A stretch of DNA of 55,532 bases from IMG/VR virus record IMGVR_UViG_3300015241_000005, positions 1 through 55,532 of that record. One strand, written 5' to 3'. The stretch comes from a virus. The notes under the pieces were generated by a model. The model was not told where the DNA came from. It made no database searches and saw only the letters and a program-made list of their open reading frames with translations. The translations under genes were made by a program, and so were the position numbers. This document shows, piece by piece, positions 1 to 55,532 of this stretch (its first letter is position 1; each line of letters starts with the position of its first letter).

Positions 1-77
1 TACATTATCAAGTTGCTTCTGGACATAGAAAGCGATGTGTCGCCCTTGCATGTCCATTTCGATTCCGTGAATGATAA
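1..77. repeat. Terminal direct repeat (left copy), contig overlap
   Basis: Bases 1-77 are identical to 55456-55532. The portal reading frame runs through the repeat without interruption, so one copy should be removed when the molecule is closed. The length of 77 equals a common de Bruijn k-mer size, which points to an assembly overlap of a circular or circularly permuted genome rather than a packaged terminal repeat. Confidence 0.95.
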
Positions 78-786
78 TATTACCACGGGTTTTAGCATCG
101 CGTATCATTACGCTATCCGAAAACGGAGTTTGGACATGTTGCCCATCAATTATCTGAGTAGAGAGATTATAGTTCTCATCTACCCGGCAAACCGTTAACG
201 CATCCCCGCCAAGAAATTTAGTTTCTTTATTTTTAAGCGCATTAGTATGGAGGTTTCCCATACCTGTGTAATCGCTTCTGGGACTTTCAGCCCATTGCGC
301 AAAATAAGCTTCAACGTTTTTTACAAAAGCTTTGAAATCCTCATTAACGCCTTCTAATTTCAAAATGTCAATATCCGGAATAGATTGCATTTTTAAACCA
401 TTGCCGATTTCCCATTTGAAAACCTTGCCGACGATCATGCGGACTATATCACTCTTGCCGAACGACTCATAAGCCCTGGCCCGGATGGCCCGATAATCCA
501 TTAACAGATTCTTAGGCGAACCTAATTCTCCCTTGTTCTTTTCGCCGTTGAAAACCGTAGTGAAGATTGGAACATATCCGGTATTGGTGAAAATGCCGTT
601 ATCATACCCCCCTGAAAAAGCCATAGGCGCAGATTGGCGTTGTTCGGAATCGGGCTCAGGGAGATCCTCTGCGGAGATATGTTTGATAACAGTGGGCAGA
701 TTTGATATAGCAACTTCAATTACTTTCTCTGCTGTTACTTCAGTAACGGGCGTTTTTTTACTTGCAAAAAATTCGTTCCAATTCAT
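1..786 (-). CDS. Portal protein, N-terminal part (gene crosses the contig ends)
   Basis: Reading leftward from the ATG at 786 the frame is open to base 1 (262 codons, beginning MNWNEFFASKK) and continues in the same frame from 55455 to the stop at 54502, giving a protein of about 579 residues. It is the dodecameric portal at the DNA-packaging vertex, of the lambda gpB-like class. Support comes from the content of both halves, from its position between the gpW-like gene and the protease gene (lambda order), and from its size. The start lies 4 bases after the stop of the upstream gpW-like gene. It is not truncated: the split is only due to where the circle was opened. Confidence 0.85.
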   Translation of the reverse strand, partial: MNWNEFFASKKTPVTEVTAEKVIEVAISNLPTVIKHISAEDLPEPDSEQRQSAPMAFSGGYDNGIFTNTGYVPIFTTVFNGEKNKGELGSPKNLLMDYRAIRARAYESFGKSDIVRMIVGKVFKWEIGNGLKMQSIPDIDILKLEGVNEDFKAFVKNVEAYFAQWAESPRSDYTGMGNLHTNALKNKETKFLGGDALTVCRVDENYNLSTQIIDGQHVQTPFSDSVMIRDAKTRGNIIIHGIEMDMQGRHIAFYVQKQLDNV

Positions 787-790
787 AATG

Positions 791-1111
791 CTAAATAAAA
801 GATCGCTTGTCCTGGGCTACCGAGCAGCGGCCATTATAATCGTTGATATATTTATTCTTTTCCAGCCTGAGCAGATAAAGAGCGGTTTTCATTTCATTGA
901 TACTTCGAAAAGCTGTTTTGATCCTAACCTGCCCATCGTCAAGTTCGTAGGATTGAGTGCCTGCAGCGGGACCGCTGAAAGAGTCCAGCATTGAAGTTAA
1001 GAAAACATTCATCAGGTTATCGATGGCCGCAATTTTAGCAAGCATATCGGTTTTACTGGCTATATACCCCGATATCGTATATTCAGACCATGGTAAGCAG
1101 TAAGTGCCCAT
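791..1111 (-). CDS. gpW-like head-tail connector (putative)
   Basis: This 106-residue protein lies between the large terminase and the portal, the place of W between A and B in lambda. Its second half reads YELDDGQVRIKTAFRSINEM, then a helix ending KYINDYNGR, like the gpW family pattern of a short beta-hairpin followed by a helix with a charged end. gpW closes the packaged head and provides the tail platform. The ATG at 1111 is preferred over upstream starts because a promoter -10-type box and a terminator lie just upstream. gpW is usually about 68 residues, so this is longer; assignment rests partly on position. Confidence 0.55.
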   Translation of the reverse strand: MGTYCLPWSEYTISGYIASKTDMLAKIAAIDNLMNVFLTSMLDSFSGPAAGTQSYELDDGQVRIKTAFRSINEMKTALYLLRLEKNKYINDYNGRCSVAQDKRSFI

Positions 1112-1125
1112 TGATTTCTTTTTAA

Positions 1126-1133
1126 CAAATATA
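1126..1133 (-). promoter_or_regulatory. Putative -7 box TATATTTG for the gpW-like/portal genes
   Basis: On the minus strand 1133-1126 reads TATATTTG, a perfect match to the Bacteroidota -7 element TAnnTTTG, 14 bases upstream of the ATG at 1111. A TTTG lies at 1152-1149 but only 15 bases away instead of about 19, so the -33 element is uncertain. It follows directly on a terminator, which suggests that transcription is restarted here. Confidence 0.5.
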
Positions 1134-1162
1134 GAATATTTTTGAATACAAAGTATTTTAAA

Positions 1163-1193
1163 TAAAAAACGTAGTTCCATTCCTGAAACTACG
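1163..1193 (-). terminator. Rho-independent terminator after the large terminase
   Basis: On the minus strand CGTAGTT (1193-1187) pairs with AACTACG (1176-1170) across a 10-base loop, followed by six T residues. It lies 50 bases past the terminase stop and before the gpW-like gene, so it should limit read-through of the terminase transcript. Confidence 0.75.
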
Positions 1194-1242
1194 CTCCCCT
1201 AATCATGAAAACTAAATCCTTCCGAGATCGGGCTAAAGATAA

Positions 1243-3342
1243 TCATTCAGTTACCATAATTACAAATTCTTCCCAAGTTAAATTTTTATATTTCGGATCA
1301 GACTGACGCACCAAGTCAAGATATATCTCAACAGCGGCTAAAACGTACACCCGAACATCCCAAAAGTGATTGACGGAATTTGAGTGCTTTTTCTTCCAAG
1401 CATAACCTAAAATGGTTTCTCCCTCTTTGACGATAATCTTCTGTTCCTGCTCAAATTGCGAGAAATACCCGTTGTAACTATACTTGCCATCGTTCTGCTG
1501 CGGGAAATTCATAAACCCGGATGGCTGAGCCCCATCCTGCCCTTTTTGGAGTGCCATGTTTTCCGAAAGGTCGTCTTTCAACTGGTTTACTTCCAGATTA
1601 TAAAGTTTCTTTGGTTGTTCTGCTGATCGGCGTACTGGTTTTGTATCCCGCTGTATTGGTCGGTATTTCAAATCCGTTCTACCCTTAACTCCATAGACCC
1701 GGTACCCCTGATCCTGCATATTAATGATAAATTGCGTAGCAGATTTCTCGAAAAACCCAGTATCGACAGTAGCAAGGGAGATCTCCCGTTCCAAATCCTC
1801 GCCGGCGTCTGACAAATATCTGGCTTTTATAATCTGTTCATATTCAGGCCATACGCAATTGTTTTCTGCAAGTCCCGTTTCGGGATTCATCCAGACAGAT
1901 CCATGTGTATAAGTCCATTTTTTGCGATTAGGATTTTCCGGATCTGTTTTCTTTTTCTCAAACGCCCGTTTGAAAGTTCCTATGCTGCCCTGGTCGATTG
2001 AATAAGTGGCCCCGGTCTGCGCGTGAGCCACGATTTCATAATCCAAACGGACGTCCTCGTTATCCTTCTCCATCAAACCGCCTAAATCGCAACAAACAGT
2101 CACCAGGATTATTTTACCATTACCGTCAGCTTCGCATGTTTTATCCGGAATTATACCATGGTGATATTCTCCGATATTAGCCATCAAAGCATTGGCCTTT
2201 GGCGAGTCTCCCTGCTCTTCGAAAGGCAAGCCCAGACGGAGATTGATAAACCCCTTCAGCAGAACAACATTTGGCCGCCTGCTCTCTGGATTGGCTTTCA
2301 GCCATTGTTTTACGAGCGCCTCCCATCCTGTAAATCCGATCGGCTGGATGATCGCATTCGTTGAATAGCTTTCATGGTACTCTTCGATAGGCTCGGCGAC
2401 AGTTGGCTGCCATATCCCGTTTAAGTTTCTCTCATGTTTATCTACTTCATGCGTTAATTCTCCGCAGTGCATGCATCTGAAAGCGACGGAACCTTTCGTA
2501 AGTTTGCCCCTGCTATCGGTCGTCCAGACGATACCTGCATACGATTTATCTTCCAGTTCTACTTTCCAATCCATCACCATAAAAGCGCCGCATTTATAGC
2601 ACGGCCAATGCCATTTCTTTTGAGTACCGAGTTGATATTGATCCCAAATATTTGAAGATGCCGAAAATGTAGGTGTAGATATTAGAAAGGATTTTGCAGA
2701 ATCTCCAAAAGAGTTTTGCCGACCCTCGATCAAATCCCGAACGGTACCCTCGCCGCCTACATCCCTGGGTGCGGTATCGAAATCATCAACAAAAGCGTAT
2801 TTAGCGGAAAAGTATCGAAACGAATCAGCTGACCTGGTACCTAATGCTGTTAGCGTGCCTCCAGCATATTCTTTTGAGGCTGCGGTATCGCCTGTTCGTT
2901 GATTTCCTTTTTTGATGGCGTGTGGCCTGATCAGAGAATCTAATTTACTTTCCCGGAGAATTGTATCCAGCCTTTCTTCAATAGTTTTCTTGGCTAAGGT
3001 TAAATCGCCGGCAGTGAAAAGCGTATTATCCGGATCAACTGCTATGATGTAAAGAATACCGGGTATAACTATCCCGGCTGTGGCCCCGATCTGTACAGAT
3101 TTTAAAATTGTGATGTATCTAACTGGGCTGGATTCGTGGAGATGGTTTATCGGTTCTCGCCAATATGGTGTGAAATCATAAGAAAAACGACCTGGATATC
3201 GTGAGGTATTGTCCGGCAAGATCATATTCTGTTCAACCCACGTAGCTGGAAGAGGTTTAACCATGCTATATTTGAAAACATCAGCATTGATCCCTTGCAG
3301 TGTTTCGGCCCAGGCGTTAGCTACTACATCATTCGGCCTCAT
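1243..3342 (-). CDS. terL: Terminase large subunit, GpA (lambda) family
   Basis: ATPase-nuclease motor that cuts and packages phage DNA into the prohead through the portal. The N-terminal ATPase has KSVQIGATAG at 81-90 as the Walker A-like motif typical of the GpA family and FVDDFD at 184-189 as Walker B, with Asp-Asp where Asp-Glu is usual. Cys pairs at 248/251 and 290/293 form a probable zinc-binding insert. The C-terminal nuclease carries Asp419 in VCCDLGG, further acidic residues in VDTGFFEK and an Asp in NHFWDVRVY. Length (699 aa) fits the family (lambda gpA 641). Its start overlaps the preceding small-terminase stop as ATGA. Confidence 0.95.
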   Translation of the reverse strand: MRPNDVVANAWAETLQGINADVFKYSMVKPLPATWVEQNMILPDNTSRYPGRFSYDFTPYWREPINHLHESSPVRYITILKSVQIGATAGIVIPGILYIIAVDPDNTLFTAGDLTLAKKTIEERLDTILRESKLDSLIRPHAIKKGNQRTGDTAASKEYAGGTLTALGTRSADSFRYFSAKYAFVDDFDTAPRDVGGEGTVRDLIEGRQNSFGDSAKSFLISTPTFSASSNIWDQYQLGTQKKWHWPCYKCGAFMVMDWKVELEDKSYAGIVWTTDSRGKLTKGSVAFRCMHCGELTHEVDKHERNLNGIWQPTVAEPIEEYHESYSTNAIIQPIGFTGWEALVKQWLKANPESRRPNVVLLKGFINLRLGLPFEEQGDSPKANALMANIGEYHHGIIPDKTCEADGNGKIILVTVCCDLGGLMEKDNEDVRLDYEIVAHAQTGATYSIDQGSIGTFKRAFEKKKTDPENPNRKKWTYTHGSVWMNPETGLAENNCVWPEYEQIIKARYLSDAGEDLEREISLATVDTGFFEKSATQFIINMQDQGYRVYGVKGRTDLKYRPIQRDTKPVRRSAEQPKKLYNLEVNQLKDDLSENMALQKGQDGAQPSGFMNFPQQNDGKYSYNGYFSQFEQEQKIIVKEGETILGYAWKKKHSNSVNHFWDVRVYVLAAVEIYLDLVRQSDPKYKNLTWEEFVIMVTE

Positions 3343-4058
3343 ATCTTCTTTTGCCCTCTCGATAGTGTTTCGGAATAATCGTTTACCAGAATTACTATTT
3401 CTTCATCGGCCTGCCTGCCTGCCTCAATGATGGTTTTGCTTAGGATATCTTTTACATTCGCTAAATGCTTAACGTAAAGCACCTGATCAGATCCGGCGAT
3501 AATTGAAATGAACCTTTCTATACTTTTCTCAAAGGATTTGAAGAAAACATCCCCGTGACGCTTTAAAACACCTTTTACCAAATCAACCGGCAATAGATTA
3601 CCCGCCGATTTGTTGAGTTGAAGTACTTTTTGTTGCTTTGCAAGCTCTAAATTCTCTATTTCAAGTCCCTTTTTAACCATATCCTGATCGACACGGCGTT
3701 CATCCCGAGCCGATTGTTCGGCTATTTTGCGTTCAAATACCTTGATTTCTTTAGGTTCAGGTGGTTTTGGGGCCGGTTTTACCGGCTCCGGCTTGGGTGT
3801 GAGAAGCGGTTTTAGCGGTATTTTGGTTGATTTTTTCTCAAATACTTTCGGTTCGGGCAGGTCAAAACCGATTAATGGCTCCATATCGTTTAGCCTCCTG
3901 CGCTGGCTTATGAATGCCAGGTTGATGGCGTTATCTGTATCAATAAATTTCTTATCGCCAGCCACAGGGCTAACCTTTAGCCTGGAAATATAAACATTCA
4001 ATGCCTTTTCGGTTTCTCCGCAGAGTTCAGCAAAAGCTTTTCGGGTTACTTGTGGCAT
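3339..4058 (-). CDS. Probable terminase small subunit
   Basis: A 239-residue protein coupled to the large terminase by an ATGA overlap, the normal place of the small subunit that recognises DNA for packaging. The first 55 residues (MPQVTRKAFAELCGE onward) resemble a small HTH module like that of Nu1-type subunits. A proline/lysine-rich linker (roughly residues 85-110) follows, then a charged helical region with LELAKQQKVLQLNKSAG and LLPVDLVKGVLKRHGD, similar to the C-terminal parts of other small terminases. The ATG at 4058 is chosen because it follows the upstream stop by one base. Function is inferred from position and architecture. Confidence 0.6.
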   Translation of the reverse strand: MPQVTRKAFAELCGETEKALNVYISRLKVSPVAGDKKFIDTDNAINLAFISQRRRLNDMEPLIGFDLPEPKVFEKKSTKIPLKPLLTPKPEPVKPAPKPPEPKEIKVFERKIAEQSARDERRVDQDMVKKGLEIENLELAKQQKVLQLNKSAGNLLPVDLVKGVLKRHGDVFFKSFEKSIERFISIIAGSDQVLYVKHLANVKDILSKTIIEAGRQADEEIVILVNDYSETLSRGQKKI

Positions 4059-4059
4059 A

Positions 4060-4263
4060 TCAATATTCGTTATCCGATTGGGTTTCGTGTTTCGGTAATT
4101 TCTGCGCATCGCAAAAATTGAATGTCTTATCGCAGACTGAGCAATTATTCGTATCCCGGATTGTTCCGATTATATATCCGTTCCTGATAGTGCTGGTTGT
4201 AATAACCACAATTCCTTCAGGGCACGAATCACATTCATAGAAAACACTTTTGTGGCTTGCCAT
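4060..4263 (-). CDS. Small protein with two Cys pairs (possible zinc ribbon)
   Basis: A 67-residue protein with CDSC near residue 11 and CSVC near residue 41, separated by a beta-rich stretch (GIVVITTSTIRNGYIIGTI), a pattern suited to a single zinc-ribbon knuckle. It is translationally coupled: its ATG overlaps the J-domain gene's stop as TAATG and it ends one base before the small terminase start. A packaging- or host-directed adaptor role is possible, but no family is recognised. Confidence 0.6.
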   Translation of the reverse strand: MASHKSVFYECDSCPEGIVVITTSTIRNGYIIGTIRDTNNCSVCDKTFNFCDAQKLPKHETQSDNEY

Positions 4264-4862
4264 TATACGCGATTTAAAGATTCGGCCTTATCGTAAGCCT
4301 GTTTAACAATTCGGAACATATCAATATTTCCGGTTTTAAGATTATCCGGGTGGAACCGTTTAGCTTTATCCCGATATGCCGTTTTTATCTCGTTCGAATC
4401 GGCCCATACGTCGACTTCTAATATTTCCCACCAATATTTAACTGTTTCGGGTGTTTTGTTTTCCAGAGATTTAAAACCGGTAAAGGCGGCTTTCAGCATA
4501 TTTGAAACTTTCCATCTACCGAGTCCACGCATCGCATCAATGCTTTTTTCGATGGCTCGCAGGTTCTCCCAAATATTGTAGTATGCATCGCAAGCTAATA
4601 CCCGTTGCTCTTTATCCCAAATAAAATAAACCGCGACTCCATGATCATTATCGATTGGTTTCTGCCCGGCATACATTTGACCGTCTTTCTTTATCGGAAT
4701 ATTGCTGGAGATGATTACTGATCGGGCACCCAATAAATCGAGTTCTCTTAAAATACCATCTCTGGCTTGCACCAGGGTGCATTTAAAATTCGAATAGGTT
4801 TTCACCTTTGATCGCTCAAAGTGTGCGGGCCAGCAAAGAGGGAAGGCATCTACAGTTTCCAT
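4263..4862 (-). CDS. J-domain (DnaJ-like) protein
   Basis: A 199-residue protein whose last 60 residues form a J domain: YWWEILEV at 143-150, helix II AYRDKAKRF, the invariant HPD at 171-173, and helix III MFRIVKQAYDKA. Such domains stimulate Hsp70 (DnaK) ATPase, so the protein probably recruits host DnaK. The N-terminal 130 residues are a phage-specific region with VAVYFIWDKEQRVLACDAY, not related to known DnaJ parts. It is the first gene of the leftward late block. The METVDAF start is preferred to an upstream hydrophobic extension because the leader before it is A/T-rich and non-coding in look. Confidence 0.8.
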   Translation of the reverse strand: METVDAFPLCWPAHFERSKVKTYSNFKCTLVQARDGILRELDLLGARSVIISSNIPIKKDGQMYAGQKPIDNDHGVAVYFIWDKEQRVLACDAYYNIWENLRAIEKSIDAMRGLGRWKVSNMLKAAFTGFKSLENKTPETVKYWWEILEVDVWADSNEIKTAYRDKAKRFHPDNLKTGNIDMFRIVKQAYDKAESLNRV

Positions 4863-4913
4863 ATTTATAACAATCAGGTTTACAAGGTTACGTAAAAAAT
4901 ATAACAAGTACCA

Positions 4914-4994
4914 AAAAATTTTTCAGAAAAATAAAATTGTCCGACCCCTGAAAAATTTTTCCAATAAAAAACCCGAGGTGGTATAACAGGGGTC
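4914..4994 (-). promoter_or_regulatory. Inverted repeats in the leader of the leftward late block
   Basis: AAAAATTTTTCAG (4914-4926) is the reverse complement of CTGAAAAATTTTT (4948-4960), a 13-bp perfect inverted repeat with a 21-base gap. An overlapping second pair, GACCCCTG (4943-4950) and CAGGGGTC (4987-4994), would form an alternative stem. A minus-strand TAAATTTG -7-like box lies at 5001-4994, so both stems would fall in the 5' leader of the J-domain/terminase transcript. The mutually exclusive pairing could act as a switch or as paired operators. Confidence 0.45.
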
Positions 4995-5042
4995 AAATTT
5001 ATGGCGAGCCAAAATAATTTGGCATGCGTAACGTATTGCTCT

Positions 5043-5110
5043 TAAAGCCAAAACGTTTTACAGTACCTTTTATTCAAAATTCCAGCCCACCGTAAAACCA
5101 AAACGTTTTA
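5043..5110 (+). repeat. 18-mer repeats 1 and 2 (AAAACGTTTT palindrome)
   Basis: TAAAGCCAAAACGTTTTA at 5043-5060 and TAAAACCAAAACGTTTTA at 5093-5110 start 50 bases apart. Each contains the 10-base palindrome AAAACGTTTT with an asymmetric 5' flank, so all copies have an orientation and point the same way. Three more copies lie at 5946-6063. Confidence 0.85.
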
Positions 5111-5379
5111 TATCGAAATCATTTCATACCGGCATACTTGAAACGTTAATACAGCCTCTCAGAGACACGATCAGCCGGCCAAACGTATCAATACACCAGA
5201 CAATATACTATAATCGTTTCTACCCACCTCAAATCAAGCCACACAGCCTATCAGGCGTATCCGAACACCTGTCTGAGAGCGTTTAAAGTATCAAAACATA
5301 GGATTTTAAACCTAATCCCCTATGGAACATGGGCATAGAACACCTAACACACTGATAACAAGCTATTTACAACTTCAGA

Positions 5380-5882
5380 GAAACGCAAGCTATTTCACAT
5401 TAACTAACAGGTAATCAAGCTATTATGCTATTACCAAACACACAAACAGAAAACAGCAGAACACTAAAAAGTTTGCGTTCCATCTCTTAATTAACTCTAC
5501 TACAGCTACTTACTACTATTAAAGATACGGAAACGCTAAAAGTACTATATAATATAAGGGAAAATAATAAATGTAAATTAATAATCGCAGAAGGGAATGG
5601 TTTTGTACGCATATGCGCGTACGCGTGAGCGTGCAGCCCCGCACATATAAGAGACTTTTCTTTGGGTAAAACACCTATTTGCGTGTATGTCGGTATGTAG
5701 ATCTATTGATTATCAAATAGTTATCTATGGGAACGCAATAAAAAGGCGTTTCGAAACCGTTTCCCGATATTATGTAATTAGTTGATTATTAGCTATTTAA
5801 TAAAACTGCCAAAAGGAACGCTAAAATATTTGCGTATCCTTAGCATACCTAACTTATTGATTATCAACAAGTTTTGCGTTTC
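5380..5882. repeat. Degenerate GGAACGCAAA-type repeats on both strands
   Basis: Related short words recur: GAAACGCAAG (5380), the reverse complement of GGAACGCAAAC (5471-5481), GGAAACGCTAAAAG (5529), GGGAACGCAATAAAAAG (5729), GGAACGCTAAAATATTTGCG (5815-5834) and the reverse complement of GAAACGCAAAAC (5871-5882). Several follow GATTATCA- or GCTATTT-like words. They look like worn iterons, though no statistical test was possible here. Confidence 0.4.
5604..5627. other. 24-base alternating purine-pyrimidine tract
   Basis: The run TGTACGCATATGCGCGTACG plus CGTG alternates strictly pyrimidine-purine for 24 bases and contains the palindromes GCATATGC and CGCGTACGCG. It is G/C-rich within an A/T-rich region. 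Such tracts can adopt Z-DNA under negative supercoiling; a role in the origin or control region is inference. Confidence 0.6.
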
Positions 5883-5945
5883 TTTTAGCCGGCTAAATGC
5901 TCGATTTGAGCCTGGTTTTTGCCCGATTTTATGTTAAAAAGAGAC

Positions 5946-6063
5946 TAAAACCAAAACGTTTTATGTAAAATTGTGTGAAAACCGCTTTGTCACGAATTTG
6001 TAAAACCAAAACGTTTTATAAATTATTTTAAAATAAATTTGGATATAAAACCAAAACGTTTTA
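5946..6063 (+). repeat. 18-mer repeats 3, 4 and 5 (AAAACGTTTT palindrome)
   Basis: Three exact copies of TAAAACCAAAACGTTTTA lie at 5946-5963, 6001-6018 and 6046-6063 (starts 55 and 45 bases apart). The last copy fills the spacer of the early promoter and covers the first two bases of its -7 box, so a protein bound there should block or reshape initiation. With the two distal copies this makes a five-site array. Confidence 0.85.
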
Positions 6064-6069
6064 TATTTG
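6038..6069 (+). promoter_or_regulatory. Early rightward promoter, Bacteroidota type
   Basis: TTTG (6038-6041), a 20-base spacer and TATATTTG (6062-6069) match the Bacteroidota housekeeping promoter (TTTG, about 19 bases, TAnnTTTG). Transcription would start near 6073-6075, giving a roughly 30-base leader before the first early ATG at 6104. Repeat 5 of the 18-mer array overlaps the spacer and -7 box. Confidence 0.75.
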
Positions 6070-6090
6070 TTCTGTCAATAAGGACAAACA

Positions 6091-6106
6091 AAACTTGCAA
6101 ATCATG
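6091..6106 (+). promoter_or_regulatory. Repeated translation leader AAACTTGCAAATCATG (copy 1 of 4)
   Basis: The same 16 bases, ending in the start codon, precede four early genes: 6091-6106, 7076-7091, 7612-7627 and 8549-8564. A weaker form precedes the gene at 8243. No Shine-Dalgarno sequence is present. Exact conservation outside the coding regions suggests a shared initiation signal, an RNA-binding site, or spread by recombination of leader cassettes. Confidence 0.7.
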
Positions 6107-6325
6107 AAAGCAGAAAAATTAATATTTAATTCAAGCTACGACGCTGAGAAAATATTGCGTATCAAATATCCCGATTTAAAATGTGTAATGGTTGTTGCAT
6201 TTAGCATATCACACGCATATTATATGAATGATACATTGACTGAAAAAATAGCTGAAACGCGATATACAAATATTAAAAACACTACCTTTTTAGGGGTTAA
6301 GGTTGAATTAATTTATTTTAAATAA
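6104..6325 (+). CDS. Early protein of unknown function (73 aa)
   Basis: First gene downstream of the early promoter. The ATG at 6104 closes the repeated 16-base leader; an in-frame TTG nine bases earlier is part of that leader and is not favoured. The protein is soluble and mixed alpha/beta, with a hydrophobic core segment CVMVVAFSISHAYYMN. No family is recognised. As the promoter-proximal early gene it is a good candidate for a host-takeover or anti-defence factor, by position only. Confidence 0.65.
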   Translation: MKAEKLIFNSSYDAEKILRIKYPDLKCVMVVAFSISHAYYMNDTLTEKIAETRYTNIKNTTFLGVKVELIYFK

Positions 6326-6327
6326 TC

Positions 6328-6480
6328 ATGAAAACTACGGATCAATTGCTTATCGAATTAAGCACACTAAAAGCAAAATTTGAAGCTTACCCGGATCGCC
6401 GATCTGGTGATCTATTAAAAGAAAAAATCCGAAATAAAGAAGCTGAGATTATGAAACGTTTATTAAAAGAAACCTTTTAA
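6328..6480 (+). CDS. Small helical early protein (50 aa)
   Basis: ATG at 6328 (context AATAATCATG), two bases after the previous stop, coding 50 residues that are almost all predicted helix and rich in Lys and Glu (LLKEKIRNKEAEIMKRLLKE), likely a short coiled coil. It shares the early transcript. Function is unknown. Confidence 0.6.
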   Translation: MKTTDQLLIELSTLKAKFEAYPDRRSGDLLKEKIRNKEAEIMKRLLKETF

Positions 6481-6534
6481 CTTTTTGAATTACTAATTGT
6501 TATATTTATCTAATTAAACAAACACATAGCAGTT

Positions 6535-6843
6535 ATGAAAACTTCACCTATAGAAATAAAATCGTTTATAAAAACATGCAATGCTTTGACTAAGGCATTT
6601 GAAACACCTTACTGGTCAATGGGCGATATATCATTTAAAGAAGAGCTTTGCATTACATTCATTGAAGAGAATAATGTACCCATACCATTGGCTGAAAAAA
6701 TGCTTTATAGAATTGGAATAACAAAGCGCAAAAGTCCTTTTGTTCATCTTTGGCTTAATAAACATATAGAATCAAGCATGGGTATGTTTATCGGTATAAC
6801 AGAATATGGTAATCGTAAACTTGAATTAATAAGAGGATTTTAA
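6535..6843 (+). CDS. Early protein of unknown function (102 aa)
   Basis: Soluble 102-residue protein preceded by a 54-base A/T-rich gap. It begins MKTSPIEIKSFIKTCNAL and has an aromatic segment ETPYWSMGDISF. No motif or family is recognised. Same strand and codon look as its neighbours, so it is taken as real. Confidence 0.6.
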   Translation: MKTSPIEIKSFIKTCNALTKAFETPYWSMGDISFKEELCITFIEENNVPIPLAEKMLYRIGITKRKSPFVHLWLNKHIESSMGMFIGITEYGNRKLELIRGF

Positions 6844-6878
6844 CCAACCCACTACACAACATTAAAAATCAAAACGAT

Positions 6879-7010
6879 ATGAAAACTTTAAATCTAATCA
6901 AAGAATACGCAATCCCGGTAATAGTTTCTATTATCCTATTAGTCGCCGCAGGCATAGCTATCCACGAAATAGCAAATGGGCACTTCCACTCCGTTGCAGC
7001 GTTCCAATAA
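6879..7010 (+). CDS. Small single-pass membrane protein (43 aa)
   Basis: ATG at 6879 opens a 43-residue protein with one clear membrane helix, YAIPVIVSIILLVAAGIAI, and a short His-containing tail. Early small membrane proteins of phages often act at the host envelope, for example in superinfection exclusion, but no evidence beyond topology is visible. Confidence 0.6.
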   Translation: MKTLNLIKEYAIPVIVSIILLVAAGIAIHEIANGHFHSVAAFQ

Positions 7011-7043
7011 CAAAGGTTAACTGAAGAGCTGTAAATCAGCGAA

Positions 7044-7059
7044 ACGGCTTAATAGCCGT
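7044..7059 (+). other. Short hairpin upstream of the 104-aa gene
   Basis: ACGGCT and AGCCGT form a perfect 6-bp stem closed by a TAAT loop, 30 bases before the ATG at 7089. It lacks a following T tract, so it is more likely an mRNA leader or processing structure than a terminator. Confidence 0.4.
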
Positions 7060-7088
7060 CTTAATCAAACATTAAAAACTTGCAAATC

Positions 7089-7403
7089 ATGAAAAATATA
7101 AAAACGTTAGATATCAAAGCCAAAGAATGGTTTGATAAATCAGCTGGAAACAGCTATTTCAGTGCTCAAATCACTATTGATTTTGCTTTAGATTCTGAAA
7201 AGACAATATACGTACCCATCCAATACGGGTACGGAGATCAATATCTTTATGAAGCATTGCGGCAATTGCAAACAGCTGGATTATTAGACGACAAGCCTAT
7301 TTACAGCCCTTCTCGATATTGCAGAGAACACAACATAATACTACGCGCATCTCTTACAGATAAATGCCTTAAAAGCGTTGTAAAACAATGGGGAAACAAT
7401 TAA
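7089..7403 (+). CDS. Conserved phage early protein of unknown function (104 aa)
   Basis: The protein opens MKNIKTLDIKAKEWFDKSAG and continues NSYFSAQITIDF and IYVPIQYGYGDQYLYEA, a compact beta-rich fold with an aromatic/glycine-rich loop. This arrangement is, from memory, common in small phage proteins of Bacteroidota and Gammaproteobacteria without assigned role. The start is set by the repeated leader ending at 7091. Confidence 0.7.
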   Translation: MKNIKTLDIKAKEWFDKSAGNSYFSAQITIDFALDSEKTIYVPIQYGYGDQYLYEALRQLQTAGLLDDKPIYSPSRYCREHNIILRASLTDKCLKSVVKQWGNN

Positions 7404-7406
7404 ACT

Positions 7407-7628
7407 ATGACTAACTGGCAAATCATATCAGCCGCCCAGCACAACGCTAATCAGGATAAAGCGTACACCCTTTACCTGCAAACAACTACAGAAACACCCA
7501 AAAAGAAACAATCCGAAATCGCGCCCTGCCTATCAGTCAATTACGGTTATGTGAAACAAACTGATCAGGGCATTACCTGGAGACCATTTAAAAGAGACTT
7601 AACAATTTATAAAACTTGCAAATCATGA
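7407..7628 (+). CDS. Early protein of unknown function (73 aa)
   Basis: A short, Thr- and Gln-rich protein starting three bases after the previous stop. Its stop overlaps the next start as ATGA, so its last codons are written in the repeated leader of the following gene. No family is recognised. Translational coupling supports it being expressed. Confidence 0.55.
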   Translation: MTNWQIISAAQHNANQDKAYTLYLQTTTETPKKKQSEIAPCLSVNYGYVKQTDQGITWRPFKRDLTIYKTCKS

Positions 7629-8209
7629 AAACAATAGAAATTCAATTATTCAAATTCGCTGAATTATCAAGCGAAGCACAACAAAACGCAATACAAAAAG
7701 AGCGTGAATGTATGTACGAGACCGGCGAAGTTTTATATAACTTTTATGAATATTGCGTAGAAAAATTAACGGAATGTGGCTTTGTAAATCCTAAAATCGA
7801 ATATTCGTTATCCTATTCGCAGGGAGACGGACTAAGCTTTTGGGCTGATAGCTATACGATTTTAAATGATATTATTTTACGCACTGTGGGCGTTCACCAC
7901 CCCAAAATTACCGCCTTTTTATCGAACAATTTAGCATTAAAGATAAAGGGTAATAAAGGGCGTTATTGCTTTGCCTCAGAATCGGACATTGAAATGGAAT
8001 TGAGCTTTTACCCAAATAATGTTTGTCCGCAGGTTATTAGCCTTTTAGATAAGATATTAGAAAATATTCAAAGCGTGTATATGGCAACCTGTAAAGCGTT
8101 AGAGAACGACGGCTATGCCGAAATAGAATACCTGCAATCAGATAAAGCTATAATTGAAACCCTGGAAGCTAACGACTACGATTTTACCGCTAACGGTAAA
8201 ATATATTAA
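7625..8209 (+). CDS. Phage protein with SQGDG motif (194 aa)
   Basis: The N-terminus (IQLFKFAELSSEAQQNAI) and the motif YSLSYSQGDGLSFWA near residue 60 are shared by a widespread family of uncharacterised phage and plasmid proteins, recognised from memory. It is preceded by the third copy of the 16-base leader and overlaps the previous gene by ATGA. Members often sit among early or anti-restriction genes, which is why an anti-host role is conceivable; none is demonstrated. Confidence 0.7.
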   Translation: MKTIEIQLFKFAELSSEAQQNAIQKERECMYETGEVLYNFYEYCVEKLTECGFVNPKIEYSLSYSQGDGLSFWADSYTILNDIILRTVGVHHPKITAFLSNNLALKIKGNKGRYCFASESDIEMELSFYPNNVCPQVISLLDKILENIQSVYMATCKALENDGYAEIEYLQSDKAIIETLEANDYDFTANGKIY

Positions 8210-8242
8210 ACAATTTATAAATCACAAAAAAAACTTACGATC

Positions 8243-8437
8243 ATGACAACTACAGAATTAACCGAATTAATTACAGATATTTCTCTGTATGGATATGACT
8301 CTATCCGCGACATTGTGGACTACTCTGAAACAATAGGCGAAGTAGCGAGTTTACTTACCTCTTTCAAAGAGAGTATTGATAAGGCTTTACTAAATCTTGA
8401 TACGCTTAATCACGACGAAGAGTTAATCATTGAATAA
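8243..8437 (+). CDS. Acidic early protein (64 aa)
   Basis: A 64-residue, strongly acidic helical protein (MTTTELTELITDISLYGYDS). Its leader AACTTACGATCATG is a variant of the repeated 16-mer. Acidic small phage proteins can mimic DNA, as anti-restriction proteins do, but that is only a possibility here. The gene is the last before a terminator. Confidence 0.6.
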   Translation: MTTTELTELITDISLYGYDSIRDIVDYSETIGEVASLLTSFKESIDKALLNLDTLNHDEELIIE

Positions 8438-8487
8438 TATTGCCTGTAAAGGTTGATTGCAAGTTATCCAATAACAGAGCAATCAGT

Positions 8488-8519
8488 ACCCTGCTTAGCT
8501 CAGCTACAGCGGGGTTTTT
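8488..8519 (+). terminator. Rho-independent terminator in the early block
   Basis: ACCCTGC and GCGGGGT pair (one U-G wobble) around a 14-base loop and are followed by a T run. It ends the first early gene group and lies 42 bases before the next leader-bearing gene at 8562. Confidence 0.6.
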
Positions 8520-8561
8520 GGGTGCCGGATAAATGGTTTATTCGGTTAAAACTTGCAAATC

Positions 8562-9032
8562 ATGTCAACATTAGTAAAATTCTACATCGACCAGGATATT
8601 TATAAAGGCGAAATATTCGCTTATTTTCCACAATTAAATTATAATAAGCACCTATATGGCAATACGGTTAAAACCGGATATGCTCATATCGGGCAACATA
8701 CCAGCATTAATGCTGATTATATTAAAAATTGTAAATCTGCAACCCCTTCTGAATACGAGGATCTTAAAATGGAACTTGAAGGTTTGGATTATAAACTTAA
8801 GATTTTAAATAAAGGTTGCAGGATATCTAAATATATTATCCCTTCTTATTGGACCTCAGCTTTATACGATGCTGATTATTCAAATATGCTGGATACAGAA
8901 ATTGATCAGCTTAATGATTGGTTAGCTAAAAATGATCCTGGTAATATAATAGATATTGATTATCGGGAAACCTATATGCAGTTTGAGAATTTGGGGCATA
9001 CGGTTGTTGAATGCACATTTATAAAATTTTAA
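8562..9032 (+). CDS. Early protein of unknown function (156 aa)
   Basis: The fourth gene with the exact 16-base leader. The product is acidic and Tyr/Asn-rich, with FYIDQDIYKGEIFAYFP near the start and a helical middle. The second half contains LDTEIDQLNDWLAKNDPGN. No family recognised. It begins a new transcriptional group after the terminator at 8488-8519. Confidence 0.65.
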   Translation: MSTLVKFYIDQDIYKGEIFAYFPQLNYNKHLYGNTVKTGYAHIGQHTSINADYIKNCKSATPSEYEDLKMELEGLDYKLKILNKGCRISKYIIPSYWTSALYDADYSNMLDTEIDQLNDWLAKNDPGNIIDIDYRETYMQFENLGHTVVECTFIKF

Positions 9033-9036
9033 CATC

Positions 9037-9222
9037 ATGAACATTTACGGAGTATTAGACAGAAATGATTGCCACATTGATCTTACGCAATCATTAAAAG
9101 GCGCAAAGCGTTTCGCAACCCTTAACGGGTACGATAAAGTAAGTTGCCGAAATAGTAATAGCTATAATGTTACAATCCTTTTCGAGAAAATTAACAATAA
9201 ATGGAAACCTTTTCAATATTAA
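9037..9222 (+). CDS. Early protein of unknown function (61 aa)
   Basis: A short mixed protein, MNIYGVLDRNDCHIDLTQS onward, that resembles a small alpha/beta domain. It starts four bases after the previous stop with an AACATCATG context. No homologous family is recognised. Confidence 0.55.
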   Translation: MNIYGVLDRNDCHIDLTQSLKGAKRFATLNGYDKVSCRNSNSYNVTILFEKINNKWKPFQY

Positions 9223-9226
9223 AATC

Positions 9227-9478
9227 ATGAAATATTATTTTGTTTATTACAGCTGTTACCGTATTAATTGGCCTGCTAATCTGCCTGCCAATTCAAACAC
9301 AACATTCAATCAAGCATTAACCGTTGAACATCCCATTTCGTGGCAAATTGGATCTAATGAGCTTTACGATAAACGAATGTCGCTTGGCTCTGGAGAGTAC
9401 AGCGAGCACTATCAAGTTATCAGTTGGCAGGAATTGACTGAAGCGGAATATATTAAATTCAACGGATTAATAGGTTAG
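9227..9478 (+). CDS. Early protein of unknown function (83 aa)
   Basis: The ATG at 9227 (AAAATCATG) follows the previous stop by four bases; an upstream in-frame start would overlap that gene and is not preferred. The protein is aromatic-rich (MKYYFVYYSCYRINW) with a later helix SWQELTEAEYIKFNG. Function is unknown. Confidence 0.55.
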   Translation: MKYYFVYYSCYRINWPANLPANSNTTFNQALTVEHPISWQIGSNELYDKRMSLGSGEYSEHYQVISWQELTEAEYIKFNGLIG

Positions 9479-9482
9479 CATC

Positions 9483-9575
9483 ATGAAACAAGTCGCACTA
9501 CAATTTTTAGGCATGATAACCGGGTTTATCTTAGCCGCTGGTCTAACTACATTAGCTTACTTAATCTTTAAATAA
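9483..9575 (+). CDS. 30-residue membrane peptide
   Basis: A very short gene with an ATCATG start: MKQVALQFLGMITGFILAAG and a continuation that forms one membrane helix ending LIFK. It is packed between neighbours (4 bases after, 2 bases before). Topology suggests an inner-membrane micro-protein. Confidence 0.5.
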   Translation: MKQVALQFLGMITGFILAAGLTTLAYLIFK

Positions 9576-9577
9576 TT

Positions 9578-9787
9578 ATGAGCCTGATAGACGGACTAAT
9601 CATTCACACAATCGTTAACCCCGATAAACGTAGTCAACATTCTATGCTTATGGAGTTTTACCAGTTAGACGCTGAAATTGAACATGCTTACAACACTAAA
9701 AGCTATAAAGAATTATTTCATGACCTGAATTTCTACTTTAAGCAGGTAAAAGCCAAAGCACTATTAAAAGCCTTAAACATCATTTAA
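9578..9787 (+). CDS. Helical early protein (69 aa)
   Basis: A 69-residue, probably all-helical protein with the segments LMEFYQLDAEIEHAYNTKSY and FYFKQVKAKALLKALNII. It begins two bases after the membrane peptide's stop. No family recognised. Confidence 0.55.
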   Translation: MSLIDGLIIHTIVNPDKRSQHSMLMEFYQLDAEIEHAYNTKSYKELFHDLNFYFKQVKAKALLKALNII

Positions 9788-9802
9788 ATAATCCTCAACA
9801 AC

Positions 9803-9994
9803 ATGAAAACCTTCCTTCCAAAACTATTCACACCCTGCAGCCCTGCAAGCTTTACAGAACGCCGTCAGATCATTTTAAATAATTGGCAGCGTTACGGTTA
9901 CCAACGACGACCGCGCATGCCTCTCAGCCCGGCTAATAGCCTGTCAGAGCGAATTAACCAACTAATGTTTTGTCAAATTATTAAACCCGCTTAG
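9803..9994 (+). CDS. Basic early protein (63 aa)
   Basis: A basic, proline-containing protein with the central stretch NNWQRYGYQRRPRMPLSPAN. The charge could suit nucleic-acid binding. It is in tandem with its neighbours and unrecognised. Confidence 0.5.
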   Translation: MKTFLPKLFTPCSPASFTERRQIILNNWQRYGYQRRPRMPLSPANSLSERINQLMFCQIIKPA

Positions 9995-9996
9995 CT

Positions 9997-10236
9997 ATGG
10001 AACATATAAGACAATTAATCCTTTTAGATAAGCTCGAAAGTGATTTGATAACGCTAAGAGCTGAATATGCAGCTTTGACACATTTAAACAACTGTTATGC
10101 AGATCCCGCGCGCTTGAAAACGGAAATAATTATCTGCGATGCTAAAATAGAAGCTATTGAGCAACAAATTGATGATATCTATACTATTATGAAAAAATCG
10201 GGTATCCTGGAAAATCTTACTAATTTGAAAAGATAA
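9997..10236 (+). CDS. Coiled-coil early protein (79 aa)
   Basis: A fully helical protein with heptad-like spacing (LLDKLESDLITLRAEYAAL, then AKIEAIEQQIDDIYTIMKK), probably dimeric. It is the last gene before a strong terminator. Function is unknown. Confidence 0.6.
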   Translation: MEHIRQLILLDKLESDLITLRAEYAALTHLNNCYADPARLKTEIIICDAKIEAIEQQIDDIYTIMKKSGILENLTNLKR

Positions 10237-10255
10237 GAGCTTTGATATTCCTTTC

Positions 10256-10282
10256 AGCCTGCTAAGCGATTAGCGGGCTTTT
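10256..10282 (+). terminator. Strong rho-independent terminator
   Basis: AGCCTGCTAA and TTAGCGGGCT form a 10-bp stem (one U-G pair) with a GCGA tetraloop, followed by TTTT. It closes the second early gene group. Confidence 0.85.
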
Positions 10283-10304
10283 CCGGCTAAAAACTAATCA
10301 TATT

Positions 10305-10559
10305 ATGGAAAAGGAATTTATATCGTGCATATTACCTCAATCGAAAATAAACGCTTCGATCATTGAGGGCAAAGGATTGCACTATTTTAAAGCTTTAGAA
10401 GCTTCAAATGGCAATACTGCTATACTCATAAAGGCTTTAATAATAGAGCTTACCAGGATTGAGCAAAAGTCTATTAATGAGCAATTTTTAAACGATTTAC
10501 ATATTCGGGACGTAATTAGATTAACAGATATTATAAACTTAATGGTGAGTGAACTATGA
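10305..10559 (+). CDS. Early protein of unknown function (84 aa)
   Basis: A helical protein beginning MEKEFISCILPQSKIN. Its stop overlaps the next start as ATGA. It is the first gene after the terminator at 10256. No motif recognised. Confidence 0.55.
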   Translation: MEKEFISCILPQSKINASIIEGKGLHYFKALEASNGNTAILIKALIIELTRIEQKSINEQFLNDLHIRDVIRLTDIINLMVSEL

Positions 10560-10819
10560 AACAAAACAAAGAAGCAATCTACTTACACCCTGCGGATTTT
10601 AAAAAGCTTATAGAGCACCTAATTAAAGAATCAGACGAAACGTTTATAACAAATCCGCAATTTGTTATAAACGGCATTGAAATACACACGGACAATATTA
10701 TGCCCATAGATACATTCTTTATCTGTGAACCGGGCTTATTCGAGCTTTATAAACAAATTAAGTTACACCATTGGGTTGATAAATCCTATACGGACGATCA
10801 GCTGCAAAAGATAGCATAG
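10556..10819 (+). CDS. Early protein of unknown function (87 aa)
   Basis: An 87-residue protein coupled by ATGA to the previous gene. It contains FKKLIEHLIKESDETF and PGLFELYKQIKLHHWVD; the latter looks like a helical surface. It is followed by the first copy of the 75-bp element. Confidence 0.55.
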   Translation: MKQNKEAIYLHPADFKKLIEHLIKESDETFITNPQFVINGIEIHTDNIMPIDTFFICEPGLFELYKQIKLHHWVDKSYTDDQLQKIA

Positions 10820-10870
10820 AGCGTTTACGATCAGAAATTGACCTAAAATTCAGATTTTGAGGTCATTTTT

Positions 10871-10945
10871 AGCCCGATCCAGTTTTCCTGAGTTTTCACC
10901 AAGGGGTCAAAAATCTGAATGAAAATTCCGGCTGACAAAATTATA
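10871..10945 (+). repeat. 75-bp duplicated inverted-repeat element, copy 1
   Basis: Aligns without gaps to 11678-11752 with 64 of 75 bases identical. Both copies can fold as a stem GAGTTTTCA/TGAAAATTC with a loop of about 20 bases, and an outer helix in which CCAG/CTG here becomes CCGG/CCGG in copy 2, a compensatory change. The two copies bracket the two HTH-like genes. Confidence 0.8.
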
Positions 10946-10970
10946 ATTTTTAAACTTAAAAACTAATAAC

Positions 10971-11414
10971 ATGAGCTTAAAATCAGAAAATCACAGAATA
11001 GGATCTTTTATAAAATACAATCCGATAATCAAAATAATTTTATCCGAAAAACTCGGAATATCTTTATATGAATTCAATAGAAAACTAAAAGCTAAGACTA
11101 CTAAAGGCGCTTTTTCAGAAAAGGAATTATCAGCAATAATCAATAAGATAATGGAAATTCTATCAGTCAGGATTCAAGATATATTGCAATCCAGGAAACC
11201 TAATTTTACAAAAACTTATCCCGAAAAGTTTCAAAATAGTTTGGAAAAATCAAAGGGGGTGGTATCGCCGGAAGCGCGGAAAAAGGAATTTCCTGGAGGT
11301 TCATTTGCGAACTCAGGCACAAACAATCCTGAAGTTTTCAGGCCTTTCGGCCTACAGCATATATGGTTTGATTGCGACGAAGAAGGTAATCCATTAACAA
11401 ATAAGCCAGAATAA
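10971..11414 (+). CDS. HTH-like putative regulator (147 aa)
   Basis: Residues about 18-67 (NPIIKIILSEKLGISLYEFN through AIINKIMEIL) read as a small helix-turn-helix unit and can be aligned with the next gene's NQPIMAAQMKMPAGTFKNKM and FLELANVIDRL, so the two are probably diverged paralogues. The C-terminal half is Pro/Gly/Asn-rich and likely disordered, ending in a short acidic tail. Lying between two copies of an inverted-repeat element, it may bind them and control its own operon. DNA binding is inference. Confidence 0.55.
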   Translation: MSLKSENHRIGSFIKYNPIIKIILSEKLGISLYEFNRKLKAKTTKGAFSEKELSAIINKIMEILSVRIQDILQSRKPNFTKTYPEKFQNSLEKSKGVVSPEARKKEFPGGSFANSGTNNPEVFRPFGLQHIWFDCDEEGNPLTNKPE

Positions 11415-11416
11415 CC

Positions 11417-11674
11417 ATGGAAAACAAACAACTAAACCAACACCGGAAAGCCTTAATAGACATAATCCGGAAATGGAAACTAAATCAACCTATTATGGCT
11501 GCACAAATGAAAATGCCTGCAGGCACCTTCAAAAATAAAATGCTGGAAACTGCCGGCAAGTACGCATTCACCGACCAAGAGTTTTTAGAGCTCGCTAATG
11601 TCATAGACCGGCTATTGGGGGATCTAAAGCGGTTCTGTGATCAACTGGATTCAAAAACAGATTATTTAATATAA
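11417..11674 (+). CDS. HTH-like putative regulator (85 aa)
   Basis: An 85-residue helical protein starting two bases after its probable paralogue. A Cro/XRE-like arrangement is suggested by IIRKWKLNQPIMAAQMKMPA followed by a recognition-like helix GTFKNKMLE and a dimerisation-like helix FLELANVIDRLLGDL. Copy 2 of the 75-bp element begins three bases after its stop. The family assignment is tentative. Confidence 0.55.
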   Translation: MENKQLNQHRKALIDIIRKWKLNQPIMAAQMKMPAGTFKNKMLETAGKYAFTDQEFLELANVIDRLLGDLKRFCDQLDSKTDYLI

Positions 11675-11677
11675 ATT

Positions 11678-11752
11678 AGCCTGATCCGGTTTTCCTGAGT
11701 TTTCACCATAGAGTCAAAAATCTGAGTGAAAATTCTGACCGGCAAAATCATA
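11678..11752 (+). repeat. 75-bp duplicated inverted-repeat element, copy 2
   Basis: The second copy has GAGTTTTCAC and GTGAAAATTC arms extended by one pair relative to copy 1, and a CCGG/CCGG outer helix. Differences from copy 1 are almost all transitions. It lies between the second HTH-like gene and a small orphan gene, upstream of the primase-helicase. Confidence 0.8.
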
Positions 11753-11813
11753 TTTAAATTAATTTGCATTTCCGAAAAACAATACTTAACATTGTTCACC
11801 TCAAAATTAATCC

Positions 11814-12017
11814 ATGACACTAAACTACTTTCCGAAATCGAAAAGCTGGACCACATTAATCTGTGAACTCGAAATTGGTCCTGAATTAAACTTTCCGGCA
11901 TATAAAGCCGAATCCATCAGAGCGCTGATCAGCGGGAGGATTAAAAAGAAATTTCCTTTGTTAACATTTTCTGCCATAGTCACGGGAGAATACATTGTTG
12001 TTAAACGTACAAAGTAA
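11814..12017 (+). CDS. Small protein before the primase-helicase (67 aa)
   Basis: A basic, beta-rich 67-residue protein (WTTLICELEIGPELNFPAYK), 61 bases after the 75-bp element and 18 bases ahead of the primase-helicase gene. It may be co-transcribed with the replication genes. No family recognised. Confidence 0.5.
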   Translation: MTLNYFPKSKSWTTLICELEIGPELNFPAYKAESIRALISGRIKKKFPLLTFSAIVTGEYIVVKRTK

Positions 12018-12035
12018 ATTCTTTATCCTCCTGTT

Positions 12036-14429
12036 ATGTCAGAACTATCTATAGCGATCGGCAAGAGCCGTAAAACAAAAATTTGGAAAAATACCAAGAT
12101 TTCCTGGAATGATCTTGTAGACAAATTCCGGGAAACCACGAGAACGGGGGAAACTTATAAAGATTATATTTCTTCCAGCAAAGAAATGCAGGCGACGACT
12201 AAGGACCGCGGGGGTTTTGTCGGGGGGTTTTTAGACGAAGGTCAGCGTTCACCAGCCAATGTCGCATTCCGGCAAATACTTACACTCGATCTTGACTTTG
12301 CCGAAATTTCCTTTTGGCGCGACTTCAAACTATTCTTTGACTGCGAAGCAATCCTACATACAACCCACAAGCATAGCACAAAGTCCCCCAGATACCGAAT
12401 TATTATCCCACTGGCAGCTAAGGTCACCAAAGAACAATATGAGGCCATAGGCCGTAAAATAGCCGGAATACTGGACATCGAACTATTCGACCCTACCACA
12501 TTCCAGCCATCCCGTCTCATGTACTGGCCCACCAGCGCTAAAGATGGTCAATACATCTTCCACCACCAAGAGGGGACCTGGCTGGACCCACAGACGATCT
12601 TGAACCGTTATGAAAAGTGGGAGGATATAAGTTCCTGGCCTTTCCACGCCGATGAGATTGATCCAATGCGCATATTCGGTAAACAGGCTGGTGATCCAAA
12701 CACAAAACCCGGATTGATCGGAGCGTTTTGCAGGACCTACAATATACACGATGCTATTGCTAATTTCTTGGGTGATGTTTACAAACCTACAGATAATTCA
12801 AATAGATATACCTATGCCGGAAGTGAAGGTTTTGCCGGGGCTGTCGTATACGATGATAAATTCATATATAGTAATCACGGATCTGATCCGACCCAAGGCA
12901 GGCTCTTAAACTCTTGGGATTTAGTTCGACTGCATAAATACGGATTCGAAGATGCCGGAAACGCTGAAACGGAGATCAACAAGAAAAAGAGCCAAAAGCT
13001 CATGCAGGACTTAGCCAGTTCTGATGACGAAGTAATAGGTGAGTTGGGATTACACCGACTTTCGGATTCGGATTTCAATGACGGCTATATTTTTGATGAA
13101 GAAGATATAAACTGGATCAAGAAACTGGAAATCAATCGGAATGGTGATTACGAAGAAACCATTAACAATTTTAAACTGATCATTAAGCATGATCATAACT
13201 TAAAAGGCCGATTGATGTACAACGAGTTCAGTCACCGGGAGACAACATTACTACCCCTCCCATGGCGAGCAGGTACCGGTCTTGTGGATTTCGTAGACAG
13301 TGACGATAGCGGTTTACGTCATTACATGGAACAGACTTATGGGCTATATCACGTAGCTAAGTCCCAGGATGCCATGAGGATTATCTTCATAGAGAATGCT
13401 TTCCATCCAGTGCGTGAATACCTGGAAAGCCTGACATGGGATGGCCGGGAACGGATAGAGCGGTTAATGGTTAACCATCTCGGGGCTGAGGATACACACT
13501 TTAACCGATCGGCTACACGCAAAGCGCTGGTAGCTGCAGTCGCACGGGTGTTCATACCTGGATGTAAGTTCGATTACATGCCCATCCTGATAGGCCCACA
13601 GGGCATCGGGAAAAGCCGGATCATAGATAAACTCGGGATGGAATGGTATTCAGATAGTTTCTTGGGCGTGGAAGGCACGCAGGCATACGAACAGCTGCAG
13701 GGGATTTGGTTAATGGAAGTGGCCGAACTTGCTGGTATGAAGAAAGCTGATGTCGACTCTGTTAAGCATTTTGTGAGTAAACGCGTAGACCGGTTCCGGG
13801 TAGCTTATGGCAAACGATCGATGCCCTTCCCGAGGCAAGGCACCTTTTGGGGCACAGATAACCGGCCCTACCCGTTAAAAGATGATACAGGTGGCCGCCG
13901 ATTTTGGCCGATACCAGTGACCGGTTACGGCGTATTCGATGTGGATGAGGTAGATGTTGACCAAGTGTGGGCCGAAGCTAAGGTTTACTTTGACGAAGGA
14001 GAGCAATTGTACTTCGATACAGTAACAGAGCAAGAGGCGCGGGAAGTACAAGCCAGTCACACAGAACAGGATGATCGCGCCGGCATGATCGCTAATTATC
14101 TCTCTGTTCAATTGCCGGTAGTTTGGCCGACCATGGGACTTTACGAACGGCAGGCATATGTAGGTAACTCAGTCGAACAGTCGGAAGCGGGTGAGCTTGA
14201 TCGATTGTCCGTCTGTGCCGCTGAGATTTGGTGCGAGTTGTTCAAAGGAACGCTGAAGGACATGGGTAGCCATAATACGAAATACATACACCAGATCATG
14301 GCTAATATGCCAGGATGGGAGAAAGCGGAAAATGCGTTAACGTTCCCGATGTATGGGAAACAGCGCGCTTATGTGTTGAAAGGGAAAACATTAACAAGGA
14401 ATGGTAAACGTAAAGCAGATAGAATATGA
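12036..14429 (+). CDS. VapE-type primase-helicase
   Basis: A 797-residue replication protein. The N-terminal third resembles primase-polymerase folds, with LTLDLDF at 82-88 (paired Asp 85/87) and HTTHKHSTKSPRYRI at 108-122. The C-terminal part is a virulence-associated E helicase: Walker A GPQGIGKS at 520-527, Walker B region GIWLMEVAEL at 556-565, and TGGRRFWPI at 618-626. It would prime and unwind DNA at the fork with the family A polymerase. Length fits fused primase/VapE proteins. It opens the replication operon and overlaps the next gene as ATGA. Confidence 0.9.
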   Translation: MSELSIAIGKSRKTKIWKNTKISWNDLVDKFRETTRTGETYKDYISSSKEMQATTKDRGGFVGGFLDEGQRSPANVAFRQILTLDLDFAEISFWRDFKLFFDCEAILHTTHKHSTKSPRYRIIIPLAAKVTKEQYEAIGRKIAGILDIELFDPTTFQPSRLMYWPTSAKDGQYIFHHQEGTWLDPQTILNRYEKWEDISSWPFHADEIDPMRIFGKQAGDPNTKPGLIGAFCRTYNIHDAIANFLGDVYKPTDNSNRYTYAGSEGFAGAVVYDDKFIYSNHGSDPTQGRLLNSWDLVRLHKYGFEDAGNAETEINKKKSQKLMQDLASSDDEVIGELGLHRLSDSDFNDGYIFDEEDINWIKKLEINRNGDYEETINNFKLIIKHDHNLKGRLMYNEFSHRETTLLPLPWRAGTGLVDFVDSDDSGLRHYMEQTYGLYHVAKSQDAMRIIFIENAFHPVREYLESLTWDGRERIERLMVNHLGAEDTHFNRSATRKALVAAVARVFIPGCKFDYMPILIGPQGIGKSRIIDKLGMEWYSDSFLGVEGTQAYEQLQGIWLMEVAELAGMKKADVDSVKHFVSKRVDRFRVAYGKRSMPFPRQGTFWGTDNRPYPLKDDTGGRRFWPIPVTGYGVFDVDEVDVDQVWAEAKVYFDEGEQLYFDTVTEQEAREVQASHTEQDDRAGMIANYLSVQLPVVWPTMGLYERQAYVGNSVEQSEAGELDRLSVCAAEIWCELFKGTLKDMGSHNTKYIHQIMANMPGWEKAENALTFPMYGKQRAYVLKGKTLTRNGKRKADRI

Positions 14430-14719
14430 TGGATTTATCAAAATACAGTTTCCTGGATCTCGTAGAGTTACGGAGTGATCTTGATAAAGCTTTTAAGGAG
14501 TTTGATAAAAGATCTAAAACGCAAGTTTTTGCTATATTTTTACCTTATGACAAATGGCATTATTTTCTCAAAAAGGAAAATGCAGAAGCATATATTCAAA
14601 CAGCAATTACCGAGAATGAGATTTTCTTAGCTGAAGAGTTTAAAGCAAAAATAGAATTTCTTGATGAAGCTGGATTACAATATTGCGAAGATAAAGAAAC
14701 AATTATAAGCAGGGAGTAA
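14426..14719 (+). CDS. Small helical protein (97 aa)
   Basis: Starts in the ATGA overlap with the primase-helicase stop; a second Met codon follows at 14429. The product is charged and helical (DLVELRSDLDKAFKEFDKRS), ending in an acidic stretch. Its stop codon lies in the 5' arm of the structured element at 14709-14798. Function is unknown. Confidence 0.6.
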   Translation: MMDLSKYSFLDLVELRSDLDKAFKEFDKRSKTQVFAIFLPYDKWHYFLKKENAEAYIQTAITENEIFLAEEFKAKIEFLDEAGLQYCEDKETIISRE

Positions 14720-14798
14720 AGCCTACAGCCGGGTAATAATTACGTAATAAAACCGGACGAGCTTGCAATGCAGTGACGACGGTAAAGCTACTCCCTGC
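14709..14798 (+). ncRNA. Candidate structured RNA element (three-way junction)
   Basis: GCAGGGAGTA (14709-14718) pairs perfectly with TACTCCCTGC (14789-14798), enclosing 70 bases. Inside lie CCGG...CCGG with a central ATTACGTAAT palindrome and a second arm AGCTT...AAGCT that abuts the closing helix. The element overlaps the stop of the 97-aa gene and lies before the next start at 14833. It could be a processing signal, a translation switch or a protein-binding site. No known riboswitch class is recognised. Confidence 0.45.
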
Positions 14799-14832
14799 AT
14801 ATAAAATTTAAAACAATTAAACCCTTAATATC

Positions 14833-15075
14833 ATGAAAGAACCTATCGGGATAGATGCCCAATTCCAAAACTACCTTACACGGGTGAAACTGGATAAAAA
14901 CAAAATAACGCTTACGCAATACGATGAAACTAAAAAGGCATTCTTTGCCGGCGCTTCGTCAATGCTCGTTTTATTCAGGAATGAGATACCTGAGTTATCT
15001 GATAAAGAAGCTATTTTAGCTATAGAAAAACTGTTTCAAGAAGCTTCTTTTTACTGGAGCATTAATTTATATTAA
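14833..15075 (+). CDS. Conserved small phage protein (80 aa)
   Basis: FQNYLTRVKLDKNKITLTQY followed by a segment ending AFFAGASSMLVLF and then FRNEIPEL makes a pattern that recurs in small replication-module proteins of many phages, recognised from memory, without known role. The start is preceded by TTAAACCCTTAATATCATG (14817-14835), repeated exactly before the next gene (15072-15090). Confidence 0.65.
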   Translation: MKEPIGIDAQFQNYLTRVKLDKNKITLTQYDETKKAFFAGASSMLVLFRNEIPELSDKEAILAIEKLFQEASFYWSINLY

Positions 15076-15087
15076 ACCCTTAATATC

Positions 15088-15540
15088 ATGGAAAATCAAA
15101 CCAATACTCCGAATGCATTAAGCATTTTTACTTGTAAAGAATGCAAACTGCAATATCACCTAAGTTATTCTGAAGAAATCGCGGATGAACTTTATTGCGG
15201 TGAATGCTATGAAAAACTGATCAACGTCAAAATCAGAAATTACGAAGTTTCATACAGCTACAAAACATTCTTTGGTAAAATCGGTGCCGGCGTTCTTACT
15301 TTTGAATCGGATAATTTAGAATTATTGCAGCAGAATATCTTTAAAGCCGTAATAGATCATATTAAAGAACATGGATCGTCTGAAGGATTGCAGAATTTGC
15401 AGATAACCATACACGAAAATGATGAAAACATAATTACGTGTTCTTATTGCAAAAATGCCTTTGCAGAAAATGAACTAAGCACAGGGCCTCATGGAGATGT
15501 TATTTGTGAAAATTGTATAACTGAGCATTATAAAGATTAA
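15088..15540 (+). CDS. Double zinc-finger-like protein (150 aa)
   Basis: Two similar Cys clusters frame a beta-rich middle: TCKECKLQYHL with CGECYEKL at the N-terminus and TCSYCKNAFAEN with CENCITEHYKD at the C-terminus, each a CxxC...CxxC zinc site. The central region (VSYSYKTFFGKIGAGVLTF) is unrelated to known domains. It uses the second copy of the 19-base leader. A DNA- or protein-binding role within replication is plausible. Confidence 0.65.
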   Translation: MENQTNTPNALSIFTCKECKLQYHLSYSEEIADELYCGECYEKLINVKIRNYEVSYSYKTFFGKIGAGVLTFESDNLELLQQNIFKAVIDHIKEHGSSEGLQNLQITIHENDENIITCSYCKNAFAENELSTGPHGDVICENCITEHYKD

Positions 15541-15541
15541 T

Positions 15542-15826
15542 ATGAATAAATCCGAATCAGCTATCGAACGTAAACTCGGCAGAGAGATCAAGAAACTCGG
15601 CGGTTTATCCATCAAGCTTGTCTCTCCAACAATGCCGGGTGCGCCTGATCGCTTGATCTTCTTACCCTGGCGCCGGCTTTACCTGGTAGAACTCAAATCG
15701 GCTATCGGCGTATTATCAAAGCTGCAGGTTGTTGTGCATAAGATGTTCGCAGCAATCGGTTGGCCTGTGTATATCGTGAGTAATGATCAGGAATTAAATG
15801 ATTTTATAGAAGATGTGAGTATATGA
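15542..15826 (+). CDS. VRR-NUC domain nuclease
   Basis: A compact 94-residue PD-(D/E)xK nuclease of the VRR-NUC family. The active-site signature is visible: Glu near the start (SAIERKL), GAPDRLIF with the catalytic Asp, and VELKSAIGVLSKLQ with the ExK pair and following Gln. Family members resolve branched DNA during recombination. It lies inside the replication operon and overlaps the methyltransferase start as ATGA. Confidence 0.9.
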   Translation: MNKSESAIERKLGREIKKLGGLSIKLVSPTMPGAPDRLIFLPWRRLYLVELKSAIGVLSKLQVVVHKMFAAIGWPVYIVSNDQELNDFIEDVSI

Positions 15827-17112
15827 ATGTATTAAGTTTGTTCGATGGAATGTCATGCGGCAGAATTGCTTTAGAGAGAGCAGGAGTTACCGTGACCAAT
15901 TATTTCGCTTCTGAGATTGATAAATACGCTATCCAGGTATCTAAAGCCAACTGGCCGGATATCAAACATGTCGGTTCCGTAACATCTTTGGAGATAATTT
16001 TTGATAACGGTTATACAACTATCCTGAACTACATATCCGGAGAAACTTTTACTTTTGAAGGTAAAATAGATCTGATAGTCGGCGGATCTCCTTGCCAGGG
16101 TTTCAGCTTTGCGGGTAAACAACTGAATTTCAAAGACGCTCGATCAGCGTTATTCTTTGAATATGTCCGATTAAAAGAAGAAAGCCAAGCAACTTATTTC
16201 TTTTTAGAGAATGTCGTAATGAAGCAGGAATATCAGGATGTGATATCCGGTTTTATGGGTGTTCAACCAATTAAGTTAAATGCTGCTTTAGTATCTGCGC
16301 AGAATAGGAAACGATTATATTGGACTAACATACCTTATTTTGGGGCACCAGCTGACCGGGGTATTTTATTGAAGCATATTTTAGTTAAAGATTTTGCTAA
16401 CGATATAGAACTTAAAAGCTTATGTTTATCTGCGGGTTATTCTAATAATCCTTCTCTCCGGGATTACAATAAAAGTCAAAAGCAATTAATAAGATTAGGT
16501 AATAGCCATCCTTCTTCTTCTGGAATGAACGGAGAAGTTTATAGCATCGAAGGAAAAGCCCCTACAGTAACCACAAATAAGGGTGAAGGATCTAAAATCG
16601 GAATGCTTCAGGTAGGTTTAGCTGACGACATAAAAGGTTTTGATGCGAACAGGCGAATCTATTCGCCTGAAGGAAAAGGACCTACGCTAATAAGTTCAAC
16701 AGGGGGCCATAAAGCGCCAAAAGTCGAATTAATTCCCGAAGATTTGTATTTATCAGAAGAAGAAGTCCTTCGGGGCCAGCACCAAGCATCCGCTAAAGTT
16801 TGGCATACGGGCAATAAGATAGGTAAAATGGATTTCCCGAATAACCCTGATAAGAAAGCCAAAACCCTAACTGTTGTACAAACTAAAGGCGGTAGAGAGA
16901 CAAACCATTTCCATAATGGAGTTACTTACCGCAAGCTAACAGTTACCGAGTGCGAACGTTTACAAAATGTAGGTGATGGATACGTACAACGATTAGCACC
17001 CGCAGCAAAACAGATTAGTAACACACAAGCATACAAAATGCTCGGTAACGGCTGGGAGTGCAATACAATAACCTACCTGTTCACGCCTTTATCGATCATA
17101 GACCTCCTATGA
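15823..17112 (+). CDS. DNA C5-cytosine methyltransferase
   Basis: A 429-residue enzyme with all landmark motifs: I (SLFDGMSCGRIAL, 5-17), IV (GGSPCQGFS, catalytic Cys91), VI (FLENV, 128-131), VIII (QNRKRLYWTN, 160-169) and X (KMLGNGWECNTI near the C-terminus). The target-recognition region between VIII and IX repeats a YS-EGK-PT motif twice, as in other phage-encoded relatives. It transfers methyl groups from AdoMet to cytosine. No partner restriction enzyme is visible, so it probably protects phage DNA from host restriction. It is ATGA-coupled on both sides. Confidence 0.95.
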   Translation: MNVLSLFDGMSCGRIALERAGVTVTNYFASEIDKYAIQVSKANWPDIKHVGSVTSLEIIFDNGYTTILNYISGETFTFEGKIDLIVGGSPCQGFSFAGKQLNFKDARSALFFEYVRLKEESQATYFFLENVVMKQEYQDVISGFMGVQPIKLNAALVSAQNRKRLYWTNIPYFGAPADRGILLKHILVKDFANDIELKSLCLSAGYSNNPSLRDYNKSQKQLIRLGNSHPSSSGMNGEVYSIEGKAPTVTTNKGEGSKIGMLQVGLADDIKGFDANRRIYSPEGKGPTLISSTGGHKAPKVELIPEDLYLSEEEVLRGQHQASAKVWHTGNKIGKMDFPNNPDKKAKTLTVVQTKGGRETNHFHNGVTYRKLTVTECERLQNVGDGYVQRLAPAAKQISNTQAYKMLGNGWECNTITYLFTPLSIIDLL

Positions 17113-18461
17113 CCCGCATCCCCTACAATCCCAAGAAACATCAGGAAATCGCTTTTAACTTTGCTTTAAACAGACATTTCGTGGCATTGTTCCTGGATAT
17201 GGGCCTCGGGAAAACAGTAACAACCCTCACCTTAATCAAGCATCTCCTGTACTCCTTCGAGATCAACAAACCCCTGATCATAGCCCCCAAATTCGTAACC
17301 GAACAGACCTGGCCCGAAGAGCTGGATAAATGGGCGCATCTTGAAGGGCTCACCTACTCTGTGATCATGGGCAATCCTGAAAAGCGCCTGAGAGCTCTCC
17401 GGGCACCTGCAGATATGTATATCATCAGCTGGGATAACATCGATTGGCTGGTAAGCCTTAAAAAGTTCAAACACCTCTGGCCATTTGATATGATGGTTCT
17501 GGATGAAAGTACCAAAGTTAAATCGCGAGATAGCGCCCGGTTCAAAGCCGTTCAACGAGTACGGCCGCGCCTTAAACGACTGATCGAACTTTCCGGTACG
17601 CCAGCGTCAAACGGATTGATGGACATCTGGTCGCAAATGAAACTGCTTGATCATGGCGAAGCATTGTTCGCTTTCATCGAGAAATTCCGGGCTACCTACT
17701 TCAGCGCACGAGGTTTATCTCATGGTGGTAAAGTGTATGATATTTTACCTGGTGTTGATGAAATCATTTTCGATAAGATCAAACATCAGGTGTTATCCAT
17801 GAAAGCAGTGGATTGGTTGACCCTCCCAAAACGGCAGGATATCATCCGCATGGTAGAGCTTGATGATTATACCGAGTTCAAGAAATTCAAAGCTGAAAAG
17901 ATTTTAGAATTACCCGAGGGTGAGATCACTGCATTAAACGCATCCGCATTATATAATAAGTTACTCCAGTACGCGAACGGAGCCGTCTACGACAATGAGT
18001 TACGCCGGGAATGGCACGAAGTACATACCAAAACTTTAGACGTCCTGGAAGAGATGCTGGATGCCCTGCAAGGCAAACCGGTTATTATCTTCTACCAGTT
18101 TCAGGCAGATGTTGACCGGATTAAAAAACGTATCCCTAAAGCTGTTAAAATGGATAACGCCAAGTACGTGGACCGCTGGAACAAGGGAGAATTTCCTGTA
18201 TTGCTTCTGCATGGTGCAGGGGCCAGCCATGGCCTTAACATGCAATATGGAGGTCATTATATCATTCATTATGGTGTAGGCGATAACATGGAGTGGTACT
18301 GGCAGGGGGTGAAGCGCTTAGATCGACAGGGTCAAGAGTTCCCGGTGTTTAATTACCATATCATGGTTAAAGGCACCGGCCAACAGAAAGTATGGCGCGG
18401 GTTGGTGAGCAAGACTTTGACTAATGATAAATTGATGGAGGCTTGTAAAGGGGATTATTAA
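17109..18461 (+). CDS. SNF2-like phage DNA helicase
   Basis: A 450-residue superfamily 2 ATPase. Motifs: I DMGLGKT (30-36), II DEST (132-135), III SGTP (162-165), and in the second RecA lobe GASHGLNMQ and RLDRQGQ as motifs V and VI. It is shorter than chromatin SNF2 proteins and typical of phage replication modules beside VRR-NUC and VapE genes. The ATG at 17109, in an ATGA overlap, is chosen. Its stop overlaps the stop of the convergent methyltransferase (18458-18461). Confidence 0.9.
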   Translation: MTRIPYNPKKHQEIAFNFALNRHFVALFLDMGLGKTVTTLTLIKHLLYSFEINKPLIIAPKFVTEQTWPEELDKWAHLEGLTYSVIMGNPEKRLRALRAPADMYIISWDNIDWLVSLKKFKHLWPFDMMVLDESTKVKSRDSARFKAVQRVRPRLKRLIELSGTPASNGLMDIWSQMKLLDHGEALFAFIEKFRATYFSARGLSHGGKVYDILPGVDEIIFDKIKHQVLSMKAVDWLTLPKRQDIIRMVELDDYTEFKKFKAEKILELPEGEITALNASALYNKLLQYANGAVYDNELRREWHEVHTKTLDVLEEMLDALQGKPVIIFYQFQADVDRIKKRIPKAVKMDNAKYVDRWNKGEFPVLLLHGAGASHGLNMQYGGHYIIHYGVGDNMEWYWQGVKRLDRQGQEFPVFNYHIMVKGTGQQKVWRGLVSKTLTNDKLMEACKGDY

Positions 18462-19723
18462 AGTAAGTCTTTGATATAATTTCTATTCCAATGCAGCAAC
18501 CGATCTGTAGCCTCTTGGTGCGAAATATGGTCATTATCAATCCCGATATACCGCATGCCATTATTAAGAGCAGCTTCGCAAGTTGGACCCGAACCCGAGT
18601 GTGGATCTAACACAAGACCACCAGGTGGCGTATACATCTTTACCAAATAATTCATCAATTTTATAGGCTTTATCGTAGGGTGCGTCATTCCGGCTCTTTC
18701 TGCGGTACTGGTTTTAGCGCAAAAGAAAAACCTGCTTGCACCTCCTGTATCGCCATATCCCGTTACTGGAATACCTCCAGCATATTGACCAAAAATATTG
18801 TTATTATTTCCAGCTTTTACTCCGGCAGGTTTTCCGCTTGTTAAAGTTCCTGATTGTTGATCGAGTTTTAAGGCCATGAAATCATCAAATATTACGTTAG
18901 CCGGCCAGCGGCCTTTATCATCAGCGGGTATATCTTTTATTTCTGTTTGCAAATATCCCTCTTTAAAAGAACCATTTTTAATATTAATTCCTGTCCCAAA
19001 AGTTGCTGATTTTTTATCCTTTTCATCTGTAAAAGCTATCCGGCAGCCATCGATATTAATGCCGCCTGTACCCCATTTTAAAATATTCTCAATTGTAGTA
19101 CCTTCCAAAGGTTTACGAGCGATACAGATGGGTTCCGTAGCTGGTTTTAAAGCATTTCCCCAGCCGTCCCACTTTTTGGCATCATCCGTATTGGCTTGCG
19201 TAATAAAGTTTTCTTCGCGAGTATGAGATCCGTCAACAGATACGCTATTAAATTTACCTCCTTTATGGTTTGGAATAGAACCGTTTGTTCCTATGATTAT
19301 GCGTTTAGCACCTGCAGCTTTATCGATTTCTTTGCCGATATCCAAGTTCTTAGGAAACCCTGAGGCATAGTGCCAACAGATCATATCCCGAATCTCGAAA
19401 CCCGCTATCTCGATCGCCAGCGTACCAAGTTGATAAGTCCGGGTACCAAAAAAGCTTAACAGATAACCACCCGGTTTAAGGACCCGTAAACATTCTTTCC
19501 AGAGAATAGGTTGTGGCACAAATGCGTCCCATTTCTTACCCATGAAACCGGAACCTTTGATTTCCAGATACCCATGATCAAGCCACGCTTGTAATATTTT
19601 AAGCAAATATTGCTTTTTACTTAAACCGTAGGGGCTATCTGTTATAATAGAATCTATGCTATTATCAGGTAAGGTTTTAATGTATTCGAGATTGTCGGAG
19701 AGAACGAGTATGTTTACTTTCAT
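18458..19723 (-). CDS. DNA N6-adenine or N4-cytosine methyltransferase
   Basis: A 421-residue N6_N4_Mtase-type enzyme. The catalytic motif IV is DSPYG at 29-33 (variant of DPPY) near the N-terminus, and the AdoMet-binding motif I is DPHSGSG at 373-379 near the C-terminus, the beta-class order. Between them is a long variable target-recognition region. The conserved GGYLLSFFGTRTYQ stretch is typical of phage-borne members. No nuclease partner is seen, suggesting protection from restriction. Its ATG overlaps the upstream small gene's stop as TAATG. Confidence 0.9.
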   Translation of the reverse strand: MKVNILVLSDNLEYIKTLPDNSIDSIITDSPYGLSKKQYLLKILQAWLDHGYLEIKGSGFMGKKWDAFVPQPILWKECLRVLKPGGYLLSFFGTRTYQLGTLAIEIAGFEIRDMICWHYASGFPKNLDIGKEIDKAAGAKRIIIGTNGSIPNHKGGKFNSVSVDGSHTREENFITQANTDDAKKWDGWGNALKPATEPICIARKPLEGTTIENILKWGTGGINIDGCRIAFTDEKDKKSATFGTGINIKNGSFKEGYLQTEIKDIPADDKGRWPANVIFDDFMALKLDQQSGTLTSGKPAGVKAGNNNNIFGQYAGGIPVTGYGDTGGASRFFFCAKTSTAERAGMTHPTIKPIKLMNYLVKMYTPPGGLVLDPHSGSGPTCEAALNNGMRYIGIDNDHISHQEATDRLLHWNRNYIKDLL

Positions 19724-19902
19724 TATTTACAGGTAATAATTAAGCTTAATTTGTTACTTTTATTTATAGATTTTCTTTTAATCATGTTATGCATGCTGCC
19801 ACCAGGTAATCCTAAAAACTTCTCAGCCTCTTCCATAGAATCATGAGTAGCGATTAGTTTTTCAATCACTATTACTTCGTATATTTTAACTTGCTTACTC
19901 AT
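19723..19902 (-). CDS. 59-aa protein with HTH-like repeat of homing-enzyme type
   Basis: A 59-residue gene coupled on both sides (ATGA with the SLOG-like gene, TAATG with the methyltransferase). The segment ATHDSMEEAEKFLGLPGGSM followed by a basic helix resembles the NUMOD1-like DNA-binding modules found beside homing endonucleases. It could be a free DNA-binding protein or a remnant of an endonuclease. Confidence 0.6.
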   Translation of the reverse strand: MSKQVKIYEVIVIEKLIATHDSMEEAEKFLGLPGGSMHNMIKRKSINKSNKLSLIITCK

Positions 19903-20447
19903 AAAATATAAAATCTTTCTATAAATTTATCCTTATCACAAACATCAACACCGGTTACATCCCGGAACATCCAACCTTTCGGAAAACAGCAAATCGTTTC
20001 GTAGCCAAAATCGTTACCGAACTTAACCCCCGCTTCGTCTACGCCTGTTTGGCCACCACTCCGGATATACTTTACCTGAATGCCACCTAAAGCTATCGCC
20101 AGATATTCAGCTATGTAGTCATCAACATCTTTCTGCGTATAATGGGGTAGATAATTTTCCAAAGTATAAATACCATTACCGGCGATATTCAAATTAAATG
20201 GTACGCCTCTCATCAGTAACTTTATAGATGAGTTCATTGAATCAGCTGATCGTTTAAGGCTTATGGTATCCATCCTGATCTCAACCGGAATGAAAAGCTT
20301 TTCGAGCTCTACGGTTGCTTTCTTGGTCAACCGTTCGCCTGCAGTCGTGAAATCTATAGCAAAGGCGATCGTTAAATCGCTTTCACGTACATTAGCGTAA
20401 GTCCTGGCCGCATATCCTGCGGTTGGGTGTTCGATGAAGTTGATCAT
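19899..20447 (-). CDS. SLOG/MoCo-carrier-like Rossmann protein with swapped halves
   Basis: A 182-residue protein. Residues 7-57 (TAGYAARTYANVRESDLTIA, then T-rich loop and helix) match what is normally the second half of the putative molybdenum-carrier/SLOG fold, and residues 127-166 (YIRSGGQTGVDEAGVKFG, then FPKGW) match what is normally the first half. They are linked by a segment with NIAGNGIYTL. The fold order therefore appears circularly permuted. SLOG proteins bind nucleotide-derived ligands; the ligand here is unknown. The start at 20447 is the first Met beyond the preceding HNH gene's stop. Confidence 0.7.
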   Translation of the reverse strand: MINFIEHPTAGYAARTYANVRESDLTIAFAIDFTTAGERLTKKATVELEKLFIPVEIRMDTISLKRSADSMNSSIKLLMRGVPFNLNIAGNGIYTLENYLPHYTQKDVDDYIAEYLAIALGGIQVKYIRSGGQTGVDEAGVKFGNDFGYETICCFPKGWMFRDVTGVDVCDKDKFIERFYIL

Positions 20448-20458
20448 AAAGAATTTTG

Positions 20459-21076
20459 TTATAAGAAATCTACAATACTGCCTTTGAGCAATTTTTCGAC
20501 AGGCCATCCATTTTTATGTCTCGATTTTACTGTTCCATAATTCATATAAAATCTATCCGATGCCTGCTTCATGGTCATTAAACCTAATGGCGTAGGAACC
20601 ATAACGTTATTGCTTTTATTAGACCCTTGTTCTTTTTTAGTAGCCCATCGGCAATTATCTTTATAATAGTTTAAATCACCGTTAATCCGATCTATGGATA
20701 AATCTTCTGCATAGGTATCGCCCATATCGGCATAAAAATTATCAAATAGCCCCCACTCCGCGCATACTGAAATACCTTTACCTCCGTAATATGAATAAAA
20801 CATATGGTTAGGATTGGTACATCTCTGCCACATTCCTGACCAAACTCTGTATATTTTAGTTTGACCCATACCGTGACGGAAACTTAGATTCGGAGCGCAC
20901 CCGCATGATGGCCTTTTACATATTTTTAAAATAGTACCTGTGGTTGTTCGCATCCTACCGCAATCACATAAACAGGTCCAGGTTGCATGATTTCCTTTAG
21001 TTCTGATTGGGCTTTCAGCTATAACAGTGAGCATGCCAAATTTCTTACCTACTAAATCCTCTTTAACTTTATACAT
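20459..21076 (-). CDS. Free-standing HNH homing-type endonuclease
   Basis: A 205-residue protein. The N-terminus (KKFGMLTVI, then CLCDCG and SCGC) is a Cys-rich DNA-binding module common in phage HNH/AP2 proteins. The core shows YRVWSGMWQRCTNPNH, YYGGKGISVCAEW, LSIDRING and NCRWAT, the usual pattern of this HNH subgroup. The C-terminus (TPLGLMTMKQASDRFYMNYG onward) is an HTH repeat. The ATG at 21076 comes one base after the polymerase stop. Its place next to an intein-bearing gene suggests a homing partnership. Confidence 0.85.
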   Translation of the reverse strand: MYKVKEDLVGKKFGMLTVIAESPIRTKGNHATWTCLCDCGRMRTTTGTILKICKRPSCGCAPNLSFRHGMGQTKIYRVWSGMWQRCTNPNHMFYSYYGGKGISVCAEWGLFDNFYADMGDTYAEDLSIDRINGDLNYYKDNCRWATKKEQGSNKSNNVMVPTPLGLMTMKQASDRFYMNYGTVKSRHKNGWPVEKLLKGSIVDFL

Positions 21077-21077
21077 C

Positions 21078-23516
21078 TTAGCTTTCTTTTTTATAATAAA
21101 TTCCGGTATACCCATCAGCGTCCAAAGGTAAATCTTTCATCCACCGAACTTTTTTACACATTAATTCGTTTATTCGTTGCAACGTAATTGAGCCTTTCCT
21201 AATCTCCGGAACAGCTTCATCATGCACATGCGCTGGTATTCTAATACCGGCTCTGTGGAGATTGATCAGGCCGGAAGCTAAGCAGTCCCTTGCAATTGCT
21301 TGGGTAAAATTTTCACAAATTTTCGCGCCATATGTGCGCTGTTTGCACCACTGTTTAGTTACTTGGTTAAGCCCATAATAGATTACCTCTTTACCAAACT
21401 TGCCATCTTCTAAGCCAGCATTCCAATAACATAAGCGCCGCCCTGAGGGTAGTCTGATCAACATATGGCCTTTTACAAATTCAAAAGCTATACCTCGCTC
21501 AGTATCAACCAAGATATTTCCATCATAATCTCGTATATCGGTAAGCATTATTCGCGCACCGGTCTCAATACATATAACAGCTGCTCTCTGCGCAGCTTTC
21601 CACATCTTAACTATCTTAGGATTAGCTTTTCGCCAATTTATATGTATATCGCCTAATATGTCTTCAGGTATTTCAATCTTTTGGCTAAGCGACATTCTTA
21701 TGATTGCATCAACTCCGCCGCCAAATCCGCAATTATGAACAAGTTTATCCGATACTGTGAATCGGTTATTTGGTCCACAGTTTAAAAGATCAAAAGTATC
21801 TCTCACGCCTATATCATGCCAATCTCCTCCTCTCGAAAAAGGAAGTCCCCCATGTTCTATTTTAATAGGTTTCTCGTTTTCGGCGGTTTGAGTTAATAGC
21901 CAACCTTCCGTATACGCTTCTTTAAAATCTATAGGTTTAGTTAATCCATCTACCCAAACTCGATGATCGGGGGTTGCAGTTAATCCTTCATAGTTTACAA
22001 CATGTTTTCTACCGCGCCATATTAAACCACCATGATTAACCCAATTTTCACCATCCCAAACTTTATGCTCAGGAAGTATATATTCAATTCTGACTAAACC
22101 TTGGTCGGTTAAAACCAATTCCCCAAATGCAATACAGCTCAATTCTCCTATTTTACCGCCATCTCGGTAAACAGATCCCTTTGTCACGGCTGCTATAGGA
22201 ACATTGAACATACGGGCTGCAGTAGCCTCATAAATCTTACCGTCACCGGCGAACACATCTAATCTCCAGGTCTCATTCGCCAACCAGGATATTACCCGTG
22301 CCTCTATCGACTTGAAATCAGATACCGGGAACTCATACCCCTCTTCGGCTATGAACGCCGTACGGATCAGCTGTGAAAGTGTATCGGGTATTGCGCCGAA
22401 TATGATCTCCAGTAACTCGCCGTCAGCATTCAAAACCATTTCCCTGGCTGCATTTAATAGATAATCGCTTAACTTGCTTTTTGGTAGGTTATGGAACTGC
22501 AAACCCCGGCCAGCCCATCTACCGGTACGGTTAGCGCCAAGGAACTGGAACAAACCCCGAATCCGGCCATCCTTACAAACGTAAGCCAGCATCGTTGAAT
22601 ATTTCTTAACCGAGGTCTTGGACATTTGCTGCCTGATCTCTAAAACCCGTTTCGATTTATCGGAAGTTAGTTTCCTCAGAACAGCGGGTATGTTATCCTT
22701 TTTAAGACTTACAATCTCACCTTCAATATCCTCTTCTTCTTCCAACCATTTGATAATTTGCTTAACAGCATTAGGCTTGGTAATGCCGGTCATATCAAAT
22801 AACTCCTTAGTAAGCCGTTCCCGAAAATCGAAATTAAGCTTTAAAGCATTATGTATTAAATTCAAATCAATTTTAATACCGGTGCTGTTGATCACATAAT
22901 CCAGGCACCATAGTTCATGTTCAAAATCTGGCTGAACCAGGAAATCAACTTCTTTAGCCACTGATATTTCAGATCGCACATCCTGATCACAATATCGTTT
23001 GAATTGATCCCATTTAACTCTATCGTGTTCCGGCAGATTACGGGTACGACCACCATTCACAATAGTAGGTGCGCATGGCATGCAGAAATATTTGATCAGT
23101 GCATAACCGTTTCCGTCCTTCTGTTCATTTATTTTTAATATCCGGCCAACAGCTTCCAAAGCAAAGGGGAGTCCGCAGGAGCCGGCTTGAATCATGGTGC
23201 ATTTCCAGCATCTCGGATCGATATCGATCTCGAAAAATATTTTAGAAGCATTCATCTCAAAAGGAGCATTCTGAGCCCGTTTTAAGCAAGTAGGATCTTC
23301 AAGAGCTTGTAATAGTTCTGCAGGTATTCGTTGTCTGGGCGGTAAATGCCGCTTTTGCATAAGATCAACAGATTTTACCGGGCCTCCATCGAATGAATAA
23401 GATACCAACATGATCTCAAATTGGGGGTCCTCCATATAGCGATACATACCGTGTTTTAGAAGATCAGTTGCCGAGTATGTCTCAAAATCGAGGTTTATTG
23501 TGCGAGTGAAAGTCAT
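21078..23516 (-). CDS. Family A DNA polymerase with mini-intein
   Basis: The 812-residue precursor would splice to about 677 residues. The N-terminus is a DEDD 3'-5' exonuclease (DFET at 10-13, QNAPFEMN, YCDQDVRSE). The polymerase has motif A VSDFKSIEAR (398-407), motif B RDGGKIGELS...CGFGGG interrupted by the intein, and motif C HVHDEAVPE. It replicates the phage genome with the VapE primase-helicase. Residues 461-595 form a self-splicing Hint domain. It overlaps the upstream gene as ATGA. Confidence 0.95.
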   Translation of the reverse strand: MTFTRTINLDFETYSATDLLKHGMYRYMEDPQFEIMLVSYSFDGGPVKSVDLMQKRHLPPRQRIPAELLQALEDPTCLKRAQNAPFEMNASKIFFEIDIDPRCWKCTMIQAGSCGLPFALEAVGRILKINEQKDGNGYALIKYFCMPCAPTIVNGGRTRNLPEHDRVKWDQFKRYCDQDVRSEISVAKEVDFLVQPDFEHELWCLDYVINSTGIKIDLNLIHNALKLNFDFRERLTKELFDMTGITKPNAVKQIIKWLEEEEDIEGEIVSLKKDNIPAVLRKLTSDKSKRVLEIRQQMSKTSVKKYSTMLAYVCKDGRIRGLFQFLGANRTGRWAGRGLQFHNLPKSKLSDYLLNAAREMVLNADGELLEIIFGAIPDTLSQLIRTAFIAEEGYEFPVSDFKSIEARVISWLANETWRLDVFAGDGKIYEATAARMFNVPIAAVTKGSVYRDGGKIGELSCIAFGELVLTDQGLVRIEYILPEHKVWDGENWVNHGGLIWRGRKHVVNYEGLTATPDHRVWVDGLTKPIDFKEAYTEGWLLTQTAENEKPIKIEHGGLPFSRGGDWHDIGVRDTFDLLNCGPNNRFTVSDKLVHNCGFGGGVDAIIRMSLSQKIEIPEDILGDIHINWRKANPKIVKMWKAAQRAAVICIETGARIMLTDIRDYDGNILVDTERGIAFEFVKGHMLIRLPSGRRLCYWNAGLEDGKFGKEVIYYGLNQVTKQWCKQRTYGAKICENFTQAIARDCLASGLINLHRAGIRIPAHVHDEAVPEIRKGSITLQRINELMCKKVRWMKDLPLDADGYTGIYYKKES
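21732..22136 (-). other. Mini-intein (135 aa) in DNA polymerase motif B
   Basis: In-frame Hint domain at residues 461-595 of the polymerase. Block A is CIAFGELVLTDQGLVRI, beginning with nucleophile Cys1. Block B has TATPDHRVW with the TxxH pair. Block F is DTFDLLNCGPNNRFTVSD. Block G is KLVHN with terminal Asn, followed by Cys as the +1 extein residue. At 135 residues there is no space for a homing endonuclease. Removal joins GKIGELS to CGFGGG, restoring the nucleotide-binding helix region. All splicing residues are present, so it should be active. Confidence 0.93.
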
Positions 23517-23827
23517 AGATTTTCTTCTAACTCCCGTAATTTATTAATAGCGATATCCAAAGAATTTTCATATTCATCGATTTGCTGTTTGCAATCTGAT
23601 ATAATAGAGTTTTGCTCATCTATCGCATCTTCTAATTCTGAAATCTCATTTTTAAGATTGTATATTTCATCTTCTAAATCCAATTCCTTTTGCTCGTCGT
23701 CAAAACACGAGGCGCAGATAACGATATTAGGAAACCATTTTTTAGATCCATATCCATCATTTAAATCAAACCATTCGCCGCATTTTTGGCAAGGAACCGG
23801 CATTTCCATTTCTTCAAAATTTTCCAT
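23513..23827 (-). CDS. Zinc-finger coiled-coil protein (104 aa)
   Basis: The first 40 residues hold CQKCGEWF and CASCFDDE, a four-Cys zinc site. The remaining 60 residues are a long acidic coiled coil (LEDEIYNLKNEISELEDAID). It is directly upstream of, and coupled by ATGA to, the polymerase gene, so it may be a replication accessory protein. Confidence 0.65.
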   Translation of the reverse strand: MENFEEMEMPVPCQKCGEWFDLNDGYGSKKWFPNIVICASCFDDEQKELDLEDEIYNLKNEISELEDAIDEQNSIISDCKQQIDEYENSLDIAINKLRELEENL

Positions 23828-23829
23828 AA

Positions 23830-24033
23830 TTAATTCTGATCAAAGTTTTCATTAATATGAGCCGCACGCAAAGCTGAACAAGCTGTATCGCGAAAATTAG
23901 ATAATTCGCCTATAATGTTTTGAGTATCCTCGCTCATAATATGTAAATCGCTACCGTAGATTAAATCTTTAATCTTTTCATAGCTATCAGATAATTGCTC
24001 AATATAATTTATGAATTGTTCGTCGCTTATCAT
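23830..24033 (-). CDS. Acidic helical protein (67 aa), first gene of the polymerase operon
   Basis: The ATG at 24033 (MISDEQFINYIEQLSDSYEK) is preferred over an upstream GTG, because that GTG falls inside a terminator-like hairpin. The protein is acidic and helical with no known family. It ends three bases before the zinc-finger gene and opens the leftward operon with polymerase and methyltransferase. Confidence 0.6.
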   Translation of the reverse strand: MISDEQFINYIEQLSDSYEKIKDLIYGSDLHIMSEDTQNIIGELSNFRDTACSALRAAHINENFDQN

Positions 24034-24055
24034 ATGTTTTTGAATTTTGTTTGTT

Positions 24056-24094
24056 AAAATAAAAGCCGGGTCACTCTCGCAGCTCACCGGCTTT
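24056..24094 (-). terminator. Attenuator-like hairpin in the polymerase operon leader
   Basis: On the minus strand AAAGCCGG (24094-24087) pairs with CCGGCTTT (24069-24062), followed by TTTTATTTT. It has terminator form but lies 5' of the operon's first ATG at 24033 and 3' of a promoter-like box at 24151-24144. It may stop read-through from the 26-27 kb genes or act as a transcription attenuator. Confidence 0.6.
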
Positions 24095-24114
24095 AACCTA
24101 AACCTTTATCACAA

Positions 24115-24141
24115 TGGGATACGTCGTTCATCCATATCCCA
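24115..24141 (-). promoter_or_regulatory. Upstream leader hairpin with a possible 8-codon leader peptide
   Basis: TGGGATA (24141-24135) and TATCCCA (24121-24115) form a 7-bp stem. The minus-strand ATG at 24135 opens MDERRIPL and a stop at 24109, a possible leader peptide that partly lies in the stem. Together with the terminator-like hairpin 20 bases further on it resembles an attenuation leader; this is speculative. Confidence 0.3.
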
Positions 24142-24143
24142 TA

Positions 24144-24151
24144 CAAACATA
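24144..24151 (-). promoter_or_regulatory. Putative -7 box TATGTTTG of the polymerase operon
   Basis: Minus-strand TATGTTTG matches TAnnTTTG. The -33 position holds TTTT rather than TTTG at the N19 distance. A start near 24140 would give a leader of about 107 bases. Confidence 0.45.
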
Positions 24152-24212
24152 AAAACATTTTTCGGTTATTAAAAATTATTACGAATTATTTTTTATTATC
24201 AAATCTTCTTTT

Positions 24213-24220
24213 TATGTTTG
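24213..24220 (+). promoter_or_regulatory. Putative -7 box TATGTTTG abutting the 59-aa gene start
   Basis: TATGTTTG ends five bases before the ATG at 24226, so transcription would begin at or next to the start codon. No clear TTTG lies 19 bases upstream. It diverges from the same word at 24151-24144. Confidence 0.45.
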
Positions 24221-24225
24221 TCACC

Positions 24226-24405
24226 ATGGAAGAAGAATTACAAACTTGGTTTGAGCGTTTAGACGCTTTAAAGAAAGGCGATAAAAAAGAAGTTGATAAC
24301 GCTGCCAGTGTTTACTCAGCTATCCGTAAGTTTGACCCAAAGAAAAAGAAGTTTACTATTCGTAGTAACAAAAACAAAGTTAAATTTGTTGTTCGTATCA
24401 AATAA
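24226..24405 (+). CDS. Basic small protein (59 aa)
   Basis: MEEELQTWFERLDALKKGDK starts a helical N-terminus, then FDPKKKKFTIRSNKNKVKFV, a very basic tail suited to nucleic-acid binding. The ATG at 24226 is chosen over an in-frame ATG at 24214, which is part of the promoter-like box. First gene of the DUF2800/DUF2815 operon. Confidence 0.65.
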   Translation: MEEELQTWFERLDALKKGDKKEVDNAASVYSAIRKFDPKKKKFTIRSNKNKVKFVVRIK

Positions 24406-24430
24406 TTATTCACACATAAAAACCAAAAAC

Positions 24431-24757
24431 ATGTTAAAATTGACCATTGAAGGCGAAAACCTTTCCGAATTGAAAAACAATGTAAACTCTCTTGCTGAAG
24501 AACTGAACTCAGGCGGAACACCTGCCGGAGTTGCCAGCAACAAAAAAGATCCAAAACCTGAAAAGGAGAAAATCAAAAAGATCGAACTGAAAGACATTCA
24601 GGACGCCCTCGTTAAATTCCAGGATGCTGCTGCTGATAAAAAGGTAGGCCGCGAAACTGTAAAAGAGCTTATGGGCCGTTTCAGTGTGAAATCTTCTGCT
24701 GAACTCCCTGAAGCTGAATATGCCGACTTCTTAGCAGAAATAGCCGGACTTAGCTAA
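24431..24757 (+). CDS. Replication-module accessory protein (108 aa)
   Basis: The N-terminus MLKLTIEGENLSELKNNVNS is followed by a Lys/Pro-rich linker, and the C-terminus has LVKFQDAAADKKVGRETVKE and ELPEAEYADFLAEIAGL, the small helical domain often seen next to DUF2800 in phages (recognised from memory). It overlaps the DUF2800 start as TAATG. It probably assists recombination or ssDNA handling, but the exact role is unknown. Confidence 0.65.
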   Translation: MLKLTIEGENLSELKNNVNSLAEELNSGGTPAGVASNKKDPKPEKEKIKKIELKDIQDALVKFQDAAADKKVGRETVKELMGRFSVKSSAELPEAEYADFLAEIAGLS

Positions 24758-25944
24758 TGGCTCATGCAATCTTAGCACCTTCATCATCGGAGCGCTGGTT
24801 ACATTGTACCCGGGCGCCCCGATTGGAGCAATCCGTAACGGATGAAGGCTCTGATTTTGCTTTGGAAGGAACGATAGCCCATGCGGTGGCCGAATGCATC
24901 CACAGAAGTGATAACGGTAAATTTAATCCGGCGTCCAAACAACTCCTTCAAAAAGAGTTCGGAAAGGATTTTGATCGTTTATACGAAAAGGAGATGCTCA
25001 GACATGCGGAAGAATTTGTAATTTATTGCAGGAAAAATCTTCCAGAGATAAATTATACTTTCATCGAGCAGAGACTGGATATCACGAGCCATATTCAAGA
25101 AGGTTTCGGTACTATAGATTTCGGGGCAATCTACCTACGATCTGACGACGAAGGTAAAACCTGGTATTGGGTACTGGAAACATTCGATCTGAAATACGGC
25201 AAAGGAGTTCCGGTTTCTGCCATTGAAAATACGCAGCAGATGATCTATGCTATCGGCGTTCTTAATGAATATCTTCATATTTTCCCTATTGAAAAAGTGA
25301 TCATGCATATCTACCAACCCCGGATACAAAATAATTCGGATTGGGAGATATCGACAGAAGCGCTACTAAAATGGGGGGAAGAAACGCTTAGACCCCAAGC
25401 TGCGTTGGCTTTCGCCGGTGAAGGCGAATTTGCACCCGGTGATCATTGTACCTTTTGCAAGGTTAAATACAATTGCCGGGCCTTAGCTGATTATAATATG
25501 GAATTAGCCAAATTCGCTTTTGAGATCCCAGCTTTGCTCTCCGATGAAGAAATCCTTGAAATCTATGCTAAAGAGAATTTATTTTCTAAATGGTTAAACT
25601 CCGTTAACGATTATGTACTCTCTTCGGCGATAAAAGGTAAAGAGTGGGCAGGTTATAAGTTGGTTCATGGCCGGTCTAACCGGGTTTATACCGATGTAGA
25701 TAAACTCTCTTACGAGTTATTGCGAGCCGGGTTCTCTCCGCATCTGTTATTCAAAGAGAGAGCATTAAAGGGTTTGGAAGATCTCGAAAAAAGCATCGGT
25801 ACCGAAGCATTCATAAAGCATGTTATTCCTTTTGTCAGGAAACCACCAGGTGCGCCAACGCTGGCACCGGAGTCCAGTACTAAAGCTAAATTCGTAAAAG
25901 GTGCATCCGATTTTGCGGATGATTTTGTTTACACAGAAAATTAA
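24757..25944 (+). CDS. DUF2800 protein, Cas4/RecB-like PD-(D/E)xK nuclease
   Basis: A 395-residue member of DUF2800. Seen: WLHC with Cys17 at the N-terminus, EGTIAHAVAE (38-46), the nuclease signature with Asp121 in GFGTIDFG and FDLKYGKG (143-150), and CTFCKVKYNC with Cys231/234/240, which with Cys17 could hold an Fe-S cluster as in Cas4 and AddB. It probably processes DNA ends for recombination together with the neighbouring ssDNA-binding protein. The standard neighbourhood (DUF2815, PolA, VapE, VRR-NUC) supports this. Confidence 0.85.
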   Translation: MAHAILAPSSSERWLHCTRAPRLEQSVTDEGSDFALEGTIAHAVAECIHRSDNGKFNPASKQLLQKEFGKDFDRLYEKEMLRHAEEFVIYCRKNLPEINYTFIEQRLDITSHIQEGFGTIDFGAIYLRSDDEGKTWYWVLETFDLKYGKGVPVSAIENTQQMIYAIGVLNEYLHIFPIEKVIMHIYQPRIQNNSDWEISTEALLKWGEETLRPQAALAFAGEGEFAPGDHCTFCKVKYNCRALADYNMELAKFAFEIPALLSDEEILEIYAKENLFSKWLNSVNDYVLSSAIKGKEWAGYKLVHGRSNRVYTDVDKLSYELLRAGFSPHLLFKERALKGLEDLEKSIGTEAFIKHVIPFVRKPPGAPTLAPESSTKAKFVKGASDFADDFVYTEN

Positions 25945-25956
25945 AAAATAAAAATT

Positions 25957-26541
25957 ATGTCAGTAAAAGTTATTACAGGGGTTGTTCGCCTCAGCTACGC
26001 TTGGCTAAACGAACCACGAGCAAATAAGAAAGGAGTGCTTAAATATGGGGCACAACTGATCATCCCGAAAGATGATACCAAAACCATTGCAGATATTGAT
26101 AAAGCAATCGAAGAAGAGTTTGCCGCCAATTTCGCTAAGCTTGGTTTTAAAACAGCAAAACTTCCGAAATCTTCTCCTTCATTTAAACTGCCTTGGCGCG
26201 ATGGCGATGAAGAACGCGACGACGATTCGGTAGCCGGTTGCATGTTTATCAACACGACCAGTGATTCCAGGCCGAGTGTTGTTAACCTAAAATTACAAGA
26301 GATCATTGATCCCCATGAAATTTATTCGGGCATGTATGCCCGGGTAAGTATCACAGTGAAAGAGTTCACCGGCGAAGCTAAAGGAATTACATGCTATCTG
26401 AACCATGTTCAAAAGGTGAAAGAAGGAGATAGGCTGGATGGCCGCGCAAGCGCCGTTTCTGACTTCAAGGATTTCGGAGGCGATGAGTGGGAAGATCCTA
26501 ATGCCCCGGATGGAGACGACGAAGATGATTACGTAATGTAA
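25957..26541 (+). CDS. DUF2815 single-stranded DNA-binding protein
   Basis: A 194-residue DUF2815 protein with an OB-type core (VITGVVRLSYAWLNEPRANK, later YSGMYARVSITVKEF) and a strongly acidic tail ending DGDDEDDYVM, the sort of C-terminal arm by which ssDNA-binding proteins contact partners. It follows DUF2800 by 12 bases and ends just before a bidirectional terminator. It coats ssDNA in replication and recombination. Confidence 0.85.
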   Translation: MSVKVITGVVRLSYAWLNEPRANKKGVLKYGAQLIIPKDDTKTIADIDKAIEEEFAANFAKLGFKTAKLPKSSPSFKLPWRDGDEERDDDSVAGCMFINTTSDSRPSVVNLKLQEIIDPHEIYSGMYARVSITVKEFTGEAKGITCYLNHVQKVKEGDRLDGRASAVSDFKDFGGDEWEDPNAPDGDDEDDYVM

Positions 26542-26545
26542 AACA

Positions 26546-26577
26546 GAAAAAGCCTCTTTAGATTAAGAGGCTTTTTC
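26546..26577. terminator. Bidirectional rho-independent terminator
   Basis: GAAAAAGCCTCTT (26546-26558) and AAGAGGCTTTTTC (26565-26577) make a perfect 13-bp stem with a 6-base loop and T runs on both strands. It separates the DUF2815 gene from the convergent minus-strand gene, whose stop codon touches the stem. Confidence 0.95.
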
Positions 26578-26770
26578 ATTTAGCATAACCGATAACCGCA
26601 CCTTTCAAGTTATTCTTGCTTATATAACTCCTGCAGATAGCAGCAGAAGCATTCCAATAACATGCTTTACCGCAATGGTAAACAGCGAATCCTTTAGTCT
26701 TATCTGCCGGTCGTTGATTAACTGAATGCTGATGAAAAACATAACGATCAAGAGCTGTGTGCTTTTTCAT
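26576..26770 (-). CDS. Small protein of unknown function (64 aa)
   Basis: A 64-residue basic protein with YHCGKACYWNASAAICRSY in the middle, giving three Cys and a His that might bind metal. It overlaps the end of the MazG-like gene by 23 bases and ends in the terminator stem. No family recognised. Confidence 0.5.
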   Translation of the reverse strand: MKKHTALDRYVFHQHSVNQRPADKTKGFAVYHCGKACYWNASAAICRSYISKNNLKGAVIGYAK

Positions 26771-27386
26771 GGGGTGAATAATTAGGTTTCATTAAATCTT
26801 TATTCCGAATCTTATCAATAGCTGACCAGATTCTATCTAACTCCTTCTCGCCGTTCTCGTACATATCTAAGTCGTTAGCAAGACATAAAGCAGCAAGAGT
26901 GACCATTACGCCACCTACCTCCTGAAAAGGCTCTCCCGTGGGCCTATTGAACACCCAATCAACGAGCATATGCGCTTCTTCAGCGCAGAGCCCGGTAGAT
27001 TGCACCAATTCAAGACTTTCTTCAAGGAAACGAGAATTACGCGTAGCTATATTAAAAGCTACCTTATCTCCGAAAGTTTGCAATAACCAAGGTAATACCC
27101 GATTTTGAAAATTAGGTAGTACTTCAGGTATTTGAGTTACTTTGGTAATTGCCCTAATTAATAACCGAATTGAATATCGGCTTTTAATGTGTTCATCAGG
27201 TTCGCCAGCTAAATTATCCCACCACTCGGATTTATCAGGTTTGTATTGCCAAACAGGTTCTACTTTATTCCCCTTATATTTTCCAGGATTCATAAAGCAA
27301 ATAAATTTTACCAACAATAACCCTACAGGTTGCGCAAATCCATTTTCCACCACCCAATCATAACTTTGTACTTCATGCCTATTCAT
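26748..27386 (-). CDS. MazG-like nucleotide pyrophosphohydrolase
   Basis: A 212-residue protein whose C-terminal half has the all-alpha NTP-PPase pattern: EESLELVQ (122-129), FNRPTGEPFQEVGGVMVTLA (146-165) and LDRIWSAIDKIRNK. The N-terminal 110 residues are a distinct Trp-rich region. Such enzymes hydrolyse nucleoside triphosphates, possibly (p)ppGpp or damaged dNTPs, to tune host nucleotide pools. The ATG at 27386 lies in an ATGA overlap with the upstream gene. Confidence 0.8.
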   Translation of the reverse strand: MNRHEVQSYDWVVENGFAQPVGLLLVKFICFMNPGKYKGNKVEPVWQYKPDKSEWWDNLAGEPDEHIKSRYSIRLLIRAITKVTQIPEVLPNFQNRVLPWLLQTFGDKVAFNIATRNSRFLEESLELVQSTGLCAEEAHMLVDWVFNRPTGEPFQEVGGVMVTLAALCLANDLDMYENGEKELDRIWSAIDKIRNKDLMKPNYSPHEKAHSS

Positions 27387-27664
27387 ATATGTAAACATAA
27401 AGCGGTTAAACCAACGGCCAGTAGTCCGATAATAATTTCTAACCATGTAACACCTTCATAGTCTTGTTCGATATGTTCTTTGAAGGTGTTTAAGCGCATC
27501 GCTTCTGAGTTAGCGCTGACCCGCAGATCCCATGTTGCGGGGAATCGCTGATTAGGTATTTTAGCTTGTTCAGGAAAAACGCTGGTTTCGCAATTACGGG
27601 AGCGGATCTGGCCATTAGGATATTGCACGATAATGGTTTTGTTCGGATGGATTAGAGTTTTCAT
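27383..27664 (-). CDS. C-terminally membrane-anchored protein (93 aa)
   Basis: The first 70 residues are soluble and basic (IIVQYPNGQIRSRNCETSVF); the end WLEIIIGLLAVGLTALCLHI is a single membrane helix, giving a tail-anchored layout. It overlaps both neighbours by ATGA. Function is unknown. Confidence 0.65.
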   Translation of the reverse strand: MKTLIHPNKTIIVQYPNGQIRSRNCETSVFPEQAKIPNQRFPATWDLRVSANSEAMRLNTFKEHIEQDYEGVTWLEIIIGLLAVGLTALCLHI

Positions 27665-27801
27665 ATTTTGCTGATTAGTTTATCAAGTAAATGATAGCAT
27701 CCTGCCAACACCTTATAAAATACATAAACTGGAAGTGCTGTCATGATGATCAGGGAACTCCAGAGAAAGCAGGATATTAGAAACCCTTTGATTATTTTCA
27801 T
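27661..27801 (-). CDS. 46-aa membrane protein
   Basis: MKIIKGFLISCFLWSSLIIM and following hydrophobic residues form a membrane segment. Its stop overlaps the next start as ATGA. It is the first gene behind the consensus minus-strand promoter at 27850-27820, which supports expression. Confidence 0.65.
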   Translation of the reverse strand: MKIIKGFLISCFLWSSLIIMTALPVYVFYKVLAGCYHLLDKLISKI

Positions 27802-27819
27802 AATGGATTTAATTTTAAA

Positions 27820-27850
27820 CAAATATAGATGTTAATAATTAAAATGCAAA
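27820..27850 (-). promoter_or_regulatory. Consensus Bacteroidota promoter, leftward
   Basis: Minus strand TTTG (27850-27847), exactly 19 bases, TATATTTG (27827-27820): a perfect match to the Bacteroidota consensus. It drives the 46-aa, tail-anchored and MazG-like genes. Confidence 0.85.
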
Positions 27851-27868
27851 TTATTTCTGTAAAAAATG

Positions 27869-27899
27869 TTTGAATTACGAAATATATGTATTACGTTTG
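27869..27899 (+). promoter_or_regulatory. Consensus Bacteroidota promoter, rightward
   Basis: TTTG (27869-27872), exactly 19 bases, TACGTTTG (27892-27899). Its -7 box ends four bases before the ATG at 27904. Its -33 box lies 18 bases from that of the divergent leftward promoter, so a single bound regulator could affect both. Confidence 0.85.
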
Positions 27900-27903
27900 T
27901 ATC

Positions 27904-28128
27904 ATGATATTACTTACAGAATCAGCAATTGGTTTGATCAGATCGAACAAAGCTTTGAAAAAGGAACTATTAGATGAGTTCGGTTATAGCGAACGTATCC
28001 TATATCGGGACCTGAAAAATAACAATGCCAGGTTTACACAGTATGGTGCTTTATGCATTATAGTAAAACATACAAACCTGAGATTGGTTGATATTTTATC
28101 GGCAGATCCTTTACTGAGATTATCGTGA
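27904..28128 (+). CDS. Small HTH-like putative regulator (74 aa)
   Basis: A 74-residue protein, MILLTESAIGLIRSNKALKK then LLDEFGYSERILYRDLKNNN and ALCIIVKHTNLRLVDIL, similar in layout to the two HTH-like proteins at 10971-11674. The ATG at 27904 is chosen because the upstream in-frame ATG at 27886 lies inside the promoter. Positioned between divergent promoters, it may control both. An mRNA starting near 27903 would be leaderless. Confidence 0.6.
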   Translation: MILLTESAIGLIRSNKALKKELLDEFGYSERILYRDLKNNNARFTQYGALCIIVKHTNLRLVDILSADPLLRLS

Positions 28129-28298
28129 AAGAAACACTTAATAAATTATGGATATTGGCTACTGCATCTTGTCGCATATTTTTATTTATATTCATGTGTA
28201 ATATTTTTTATGCTAATAAATCAAGTTTTTCAATAGCTGGAATAACAATATTATTTGGTATGGCTGCATTATCTTCAATTAAAACATATTTTAAATAA
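28125..28298 (+). CDS. Two-helix membrane protein with GTG start (57 aa)
   Basis: GTG at 28125 overlaps the regulator's stop (GTGA). The product has two hydrophobic segments (ILATASCRIFLFIFMCNIF and FSIAGITILFGMAAL). The alternative start is unusual in this genome, but the overlap and the full-length hydrophobic design support it. Confidence 0.55.
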   Translation: MKETLNKLWILATASCRIFLFIFMCNIFYANKSSFSIAGITILFGMAALSSIKTYFK

Positions 28299-28300
28299 TC

Positions 28301-28657
28301 ATGAACCAAGAAAACAAACAGCCGGAGACGATAGAACAGGCAGCAAAGAAATATTGCAAGGGGTTAATACCGTACGATCAACGACATGAAATTTTCTTAG
28401 CCGGTGCTAACTGGCAAGCCTCCCAACACAGCTATACAGAACAGAAATGGATAAGTGTGGAAGATCATTTACCTGAATTAGGGACAAAAGTAATAGTTTA
28501 CTTTGGAGAAATTGACAATCAGCTAATGGCTATTACAAAATGCAACAATGAATATAAAACCGTTTTTTGTGTTTATTATGCTGATAAATATAGCATTGAT
28601 CATTGCGAATTAATTACCCACTGGATGCCATTACCTAAATCACCAATAGCGATATGA
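28301..28657 (+). CDS. DUF551-like protein (118 aa)
   Basis: The C-terminal 70 residues fit DUF551: KWISVEDHLPELGTKVIVYF, then a beta region, and a final THWMPLPKSP. DUF551 proteins are common, small and of unknown role in phages. Context AATAATCATG at the start; the end overlaps the next gene as ATGA. Confidence 0.8.
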   Translation: MNQENKQPETIEQAAKKYCKGLIPYDQRHEIFLAGANWQASQHSYTEQKWISVEDHLPELGTKVIVYFGEIDNQLMAITKCNNEYKTVFCVYYADKYSIDHCELITHWMPLPKSPIAI

Positions 28658-29004
28658 AAACACCACAAGAGATATTGACAGATTATATAATCATGAAACA
28701 CATTATAAATGATGATCATATCATTCATGTACAGGCCGATTTTGCTATCGAGGCTATGGAAACATATGCCAAGCAATTTTACACCCAAGAGCAATTGCTT
28801 GCTTTCGGGGATAGCTTGACTAAAAGGTTTAATGAACTTGCCTTGCATGAAAGGTCTTGGGCTGATAATGAACGTAAAACAATATACAAAGATTCTGACG
28901 GTACACAAGAGGCATGGTTTCATGCCTATGGTTTGGGAATCACTAAAGCGCAAAAATTACTTGAACAAACATTAATTGATATTAGTAAACTTTTAAATAA
29001 ATGA
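28654..29004 (+). CDS. Hypothetical protein (116 aa)
   Basis: A helical protein with QADFAIEAMETYAKQFYTQE and EAWFHAYGLGITKAQKLLEQ. It lies between DUF551 and a 24-codon frame, coupled to both by ATGA. Its family is not recognised. Confidence 0.6.
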   Translation: MKTPQEILTDYIIMKHIINDDHIIHVQADFAIEAMETYAKQFYTQEQLLAFGDSLTKRFNELALHERSWADNERKTIYKDSDGTQEAWFHAYGLGITKAQKLLEQTLIDISKLLNK

Positions 29005-29075
29005 AAATACTAAAAATACTCGTAGGCTGCGAAAAAAGAACTGCAAAAGTAAGAATTGAACACTTTTATAATTAA
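29001..29075 (+). CDS. 24-codon frame, possible gene remnant
   Basis: ATGA-coupled frame coding MKILKILVGCEKRTAKVRIE plus four residues. The KILVGCE opening resembles the start of a family of phage DNA methylase-like proteins, so it may be a truncated remnant; it may also be a micro-protein or not translated. Confidence 0.3.
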   Translation: MKILKILVGCEKRTAKVRIEHFYN

Positions 29076-29081
29076 ATAATC

Positions 29082-29501
29082 ATGCCAAAATCACAAATTA
29101 TACAAATAGACGTTTTAAATGGGCCATCAACCATAGTATTACCTGATGGGAGAGAATTGATTATAACGCCCAAGCCCGAGATAGAAATAACCTTAGAAGA
29201 ACTTTACGAAGTGATAGTGAAAAACGGACTGGCTGCATTTGATGAATATGGCGATCATTTACAATTAGCTACTAAAATACTATTAAAATCATTTTTAACC
29301 GATCTTAACAAATTAGGGTATAAAATAGTAAAGCAATGGCTAAAACTATCGGATAAATATAATGCCTGCCAGAAATTACTTATCTATATCCAAGTCGGAG
29401 CTGGTATTAATCCAAAAGATAAAAAGGCATATAAAATAGCCTTAATAAATTACTATAAGGCTACAGGTCAAGAAAATAGGATTAAAAAATTACATCCATG
29501 A
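29082..29501 (+). CDS. Hypothetical protein (139 aa)
   Basis: The N-terminus is beta-rich (IQIDVLNGPSTIVLPDGREL) and the rest helical, ending in a basic tail. It starts in the AATAATCATG context and overlaps the next small gene as ATGA. No family recognised. Confidence 0.6.
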   Translation: MPKSQIIQIDVLNGPSTIVLPDGRELIITPKPEIEITLEELYEVIVKNGLAAFDEYGDHLQLATKILLKSFLTDLNKLGYKIVKQWLKLSDKYNACQKLLIYIQVGAGINPKDKKAYKIALINYYKATGQENRIKKLHP

Positions 29502-29605
29502 GCCTACCAAACAAAGAACAATCAACCAAAGAGATATTAATCATAACCGGGTGCCTTTTGGCTTTCAGGGCGATTATTTTGAAATTAATAATTAAACACT
29601 GGTAA
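29498..29605 (+). CDS. 35-aa membrane peptide
   Basis: An ATGA-coupled short gene whose second half, EILIITGCLLAFRAIILKLI, is one hydrophobic helix with a basic end. Expression is supported by the overlap only. Confidence 0.45.
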   Translation: MSLPNKEQSTKEILIITGCLLAFRAIILKLIIKHW

Positions 29606-29607
29606 AT

Positions 29608-29799
29608 ATGAGAAAATATATCACAGAGCAAACAATAAATGGCATCCTATACCACGGAGAGCCAATAGAGGCCATTAACCATGAAGATGCATGTTCCCGA
29701 TGCCCAATTGGATGGACGATATCAGAATGGTGGATAGTGGCTGAAATTGATGAGGACACCGATAAACGAGTGGATTATGATTTATGTTCATTAAATTAA
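29608..29799 (+). CDS. Hypothetical protein (63 aa)
   Basis: An acidic protein with CSRCPIGWTISEWWIVAEID, a CxxC pair beside a Trp-rich segment. It is the last gene of the rightward accessory operon and is followed by a bidirectional terminator. Confidence 0.6.
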   Translation: MRKYITEQTINGILYHGEPIEAINHEDACSRCPIGWTISEWWIVAEIDEDTDKRVDYDLCSLN

Positions 29800-29855
29800 C
29801 TAACTTTATAAAGTGAATCAACCCTAAATTAATATGTTAAATAGGAATTTGAGAA

Positions 29856-29888
29856 AAAGTCCCGATACTTTGATTAGTTCGGGACTTT
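29856..29888. terminator. Bidirectional rho-independent terminator
   Basis: AAAGTCCCGA (29856-29865) and TCGGGACTTT (29879-29888) form a 10-bp stem with a 13-base loop, lying between the convergent accessory genes and the holin-like gene. T/A runs flank both sides. Confidence 0.85.
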
Positions 29889-29911
29889 CAATTTTAATAA
29901 GCGCCGGTTAG

Positions 29912-30193
29912 CTATTTCACAGCATCTTTAATCTTATCAGCGGCATTCTCTGCCTTTAAGTTGGTTGTGGTCACAGCGGTCACCTTTGGAGGCTCTATAG
30001 CGAAATTCTTGAACATATAGGTTATACCAGAAGCGATAGCCATCTTTACCATTAGATGCCAGTTTAAATCATGATCGCCGGATGCCCAATCATATAGATA
30101 AACCAAAATCGGAGAGATAATTGCCATAAATGCAGCACGCCAAGCATCGCTAATTTGAAGCGTCCAGCGTTTAGATAATGTTACATTTGCCAT
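29912..30193 (-). CDS. Putative holin (93 aa)
   Basis: Two hydrophobic helices, AAFMAIISPILVYLYDW and LMVKMAIASGITYMFKNFAI, are preceded by a short N-terminus and followed by a charged, Lys-rich tail. It lies directly downstream of the endolysin gene, the usual holin location in such phages. Holins perforate the inner membrane so that the lysin reaches the wall. Confidence 0.65.
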   Translation of the reverse strand: MANVTLSKRWTLQISDAWRAAFMAIISPILVYLYDWASGDHDLNWHLMVKMAIASGITYMFKNFAIEPPKVTAVTTTNLKAENAADKIKDAVK

Positions 30194-30202
30194 TGTTTTT
30201 AA

Positions 30203-30772
30203 TTAAGTTAAACTTTGAAATATTTGTTTATAATATCCTGCTATTAATTCAGCCTTATCCAATCCATTAACAATTTTACGCGCATTAAATGGATCTGTTA
30301 AAATATCATTGAAATATTTATTTAATCCTACACCGGTAAACATGCCTCTTTTCATACCAATAACAATTATCTCAGCTGCATAATTGGGCTGTAGCGCCAT
30401 CTCAGGCCGATTCAATAGATCAATTCCTAATACTTTTGCAAAGGATTGGTAATTCTCATACCATGTTAATTGCACAAAACCGCGTCCGTAATATAATTTA
30501 TTCGGAGCAATATAAGGTATTCGTTTACCCGGTCCATCGCCCATCTTTAATTTTTTACCATAATCATGCGTTAAACCAAGCCCTATTTCAACAATAGGCT
30601 TTAAACGGGCCTCGTGGTAAGCCGTTGCGAGCACGTAGGTTACCTGGCGTTGATCCGTTACTCCGTATTGCATGCAGGCATTTAAAATAGCATGAGTGCT
30701 ATCGACCTGTATCTGGGTTAAAGATATGTTATTTATACCGCGTATGGCATCGAACAGAACTGTCTCATTCAT
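30203..30772 (-). CDS. Endolysin, GH19-like
   Basis: A 189-residue cell-wall hydrolase without signal peptide. It shows the GH19 chitinase/lysozyme pattern: YVLATAYHEARLKPIVEIG with Glu54 and Glu62 as acid/base candidates, and YYGRGFVQLTWYENYQSF at 94-111. The C-terminal half has FNARKIVNGLDKAELIAGYY. It cleaves peptidoglycan at lysis. It is ATGA-coupled to the 27-aa membrane peptide upstream and followed by the holin-like gene. Confidence 0.85.
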   Translation of the reverse strand: MNETVLFDAIRGINNISLTQIQVDSTHAILNACMQYGVTDQRQVTYVLATAYHEARLKPIVEIGLGLTHDYGKKLKMGDGPGKRIPYIAPNKLYYGRGFVQLTWYENYQSFAKVLGIDLLNRPEMALQPNYAAEIIVIGMKRGMFTGVGLNKYFNDILTDPFNARKIVNGLDKAELIAGYYKQIFQSLT

Positions 30773-30852
30773 GGGTTCTTATTTGAAATAGGTAAACACA
30801 TAGCTAATAAAACTCCGAAAAGTATAATTATGAATGCAATCCATATTATCAT
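30769..30852 (-). CDS. 27-aa membrane peptide of the lysis cassette
   Basis: MIIWIAFIIILFGVLLAMCL and a seven-residue tail form one membrane helix. It overlaps the endolysin start as ATGA, which supports translation. It could assist the holin or regulate lysis timing; this is inference from position. Confidence 0.5.
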   Translation of the reverse strand: MIIWIAFIIILFGVLLAMCLPISNKNP

Positions 30853-30883
30853 GTAATAAAGTTAGGAAATTATTATCATAAAT

Positions 30884-30917
30884 AAAAAAGCCCCGATAAA
30901 TCAAAACTTACCGGAGC
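30884..30917 (-). terminator. Rho-independent terminator before the lysis cassette
   Basis: On the minus strand GCTCCGGTAA (30917-30908) pairs with TTATCGGGGC (30899-30890) with two wobble pairs and an 8-base loop, followed by TTTTTT. It separates the membrane-protein genes from the lysin genes, so lysis genes would depend on read-through or on their own promoter. Confidence 0.8.
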
Positions 30918-30968
30918 CGAAAGATATAATTGAATTGAGACAATAAACACAATCAAATTTTATGCCAA

Positions 30969-31343
30969 TTATGAGCCTAAACGTCTTATATTATTAAGCC
31001 GATCATTTTCCAGTTTTAGATTAGCATTTTCAAGCTTTAAATTTTTATTTTCCAATTCCAGATTTTCAATTCGGAGCATATATTCCTTTTCTTTCAATTG
31101 AAATTTCTTTTCCAGGTTCACAATTCTCAACTCATAATCTTCAGACATTTTACGAATATCCTTTTGCAGATTTTCATTTGATCTGGCTAAATAATTACCA
31201 GCTCTTTCAATAGCTTCAATTAAAGTATTTTCAGTTTGTTGCTTTTGCTTTTTATAGCCGCCTCCAAATACAAATACTAAGCTTGTTACTATTGCGCCAC
31301 CGGCAGCGGTTAATATTGAGTTGAGCAGGCTCTGTGATTCCAT
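30969..31343 (-). CDS. Membrane-anchored coiled-coil protein (124 aa)
   Basis: The start at 31343 gives an N-terminal membrane helix (ILTAAGGAIVTSLVFVFGGG) and a long coiled coil ending in repeated NLELENKNLKLENANLKLEN units. This layout resembles an inner-membrane spanin or a tail-associated envelope protein. It lies one base past the next gene's stop and just before the terminator. A lysis role is possible. Confidence 0.6.
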   Translation of the reverse strand: MESQSLLNSILTAAGGAIVTSLVFVFGGGYKKQKQQTENTLIEAIERAGNYLARSNENLQKDIRKMSEDYELRIVNLEKKFQLKEKEYMLRIENLELENKNLKLENANLKLENDRLNNIRRLGS

Positions 31344-31344
31344 T

Positions 31345-31692
31345 TTATATTTTAATATATAAATATATACAATAAATCGCCAATATGCTAAATGTGATTG
31401 CATATAATATTGTGAACCATAACGTATGCTCATAAATCCATCCTTTGGGTTGAAATACACAAATTTCTGTATATACACTTCTTACAATTAACGCGCCAAT
31501 AGTATAATTAAGTAATAGATCATCTATAGAGGTTGATTTTTGTCTACTTTTGCTTACAATTATATAGGCAGCAAAACATAATAGGTCTATTCCAATTCTG
31601 AATCCGAACCATCCAGTAGTATTATATGATTGAATAAAATAAATAACAATCCCTAAATTGTATATAAAACATATTAAACTTCGAAGTTTCAT
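31345..31692 (-). CDS. Multi-pass membrane protein (115 aa)
   Basis: Four hydrophobic segments are seen, including SLICFIYNLGIVIYFIQSY and FTILYAITFSILAIYCIYLY. It could be a second holin or a membrane remodelling factor; the family is not recognised. Placed between two lysis-type genes on the late strand. Confidence 0.6.
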   Translation of the reverse strand: MKLRSLICFIYNLGIVIYFIQSYNTTGWFGFRIGIDLLCFAAYIIVSKSRQKSTSIDDLLLNYTIGALIVRSVYTEICVFQPKGWIYEHTLWFTILYAITFSILAIYCIYLYIKI

Positions 31693-31694
31693 AA

Positions 31695-32201
31695 TTATGG
31701 AGTATGTGGTTTTGTTGGATCTCCGCCTACCGGATCACCAACTGGCGCCAGTTTATGAACAATTTGAGAATTAGCCAAAGCATTTTCAATCGGCAATATC
31801 TCTCCCTGATTATCAGCTAAAAACTTTTGAATCCAAGCGTTAAGCGTGGTTAATGTTCCGGCATATAAATTAGGATCAGAAGTTTTAAGTCCGGTTAGCC
31901 ATGCTAAAAAAGCTTGTTCAATTTCAGCCTGTGTTTTTCCATCTTCGATATTTGCAAGTTGTTGTTGAACTTTAGGGAATGCAAGTTTTAAGGCACCAAT
32001 TAGGCCCGTAGAAGATGGAATAATTAGTTCAATGATATTTTCTATGGCTTGCCCGGTTTCGCTTGCTTCAGCGGTCTTTAGTGCATTAACAAACCTATCC
32101 GCAATAGAGGCAATTTCTTTTAATGCATCATTTGATTTTGAAAAGATGCTTGCTATAGCATCCCAGATTTTCTGTAAAAAGCTTTCGTGTTCTGTTGACA
32201 T
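31695..32201 (-). CDS. Hypothetical late protein (168 aa)
   Basis: A helical protein with FLQKIWDAIASIFSKSNDAL at the start, a hydrophobic middle (ENIIELIIPSSTGLIGALKL), and a Pro/Gly/Asp-rich C-terminal tail. It recalls phage proteins annotated as phasin-like or late membrane-associated. It is in tandem with the membrane genes. Confidence 0.55.
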   Translation of the reverse strand: MSTEHESFLQKIWDAIASIFSKSNDALKEIASIADRFVNALKTAEASETGQAIENIIELIIPSSTGLIGALKLAFPKVQQQLANIEDGKTQAEIEQAFLAWLTGLKTSDPNLYAGTLTTLNAWIQKFLADNQGEILPIENALANSQIVHKLAPVGDPVGGDPTKPHTP

Positions 32202-32212
32202 TGTTTTTAAAT

Positions 32213-32383
32213 TTAATTATTGTTAATGATATCGTGATGTTTTTTATGGAGATTATAAAGGCTATCAGTTATCATGCCTTGTTTATTGGCCCATTCCATA
32301 TTATGCAAAGCAGTTAAAGCTTGTCTTTTTGAATAACAGGAACAGAATAAAAATAATGCTAAAATAATGATTAAATTTTTCAT
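32213..32383 (-). CDS. Small lipoprotein (56 aa), possible outer-membrane spanin
   Basis: MKNLIIILALFLFCSCYSKR is a lipoprotein signal with a cysteine lipobox (LFLFC or FCSC). The mature part is short, charged and His/Asn-rich. An outer-membrane spanin has this build, and a membrane-anchored coiled-coil protein lies nearby at 30969, so the two might span the envelope together. The stop of the upstream gene overlaps its start as ATGA. Confidence 0.55.
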   Translation of the reverse strand: MKNLIIILALFLFCSCYSKRQALTALHNMEWANKQGMITDSLYNLHKKHHDIINNN

Positions 32384-32826
32384 AACGATACCTCAATTCC
32401 CTTTTGCCACGAAGACGTAGCAGTGCCGCTTGATAATAATTTAACATAATATCCAGATTTTACAAAACCAGTTAATGGGGCAGCCTCTATGTGTGTCATA
32501 TTGCTTAAAGATAATGCCCCAGTTACATTATTTATTAAAATAGCCTGTGTAGTCCATGTTACATTATCTGGCGATGTTTGTAGTTCTATTGAGCCACTTT
32601 GACCAGTTGTTAAGTTAAGTATGGCTGAAATTTGAACGGAATAACTAACCATTACATCACGATACATACTTAATTGGTAAGATGTATTCAATGATTTAGT
32701 TACAATAGTTGCGGTAGGTTGCCGATATTCAAATGCACAAAGCGACCAAATAACAATCATCATAAAAATTATTAATGATTTTGAGTATTCAGATAAATTT
32801 AATATTCCATTTACTGCTTTTTTCAT
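32380..32826 (-). CDS. Late protein with N-terminal membrane anchor (148 aa)
   Basis: Residues about 16-32 (SLIIFMMIVIWSLCAF) form a membrane helix; the rest is a beta-rich domain with SGSIELQTSPDNVTWTTQAI, like small discoidin- or fibre-type modules in Bacteroidota phages. It lies between fibre and lipoprotein genes. It may be a surface or virion-associated accessory protein. Confidence 0.55.
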   Translation of the reverse strand: MKKAVNGILNLSEYSKSLIIFMMIVIWSLCAFEYRQPTATIVTKSLNTSYQLSMYRDVMVSYSVQISAILNLTTGQSGSIELQTSPDNVTWTTQAILINNVTGALSLSNMTHIEAAPLTGFVKSGYYVKLLSSGTATSSWQKGIEVSL

Positions 32827-32835
32827 AATTTCATA

Positions 32836-34473
32836 TTATTGCGGCCTCCATACTGCACCATCACTATAATAATTTAGTGATTGGTTGGTAGTCACTAAAA
32901 CACCAGCACCAATAACACTTGTTGGAGTTACTGTGTTTACTGATGCATCTATTTTAGTCACATAAATTACATATCCAGTTAAAGACGCTGCCGATGGAAA
33001 AGTTATGGTAACATTTCCAGATGTAGCATCAACAGCCATTCTTAATACATTTGTTTTCCCTGCTATCCAATCAGTAGTTAAAATAGTATAATTAGCCGCT
33101 TGGTTTGCAACATTATCTGGCTTCACACGATCAACATAGGCCGTAGTAGATATTTTAGTGCTATTATCGTATTGTGCTTGTGATGTCGTTGTGGGCGAAC
33201 CTGATATGTTAGGATTTGTTGACCATGAAGGCAATACTCCTATGCCGCCAGAGGTTAATACAGCTCCCGTAGCTATATCTGCAATCTTTGATAAGACATT
33301 AGAGGTTGTTGTTACGTGTAAGTCTCCTACAGCATCGCTACCTATGCTCATAGTCACACCGCCTAATGTATTTGTTGATGAAGTAATAGTTTTATTGGTT
33401 AATGTTTGCGTTGTTGCGGTGCCTACTAAGGTAGCGGTTGCACTCGGTAACGTATAAACAGCATCAGCGATGTTGGCAGTTGCATCAAAAGTATATGCAA
33501 ATCCATTACTACCTATCCATGAGGGACGTGCAGATGCATCGAAATAGCTTTTTAGTGACCCAGAAGCGGGTGTACTTGGTTTCGAACTTTGCGCTACTCC
33601 TAAAATAAATCCCAATCCTCCGGTTTGTATTAATGATATAGCACCCCCCACTGTTACAACTCCGATTCTATCTATGCTGAATTTACTCACTGATCCGACC
33701 TGAAAATCAGCTAATAATTGACTACCCGAGCCTATCGATGTTTCTGTCCTATTAATTTTAAAATCAGTAGCTCCAGCAGTGCTCGTTTGGGTATAGGTGG
33801 GTGTTATATTGACCCCGACAAAAACACCCGAGCTATTCGAGACAGCTAAGGCGGCCATAGCAATAGCCGTACCCGCTGATGTGAATGGGCGGTTGTTTAT
33901 GCCAATACCAACATTCGTTCCTGTACTGGTTAGTCCACTCGCTATGAATGAACCCCCGGTAGAAGTTATGTTGCCAGAGAACGAAGCTGAATTATTGCTT
34001 GTAAGAGCACCTGTTAACGCACCGCCTGTTAATTGAAGATATCGGGCATCCCCAGTAGAATTAAAATCGGTTATACCATACCCCGATATGGTTGTAGGCT
34101 TTGTACCTATTTGGGCAAATGTATAGTCGTTGGATGCAGCAACTACGGCCCCGGTTCTACTAAATACTGAACTCACTGACCCACCACCTCCTGCTACTGC
34201 CGCTACTACATAGGCAGTACTCGCAGCTTGTGTGGTATTTGTGCCCGGCGAGGCAGTAGGTACCGTTGGTACTCCTATAAATGCGGGACTTGCCAAAGAC
34301 GCAAAAATTAAAGCAGCGCTATCTTTATCTAAAACTAAATGCCGGGTTCCCCCATTCCATAATCGATATGTTAATGATGGCACACTCAATCTTGGCATAA
34401 GTTCAAACCCTGATATTTGTGCCTTACTAAATAGCGACAAAAGTAACAAAGGAATTATTAATAATTTTTTCAT
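32836..34473 (-). CDS. Tail-fibre-like protein with signal peptide (545 aa)
   Basis: The first 19 residues, MKKLLIIPLLLLSLFSKAQ, are a typical Sec signal peptide. The rest is fibre-like: SPAFIGVPTVPTASPGTNTT followed by AASTAYV, GITDFNSTGDARYLQLTGGALTG-type repeats, and a long Ser/Thr/Gly-rich beta region. It overlaps the esterase gene by one base and probably serves in host adsorption. The export signal on a presumed virion protein is odd. Confidence 0.7.
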   Translation of the reverse strand: MKKLLIIPLLLLSLFSKAQISGFELMPRLSVPSLTYRLWNGGTRHLVLDKDSAALIFASLASPAFIGVPTVPTASPGTNTTQAASTAYVVAAVAGGGGSVSSVFSRTGAVVAASNDYTFAQIGTKPTTISGYGITDFNSTGDARYLQLTGGALTGALTSNNSASFSGNITSTGGSFIASGLTSTGTNVGIGINNRPFTSAGTAIAMAALAVSNSSGVFVGVNITPTYTQTSTAGATDFKINRTETSIGSGSQLLADFQVGSVSKFSIDRIGVVTVGGAISLIQTGGLGFILGVAQSSKPSTPASGSLKSYFDASARPSWIGSNGFAYTFDATANIADAVYTLPSATATLVGTATTQTLTNKTITSSTNTLGGVTMSIGSDAVGDLHVTTTSNVLSKIADIATGAVLTSGGIGVLPSWSTNPNISGSPTTTSQAQYDNSTKISTTAYVDRVKPDNVANQAANYTILTTDWIAGKTNVLRMAVDATSGNVTITFPSAASLTGYVIYVTKIDASVNTVTPTSVIGAGVLVTTNQSLNYYSDGAVWRPQ

Positions 34474-35588
34474 TACGATAGTTTATTTAAGGTAGTAATG
34501 AATGCCAATCCAGGTGTAGATGCCAAATAAGGAACTATGCAGTTATTGAAAATAGCCAGATTACCAATGTCTGAAGGGTGAATGCGCGAACCTGCTGTAT
34601 CTGTAGACATATAATTGGTAGAATTGGTTCTGTCAAAAGAGCCCGTTCCTAAATCAATCCCAAATACAACATTTGGTTTTATAGAAGCGCTCGCTGTGAT
34701 AATTTCTGCTATTGCTGCCCTATATTGCACATTCAAAGCCTCTGTAGTGTTATTCTCATTTAATGTAGGCGCAAGTAATAAAATAGGAGCATTACTTTCA
34801 TTGTAAAACAATAAGTCTACAATTTCATTAATATTAGCTTTATAAGCAGCTTTTGAATTACCTATAATTGCAGAATCATTAGCCCCCAAAGCTATTACAT
34901 ATAAATTTGTTTTACTATCTAAATAAGTTCCGTTTCTAAAATAGGGCATATGGTCGTTGGTTGAAGAACCTGAAACTGACCTATTTGTTGGTATTGAAAT
35001 ACTTACGCCTTGTTTTCTGAGTTGATTTTTCATCAACTGGATATACATATTTTCAATTCTGGTCCCCGATGATCCATTATTTATGGAATCACCAACCATT
35101 TTAGTACGTATTTTGGTATTCTTAATAACCTCATCCTGCATGGTATATCCAGTATAATAAGCTGTTATAGCTGCATCGGTTGTTGCTGCATCTAACCATT
35201 TATAAGTATATATACCAATGGTATCTGCATTTCTAACTACCAATCCTATTTTAATATAAAAAGATTGATTTGCTGCAATTACAATAAATTGATTAAACTG
35301 CGGGAAATTGTTAGTTGCTGTCTGTAATGAAATCCTGAGCAATAGGGATATATTTGAGGTTATCCAAATCCCTCCAACATAATTAGAATATGGAAATGAT
35401 GGGGATAAAACAGAAAACCTATATCCCGATACTGTATTTGCATCTACAGTTGCTTTAGTTATTGTTGTTGCTACAGCAACAGGTTGTAGACCACTTCTTA
35501 TGATTGAATAGTCTGACATCGATTGATTTAATTCTGATTTAAATATATCCCCATCTGGATTATTTACTGCTAATGCTGCTAATGCCAT
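34473..35588 (-). CDS. SGNH-family esterase, tail-associated
   Basis: A 371-residue protein with an N-terminal beta region of about 150 residues and an SGNH hydrolase domain: block I GDSINNG with Ser168, block III GAND (235-238), and a C-terminal RIHPSD with His337. In block V a Ser stands where Asp-x-x-His is usual. Phage-tail SGNH domains remove acetyl groups from surface polysaccharide. Its place between two fibre genes supports a receptor-processing role. Confidence 0.75.
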   Translation of the reverse strand: MALAALAVNNPDGDIFKSELNQSMSDYSIIRSGLQPVAVATTITKATVDANTVSGYRFSVLSPSFPYSNYVGGIWITSNISLLLRISLQTATNNFPQFNQFIVIAANQSFYIKIGLVVRNADTIGIYTYKWLDAATTDAAITAYYTGYTMQDEVIKNTKIRTKMVGDSINNGSSGTRIENMYIQLMKNQLRKQGVSISIPTNRSVSGSSTNDHMPYFRNGTYLDSKTNLYVIALGANDSAIIGNSKAAYKANINEIVDLLFYNESNAPILLLAPTLNENNTTEALNVQYRAAIAEIITASASIKPNVVFGIDLGTGSFDRTNSTNYMSTDTAGSRIHPSDIGNLAIFNNCIVPYLASTPGLAFITTLNKLS

Positions 35589-35591
35589 GAT

Positions 35592-37268
35592 TTAATTTGC
35601 TTGTTGAGGTACGTTTCTAATTAATATTCCATTATAAAATAAATACTCTGTTGGATTTCCACCACCATTGACTTCATCAGCCTTTACATAAAATATCTTA
35701 TATGCTGATCCGGATAACTGTGAAGCCATTTCCGAATAACTATTTACAGTTATGAGTTGAGTGCTTCCGCCTCCCGATGATATCCCTGAAATGCCTCGAT
35801 ATCTTATTTTTATATATTCTCCTGTATTTATATTATCTTGAAATACTACAACACCTGTTGTAGTATTTACTGTTACTTGATTACCAATAGGCGTTCCTGA
35901 TGTTACGAAGTATTCTATTCCATCGCGCCAAACGCCGTCTATATATTTATTAACAATATTAGCACTTGTAAACGTGGCGCTCGTTCCGTTCCCCGAATTA
36001 TATGTAATACTGCCTGGGGAAAGTTGTCCTATGAGTTGATGCAGCAATGCCGTAGAGGCTAATTTTGTAGTACTATCAGTTTGTAACTCGGTTACCCCCG
36101 ATATAGATCCATTAATTAAGCCCGGAGCAGTTCCCGTAAATTTAAATGCATATCCTTTATCCGAATTAATATCTGTTCTAAAACTCGCATAATCTGTAGC
36201 CGTTGTTATGGTATGCTTATCCCAAAATGCAGATGTCTGTCCGGTCGATAACCCTGTTTGATTTATATTACCTTCTACATTTATAGTAGCATATTTTACT
36301 TGATTTGTATCTGAAACTATTAAAGAATCCTTAAGCTTTAATAATGCTGTTATTTTCCCATTTATAAATCGTCTTTGACTTGTATCTGATCCGGGAGCGG
36401 CTGGCAGAAGTGCTACAGAATATAATAGGTTAGATCCCGATGGTGCTGTAATTAATATGGGTTGTGTATTATTAAATCGACTAATTCTATTTATATTTAA
36501 ACCGCCTGCGTGTAAGGAGGCTACGCCGCTGAATCCAATTAATGCAGAAAAATTTACATTCCCTTTAACAGTTTGCGTTGGCCCATTTAAATGCAATAAC
36601 TTCGCGAATGCAGCTGCAGTATCCGCAATGTTAACTTTTTTTCCCATAAGGCTATCCACATATCCCCAATTAGGTATCCATAAAGAATCAAGATGGCCTA
36701 CTGCTGAATAACTTCCCCCATATGAGACTCCTTTATTACCTTTACTGTCTTTTAAAATAATCGAATTTGTAGTATAACCAATCGATGCATTATCTCCAAA
36801 AGAAATAAATTGATCATTATTTGTATTGTTTTGTAATCCAAAAAGTGTCCTGGATGGTGTTATTGCAAAACCAGCAGCAAAGTTATTAGCAGTATTACTT
36901 AAAGTCACACCAAATGCTGAACCATTAATTAGCATTTGTGAAACAGTATTAATAGAGTTATCTGTTAAGGAAAAAATAACTGCTTTTTGATCGCCAGAAA
37001 ATATAGTGAATGGGTTGGTTAATAGGCCTCCCCAATCAATGGTTCCTGAATTATTGGTTAATCCATTACCTGGTATAAGCCTATATTTTGCTAAACTATC
37101 ATCTAAACTATAAAGTGTATTCGATCCCCATAACCATCTTATCTGTTTAGCCCCAGAAAAAGATCTTGTCTGCGGGGTAACTGGCGGCGAACTCGACCAA
37201 GGCGTAGTCTGAGAAAAAGCTTGTATAGAAAAAAGTAAAACGCAAAATATCAAATAAATTCGTTTCAT
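35592..37268 (-). CDS. Tail-fibre-like protein with signal peptide (558 aa)
   Basis: The N-terminus MKRIYLIFCVLLFSIQAFSQ is a clear signal peptide with a Bacteroidota-like cleavage region. The body has Asn/Ser/Thr-rich beta repeats, an internal TDSTTKLASTALLHQLIGQL segment similar to the fibre module, and a C-terminal region ending PTEYLFYNGILIRNVPQ. It follows the baseplate spike and precedes the esterase. Probably part of the adsorption apparatus. Confidence 0.65.
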   Translation of the reverse strand: MKRIYLIFCVLLFSIQAFSQTTPWSSSPPVTPQTRSFSGAKQIRWLWGSNTLYSLDDSLAKYRLIPGNGLTNNSGTIDWGGLLTNPFTIFSGDQKAVIFSLTDNSINTVSQMLINGSAFGVTLSNTANNFAAGFAITPSRTLFGLQNNTNNDQFISFGDNASIGYTTNSIILKDSKGNKGVSYGGSYSAVGHLDSLWIPNWGYVDSLMGKKVNIADTAAAFAKLLHLNGPTQTVKGNVNFSALIGFSGVASLHAGGLNINRISRFNNTQPILITAPSGSNLLYSVALLPAAPGSDTSQRRFINGKITALLKLKDSLIVSDTNQVKYATINVEGNINQTGLSTGQTSAFWDKHTITTATDYASFRTDINSDKGYAFKFTGTAPGLINGSISGVTELQTDSTTKLASTALLHQLIGQLSPGSITYNSGNGTSATFTSANIVNKYIDGVWRDGIEYFVTSGTPIGNQVTVNTTTGVVVFQDNINTGEYIKIRYRGISGISSGGGSTQLITVNSYSEMASQLSGSAYKIFYVKADEVNGGGNPTEYLFYNGILIRNVPQQAN

Positions 37269-37286
37269 AATGCTAAAGATAATTAT

Positions 37287-37796
37287 TTATAATGTTTTTA
37301 TTTCATTAATTTTTGCGCTTGTTATATTTAAACTTATATCACCCGGAGTATATGCGCCACCCACAGCAGCAATCGCAGCAGCAATCGCAATTAATTGGTC
37401 TTGCATTTTTACAATTTGAGCCTGCAATCCGGCATTAAGAGCAGCATACCTAACCGCGTTATCCGCGTTACCACCTATCTCATAGGTACCATCCGCTTTC
37501 ATCCAGGTGTAAAAAACTTGTGAATAAGTTTTACCATCGGGATTAAGTTTCATTGCAAACATGCGCTTTTCTCCAGGGGCGGCAAGCAAATTTATATTAA
37601 GGCATCCTATTATTATCGGCTGTTCATCTGATTCAGTCTCGGCATAGATCACGTCCATACCTTTAAGTGGTACACTATCGTCTCCAAAAGGCGATATCTG
37701 TTCCGCTGTGGATGCCCCATTTATCGTAAAAGCTTTAACCAGGCGCTGCCCAATTGAATTTAAGGTGCTATCAAAAAATTTACCTAATGTGATCAT
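37287..37796 (-). CDS. Baseplate spike protein (Mu gp45/P2 gpV-like)
   Basis: A 169-residue protein with an OB-type start (AEQISPFGDDSVPLKGMDVI, then IIIGCLN and GEKRMFAM), as in gpV/gp45 spikes, followed by a Gln/Ala-rich helical part and a short beta tip. It is ATGA-coupled to the hub gene. It forms the membrane-piercing tip of the tail. Confidence 0.75.
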   Translation of the reverse strand: MITLGKFFDSTLNSIGQRLVKAFTINGASTAEQISPFGDDSVPLKGMDVIYAETESDEQPIIIGCLNINLLAAPGEKRMFAMKLNPDGKTYSQVFYTWMKADGTYEIGGNADNAVRYAALNAGLQAQIVKMQDQLIAIAAAIAAVGGAYTPGDISLNITSAKINEIKTL

Positions 37797-38887
37797 CCGA
37801 ATATATTTTGAGGCTCATCGCCAGTAAATGTTTCTGCCAATACTAATACCCCTGTCATGGTTTTACGTTCTGAGCTTTGTTGTATCACCGTGCTTTCCAA
37901 TACCATACGGGCGGTATTATTTATGAATATTTCCGGATTAAGCACTTCTATGATATCACCCACACTTATCTTTTCCCAATGATCAAGCGCGAATAAAACC
38001 CTGATATTTTTAAGTTCTGCGGCCCGCATATTAAGCGCGGCCCTGTTAGTATCGTAAAATGACAGTTTTGTTAAACGTCGAACCAGAGGGCGGTAAGCCA
38101 AGACCAAAGGATTTTTAACAGTATTAATTGATTCTATCTTAAAGATTCTACCCTGCCCATTCGATTCTGCATCAGGATTTGTTATTTGGCCATTATCCTC
38201 TTCGCCTTCAAATGAATTTTCACCTTTACTTCGGGAGGGTTGCCTGAGGCAAGTAATATCACTATGTATCTTGGTACCATCTATAGCTAACTCCATTTCG
38301 AGAGTATTCTCGCCGGTAAGCGTAAGTTTAGTCGGCGCGGAAATATCGGGTCTGAACAAAATCACATTACCGTGGATATCGTGACTGATCACAACATTCT
38401 TTTGATTAGCTACTTTACATAAATAATCTTTTATAGTTTCATCAACTTTAGCTACTGTCTTGGCGATTAACTGCAATGATTCTTTTGCCACAACGGGATA
38501 AGTAATCGCATTCAAATGGAAAGGAGTAATTAGCCGGGCCACAATCTGCGCTAAGGTTCTATTATTGCTTTCGAGAGGGTATAGTGAATACGGAATTTGA
38601 CAATCATCCAAAACGCCAGGTAAGCTATACCCTGATATCTGTACAAGATTATTTTCTTTAGAAGATTTAAAACTATGGTGAGTGATAGTTCCAGTCATGA
38701 TCAAGCCATCATCATGAAAAAATTCTATTTTATAATAACTGAGCGGTTTAAAAAGTACTTTATGATCAGGATTATTTTGATCATAGAAAGCTGTAAAAGT
38801 AAAAACGCTGGCAATCGTATCCAGGGTCGTACTGATTACGACAGCATTAAAATAATTATAAAATTTATCGTTTACTTTAATGGTCAT
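37793..38887 (-). CDS. Baseplate hub protein (Mu gp44/P2 gpD-like)
   Basis: A 364-residue protein starting MTIKVNDKFYNYFNAVVIST, with YKIEFFHDDGLIMTGTITHH, a LysM-like middle and a C-terminal WEKISVGDIIEVLNPEIFI domain. The order N (38884), P (37793), gp45 (37287) is that of Mu. It forms the central trimer above the spike. Confidence 0.8.
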   Translation of the reverse strand: MTIKVNDKFYNYFNAVVISTTLDTIASVFTFTAFYDQNNPDHKVLFKPLSYYKIEFFHDDGLIMTGTITHHSFKSSKENNLVQISGYSLPGVLDDCQIPYSLYPLESNNRTLAQIVARLITPFHLNAITYPVVAKESLQLIAKTVAKVDETIKDYLCKVANQKNVVISHDIHGNVILFRPDISAPTKLTLTGENTLEMELAIDGTKIHSDITCLRQPSRSKGENSFEGEEDNGQITNPDAESNGQGRIFKIESINTVKNPLVLAYRPLVRRLTKLSFYDTNRAALNMRAAELKNIRVLFALDHWEKISVGDIIEVLNPEIFINNTARMVLESTVIQQSSERKTMTGVLVLAETFTGDEPQNIFG

Positions 38888-40113
38888 ATGTAATATTTTA
38901 TCTGTGTTCCCTTTGGCACCAAAAATACGCTACTATTTTTCAGATTATTAATTGTTCGAAACGTTTCGATATTTGCATCGGCAACATCCAGACCCATATA
39001 TTTATGTGTCAGCACTACTAATTGCGCATCTACAGTAAGCAATACCAATCGTTCTACTTTTGCGTTAAATGCTACTGTATTTAAATTATAAAGTGCTTGC
39101 AATACAACATCCTGCAAAGCGGTTTGAGTTTCTTGGCTGGCACTGAAGGAGTTATTGATATCACCAATCTCTACATAAGAGACATCAAGAATAATGAGAT
39201 AATCTGCATACATATCTTGCAAATTATTTGCTACAGCTACGACCTGATCCCGGGTAATATAATCACCCGGAAGTGGAGTTGTTATAGCCTGAGCCAAAGA
39301 ACATACAGAGATACCGGCAATTGTCTCAAAGAAAGCTTTATTATTTTTTGTATTAGCATCAGTTAATAGTCTAACCGCGCTGTTATAAATGGCTCCGATC
39401 ATTTGAATACGCAAACCTACGGAGAGCTCAAATTTAGATGGTTGCAATATTACATTGTGCACAGCTGTAATAGCATCAACCGGGGCCAGTATCAAATTGT
39501 TAACCGTATCCATCATGGTATTCACATCAGTAATAAAACTGGTGTAATTTATCTGGTCAACTGATTTCTTGATAATAGCTGTAATATCAGTAGCAAAGTC
39601 TGTAGCCATTGAAACATCAGCTGGCTTCAAATTTACTTTGGAAGCATAATTAATAGGAGATATGGTGTGAAAGATAGTTTGTAGCTTAACTACCTGATCA
39701 GCTGTAGCAATAAATACTACTGGAAAAGTTGTCGTAATAGTTTCCCAAAAATCTATGGTTATCTCAGTAGCATTTAATTTAGCATCATTACGCCGGATAC
39801 TGATAGGTTGCCCGGTAATGTCTCCATATTGAGGATGCCTTACTACCCAAGCCCGCGGGTCATTAGCTGACTTATCAAAAGCATCTGCAGTTTCAATATT
39901 TTGCGCACCCTGGAAATAAAATATCAACTCGAACTTGCGGGCTCTAACTAATTTACGGGTAATAAGCGCCCCTGGCTGATCTATAAATTCAAAAGTTGCC
40001 GCGTTAAATTCTTTTATAGTTTCATAGTTGACTGGTAGGTCGGGGGTATATAGCTTACCGTCACCAGTCCGGATAGTAAAAATGGTATTTTCAACATTAT
40101 CTTGCCAGCCCAT
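38884..40113 (-). CDS. DNA circularisation/tail protein (Mu gpN-like)
   Basis: A 409-residue protein whose N-terminus MGWQDNVENTIFTIRTGDGK, then DQPGALITRKLVRARKFELI and WVVRHPQYGDITGQPISI, fits the DNA_circ_N family represented by Mu gpN. It is ATGA-coupled to the hub gene. In Mu this protein joins the tail tube to the baseplate. The remaining 280 residues are helical and variable. Confidence 0.75.
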   Translation of the reverse strand: MGWQDNVENTIFTIRTGDGKLYTPDLPVNYETIKEFNAATFEFIDQPGALITRKLVRARKFELIFYFQGAQNIETADAFDKSANDPRAWVVRHPQYGDITGQPISIRRNDAKLNATEITIDFWETITTTFPVVFIATADQVVKLQTIFHTISPINYASKVNLKPADVSMATDFATDITAIIKKSVDQINYTSFITDVNTMMDTVNNLILAPVDAITAVHNVILQPSKFELSVGLRIQMIGAIYNSAVRLLTDANTKNNKAFFETIAGISVCSLAQAITTPLPGDYITRDQVVAVANNLQDMYADYLIILDVSYVEIGDINNSFSASQETQTALQDVVLQALYNLNTVAFNAKVERLVLLTVDAQLVVLTHKYMGLDVADANIETFRTINNLKNSSVFLVPKGTQIKYYI

Positions 40114-40171
40114 AATTTAATTGAATCTTATACAATTATAAGTATAATAAATGCTAATGCGATTACCTTTC

Positions 40172-40930
40172 TTATCTCCAAAGACGGTTAATTTGTTTTT
40201 GCGCTTCTATATTAAAATACATGGGTATTCTTATAGTAGTTTTTTCGGCAGCTTCCCGGCTAAAATGTGTAGCTGATATTTCTTTATTGCTTCCAGATCT
40301 GCTAACATAAATAAGTTTGGACCTGATTTTAATTTTACCTTTTTTAGATTTAGAAATGCCTGTAACCAATCGATAGAAATTACGGCCATTAATTTTTACT
40401 TTTTGAAGCTTTCCCATACTAAGCGCCATATATGCTGCCGCTACAATTCTGCTTTTTGCAGTACCATTATGGGTAAAAACACCTTTGATCGTATTGGCGT
40501 TCTTCCAGCGTCTTTTACCAGCTACAGTATTATCCAGACTACCTCCTGTACGAGCTGCTTTCAAATAATCTAAACCTTTATCTATTTTGCCTCCTTCTTC
40601 CTGGATTTCCATATTAGCAACCGCTGTACGAGCCTTCAGTTCGTTCTTACCGCCTCCTTCCGCAGTCATGCCTACTTCGGCCTGCATGGAATTTATATTC
40701 CATCCTGTGGCCCTATTGACCCCTGAGAACCTTTTAAAGAATGTAGGGGACCGCCTGATAAAGTTTTTAGTAGCTGATTCGTCGAGCGTACGTGTCTTAA
40801 CATCAAAAGCCGCGGCATTAAGTGTACCTCGGATTGCCAGAGGTAATGCCGATTTATGTAGTTGTTCCAGTTTATTCACCAGCACTACACAAGCCTGTGT
40901 ATTAACATTAAAAACATTTTGCATTGCCAT
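40172..40930 (-). CDS. Minor tail protein Z-like
   Basis: A basic protein of 252 residues. KSALPLAIRGTLNAAAFDVK, followed by IRRSPTFFKR, is the pattern of the GPZ/prophage minor tail protein family, involved in tail completion in lambda-type systems. Here it lies between fibre and gpN-like genes, an unusual place. It overlaps the next gene by one base (TAATG-type junction). Confidence 0.6.
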   Translation of the reverse strand: MAMQNVFNVNTQACVVLVNKLEQLHKSALPLAIRGTLNAAAFDVKTRTLDESATKNFIRRSPTFFKRFSGVNRATGWNINSMQAEVGMTAEGGGKNELKARTAVANMEIQEEGGKIDKGLDYLKAARTGGSLDNTVAGKRRWKNANTIKGVFTHNGTAKSRIVAAAYMALSMGKLQKVKINGRNFYRLVTGISKSKKGKIKIRSKLIYVSRSGSNKEISATHFSREAAEKTTIRIPMYFNIEAQKQINRLWR

Positions 40931-41685
40931 TATACAAAATATAAATCAATAATTTGAGAAGGCCAATCAGTTGGTGATGACATTCCCGATATTATGCGCG
41001 TATCGGCAATATATGCCGGCATAATCATTTTCTGCTGATTATCACCATCACCATTAGTCACATACATTGTTAAATATTTTGGAACTGTAGGAACCACGGT
41101 GGTAGTTAACGGTAAATAAAAGAATGGGTCTGATCCTAAAATATCACTCGCTGAAAAAGATAAATGCCCAGAAGCCGGAGTACCACCTCCAAAACTATAT
41201 GCTTTTACGCCAACTTGATTTAAAATTAATAACAGTTCATCACCCGAATTAAATCCAGTAGGCGAGGTAAATGGATAAGAAGGAGAAGATGTTGAGCCTT
41301 TAAAAGTATAGGTTACCGCCGGGTTATATGTACCTGCTACTTTTGCAAATATAAAATATTTATCCGGTAGCTTTGTAATATCCAAGTTAAGCCCAAATGT
41401 AGTGCTGGCAAGCGTTAAATTCTGTTCAATATCATTTTGAATATTAGGCAATTTTTGTAAAGCGGAAAGAAATTGATAGGTTGTAGCTTCATTATCTGGA
41501 ATACCATTAGTACCTCCCAATACTACATCTATTATTTTAAAAATATTTACCAGTACATCATTATAAACCTGTTCTACAACGGCTGTGCCTTGTTGAGATC
41601 CTGTCTCATTAATAATAGAGCCATCTGGATAGTCAGCATTTATTAATATAGGAGTTAATAACTGATTATCTTTTAGTGATCTCAT
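40930..41685 (-). CDS. Tail fibre protein B (251 aa)
   Basis: The first 90 residues (ADYPDGSIINETGSQQGTAV through FLSALQKL) match the beginning of the neighbouring fibre protein in layout, suggesting a shared baseplate-binding domain. The C-terminal part is beta-rich with FGGGTPASGHLSFSASDILG. ATGA overlap with the upstream fibre gene. Confidence 0.65.
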   Translation of the reverse strand: MRSLKDNQLLTPILINADYPDGSIINETGSQQGTAVVEQVYNDVLVNIFKIIDVVLGGTNGIPDNEATTYQFLSALQKLPNIQNDIEQNLTLASTTFGLNLDITKLPDKYFIFAKVAGTYNPAVTYTFKGSTSSPSYPFTSPTGFNSGDELLLILNQVGVKAYSFGGGTPASGHLSFSASDILGSDPFFYLPLTTTVVPTVPKYLTMYVTNGDGDNQQKMIMPAYIADTRIISGMSSPTDWPSQIIDLYFV

Positions 41686-42734
41686 AATTGAACTACCTCC
41701 AAGTGTACTTTTAAATTTTGAATAGAAGAAGTTATTTCAACAATTGACCAGGAAAAAGTAGTTGATGTTAACGGTTTAAAAACCGGAGAACCTATATCAT
41801 TGTCGAAATTGATATTACCCGCTGATTCAATTGATGAGTTGACCTTAAAATTTACACCGGTCATAGCGTGCGCAAATGTAACCAATACTATACTTTCGCC
41901 GGTAGCTGTTAATGTAACCTGCGCCGAAATTATATCTCCTGAGCAAGTTAAAAAGGTGCCAACGGGCGTTCCATTCACATCTAATCCTGTAAACCAACCT
42001 ATGTTCTTTATGGGACTTGAAAACCCATCAAGTGCGGTTTTATCAGCAGCGGACATTAGTCCTGGCGTACTATGCGTAGCAAAATAAGGAATCGCTGCGG
42101 TAGAATCTGTTACGCGTTTCGTAAAAATGTATTTATTACTTGCGGGAGTTGTAGCCAATGTAACTGAAGTTCCGGTATCCTCAGCTGCGTTGTTCGCTGC
42201 TTTCAGATAGGCATTTTCATTAACTACAACGTTTATATTATCCGCTGTAACAAGCCTGATCAGCTGTACTCCACCGGAAGTACGAACCAGCATTACATAA
42301 TCTCCGTTTTTATACTGGCTTGTAAGCGCTATATTCAGCGCGGTAGGTCCGGTACCTTTAATTTGGGTTTCTGTGGCATAATCCGCACCCGCTTTGCAAA
42401 TTAGTTTTTCATTAAGTTGCAATATCTGCAATGCTGTAGGTATTTGTAGAACACCAGTAGTCGTAGTAAGCGGTAATATAAAATCTGATTTTGAAGCCAG
42501 CGCTTTACAAGCTTGTACAAATTGATAACCATTAACTTCATTATCAAAGTCAGCGTTAAAGGTAAGACCAGCTAAACGCATCAGTTTATCAAAAAATTCA
42601 TAAATATCACTGGTTGTAACCTGTATAAGCGGAAAACCGTCACCAGTACCCGAATCATCTTTAACCTGCCCATTCGGGTAAGCTGTAAGATTTGAATCAT
42701 CAATATTCGCCTGGGTATTTTTACTGATTGCCAT
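41682..42734 (-). CDS. Tail fibre protein A (350 aa)
   Basis: The N-terminal domain (TAYPNGQVKDDSGTGDGFPL, then EVNGYQFVQACKAL) is paralogous to that of the following fibre. The centre repeats short beta modules and has THSTPGLMSAADKTALDGF, a tail-fibre repeat. The C-terminus is a beta domain of about 100 residues. It follows the baseplate wedge genes as in Mu, where fibre S comes after gp48. Confidence 0.75.
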   Translation of the reverse strand: MAISKNTQANIDDSNLTAYPNGQVKDDSGTGDGFPLIQVTTSDIYEFFDKLMRLAGLTFNADFDNEVNGYQFVQACKALASKSDFILPLTTTTGVLQIPTALQILQLNEKLICKAGADYATETQIKGTGPTALNIALTSQYKNGDYVMLVRTSGGVQLIRLVTADNINVVVNENAYLKAANNAAEDTGTSVTLATTPASNKYIFTKRVTDSTAAIPYFATHSTPGLMSAADKTALDGFSSPIKNIGWFTGLDVNGTPVGTFLTCSGDIISAQVTLTATGESIVLVTFAHAMTGVNFKVNSSIESAGNINFDNDIGSPVFKPLTSTTFSWSIVEITSSIQNLKVHLEVVQL

Positions 42735-42743
42735 GCCTTAAAT

Positions 42744-43541
42744 TTAAGTAAAATTTACAATTAAAAAAGCAACTGTATGCGCAGGTTTTAATTTTAATAT
42801 TAAACGCCTGAACTCTGTCTGCCTGTATTGACTTACATTAGCTAATGTACTTATAGTTTCCCCTGAAATAAAAAAAGTAGGCCATAAATTACCACCTAAA
42901 TTATATTGCTCTGGTCTTTCCTCATTAGCTACTACTTGGTAAGAAGCGCCGCCTAATTGCGTTTGTGATCCTAATTGCGTTTGTGGCGCTATAAATCGTA
43001 ATTGCGTTGTTGCAGTAACTGTCCCTAATATATCAGCAGGTGTTTTCTGATAAAGATTGCCCCCACCATCAAAAAAAATATTTTGATAAACACGCACATC
43101 AAATCCGGCCTGCCTGAGCATTCCTTCTATGTACGTAGGTGATTGCCGGCCCAATAAGTTTTGCGGAAACGCCATGGCCTGATAAATATTAGCCATGCGC
43201 TGTTGCAGAGTAAGCGAAGCATTAAAAGGTATTCCGTACCTGTATTCCCACAAATCTGCGTCTCCCGAATCGAAATTTATATTATCGGGGAATGTCGCAT
43301 CTATAGAAGCCGCAGCATCTAAAGCCATTTGTACCAACGAAAGATTTATACCGGCATGTAGCGCTGCAAACTTACCTCCTTCCGGGAGATTCCATGCCCG
43401 TCCGGTAGGATAAAGGAGAGCCACCATCTTAAAGAAATCTACCTGAGTAATAGTGGTAGTTTGTGGGAGACGATGCGGCGTACTGAGCCCGTGTGGGGTG
43501 TTTAAACCATGTTGCGTGCTATCGTCAGTTACCTGATACAT
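42744..43541 (-). CDS. Baseplate protein, Mu gp48/YmfQ-like
   Basis: A 265-residue protein with FFKMVALLYPTGRAWNLPEG and DADLWEYRYGIPFNASLTLQ, the LLPpGrAW and W-E-yGl signature of the gp48/YmfQ (DUF2313) family. The first 25 residues contain a repeated HGL/TPH motif not typical of the family. It connects baseplate wedge to fibres. Confidence 0.75.
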   Translation of the reverse strand: MYQVTDDSTQHGLNTPHGLSTPHRLPQTTTITQVDFFKMVALLYPTGRAWNLPEGGKFAALHAGINLSLVQMALDAAASIDATFPDNINFDSGDADLWEYRYGIPFNASLTLQQRMANIYQAMAFPQNLLGRQSPTYIEGMLRQAGFDVRVYQNIFFDGGGNLYQKTPADILGTVTATTQLRFIAPQTQLGSQTQLGGASYQVVANEERPEQYNLGGNLWPTFFISGETISTLANVSQYRQTEFRRLILKLKPAHTVAFLIVNFT

Positions 43542-43542
43542 C

Positions 43543-44721
43543 TTAATTGTAAGTTACATTTCTTAAATAAGGAATATTAGCCAGAGAAAAAGTAAATATA
43601 TTTATTGGTACCCCATTCACAGACATGGTAAAAGCTAAAAATGTATTTGAATTACCTATCGTATCATTAACCACCGACTGTAACCGTACCGCTGTCAATG
43701 CATTATTTTGATCTCGCGGTAAATCGGCGCCGGCTATATAAGGCCGAATAGCATAAAGATAAGTTTGCAAATTAGTTGATATAGCCGCAGTTATTGATGG
43801 GCTGGTAGTTTGTAATCCTGTAATTATAACATCAACCGGTATCGGATTAATAGGCAATACTTCCAAATTAGCCTGAATAGGTAAACGCGCTCTTCCGATT
43901 GTTGGTACCGTCGTATCTGGATTAAAACGGATAACTGCGTCAACGTCGGTTAATAAACCCGCTGACGGCGTACCGTGGCCGTCTGTACTGTCCGCTGTAA
44001 CAGCCTCTACATAAACTTGTACCGTTCCGGCTTCCCCGTTTTTAACATAAGGAAAAACCCGGCGTACCCCATTAGCATCAGAACTCCATAACATATAATC
44101 TGTTTTAGAACCGCCCTGGGGTTGTAACCTGATCGCATTTAATATAGCTTGCCGGTAAACCTCTGTGGGCTCAGCATCAACCGGAGACTGCGTAACATCT
44201 GTAATCGTGATGCTGCTATTTACCCCGAGTATCGGAGCTGTAGGGGTTAGCGTATCTCCTATGTTTAATAGGTAAACCAAGCCATTGTTTAATGATCGAA
44301 TAGTAATGGCACCGGTACCAGCTGGCAACGTATAGGCGTTATCAATAATGAAAAGATTACCCGGCGCATTGCTGCCACCATCCGATAAGAAAGTAGTACC
44401 GGCATCAATAACGCTTCCGGCTATGCCCGTAACTTCGGCTAAGTAAATACCCTCTGTCGCAGGGAAAGGTTGTCTGTTTAAGTATATCTGTCCTTGGCGT
44501 TCTAACGTGCCGCCATTAACTGCGGTATCCGCTGTATCTGGAAACTGGTTATTTTGAATATCGTTGAGATACAGATATAGTAATTTCAACTGCGCAGCCA
44601 ATACAGAACTCATTGCATTAATAACAAATTTTATTAATGCAGATAAAATACCTAAACTGGTTTTAATATCCGTTACCAATTTGGTATAAAGCTGCTGTAT
44701 GGATGGGATAGGTTTGCTCAT
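43543..44721 (-). CDS. Baseplate J-like protein (Mu gp47)
   Basis: A 392-residue wedge protein with RQPFPATEGIYLAEVTGIAG, AGTTFLSDGG, EPTEVYRQAILNAIRLQPQG and a C-terminal IRFNPDTTVPTIGRARLPIQ, the baseplate J layout. It is ATGA-coupled to gp46-like. It joins hub and sheath initiator. Confidence 0.85.
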   Translation of the reverse strand: MSKPIPSIQQLYTKLVTDIKTSLGILSALIKFVINAMSSVLAAQLKLLYLYLNDIQNNQFPDTADTAVNGGTLERQGQIYLNRQPFPATEGIYLAEVTGIAGSVIDAGTTFLSDGGSNAPGNLFIIDNAYTLPAGTGAITIRSLNNGLVYLLNIGDTLTPTAPILGVNSSITITDVTQSPVDAEPTEVYRQAILNAIRLQPQGGSKTDYMLWSSDANGVRRVFPYVKNGEAGTVQVYVEAVTADSTDGHGTPSAGLLTDVDAVIRFNPDTTVPTIGRARLPIQANLEVLPINPIPVDVIITGLQTTSPSITAAISTNLQTYLYAIRPYIAGADLPRDQNNALTAVRLQSVVNDTIGNSNTFLAFTMSVNGVPINIFTFSLANIPYLRNVTYN

Positions 44722-45194
44722 ATCGTTTGGTTACTGATTAATTCGCCCGAGGCATTGTTCCAAATAAAACTCACAGTTACATCTTGGTTATTAGGTTGCG
44801 TAAGCGTTGCTGTCAGTTGTATTTTATTAGTAGCTAAAATTACAACATTTGTAGTTATGTTGGCTATTGATTTTAAATATTGTAAATCAGCATCAAAAGC
44901 CCGTTGAATAGCTACTCTACCTGAGCTGTTAAGCACATTTTGTCGCAACGCTAATTCGGTTTGCGAGTTAAACTGGCTTCCCGGATCATTAGGGAAGAGC
45001 AATGGATTGGCCCACCAATCTTCGCGGATAGTTCCGGCTGGTTCATTTCCTAACGTAGAGGCTTCTATATTCCCCCCAAATGCCGCAAGATAAACCTGGT
45101 TATACAGATATTCAATTAAAGCAATATCATCGCTCTGCACCGCTAATTCACCGCCTGAGCCTGCTTCGTAAATAAGTATGTCTTGCGTTATCAT
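44718..45194 (-). CDS. Baseplate sheath initiator, Mu gp46-like
   Basis: A 158-residue GP46-family protein: QSDDIALIEYLYNQVYLAAF, EPAGTIREDWWANPLLFPN and RVAIQRAFDADLQYLKSIAN. It is a functional counterpart of T4 gp25. ATGA overlap on both sides, the standard place between tape measure and J. Confidence 0.8.
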   Translation of the reverse strand: MITQDILIYEAGSGGELAVQSDDIALIEYLYNQVYLAAFGGNIEASTLGNEPAGTIREDWWANPLLFPNDPGSQFNSQTELALRQNVLNSSGRVAIQRAFDADLQYLKSIANITTNVVILATNKIQLTATLTQPNNQDVTVSFIWNNASGELISNQTI

Positions 45195-47074
45195 TGTTTC
45201 CCTGTTGTTGAGCCTTGGTGAAGCGATACTGGTATATGTGCCGGTGTTATTGTTTTTGAATTATCAATATGTCCGCCTGGATCATTGATGTGCAAATCGA
45301 TACGATTATTCGTCTTAGTTGTATCTGATTTAAGTGTAGCATCTTTTTCCGTTAACTGCGGATAAGTTTTAGCGTCTGGATTAGCCCCATACATTTTCGC
45401 AAAGCGAGTAGCCAGTGCGTTATCCGAATAATCAACTCCTGGAATATATTTTTTTTGATCAGCTACCCATTTTTCATAGGCCTTTTCTTCTTTCATATCC
45501 CCAACTCCGCCATTAAAAAATGGAGTTTTATTTGAATCACCACCATAGTGGTGTTGGCCAGCCTCGTATTCTTTAAATGCTCCCCATAATGACCATCCTG
45601 CCATAGCTGCTAATGCCGCTGGAATCACAAAAGTAGCTAAGGTCGCAAAGAATCCAGAAGCTGCGGTTTCGGCTAATGCAAACTCGGCTGTAACACCAGA
45701 AAGCGCACCCCCAAAACCCGTTACGGTAACAGCTTCGGTAGCTAAAGAAGTCGTGGCCACCGCAGCACTTTCAGCAAGCATTAGTTGATATCCGGCCCAT
45801 AATTTCATAACCGATGCTATCCCGGATACCGCAAACGCTAAAGGCGCTATGATTACCAATAAAGAACCAATCGCGCCTACCGTTAATAAAATAACCTTAG
45901 CTAATGTTGGATTATTATCTATCCATTTACCAAACCATTCGACTACGGGCTGTAACATTTTAGCGAGATTTACCAACACCGGCAATAGCGCTGCGCCTAC
46001 TTTTATGCCGAAATATTCCATCTCGTTTTTTAAAAGCTGTGATTGCGCTTTCATGGTATTAAGTTTATCTGCATATGCAGCCGCAAGATCAATTTCACTA
46101 TTTGCCATCCCCGCAAGATTGTTATTATAGGCTGCTTTACCGTTGCCGGTTAGCGAAATAACCGCAGCGAACGCTTGTACTTTACCCCACGCCTTAGCTA
46201 AGTTAACCCCGCGTTTTGTGCCCATATCCTCTACGGCTTTCATGGCATTTCCGAGATTTCCAAATTTGATAATCAATTCTCTTACATCCTTAACTCCCAA
46301 TTCGTGAAACAAATATTTCATACGGGTAGTTGGTTTTTCTAAAGCAAATACCGATGATCTCACCTGATTCATAGCTTGCGAGGCTGGTTCGCCCATTACC
46401 GTCATAGCTGCAGTGGCCGCTAAAAAGTCATTCAATTTTACACCCCCTGCATGTACCACATTAGCTGTTGCGCCAAAGGACTCCGACATTCCATCGATAG
46501 TTGTCTTACCAAGACGTACGGTTTCGAAAAGCATTGATGCAATCTTATTGGTGCTTAACCCTTCATCCCGGAAAACATTGATAGCACTGGTAAGCGCATC
46601 AGCTGCCTGGGTGGCTGTTCCGCGACCTGCTGTACCTAATATCGCGGATTTATTTAAAACATCCAAAGCCTGAGCTGCCGGGACGCCTGCGGATCTTATC
46701 TTATAAAGTGCATCGGTTAAATCGTGCAAAGGCATCGGAACTTTTACGAATACGTCCAACACTTCTTTACCCATCGATACCATACTTTCTTTAGTAGTAT
46801 CAACCAAAGTAGCAACAGTAGCCATCTGATCTTCAAAATCAATGGCCTCCTGCACCGCGCGATGTAGCGGAATCATGATAGCTGCGCCCATAACCCCGGC
46901 GGCTATTCCTATCTGAGAAGCGTTTGTTTGGATATTCTGCATACTGCGGGACATTGCAGCATATTTTTTTTGAGTTTCAGTGGCAAACTTAGAAACATTG
47001 CCACCCATTTTTGATACTACAGAACTTAATCTGTCAACGGCAGTAAATATAGTGGGTACGGTTAATGCTGCCAT
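45191..47074 (-). CDS. Tail tape measure protein
   Basis: A 627-residue protein with the TIGR01760-type core (EAIDFEDQMATVATLVDTTK, KIRSAGVPAAQALDVLNKSA, GTATQAADALTSAINVFRDE) and several hydrophobic stretches in the second half (ILLTVGAIGSLLVIIAPLAF). It sets tail length; at about 0.15 nm per residue this suggests a tail near 90-100 nm. Its ATG overlaps the frameshift product's stop (TAATG). Confidence 0.9.
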   Translation of the reverse strand: MAALTVPTIFTAVDRLSSVVSKMGGNVSKFATETQKKYAAMSRSMQNIQTNASQIGIAAGVMGAAIMIPLHRAVQEAIDFEDQMATVATLVDTTKESMVSMGKEVLDVFVKVPMPLHDLTDALYKIRSAGVPAAQALDVLNKSAILGTAGRGTATQAADALTSAINVFRDEGLSTNKIASMLFETVRLGKTTIDGMSESFGATANVVHAGGVKLNDFLAATAAMTVMGEPASQAMNQVRSSVFALEKPTTRMKYLFHELGVKDVRELIIKFGNLGNAMKAVEDMGTKRGVNLAKAWGKVQAFAAVISLTGNGKAAYNNNLAGMANSEIDLAAAYADKLNTMKAQSQLLKNEMEYFGIKVGAALLPVLVNLAKMLQPVVEWFGKWIDNNPTLAKVILLTVGAIGSLLVIIAPLAFAVSGIASVMKLWAGYQLMLAESAAVATTSLATEAVTVTGFGGALSGVTAEFALAETAASGFFATLATFVIPAALAAMAGWSLWGAFKEYEAGQHHYGGDSNKTPFFNGGVGDMKEEKAYEKWVADQKKYIPGVDYSDNALATRFAKMYGANPDAKTYPQLTEKDATLKSDTTKTNNRIDLHINDPGGHIDNSKTITPAHIPVSLHQGSTTGKQ

Positions 47075-47729
47075 TATTTTTTATTTAACGCCTTGATGGC
47101 CTCCTGCTGTCTTTCTATTTCATTATACCAAAATATAATACCATGATAGTCTTTAGCATCAACAAACATACCTTCGATATACTGAGGCGATGCCCAACTA
47201 TAATTACTGCACAAAGGCAATATAGCATTGTCCAGGCTTGCAGCCTCGCCGGGACCTACTGAAAAAGCCCCACTACCTCATCGATAGTTTGAATATCTGT
47301 CTTACACTCGCTGATCTTATCCAATAAAGCTACCGAGCCTATGCCCGTATAATAAGTACTTAGGATATTAGCAAAACCAATCGGGTTTTTACCAATATCA
47401 AACCCCTTTGTTAGTTGGGCCAGTGTGCTTTTCGTGATACGGGTTTTAAAAACGATCTTCTCCGTATTGAAATTACCACCTTCACTTAACAAAGGTTTTT
47501 TCAAAGTTAAAACAGGCGCATCCAAATCGGATAGATCAAGTAGCCCGCGTTTAACCGCTTTAAGGATATTTCTAAAATCCTTTGGGATGTCCAAATACTG
47601 ATCAGATGCACGATCATCGGATATCACGATATCCTGATGATATTCAATAAAAGCCTTGATCTCGGGAATTGCGGCTTCTTCGGCTACTAAAAATTGTTCG
47701 CCTTGTACTTTTTCGATTTCTTTAGTCAT
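47074..47729 (-). CDS. Tail assembly chaperone, -1 frameshift fusion (about 218 aa)
   Basis: Ribosomes slipping back one base in the T5 run at 47262-47266 would leave the 157-residue frame after Phe156 and read 62 further residues, SVGPGEAASLDNAILPLCSN to KALNKK, ending in the TAATG junction with the tape measure gene. The second frame is open with protein-like composition. It is the gpGT-type product that loads the tube protein on the tape measure. Confidence 0.75.
47230..47270 (-). promoter_or_regulatory. Programmed -1 ribosomal frameshift signal
   Basis: Minus-strand GGGCTTTTTC (slip site, 47270-47261) is followed after six bases by a stem GTCC-AGGCT/AGCCT-GGAC with a bulge CGGCG and a GCA loop (47255-47230). 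A T run plus a stem 5-8 bases downstream is the standard arrangement for bacterial -1 frameshifting. Confidence 0.7.
47256..47729 (-). CDS. Tail assembly chaperone, short form (157 aa)
   Basis: The gpG-equivalent made without frameshifting. It has an acidic N-terminus and PVLTLKKPLLSEGGNFNTEK, then FKTRITKSTLAQLTKGF. It lies between tail tube and tape measure as in most tailed phages. It ends DEVVGLFQ and a TAG placed just after the slip site. Confidence 0.75.
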   Translation of the reverse strand: MTKEIEKVQGEQFLVAEEAAIPEIKAFIEYHQDIVISDDRASDQYLDIPKDFRNILKAVKRGLLDLSDLDAPVLTLKKPLLSEGGNFNTEKIVFKTRITKSTLAQLTKGFDIGKNPIGFANILSTYYTGIGSVALLDKISECKTDIQTIDEVVGLFQ

Positions 47730-47747
47730 GAGGGTTTTTATTGGGTA

Positions 47748-48149
47748 TTATGATATTAATTCCAGCTGTCCGCTGCCTTGTACTTTTAAAGGCATTGTGC
47801 CGGTATTACTGTCAAATTTAAGTTCACCTATAGGAGTTCCTAAGCCTTTATAGATAGCACCGGAAATCATCTCCCAGGTCCAGGTAGAAAGTTGAGGTTG
47901 GGCTGCGAGGGCTGCAGTTCCATCAAATTCATTCCCGCTAACCATATCTACGGCCACGGGGCCATCACAACTCCAGGGTTCTACCGATTTCACGATTATA
48001 GCCTGGCCGTTACCGGTCATGGTTATCTCATTACGGATACCGCCTTTATCCAAGTTAAATGATTCTTTGGCTTTTGGAGAAAACCTGAAAGATCCTAATA
48101 CAGGATCGGTACAGGTTATTGTTTTTACGTCACCGGCTATGAAACTCAT
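47748..48149 (-). CDS. Tail tube protein
   Basis: A 133-residue beta-rich protein (MSFIAGDVKTITCTDPVLGS, RNEITMTGNGQAIIVKSVEP) following the sheath gene and before the chaperone, the position of Mu gpM. The inner tube through which DNA passes. The family match is by pattern and place. Confidence 0.75.
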   Translation of the reverse strand: MSFIAGDVKTITCTDPVLGSFRFSPKAKESFNLDKGGIRNEITMTGNGQAIIVKSVEPWSCDGPVAVDMVSGNEFDGTAALAAQPQLSTWTWEMISGAIYKGLGTPIGELKFDSNTGTMPLKVQGSGQLELIS

Positions 48150-48180
48150 CGTTTGATTTTTTAAGTTTTAAATATTTTTG

Positions 48181-50025
48181 TTAAAAACCAACAGTTACGG
48201 TAGTCGATTCTATTTCGCTCGTACCTGTACGTTTATAGCTAAAGGTAGTATTAAATCGATTAGGATTTACCGAATCAATTTCAACTGCCAATGATTTCTT
48301 ACTGAAAGCCGGATCGGTGATCAAACCTAAAATAGCCAGCGTATCGAAATAGGTGAAAAGAACCGCTTTCCAATCGGACGGCCTGATCACATCCTGCACT
48401 GAAGTATATTGCCCATCGGCGATAATAGTTTTATCGCGAAGCGTGCTTATCTCCAGCAAGGTGTACCCATATTTCACATTCCAATCAATGTTCAGGTACC
48501 TGGCCTCGTTAAATACCAAAGGTACTTCACCAGTAGGATGGTATGTGGTAACCAAATCCTGTACCTGATAAGCACCGTTTATTAATGTTACCGTGCTGCA
48601 GCCTTTTGTTTTTAAAAGATTACGATTTGTATAATTAGCGAGATCCCCGATCAAATTACTCGCTGGAGCTGTAATATCTGCGTATGAAAGTCCCGCTACC
48701 GTAAGATGCGGTGTTGATTGGGCTACTACAGCAAATAGCAAGCACATAGCTGCTGCCACCTCATAAGGCATATTGCCACTTGAAGGAGCCGGGCATAGTA
48801 TGTTGGTTACTTGGGCTATCCTGCCAACTGCATCCGTGATGGCTACTAAATCTGAAGCTACCGGATCTGTCGAACCGAAGAATGCCATAAAAGGCATAAA
48901 TACCATTGGCTGATATTGCCCGGTAGGGTTGATAGGATCAGGTACTCCGTTAAAAGCTTCCAAAGCAGCGACTTGCGCTACTCCATAGCTGTTAACAACC
49001 AGGGTGTACCATTTTGCCTGAAACTGTGTTAATGCAGTCGCTATTGATGGTGATCCGCTGCCTGCTGTAGTTGAAGTGTTGGTATAAGTCAAACCAATAG
49101 ATCCGCCATTAACATCTATTATTGCTGTTAGGTCTGCCGAAGTTAATCCAACCCATTTTGAAGTAAGTGTTAGTGTACCTACGGGATAAGTTCCTGGGGT
49201 ATTGGTGATAACCGCAGATGCACCGGTACCTGTCTGTACAACCGGTGTGGTCACGCCAACAGAAGTAGAAGTAAACACTACGGTATTTGAGGTCACAGTG
49301 CCTGTGGCAAAACCAGTTAAAGTTCCTGAGTAAGTTCCTGTGCCTGTTCCCGGGCCGGTAGCCGCACCATTAGCCAAACTGGCGAATGCTGACGCTAATT
49401 GAGCTTGCGTAGTCGTGCCTGTAGAGGTGTAGGTTAGCCCCCCAAGAGTAACTGTTTGCCCGGCTGTCAATGACGTAGCTGAAAAAGCAACGGATGAAGT
49501 GCCTGCAGTTCCAGAGGTACTCGATTGTGTTGCAACAACCGGCGACCCTAATACCGCATTGATCGCATTAAAATATTTAACTACAATAGTGTTACCGAAC
49601 TCGCCGGCAACGATATTTATAGCATAAGGCGCAAAATCAACAGATTCGCGACCAGCAATATTGATATAATGGGTTTTAGCAGTTGATGCTACTCCGGTAA
49701 TTGTCCAAACAATAACAGTTCCGGTTCCACCTGGCGCAGCTAATTGGGCCATTATCCAAACAGGGATACCTCCGATATTTGGAAACAACTGGCGAGCAAT
49801 AGCGTGTATGGGGCTTCCGTAACCATAGGTAGCACCAGCTTGCGCAGCAGATGTTATCTGGACTGGTGTGGTTACAATAGTGCTCTGATTAGCGGTATTC
49901 GCCTCTGCCAGTACAACTATTTGCTGTGGCAAATAGGGAGTAGCTGAGCTAAAGTTTCCCTTGTTTATCTGATATCCAGATGTACGGCTCACATCGTTTG
50001 ATGGCACTGCTGTCGAGATTCCCAT
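48181..50025 (-). CDS. Tail sheath protein with inserted Ig-like domain
   Basis: A 614-residue contractile sheath of the Mu gpL type: GATYGYGSPIHAIARQLFPN (65-84), then IPVWIMAQL, and C-terminal STLRDKTIIADGQYTSVQD and TTFSYKRTGTSEIESTTVTV. Residues about 165-280 are a Thr/Ser/Gly-rich module (LTAGQTVTLGGLTYTSTGTT) that is not part of Mu-type sheaths; without it the length would be about 500, near Mu gpL (495). The insert should project from the tail surface. Confidence 0.85.
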   Translation of the reverse strand: MGISTAVPSNDVSRTSGYQINKGNFSSATPYLPQQIVVLAEANTANQSTIVTTPVQITSAAQAGATYGYGSPIHAIARQLFPNIGGIPVWIMAQLAAPGGTGTVIVWTITGVASTAKTHYINIAGRESVDFAPYAINIVAGEFGNTIVVKYFNAINAVLGSPVVATQSSTSGTAGTSSVAFSATSLTAGQTVTLGGLTYTSTGTTTQAQLASAFASLANGAATGPGTGTGTYSGTLTGFATGTVTSNTVVFTSTSVGVTTPVVQTGTGASAVITNTPGTYPVGTLTLTSKWVGLTSADLTAIIDVNGGSIGLTYTNTSTTAGSGSPSIATALTQFQAKWYTLVVNSYGVAQVAALEAFNGVPDPINPTGQYQPMVFMPFMAFFGSTDPVASDLVAITDAVGRIAQVTNILCPAPSSGNMPYEVAAAMCLLFAVVAQSTPHLTVAGLSYADITAPASNLIGDLANYTNRNLLKTKGCSTVTLINGAYQVQDLVTTYHPTGEVPLVFNEARYLNIDWNVKYGYTLLEISTLRDKTIIADGQYTSVQDVIRPSDWKAVLFTYFDTLAILGLITDPAFSKKSLAVEIDSVNPNRFNTTFSYKRTGTSEIESTTVTVGF

Positions 50026-50035
50026 TTTTAATATT

Positions 50036-50635
50036 TTAACTGTTTATAAAAACGTATTGATAACCTTTATCTGTTAATGCTATAGTAACAGAACTATTAT
50101 TTTCTTCTAAAGGTACCCCGGTCCATTCCTGGGCGGTTTCCTGAATCCTAACCGCGATTTGCAATTGCGCAAAACTGGTATATCCGGAATCCTCCTTTTT
50201 AGATTGAACTGCTTCACCTATGGTAAACTTCTCTACATAAGTACCGCCAACAAGACCTTTGAGCCCCAAATCCCGGTATTGCGCTGATCTGAATATATAA
50301 CCAACCATACCGATAAATTTTTGCAACCTGAAAGACGATTCTGCTGAATTTTTACCAGATGAGTAAAAATCAACTAAGTAAATAGTATTTCCTTCAGCTT
50401 CTGATTGCGTCATTTCACTATATGTTGCTCCTGATGTCATAACATTTATAGACATGTAATCAACATAATTCGCAGGTATCAAACTTTCCGATAGCACAAT
50501 TACGTCCTCTGGAAAAACTATATTTCCTTGCCTGGTTTTCTGAGCGGTAAGCTCAGTCAATATAATGGCCCCAATAGTATCTCGGCAAATCTCAAAGCCT
50601 TGTTTAGGTATGATACCCGCGAGTAGTGATGCCAT
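50036..50635 (-). CDS. Head-tail/tail-terminator protein (putative)
   Basis: A 199-residue protein before the sheath with IPKQGFEICRDTIGAIILTE and a terminal IALTDKGYQYVFINS. It stands where Mu gp37-like and tail-terminator proteins lie. It is TAATG-coupled to the previous gene. Family not firmly recognised. Confidence 0.55.
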   Translation of the reverse strand: MASLLAGIIPKQGFEICRDTIGAIILTELTAQKTRQGNIVFPEDVIVLSESLIPANYVDYMSINVMTSGATYSEMTQSEAEGNTIYLVDFYSSGKNSAESSFRLQKFIGMVGYIFRSAQYRDLGLKGLVGGTYVEKFTIGEAVQSKKEDSGYTSFAQLQIAVRIQETAQEWTGVPLEENNSSVTIALTDKGYQYVFINS

Positions 50636-51027
50636 TATAGTTGTTTACCAAGTATTAAAACTACCAATCCTAATGTTGCATTCGGATGATCTTCTGTTAT
50701 TTCAAAGACTCCTGCCATCCCGGCAGTGTCTGATACTATCACTTTATGCCCTATCAAGCTTATTAAACCCCTGGTATTTTTATAAGGGTAAGCTCCGGCT
50801 ATTAATTGGCTTTCTGGTATGTCGAATGAATTTGAACTACTATTAACCGGTTTGTTATTCCGTAAATCCTCAAACACCATCCAGGTGCCGGTTCCTAAAC
50901 CTGTTATAGCAAGCGTGGTTGAATTATCCGGAGTAGATAGCGTTGCGGTAACGGAAAATCCGTTTATCGCATTGCCAGCTATACTCGCCGCTAATCCCCG
51001 CGCGTGCTGTAACAGTCCTCCTACCAT
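50635..51027 (-). CDS. Head completion/closure protein (putative)
   Basis: A 130-residue beta-rich protein (TLAITGLGTGTWMVFEDLRN, LISLIGHKVIVSDTAGMAG, EDHPNATLGLVVLILGK) between capsid and sheath genes. The place and size suit a head-closure or neck protein; no firm family. Confidence 0.5.
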   Translation of the reverse strand: MVGGLLQHARGLAASIAGNAINGFSVTATLSTPDNSTTLAITGLGTGTWMVFEDLRNNKPVNSSSNSFDIPESQLIAGAYPYKNTRGLISLIGHKVIVSDTAGMAGVFEITEDHPNATLGLVVLILGKQL

Positions 51028-51294
51028 TTAGATAAGCGGTTTCATTTTTTTCTCTTTGGCGGTTTCTACCTCTTCGGATGCTGACTCGCCTTCGCTATCA
51101 TCTACCTCTTCGACAGGTGCCTCAACCTTAGCTTTAGCATTTGTCTTAGTTTTCGGATCTTCATATGATTCAATATACCCCTCCTTAAGAGAAGCATTTG
51201 AATCTATTAGATCGGCATCTTCCAAAATATCTCCATAATTGGCTAACTGACCGTTAGCCTTTAGGATGCCTACTACTTTTACTTTATAACTCAT
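51028..51294 (-). CDS. Small acidic head-neck protein (88 aa)
   Basis: The N-terminus (MSYKVKVVGILKANGQLANY, then GDILEDADLI) resembles Mu gp35-like small domains; the tail is rich in Glu, Ser and Lys and likely disordered. It follows the capsid gene by two bases and abuts the closure gene without a gap. Confidence 0.5.
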   Translation of the reverse strand: MSYKVKVVGILKANGQLANYGDILEDADLIDSNASLKEGYIESYEDPKTKTNAKAKVEAPVEEVDDSEGESASEEVETAKEKKMKPLI

Positions 51295-51296
51295 GA

Positions 51297-52379
51297 TTAC
51301 TGGGTTTGAATTGTGTACAAACGGTCAACAGACTTCGGAATCGGAAGCGGGGCTGATTCGATATGAAATTCCCATGATTTTTTGATCGGGTCGATAATAT
51401 CATAAATCATGAACTCACCTTCCATTGGCGCGATGTATTGACCTGTGAAACTATTGCCCATAACTGTAGGCAATCCTGCAAATGTGGTATTACCCACAAA
51501 ATCCTGGGGTATTAAAATAACCAGGTTAGGATTTATATAATCAGTTTTAGTTCCGTTATCTGCTTCGTAAAAATCTACATAAGTCCAGATATTAAAGTTA
51601 AAATAACCTGCAGCTACGCGGCCATGGAATGCCATACCGGTAACTTCGTTCAATATCGGGCGACCGATATCAGCTAACCTGAATTGGCTGAATATCTGAC
51701 GTTCAGTTTGAACTTTGGTTGATAATGTGAAATTTGCGAATGCTGTTGCACCCATGATCACATCGATCTCGTTTCCACGGGAAAGACCTTGTTTTTTCAT
51801 GAAATCGCCACCAGCAGCAAGATCAGCAAGCGGGTCTGCCGTAGGAGTTGCACCGGTTAGATTAGCTGCTAACCAACGAGTACCGCCGGATAATACCGGC
51901 ATACTGCCTGCCTGGCGTTTGTAATCGATGCTATCACCGTTTACCATAGAAACGGTACCGGTCTGCAAAACAGAAGCACGGTATTGTTCGGTAGCACGAC
52001 GGATCTTATTTTTGCAATCTTCCAGATATTCAACTGTGGCATCGATCAACCCATTAGCCTGTGGGCCTACCGGAGCAACACCCATACCGAAAGTTACTTT
52101 GTAAATATCAGTAGCGGTGAAATTGAATGCCTCAGAGAAAAATGGATTTTTGAAAATCTTCTGAGTGTAATTGTTAAAGGTGTTCATGTTCGACTGAGTG
52201 CCGCGTAAAACATCTTTAGCAACAAGTAACCTGGCACGTTGCGCTTTATAGGTTACTTCAAAACCGGGATAGGTTAAGGCCGGGAAAAATGCAGAGAGGC
52301 CCATTGCTGGTTCCTTGCTGTCACTGAACGACTCGATAACCGATTGGGTTACGCCGTATGCTGCTTGGTTTAAATCCAT
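51297..52379 (-). CDS. Major capsid protein, lambda gpE-like (HK97 fold)
   Basis: A 360-residue protein of the phage lambda E family: FFPALTYPGFEVTYKAQRAR, GNEIDVIMGATAFANFTLST, AAGYFNFNIWTYVDFYEADN, and the C-terminal FMIYDIIDPIKKSWEFHIES. It follows protease and decoration genes in lambda order (C, Nu3, D, E). It forms the icosahedral shell. Confidence 0.9.
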   Translation of the reverse strand: MDLNQAAYGVTQSVIESFSDSKEPAMGLSAFFPALTYPGFEVTYKAQRARLLVAKDVLRGTQSNMNTFNNYTQKIFKNPFFSEAFNFTATDIYKVTFGMGVAPVGPQANGLIDATVEYLEDCKNKIRRATEQYRASVLQTGTVSMVNGDSIDYKRQAGSMPVLSGGTRWLAANLTGATPTADPLADLAAGGDFMKKQGLSRGNEIDVIMGATAFANFTLSTKVQTERQIFSQFRLADIGRPILNEVTGMAFHGRVAAGYFNFNIWTYVDFYEADNGTKTDYINPNLVILIPQDFVGNTTFAGLPTVMGNSFTGQYIAPMEGEFMIYDIIDPIKKSWEFHIESAPLPIPKSVDRLYTIQTQ

Positions 52380-52381
52380 TT

Positions 52382-53143
52382 TTAGTTATCGATTTTTGTG
52401 TTGTCAATTCCGGTGCGATCCATTGTGAATCCTATCCCGTTTAATACATCCTGAAATGCCTTGTTACCTACTACCGTGTCAAAGGTGGTATTTGGCGACA
52501 AAATAATGTAGTTAGCATCAATATTGCCGTGAATTACCACGCTGATAGCTGAAGTTCCATTATTAGCCAAAACTACTGTTCCTTCTACGATAGTAAAACC
52601 GATCACATTCGCCAGATTACCTGTAGTATCGCTGGTTGGCACGGTACCTGAAGTACCGGTTGCTGTAGTCAGCGTAATATTTGGTGTTGCAGATGCAAAA
52701 TATTGACCCTCAGCATTGGTAGTAGTACCAATATAAGTTCTATAGCTTAAAGCTCCCGGTACCGCGGTACCTGCAACAGCTATACTTGATGTTGAACCGG
52801 TAGTAGTTACGCTTGCTTCAGCTGACCCGGTAGTTTCGCCATAGACTGTAAGTGCAGTTTGTTTAACAAAATAAGTGTTAGCTGCTAAAGTACCTCCTGT
52901 GGTCGAGCCGGTAAGTACCGGAAGCGCCGGAGCGCCAACAGGACCGAGTACCGGAATCACCTGATTAGGCGTGGTTGTATCGCGGGCAACAGGAATAGCT
53001 CCTGTTAAACTAAATGATAAACCAGTATTGTTTTTGAAAGTAGCCGGTATGAACCTGTTATCAAACAGGCAAAAGTGGCTTAACAGGAAATCAACGGTAA
53101 GCTGATTGCGTGTATTTGTGCGGGTAGTGATTTGTACTGCCAT
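52382..53143 (-). CDS. Head decoration protein with inserted Fn3/Ig-like domain
   Basis: A 253-residue protein. Residues 1-66 and 175-253 together make a gpD-like decoration protein (TFKNNTGLSFSLTGAIPVAR and IGFTIVEGTVVLANNGTSAI). Residues about 67-174 form an inserted Ig/Fn3-type module (TGSTTGGTLAANTYFVKQTA, SSIAVAGTAVPGALSYRTYI). It stabilises the capsid, and the module would be displayed outside, possibly to hold glycans or hosts. Confidence 0.75.
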   Translation of the reverse strand: MAVQITTRTNTRNQLTVDFLLSHFCLFDNRFIPATFKNNTGLSFSLTGAIPVARDTTTPNQVIPVLGPVGAPALPVLTGSTTGGTLAANTYFVKQTALTVYGETTGSAEASVTTTGSTSSIAVAGTAVPGALSYRTYIGTTTNAEGQYFASATPNITLTTATGTSGTVPTSDTTGNLANVIGFTIVEGTVVLANNGTSAISVVIHGNIDANYIILSPNTTFDTVVGNKAFQDVLNGIGFTMDRTGIDNTKIDN

Positions 53144-53146
53144 GGC

Positions 53147-53566
53147 TTAGTTTGCGTTAATTTTTGAGGCATTATACTTTTCAAGAGTGATGCCTTTTTT
53201 AACCAACGCCGGGAAGGTTAAAGAAAACTCTTTCTCATCTGCGATTTGTTTTGCTGTTTTTTCAACAGCGATTTCAGTTACGGCCTCTGCAGGTATGATA
53301 GCCCCTGTGCTGTCGCGTTTGATAGCTTCAAGGCTTGAACCTTTAGCAGCTTTAACTAAAAACTGAGCTTGTTCAGCAGAACTTACAGTTTTGCCAGAAG
53401 CAATGCCTTTTGTCACAGCTTCAGAATCAATTTCATGATAAGCCATCCAGGTATTAACGCGATCCTGCTCCGCTTCGATGCCTGCGGTAACGCCGGCTGT
53501 TCTGCCAGCAGCCAATATCTCGGCATGAACCGTTGGGTGCTGTGCTAATAATTCTGCTGCTGTCAT
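53147..53566 (-). CDS. Nested scaffolding protein (internal start, 139 aa)
   Basis: In-frame internal ATG at 53566 (residue 300 of the protease), preceded by an A/T-rich Asn/Lys/Gln linker as found before a re-initiation site. The product is a coiled-coil, alanine-rich protein and corresponds to lambda Nu3 inside gene C. It would guide prohead assembly and then be degraded. Confidence 0.6.
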   Translation of the reverse strand: MTAAELLAQHPTVHAEILAAGRTAGVTAGIEAEQDRVNTWMAYHEIDSEAVTKGIASGKTVSSAEQAQFLVKAAKGSSLEAIKRDSTGAIIPAEAVTEIAVEKTAKQIADEKEFSLTFPALVKKGITLEKYNASKINAN

Positions 53567-54463
53567 AGCTTTGTTTTGATTGTTATTTAATGGGTTAAAG
53601 TTATTTTTTTGTTTTGACAATTCCAAAATTTTATTTATGGCGTCATTTTTAGAACCGATAGCGTCAACCATGGTACCTATAACTTCGCTTGCCGGATACA
53701 TCTTTCCAGTCATTTGAGAGTCCATTATCAGGGGGCGACTGGCCCTTGTAGATGCTTTAAACTCCGCATGTAAACTGTTAGCGCGTTTCTGTAATCCGGA
53801 AGTATCCGCATTATTGATCGCATCTTCTTCGGCTTTGTTTTTGTCCGGAGCTGTAGAAGCATATATTAAATACTCCACTTCACCGTTGCCGTTTTTCTTA
53901 CCATTTGGAACTCCGGCAGCCCCGGAAATTACACCAATGCTGCCCATTTGTGAATTAGCATCCTCTGCAAATATATAGTTAGTAGATGCTGCTATCCCAT
54001 AAGCTGCGGATGCGGCCATTCCGGAACGCTCTATAATTGCGACTGTTGGTTTCTTCAAACTTCCGATCGTTTGTTGCATATATTGCATCCCGCTAACTGA
54101 ACCGCCTGGTGAATCGACAATAAAAAAATGCCCTAAAACACTTTCATCATTATCGGCTGACATTAAATTATCAGATAATTCCTTCATCCCAAAAGAACTT
54201 TCACCACCGTTTTTAGTGATAGGGCCGTCTATATTGGTAATAGATATGGTTTTTTCTTTTTTAGAAGATGCGTTCGGCGATGAAGTTTTAGCTAATGTTA
54301 TGCCTGAATCGAATACTTTAGCAAGCATAAACTTATTAGCTTTATCTTCTGATATGTGCGATGCGGAACGGATATTACGAAGTAAATTTTTAAAGGTTGA
54401 GATAGATCCAAAATCTATACACCATGCCTCATTGTAAATTTCTTTCGCTAATCCGTAGTTCAT
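53147..54463 (-). CDS. Head maturation protease, S49/SppA type, with scaffold domain
   Basis: A 438-residue protein like lambda gpC. The protease has DSPGGSVSG at 117-125 and RSGMAASAAYGIAAS at 146-160 with Ser152 as the likely nucleophile and a Lys near 208-210 as partner. The last 140 residues (MTAAELLAQHPTVHAEILAA onward) are the helical scaffold part, also made separately from an internal start. The ATG at 54463 is five bases after a TATATTTG box, so the mRNA could be leaderless. Confidence 0.85.
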   Translation of the reverse strand: MNYGLAKEIYNEAWCIDFGSISTFKNLLRNIRSASHISEDKANKFMLAKVFDSGITLAKTSSPNASSKKEKTISITNIDGPITKNGGESSFGMKELSDNLMSADNDESVLGHFFIVDSPGGSVSGMQYMQQTIGSLKKPTVAIIERSGMAASAAYGIAASTNYIFAEDANSQMGSIGVISGAAGVPNGKKNGNGEVEYLIYASTAPDKNKAEEDAINNADTSGLQKRANSLHAEFKASTRASRPLIMDSQMTGKMYPASEVIGTMVDAIGSKNDAINKILELSKQKNNFNPLNNNQNKAMTAAELLAQHPTVHAEILAAGRTAGVTAGIEAEQDRVNTWMAYHEIDSEAVTKGIASGKTVSSAEQAQFLVKAAKGSSLEAIKRDSTGAIIPAEAVTEIAVEKTAKQIADEKEFSLTFPALVKKGITLEKYNASKINAN

Positions 54464-54468
54464 GGTCT

Positions 54469-54476
54469 CAAATATA
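54469..54476 (-). promoter_or_regulatory. Putative -7 box TATATTTG of the protease-capsid genes
   Basis: Minus strand TATATTTG at 54476-54469 matches TAnnTTTG, ending five bases before the ATG at 54463. A TTTG occurs 13 bases further upstream, closer than the usual 19, so promoter strength is uncertain. It would allow extra capsid transcription. Confidence 0.4.
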
Positions 54477-54501
54477 ATAATTTATATTACAAAATTTATT
54501 T

Positions 54502-55532
54502 TTAATCTTTCACATCTTTATTCACTGGTGTAACCGGTGGTAGCGGTACGATATCAGGCAGCCCGGCTGCTTTTATCTGCGCCATCTCGTCTTTTATCTT
54601 TTCCAGATTAGCATCAAACTCGCCATTGCCTAATTGTTCAACAGCATCTTCGTGCGTAATAAGTGGGGTTTGGTCATTGATACCGAGCATAATCCTGATA
54701 GCATCCGCCTCTTTTTTAGGATCAATATGCGGCATATTCACACCGGTAAACTTAGCGCGGGTATAAGCCTCAACAATATCCATATTGTCGGACGCTTTCG
54801 CTTCCAGATATTTTTTAGCGCTAACTTTATTTTTCAGTACGTGCAAATAAAACCAAAGATTATAAACTTTTTGGTAAAAATCCCGGGATTCTGTCTTTCT
54901 GCCGATATCAACAATGTAACCCCACATATTTATAGCAGCCCGGCTGGCTGAGTAATTCGAATTGTATTTTTGGGTAACGATTTCGGGTGGGGCGTCCATA
55001 GATGCGCAAAGTTGCTCTAATACCGGCCTGAAAAAAGGTTCGTAATTTACCTGGCCTTGATTACTAACTGCTTTTAGTTCACTATCAACCGGCATATTGT
55101 ATGCCATTTTATTTTCAGTGGCTTGTATATTTTTGCTTACTAATTCTGCCTGATCAAAAGGTAGCATCGGGTCGTTCATACCTACCCGTCGTTTGAGGGG
55201 GGCCACCAACGGATTTTCGCCGTCACTGGTTTTACCATGGACAATCTGCAGGTATATCTTTGCAATCTCTTCTGCATTGGATACGGCGGCCTCGGTGAAA
55301 CGATCTACTTTCGCAATTTTTTCAATGATAGCCGTAAGTGCAGATACCCCTCTATGGTGATCAATGCGGTGTTTAGCATTATACCCCATCCAAGCCATCA
55401 AACAACCAGACTCCCGGCCTACAGCTTCAATCCGCTCCCACGATCCTACAAGAGGTACATTATCAAGTTGCTTCTGGACATAGAAAGCGATGTGTCGCCC
55501 TTGCATGTCCATTTCGATTCCGTGAATGATAA
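54502..55532 (-). CDS. Portal protein, C-terminal part (gene crosses the contig ends)
   Basis: This is the remaining part of the portal whose N-terminus is coded at 786-1. After removal of the 77-base overlap, 55455-54502 adds 317 residues and the stop codon. Features typical of lambda-type portals are visible: a region ending PPEIVTQKYNSNYSASRAA matches the conserved stretch before the C-terminal crown, and the tail is rich in acidic residues and proline. The following gene (protease with nested scaffold) starts 39 bases beyond its stop, as in lambda. The internal Met at 55512 is not the true start. Confidence 0.85.
   Translation of the reverse strand, partial: IIHGIEMDMQGRHIAFYVQKQLDNVPLVGSWERIEAVGRESGCLMAWMGYNAKHRIDHHRGVSALTAIIEKIAKVDRFTEAAVSNAEEIAKIYLQIVHGKTSDGENPLVAPLKRRVGMNDPMLPFDQAELVSKNIQATENKMAYNMPVDSELKAVSNQGQVNYEPFFRPVLEQLCASMDAPPEIVTQKYNSNYSASRAAINMWGYIVDIGRKTESRDFYQKVYNLWFYLHVLKNKVSAKKYLEAKASDNMDIVEAYTRAKFTGVNMPHIDPKKEADAIRIMLGINDQTPLITHEDAVEQLGNGEFDANLEKIKDEMAQIKAAGLPDIVPLPPVTPVNKDVKD
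55456..55532. repeat. Terminal direct repeat (right copy), contig overlap
   Basis: This is the second exact copy of the 77-base end repeat. Joining 55455 to base 1 restores a single uninterrupted portal gene. It is not an attachment site: no integrase is present and the repeat lies inside coding sequence. Confidence 0.95.

Follow-up and report, generated by a model that had tools for sequence, protein, structure and literature searches.

Known inteins and out-of-frame HNH genes in phages

Annotations of phage DNA polymerases with inteins already exist in GenBank, and HNH genes lying out of frame within an insertion have been described in a putative intein of a brucellaphage terminase (PMC4422536) and in an insertion without a splicing domain in the ShiLan methylase (PMC11855218). 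Among open-licence papers, no published account of an intein family with out-of-frame HNH genes was found, an absence that is no proof of novelty. Here, we describe an insert in the DNA polymerase gene of a viral DNA stretch of 55,532 nucleotides (IMG/VR virus record IMGVR_UViG_3300015241_000005, positions 1 to 55,532; hereafter, the window). This insert is almost certainly a self-excising mini-intein from a phage family with out-of-frame HNH genes, in a copy from which the HNH region was probably lost.

The polymerase gene and its insert

The features of the polymerase region are listed in Table 1. Elsewhere in the window, tape measure, tail sheath and baseplate hub genes (45191-50025 and 38884-40113, both on the minus strand) are those of a contractile-tailed phage, and a DNA search of the phage collection with the tape measure/sheath stretch found no relative. 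Two different DNA methyltransferase genes (15823-17112, plus strand; 18458-19723, minus strand) flank the replication region.

Table 1. Features of the polymerase region, with their positions in the window and the evidence for each assignment
Feature	Position	Strand	Evidence
Family A DNA polymerase, 812 aa	21078-23516	minus	PHROG 17 (E 3e-105), Pfam DNA_pol_A
Mini-intein, Hint splicing domain, 135 aa, Cys1 to Asn135	21732-22136	minus	Motifs, AlphaFold2, structure match, empty alleles
N-extein, 460 aa: exonuclease-like part, motif A, first half of motif B	22137-23516	minus	Pfam DNA_pol_A, residues 233-446; PHROG 17
C-extein, 217 aa plus stop: rest of motif B, palm/fingers, motif C	21078-21731	minus	PHROG 10285 and 7766, residues 596-811
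Free-standing HNH endonuclease gene (P0002), abuts polA 3' end	20459-21115	minus	PHROG 374, E 4e-62

The insert comprises precursor residues 461-595 (CIAFGELVL...KLVHN) and is followed by the +1 Cys of the C-extein, whose codon lies at 21729-21731. Its flanks (RDGGKIGELS^CGFGGG) align with the O-helix (motif B) of family A polymerases, which has the form R-x3-K-x7-Y/F-G. The original prediction had placed the insert between GKIGELS and CGFGGG within the 812-residue frame and had expected 677 residues after its removal; the position proved exact to the nucleotide, and the polymerase computed from the sequence without the insert has that length. Since the insertion point lies inside the O-helix, polymerase activity is predicted to depend on splicing.

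Splicing motifs and fold

The insert contains Cys1, a TxxH motif (T55-P-D-H58), the block F motif, a penultimate His and a terminal Asn. Cys1 provides the Cys, Ser or Thr found at position 1 in block A of class 1 inteins, T55-P-D-H58 provides their block B TxxH, and block F/G ends with DLLNCGPNNRFTVSDKLVHN before the +1 Cys, giving the His-Asn terminus of the class. Across 11 related mini-inteins, Cys1, T55, H58, D116, N119, G121, R125, F126 and N135 are invariant.

AlphaFold2 modelling of the insert from an 11-sequence alignment gave a mean pLDDT of 91.8 and a pTM of 0.85, and the best PDB matches of this model in Foldseek were the Ssp DnaB and Npu DnaE inteins. Alignment with the Mtu RecA intein (2in0) in VIA-align spanned residues 1-135, with a Z score of 17.4 and an rmsd of 2.0 over 123 residues. 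The model and the structure comparison thus assign to the insert the Hint fold of class 1 inteins, and the complete Hint domain previously read from the sequence, with Cys1, TxxH, terminal His-Asn and +1 Cys, is borne out by motifs and fold alike. The insert matched no intein or Hint model in Pfam or NCBIfam, so that family comparison and structure were needed for the assignment. Proteasome matches returned by phmmer for the insert against PDB sequences were rejected as spurious. Bacterial intein-like (BIL) domains lack a +1 nucleophile and occur in variable, non-conserved host proteins; the insert does not belong with them, as it is followed by a +1 Cys and is hosted by the catalytic helix of PolA.

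Splicing of the insert is inferred. By analogy with known inteins, this class 1-type mini-intein would excise itself from the PolA precursor, join the polymerase halves and restore the O-helix through an acyl shift at Cys1 helped by TxxH, transfer to the +1 Cys, cyclisation of Asn135 helped by His134, and a final S-N shift. The intein probably persists because any inexact removal of it would cost the phage an essential polymerase.

That the intein is degenerate or slow, splices poorly or conditionally and so acts as a switch of the polymerase is unlikely, yet this reading has some arguments on its side. In block F, the window has Asn (GPNNRF) where many relatives have His (GPNHRF/GPHHRF), and other proteins are known to harbour conditional inteins. 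However, one relative (L014) also has Asn at this position, all catalytic residues are intact, and failed splicing would cost the phage an essential polymerase.

Relatives at the same bond and their out-of-frame HNH genes

Inserts of 123, 132, 140, 168 or 309 amino acids were found at the identical bond in other polymerases, and the inteins sharing this bond range from 121 to 309 amino acids. The original prediction had placed the window insert near the lower size limit of inteins; with 135 residues it is indeed compact, but relatives of 121-123 residues exist and it does not mark the floor for the family. Predicted inteins of this smallest size are encoded at L149 909-1271, L072 425-790 and L002 7342-7710. 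In L002, the 123-residue mini-intein shares one polymerase with a 307-residue intein (8077-8997) that contains an out-of-frame HNH. Two mini-inteins also occur in the single phage polymerase of L014 (7024-7428 and 7801-8196), one at motif B and the other at a site further upstream (NRTGRW^), where the intein ends in Ser-Asn and is followed by a +1 Ser.

In the relatives of 309 amino acids, no recognisable in-frame endonuclease was found. The +1 frame of the same intein DNA contains an open frame of 266-269 residues that matches the PHROG 374 HNH endonuclease (E-values of 7e-24 in L003 and 4e-28 in L010). Matches to this HNH family were obtained in alternate frames of nine examples, and the neighbouring frame of L003, L010, L100, L096 and L104, which served as a control, gave no PHROG match. 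In a survey of the collected loci, drawn from phage records, IMG/VR contigs and prophages in bacterial genomes, the HNH always lay in the +1 or +2 frame of the intein: 54 distinct intein sequences carry it there, two of these as a remnant, and an in-frame HNH was seen in none. The carriers include L003 (7375-8301), L010, L030, L031, L032, L100 and L104. They occupy PolA motif B, a second PolA site (EN^CTQA; L002, L032, L123 and L159), the Jerseyvirus PolA intein (+2 frame) and other exteins, of which the flanks of L100, L101 and L104 read as helicase-like from their sequence, outside any database assignment. This nesting explains why large phage inteins may show no recognisable endonuclease when annotated in frame.

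The HNH gene sits between blocks B and F of the splicing domain. In many motif-B members, a GAGGT resembling a Shine-Dalgarno sequence occurs together with an ATG at intein position +145, which is only suggestive of an internal HNH start and is not independent proof of one, because HNH-less mini-inteins often keep the same Glu-Val codons. The out-of-frame HNH gene (+1 or +2) would be the homing endonuclease of the family. Its translation probably begins at an internal start of its own, and the splicing frame would simply read through the HNH region. Truncated remnants of a +1-frame HNH were detected in L137 (4001-4405, 135 amino acids) and L028 (4330-4833, 168 amino acids), and both may represent inteins caught part-way through HNH loss.

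Selection on the HNH frame

Substitution rates by codon position were compared across 13 dereplicated inteins of 309 amino acids. The N-terminal splicing block shows a normal pattern (0.30, 0.17 and 0.60 for the three positions), whereas in the overlap the rates in the intein register are rotated (0.60, 0.31 and 0.24), with the peak at the third position of the HNH frame. Across the overlap, the HNH frame shows 64% amino-acid identity, compared with 31.5% for the intein frame and 31.4% for the third frame. The HNH frame was favoured in 78/78 pairs of these inteins, and likewise in the +2 group (78/78), at the second PolA site (6/6) and in other exteins (6/6), a total of 168/168 pairs, which share sequences and are not independent tests.

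The intein frame contains no stop across any of the 45 nested HNHs (45/45), while free-standing HNH genes (n = 32) have a median of about 8 stops in whichever of their two off-frames has fewer. The HNH frame is thus under selection, and the intein frame across the overlap behaves as open filler. In an AlphaFold2 model of a 309-residue intein, residues 1-86 and 281-309 form the two Hint halves and residues 87-280 have a pLDDT below 50, which fits a read-through filler in this segment, low pLDDT alone being no proof of disorder. Taken together, these inteins very probably form a widespread phage family whose endonuclease is an overprinted HNH gene that arose at least twice (two HNH lineages, in the +1 and +2 frames) and was lost repeatedly, with the window copy as an end point.

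Origin of the window copy

The splicing domain of the window is homologous to that of HNH-bearing members. In the splicing-domain tree, it falls within a clade of 31 rows (100/98) that also holds 18 HNH carriers, 10 other mini-inteins and two remnants, and it has no firm position inside this clade. Mini-inteins are dispersed over the tree: L072/L073 beside L088 and L091, L149 beside L154, L137 (HNH remnant) beside L030, L014 beside L097, and L110 beside L160. The other two forward frames of the window intein contain neither an HNH (HNH model score of about -1) nor a remnant of one. The window copy therefore lacks the out-of-frame HNH of its family and is a mini-intein consisting of a splicing domain only. 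The earlier statement that it has no endonuclease holds for the window in all forward frames, but the in-frame reading behind it misses the out-of-frame HNH of full-length relatives.

Repeated HNH loss is the simplest reading of these scattered mini-inteins. As they are interspersed among HNH carriers, the window copy most likely descends from an HNH-bearing intein through loss of the HNH region. With neither an HNH remnant nor a firm position in the clade, loss in the window lineage itself is only inferred, and, given that no remnant is detectable, it is possible that its ancestor never carried an HNH.

The neighbouring HNH gene

The free-standing HNH gene P0002 may start at an ATG at 21076, just past the polA stop (TAAGATG), or at 21115, overlapping polA; it also overlaps the annotated frame of the next gene. 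It seems improbable that P0002 acts in trans on intein-free polA, cutting it and thereby mobilising the mini-intein. A model for such trans-homing is provided by T4 mobE, which mobilises the nrdB intron (PMC2988022). Several observations favour it here: P0002 abuts polA, the mini-intein polA of L110 also adjoins a free HNH, and the two HNHs were paired in a first tree (91/89). In addition, HNHs of the same family are nested in the second PolA intein site (L002, L032, L123 and L159). However, the pairing disappeared in a tree with more free-standing phage HNHs, in which P0002 lies, without a firm position, among widespread HNHs and outside the nested lineage of motif B, and most mini-intein loci have no neighbouring HNH. 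A functional link between P0002 and the intein is speculative, and the proposal that P0002 is the intein's own endonuclease, relocated, was abandoned as a claim after the broader tree sampling. The free HNH of L110 (1454-2062) lies directly upstream of its polA, whose mini-intein has 146 amino acids.

Intein-free alleles and the nature of the insert

Among the polymerases found by similarity, the insert is precisely absent at the motif-B bond in L009, L011-L013, L015-L021, L023-L025 and L033-L035, a comparison set in which several loci are near copies of each other. The intein-free polymerases are 40-50% identical to that of the window and miss the insert exactly. The +1 residue is Cys in all insert-bearing alleles and Leu in the intein-free alleles, except L012 and L013 (Cys) and L032 (Ser; with an intein elsewhere). 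The Cys of L012 and L013 is possibly a trace left by an intein since lost, or it may mark a site that was pre-adapted.

The insert is not a product of chance, since it is precisely absent from related polymerases, and inteins occupy the identical bond in others. As in class 1 inteins, it is a precise in-frame insertion with intein-free host alleles. The alignment with intein-bearing and intein-free phage PolA proteins that was proposed as a check thus returned both precise empty alleles and inteins at the same bond, and the insert is best read as a mini-intein within motif B of a phage PolA, a site that is conserved from phage to phage. These empty alleles also exclude the case named at the outset as fatal to that reading, a PolA family carrying the 135 residues as a normal domain. 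The idea that they are an ordinary accessory domain, kept in the mature enzyme of one PolA subfamily, draws on the open reading frame through the insert and is very improbable, given relatives at such identity without it, a location inside the catalytic O-helix, and the presence of the intein fold with all splicing residues. The possibility that the insert is a group I intron or another RNA element whose frame is open by accident has nothing in its favour beyond insertion in a conserved site and can be dismissed, as Rfam at the gathering threshold gave no intron match in the window and the insert shows protein-level motif conservation and fold. Sequence, structure and distribution together identify the insert as an intein.

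Comparison with known systems

Considered alone, the window adds a further compact mini-intein of natural origin, which sits in an essential enzyme at a site that many phages reuse. The family offers a mobile intein without a fused endonuclease domain, in which mobility would come from a separately started gene nested out of frame. Matched alleles with an HNH, with a remnant and without an HNH at one site are material for studying the gain and loss of intein mobility, and natural splicing domains of 121-135 amino acids may serve as tools.

The annotated PolA inteins of Jerseyvirus Salmonella phages (e.g. PIZ SAE-01E2), Gardnerella phage vB_Gva_AB1 and Streptococcus prophages lie in the same catalytic helix and have the same splicing blocks as the window, but they are 299-309 amino acids long with an HNH in another frame, in contrast to the 135 HNH-less residues described here. 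The Jerseyvirus flanks place that insertion a few residues away from the window's bond within the helix. Closer counterparts are the mini-inteins of Ruminococcus phage NatCom_23091/29429 and a Streptococcus sciuri prophage, which are endonuclease-less, 135-140 amino acids long, located at the window's bond and about 45-50% identical; the S. sciuri mini-intein keeps a +1-frame HNH remnant, unlike the window copy. The solved mini-inteins Mtu RecA, Ssp DnaB, Npu DnaE and gp41-1 share the Hint fold over all 135 window residues (Z 15.8-17.4), whereas their identity is only about 20% and they occupy other host proteins and sites.

The window element itself is another intein in a phage DNA polymerase, a type already annotated. 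The part that is surprising to a specialist is the overprinted-HNH family, with an HNH captured at least twice (two HNH lineages) and often lost. The brucellaphage terminase and ShiLan cases resemble this family in that an essential or conserved phage gene contains an insertion with an out-of-frame HNH. However, the former is a single gene called a putative intein and the latter lacks a splicing domain, whereas the family described here combines a confidently assigned splicing domain with dozens of relatives, which occupy several sites in PolA and also helicase-like proteins.
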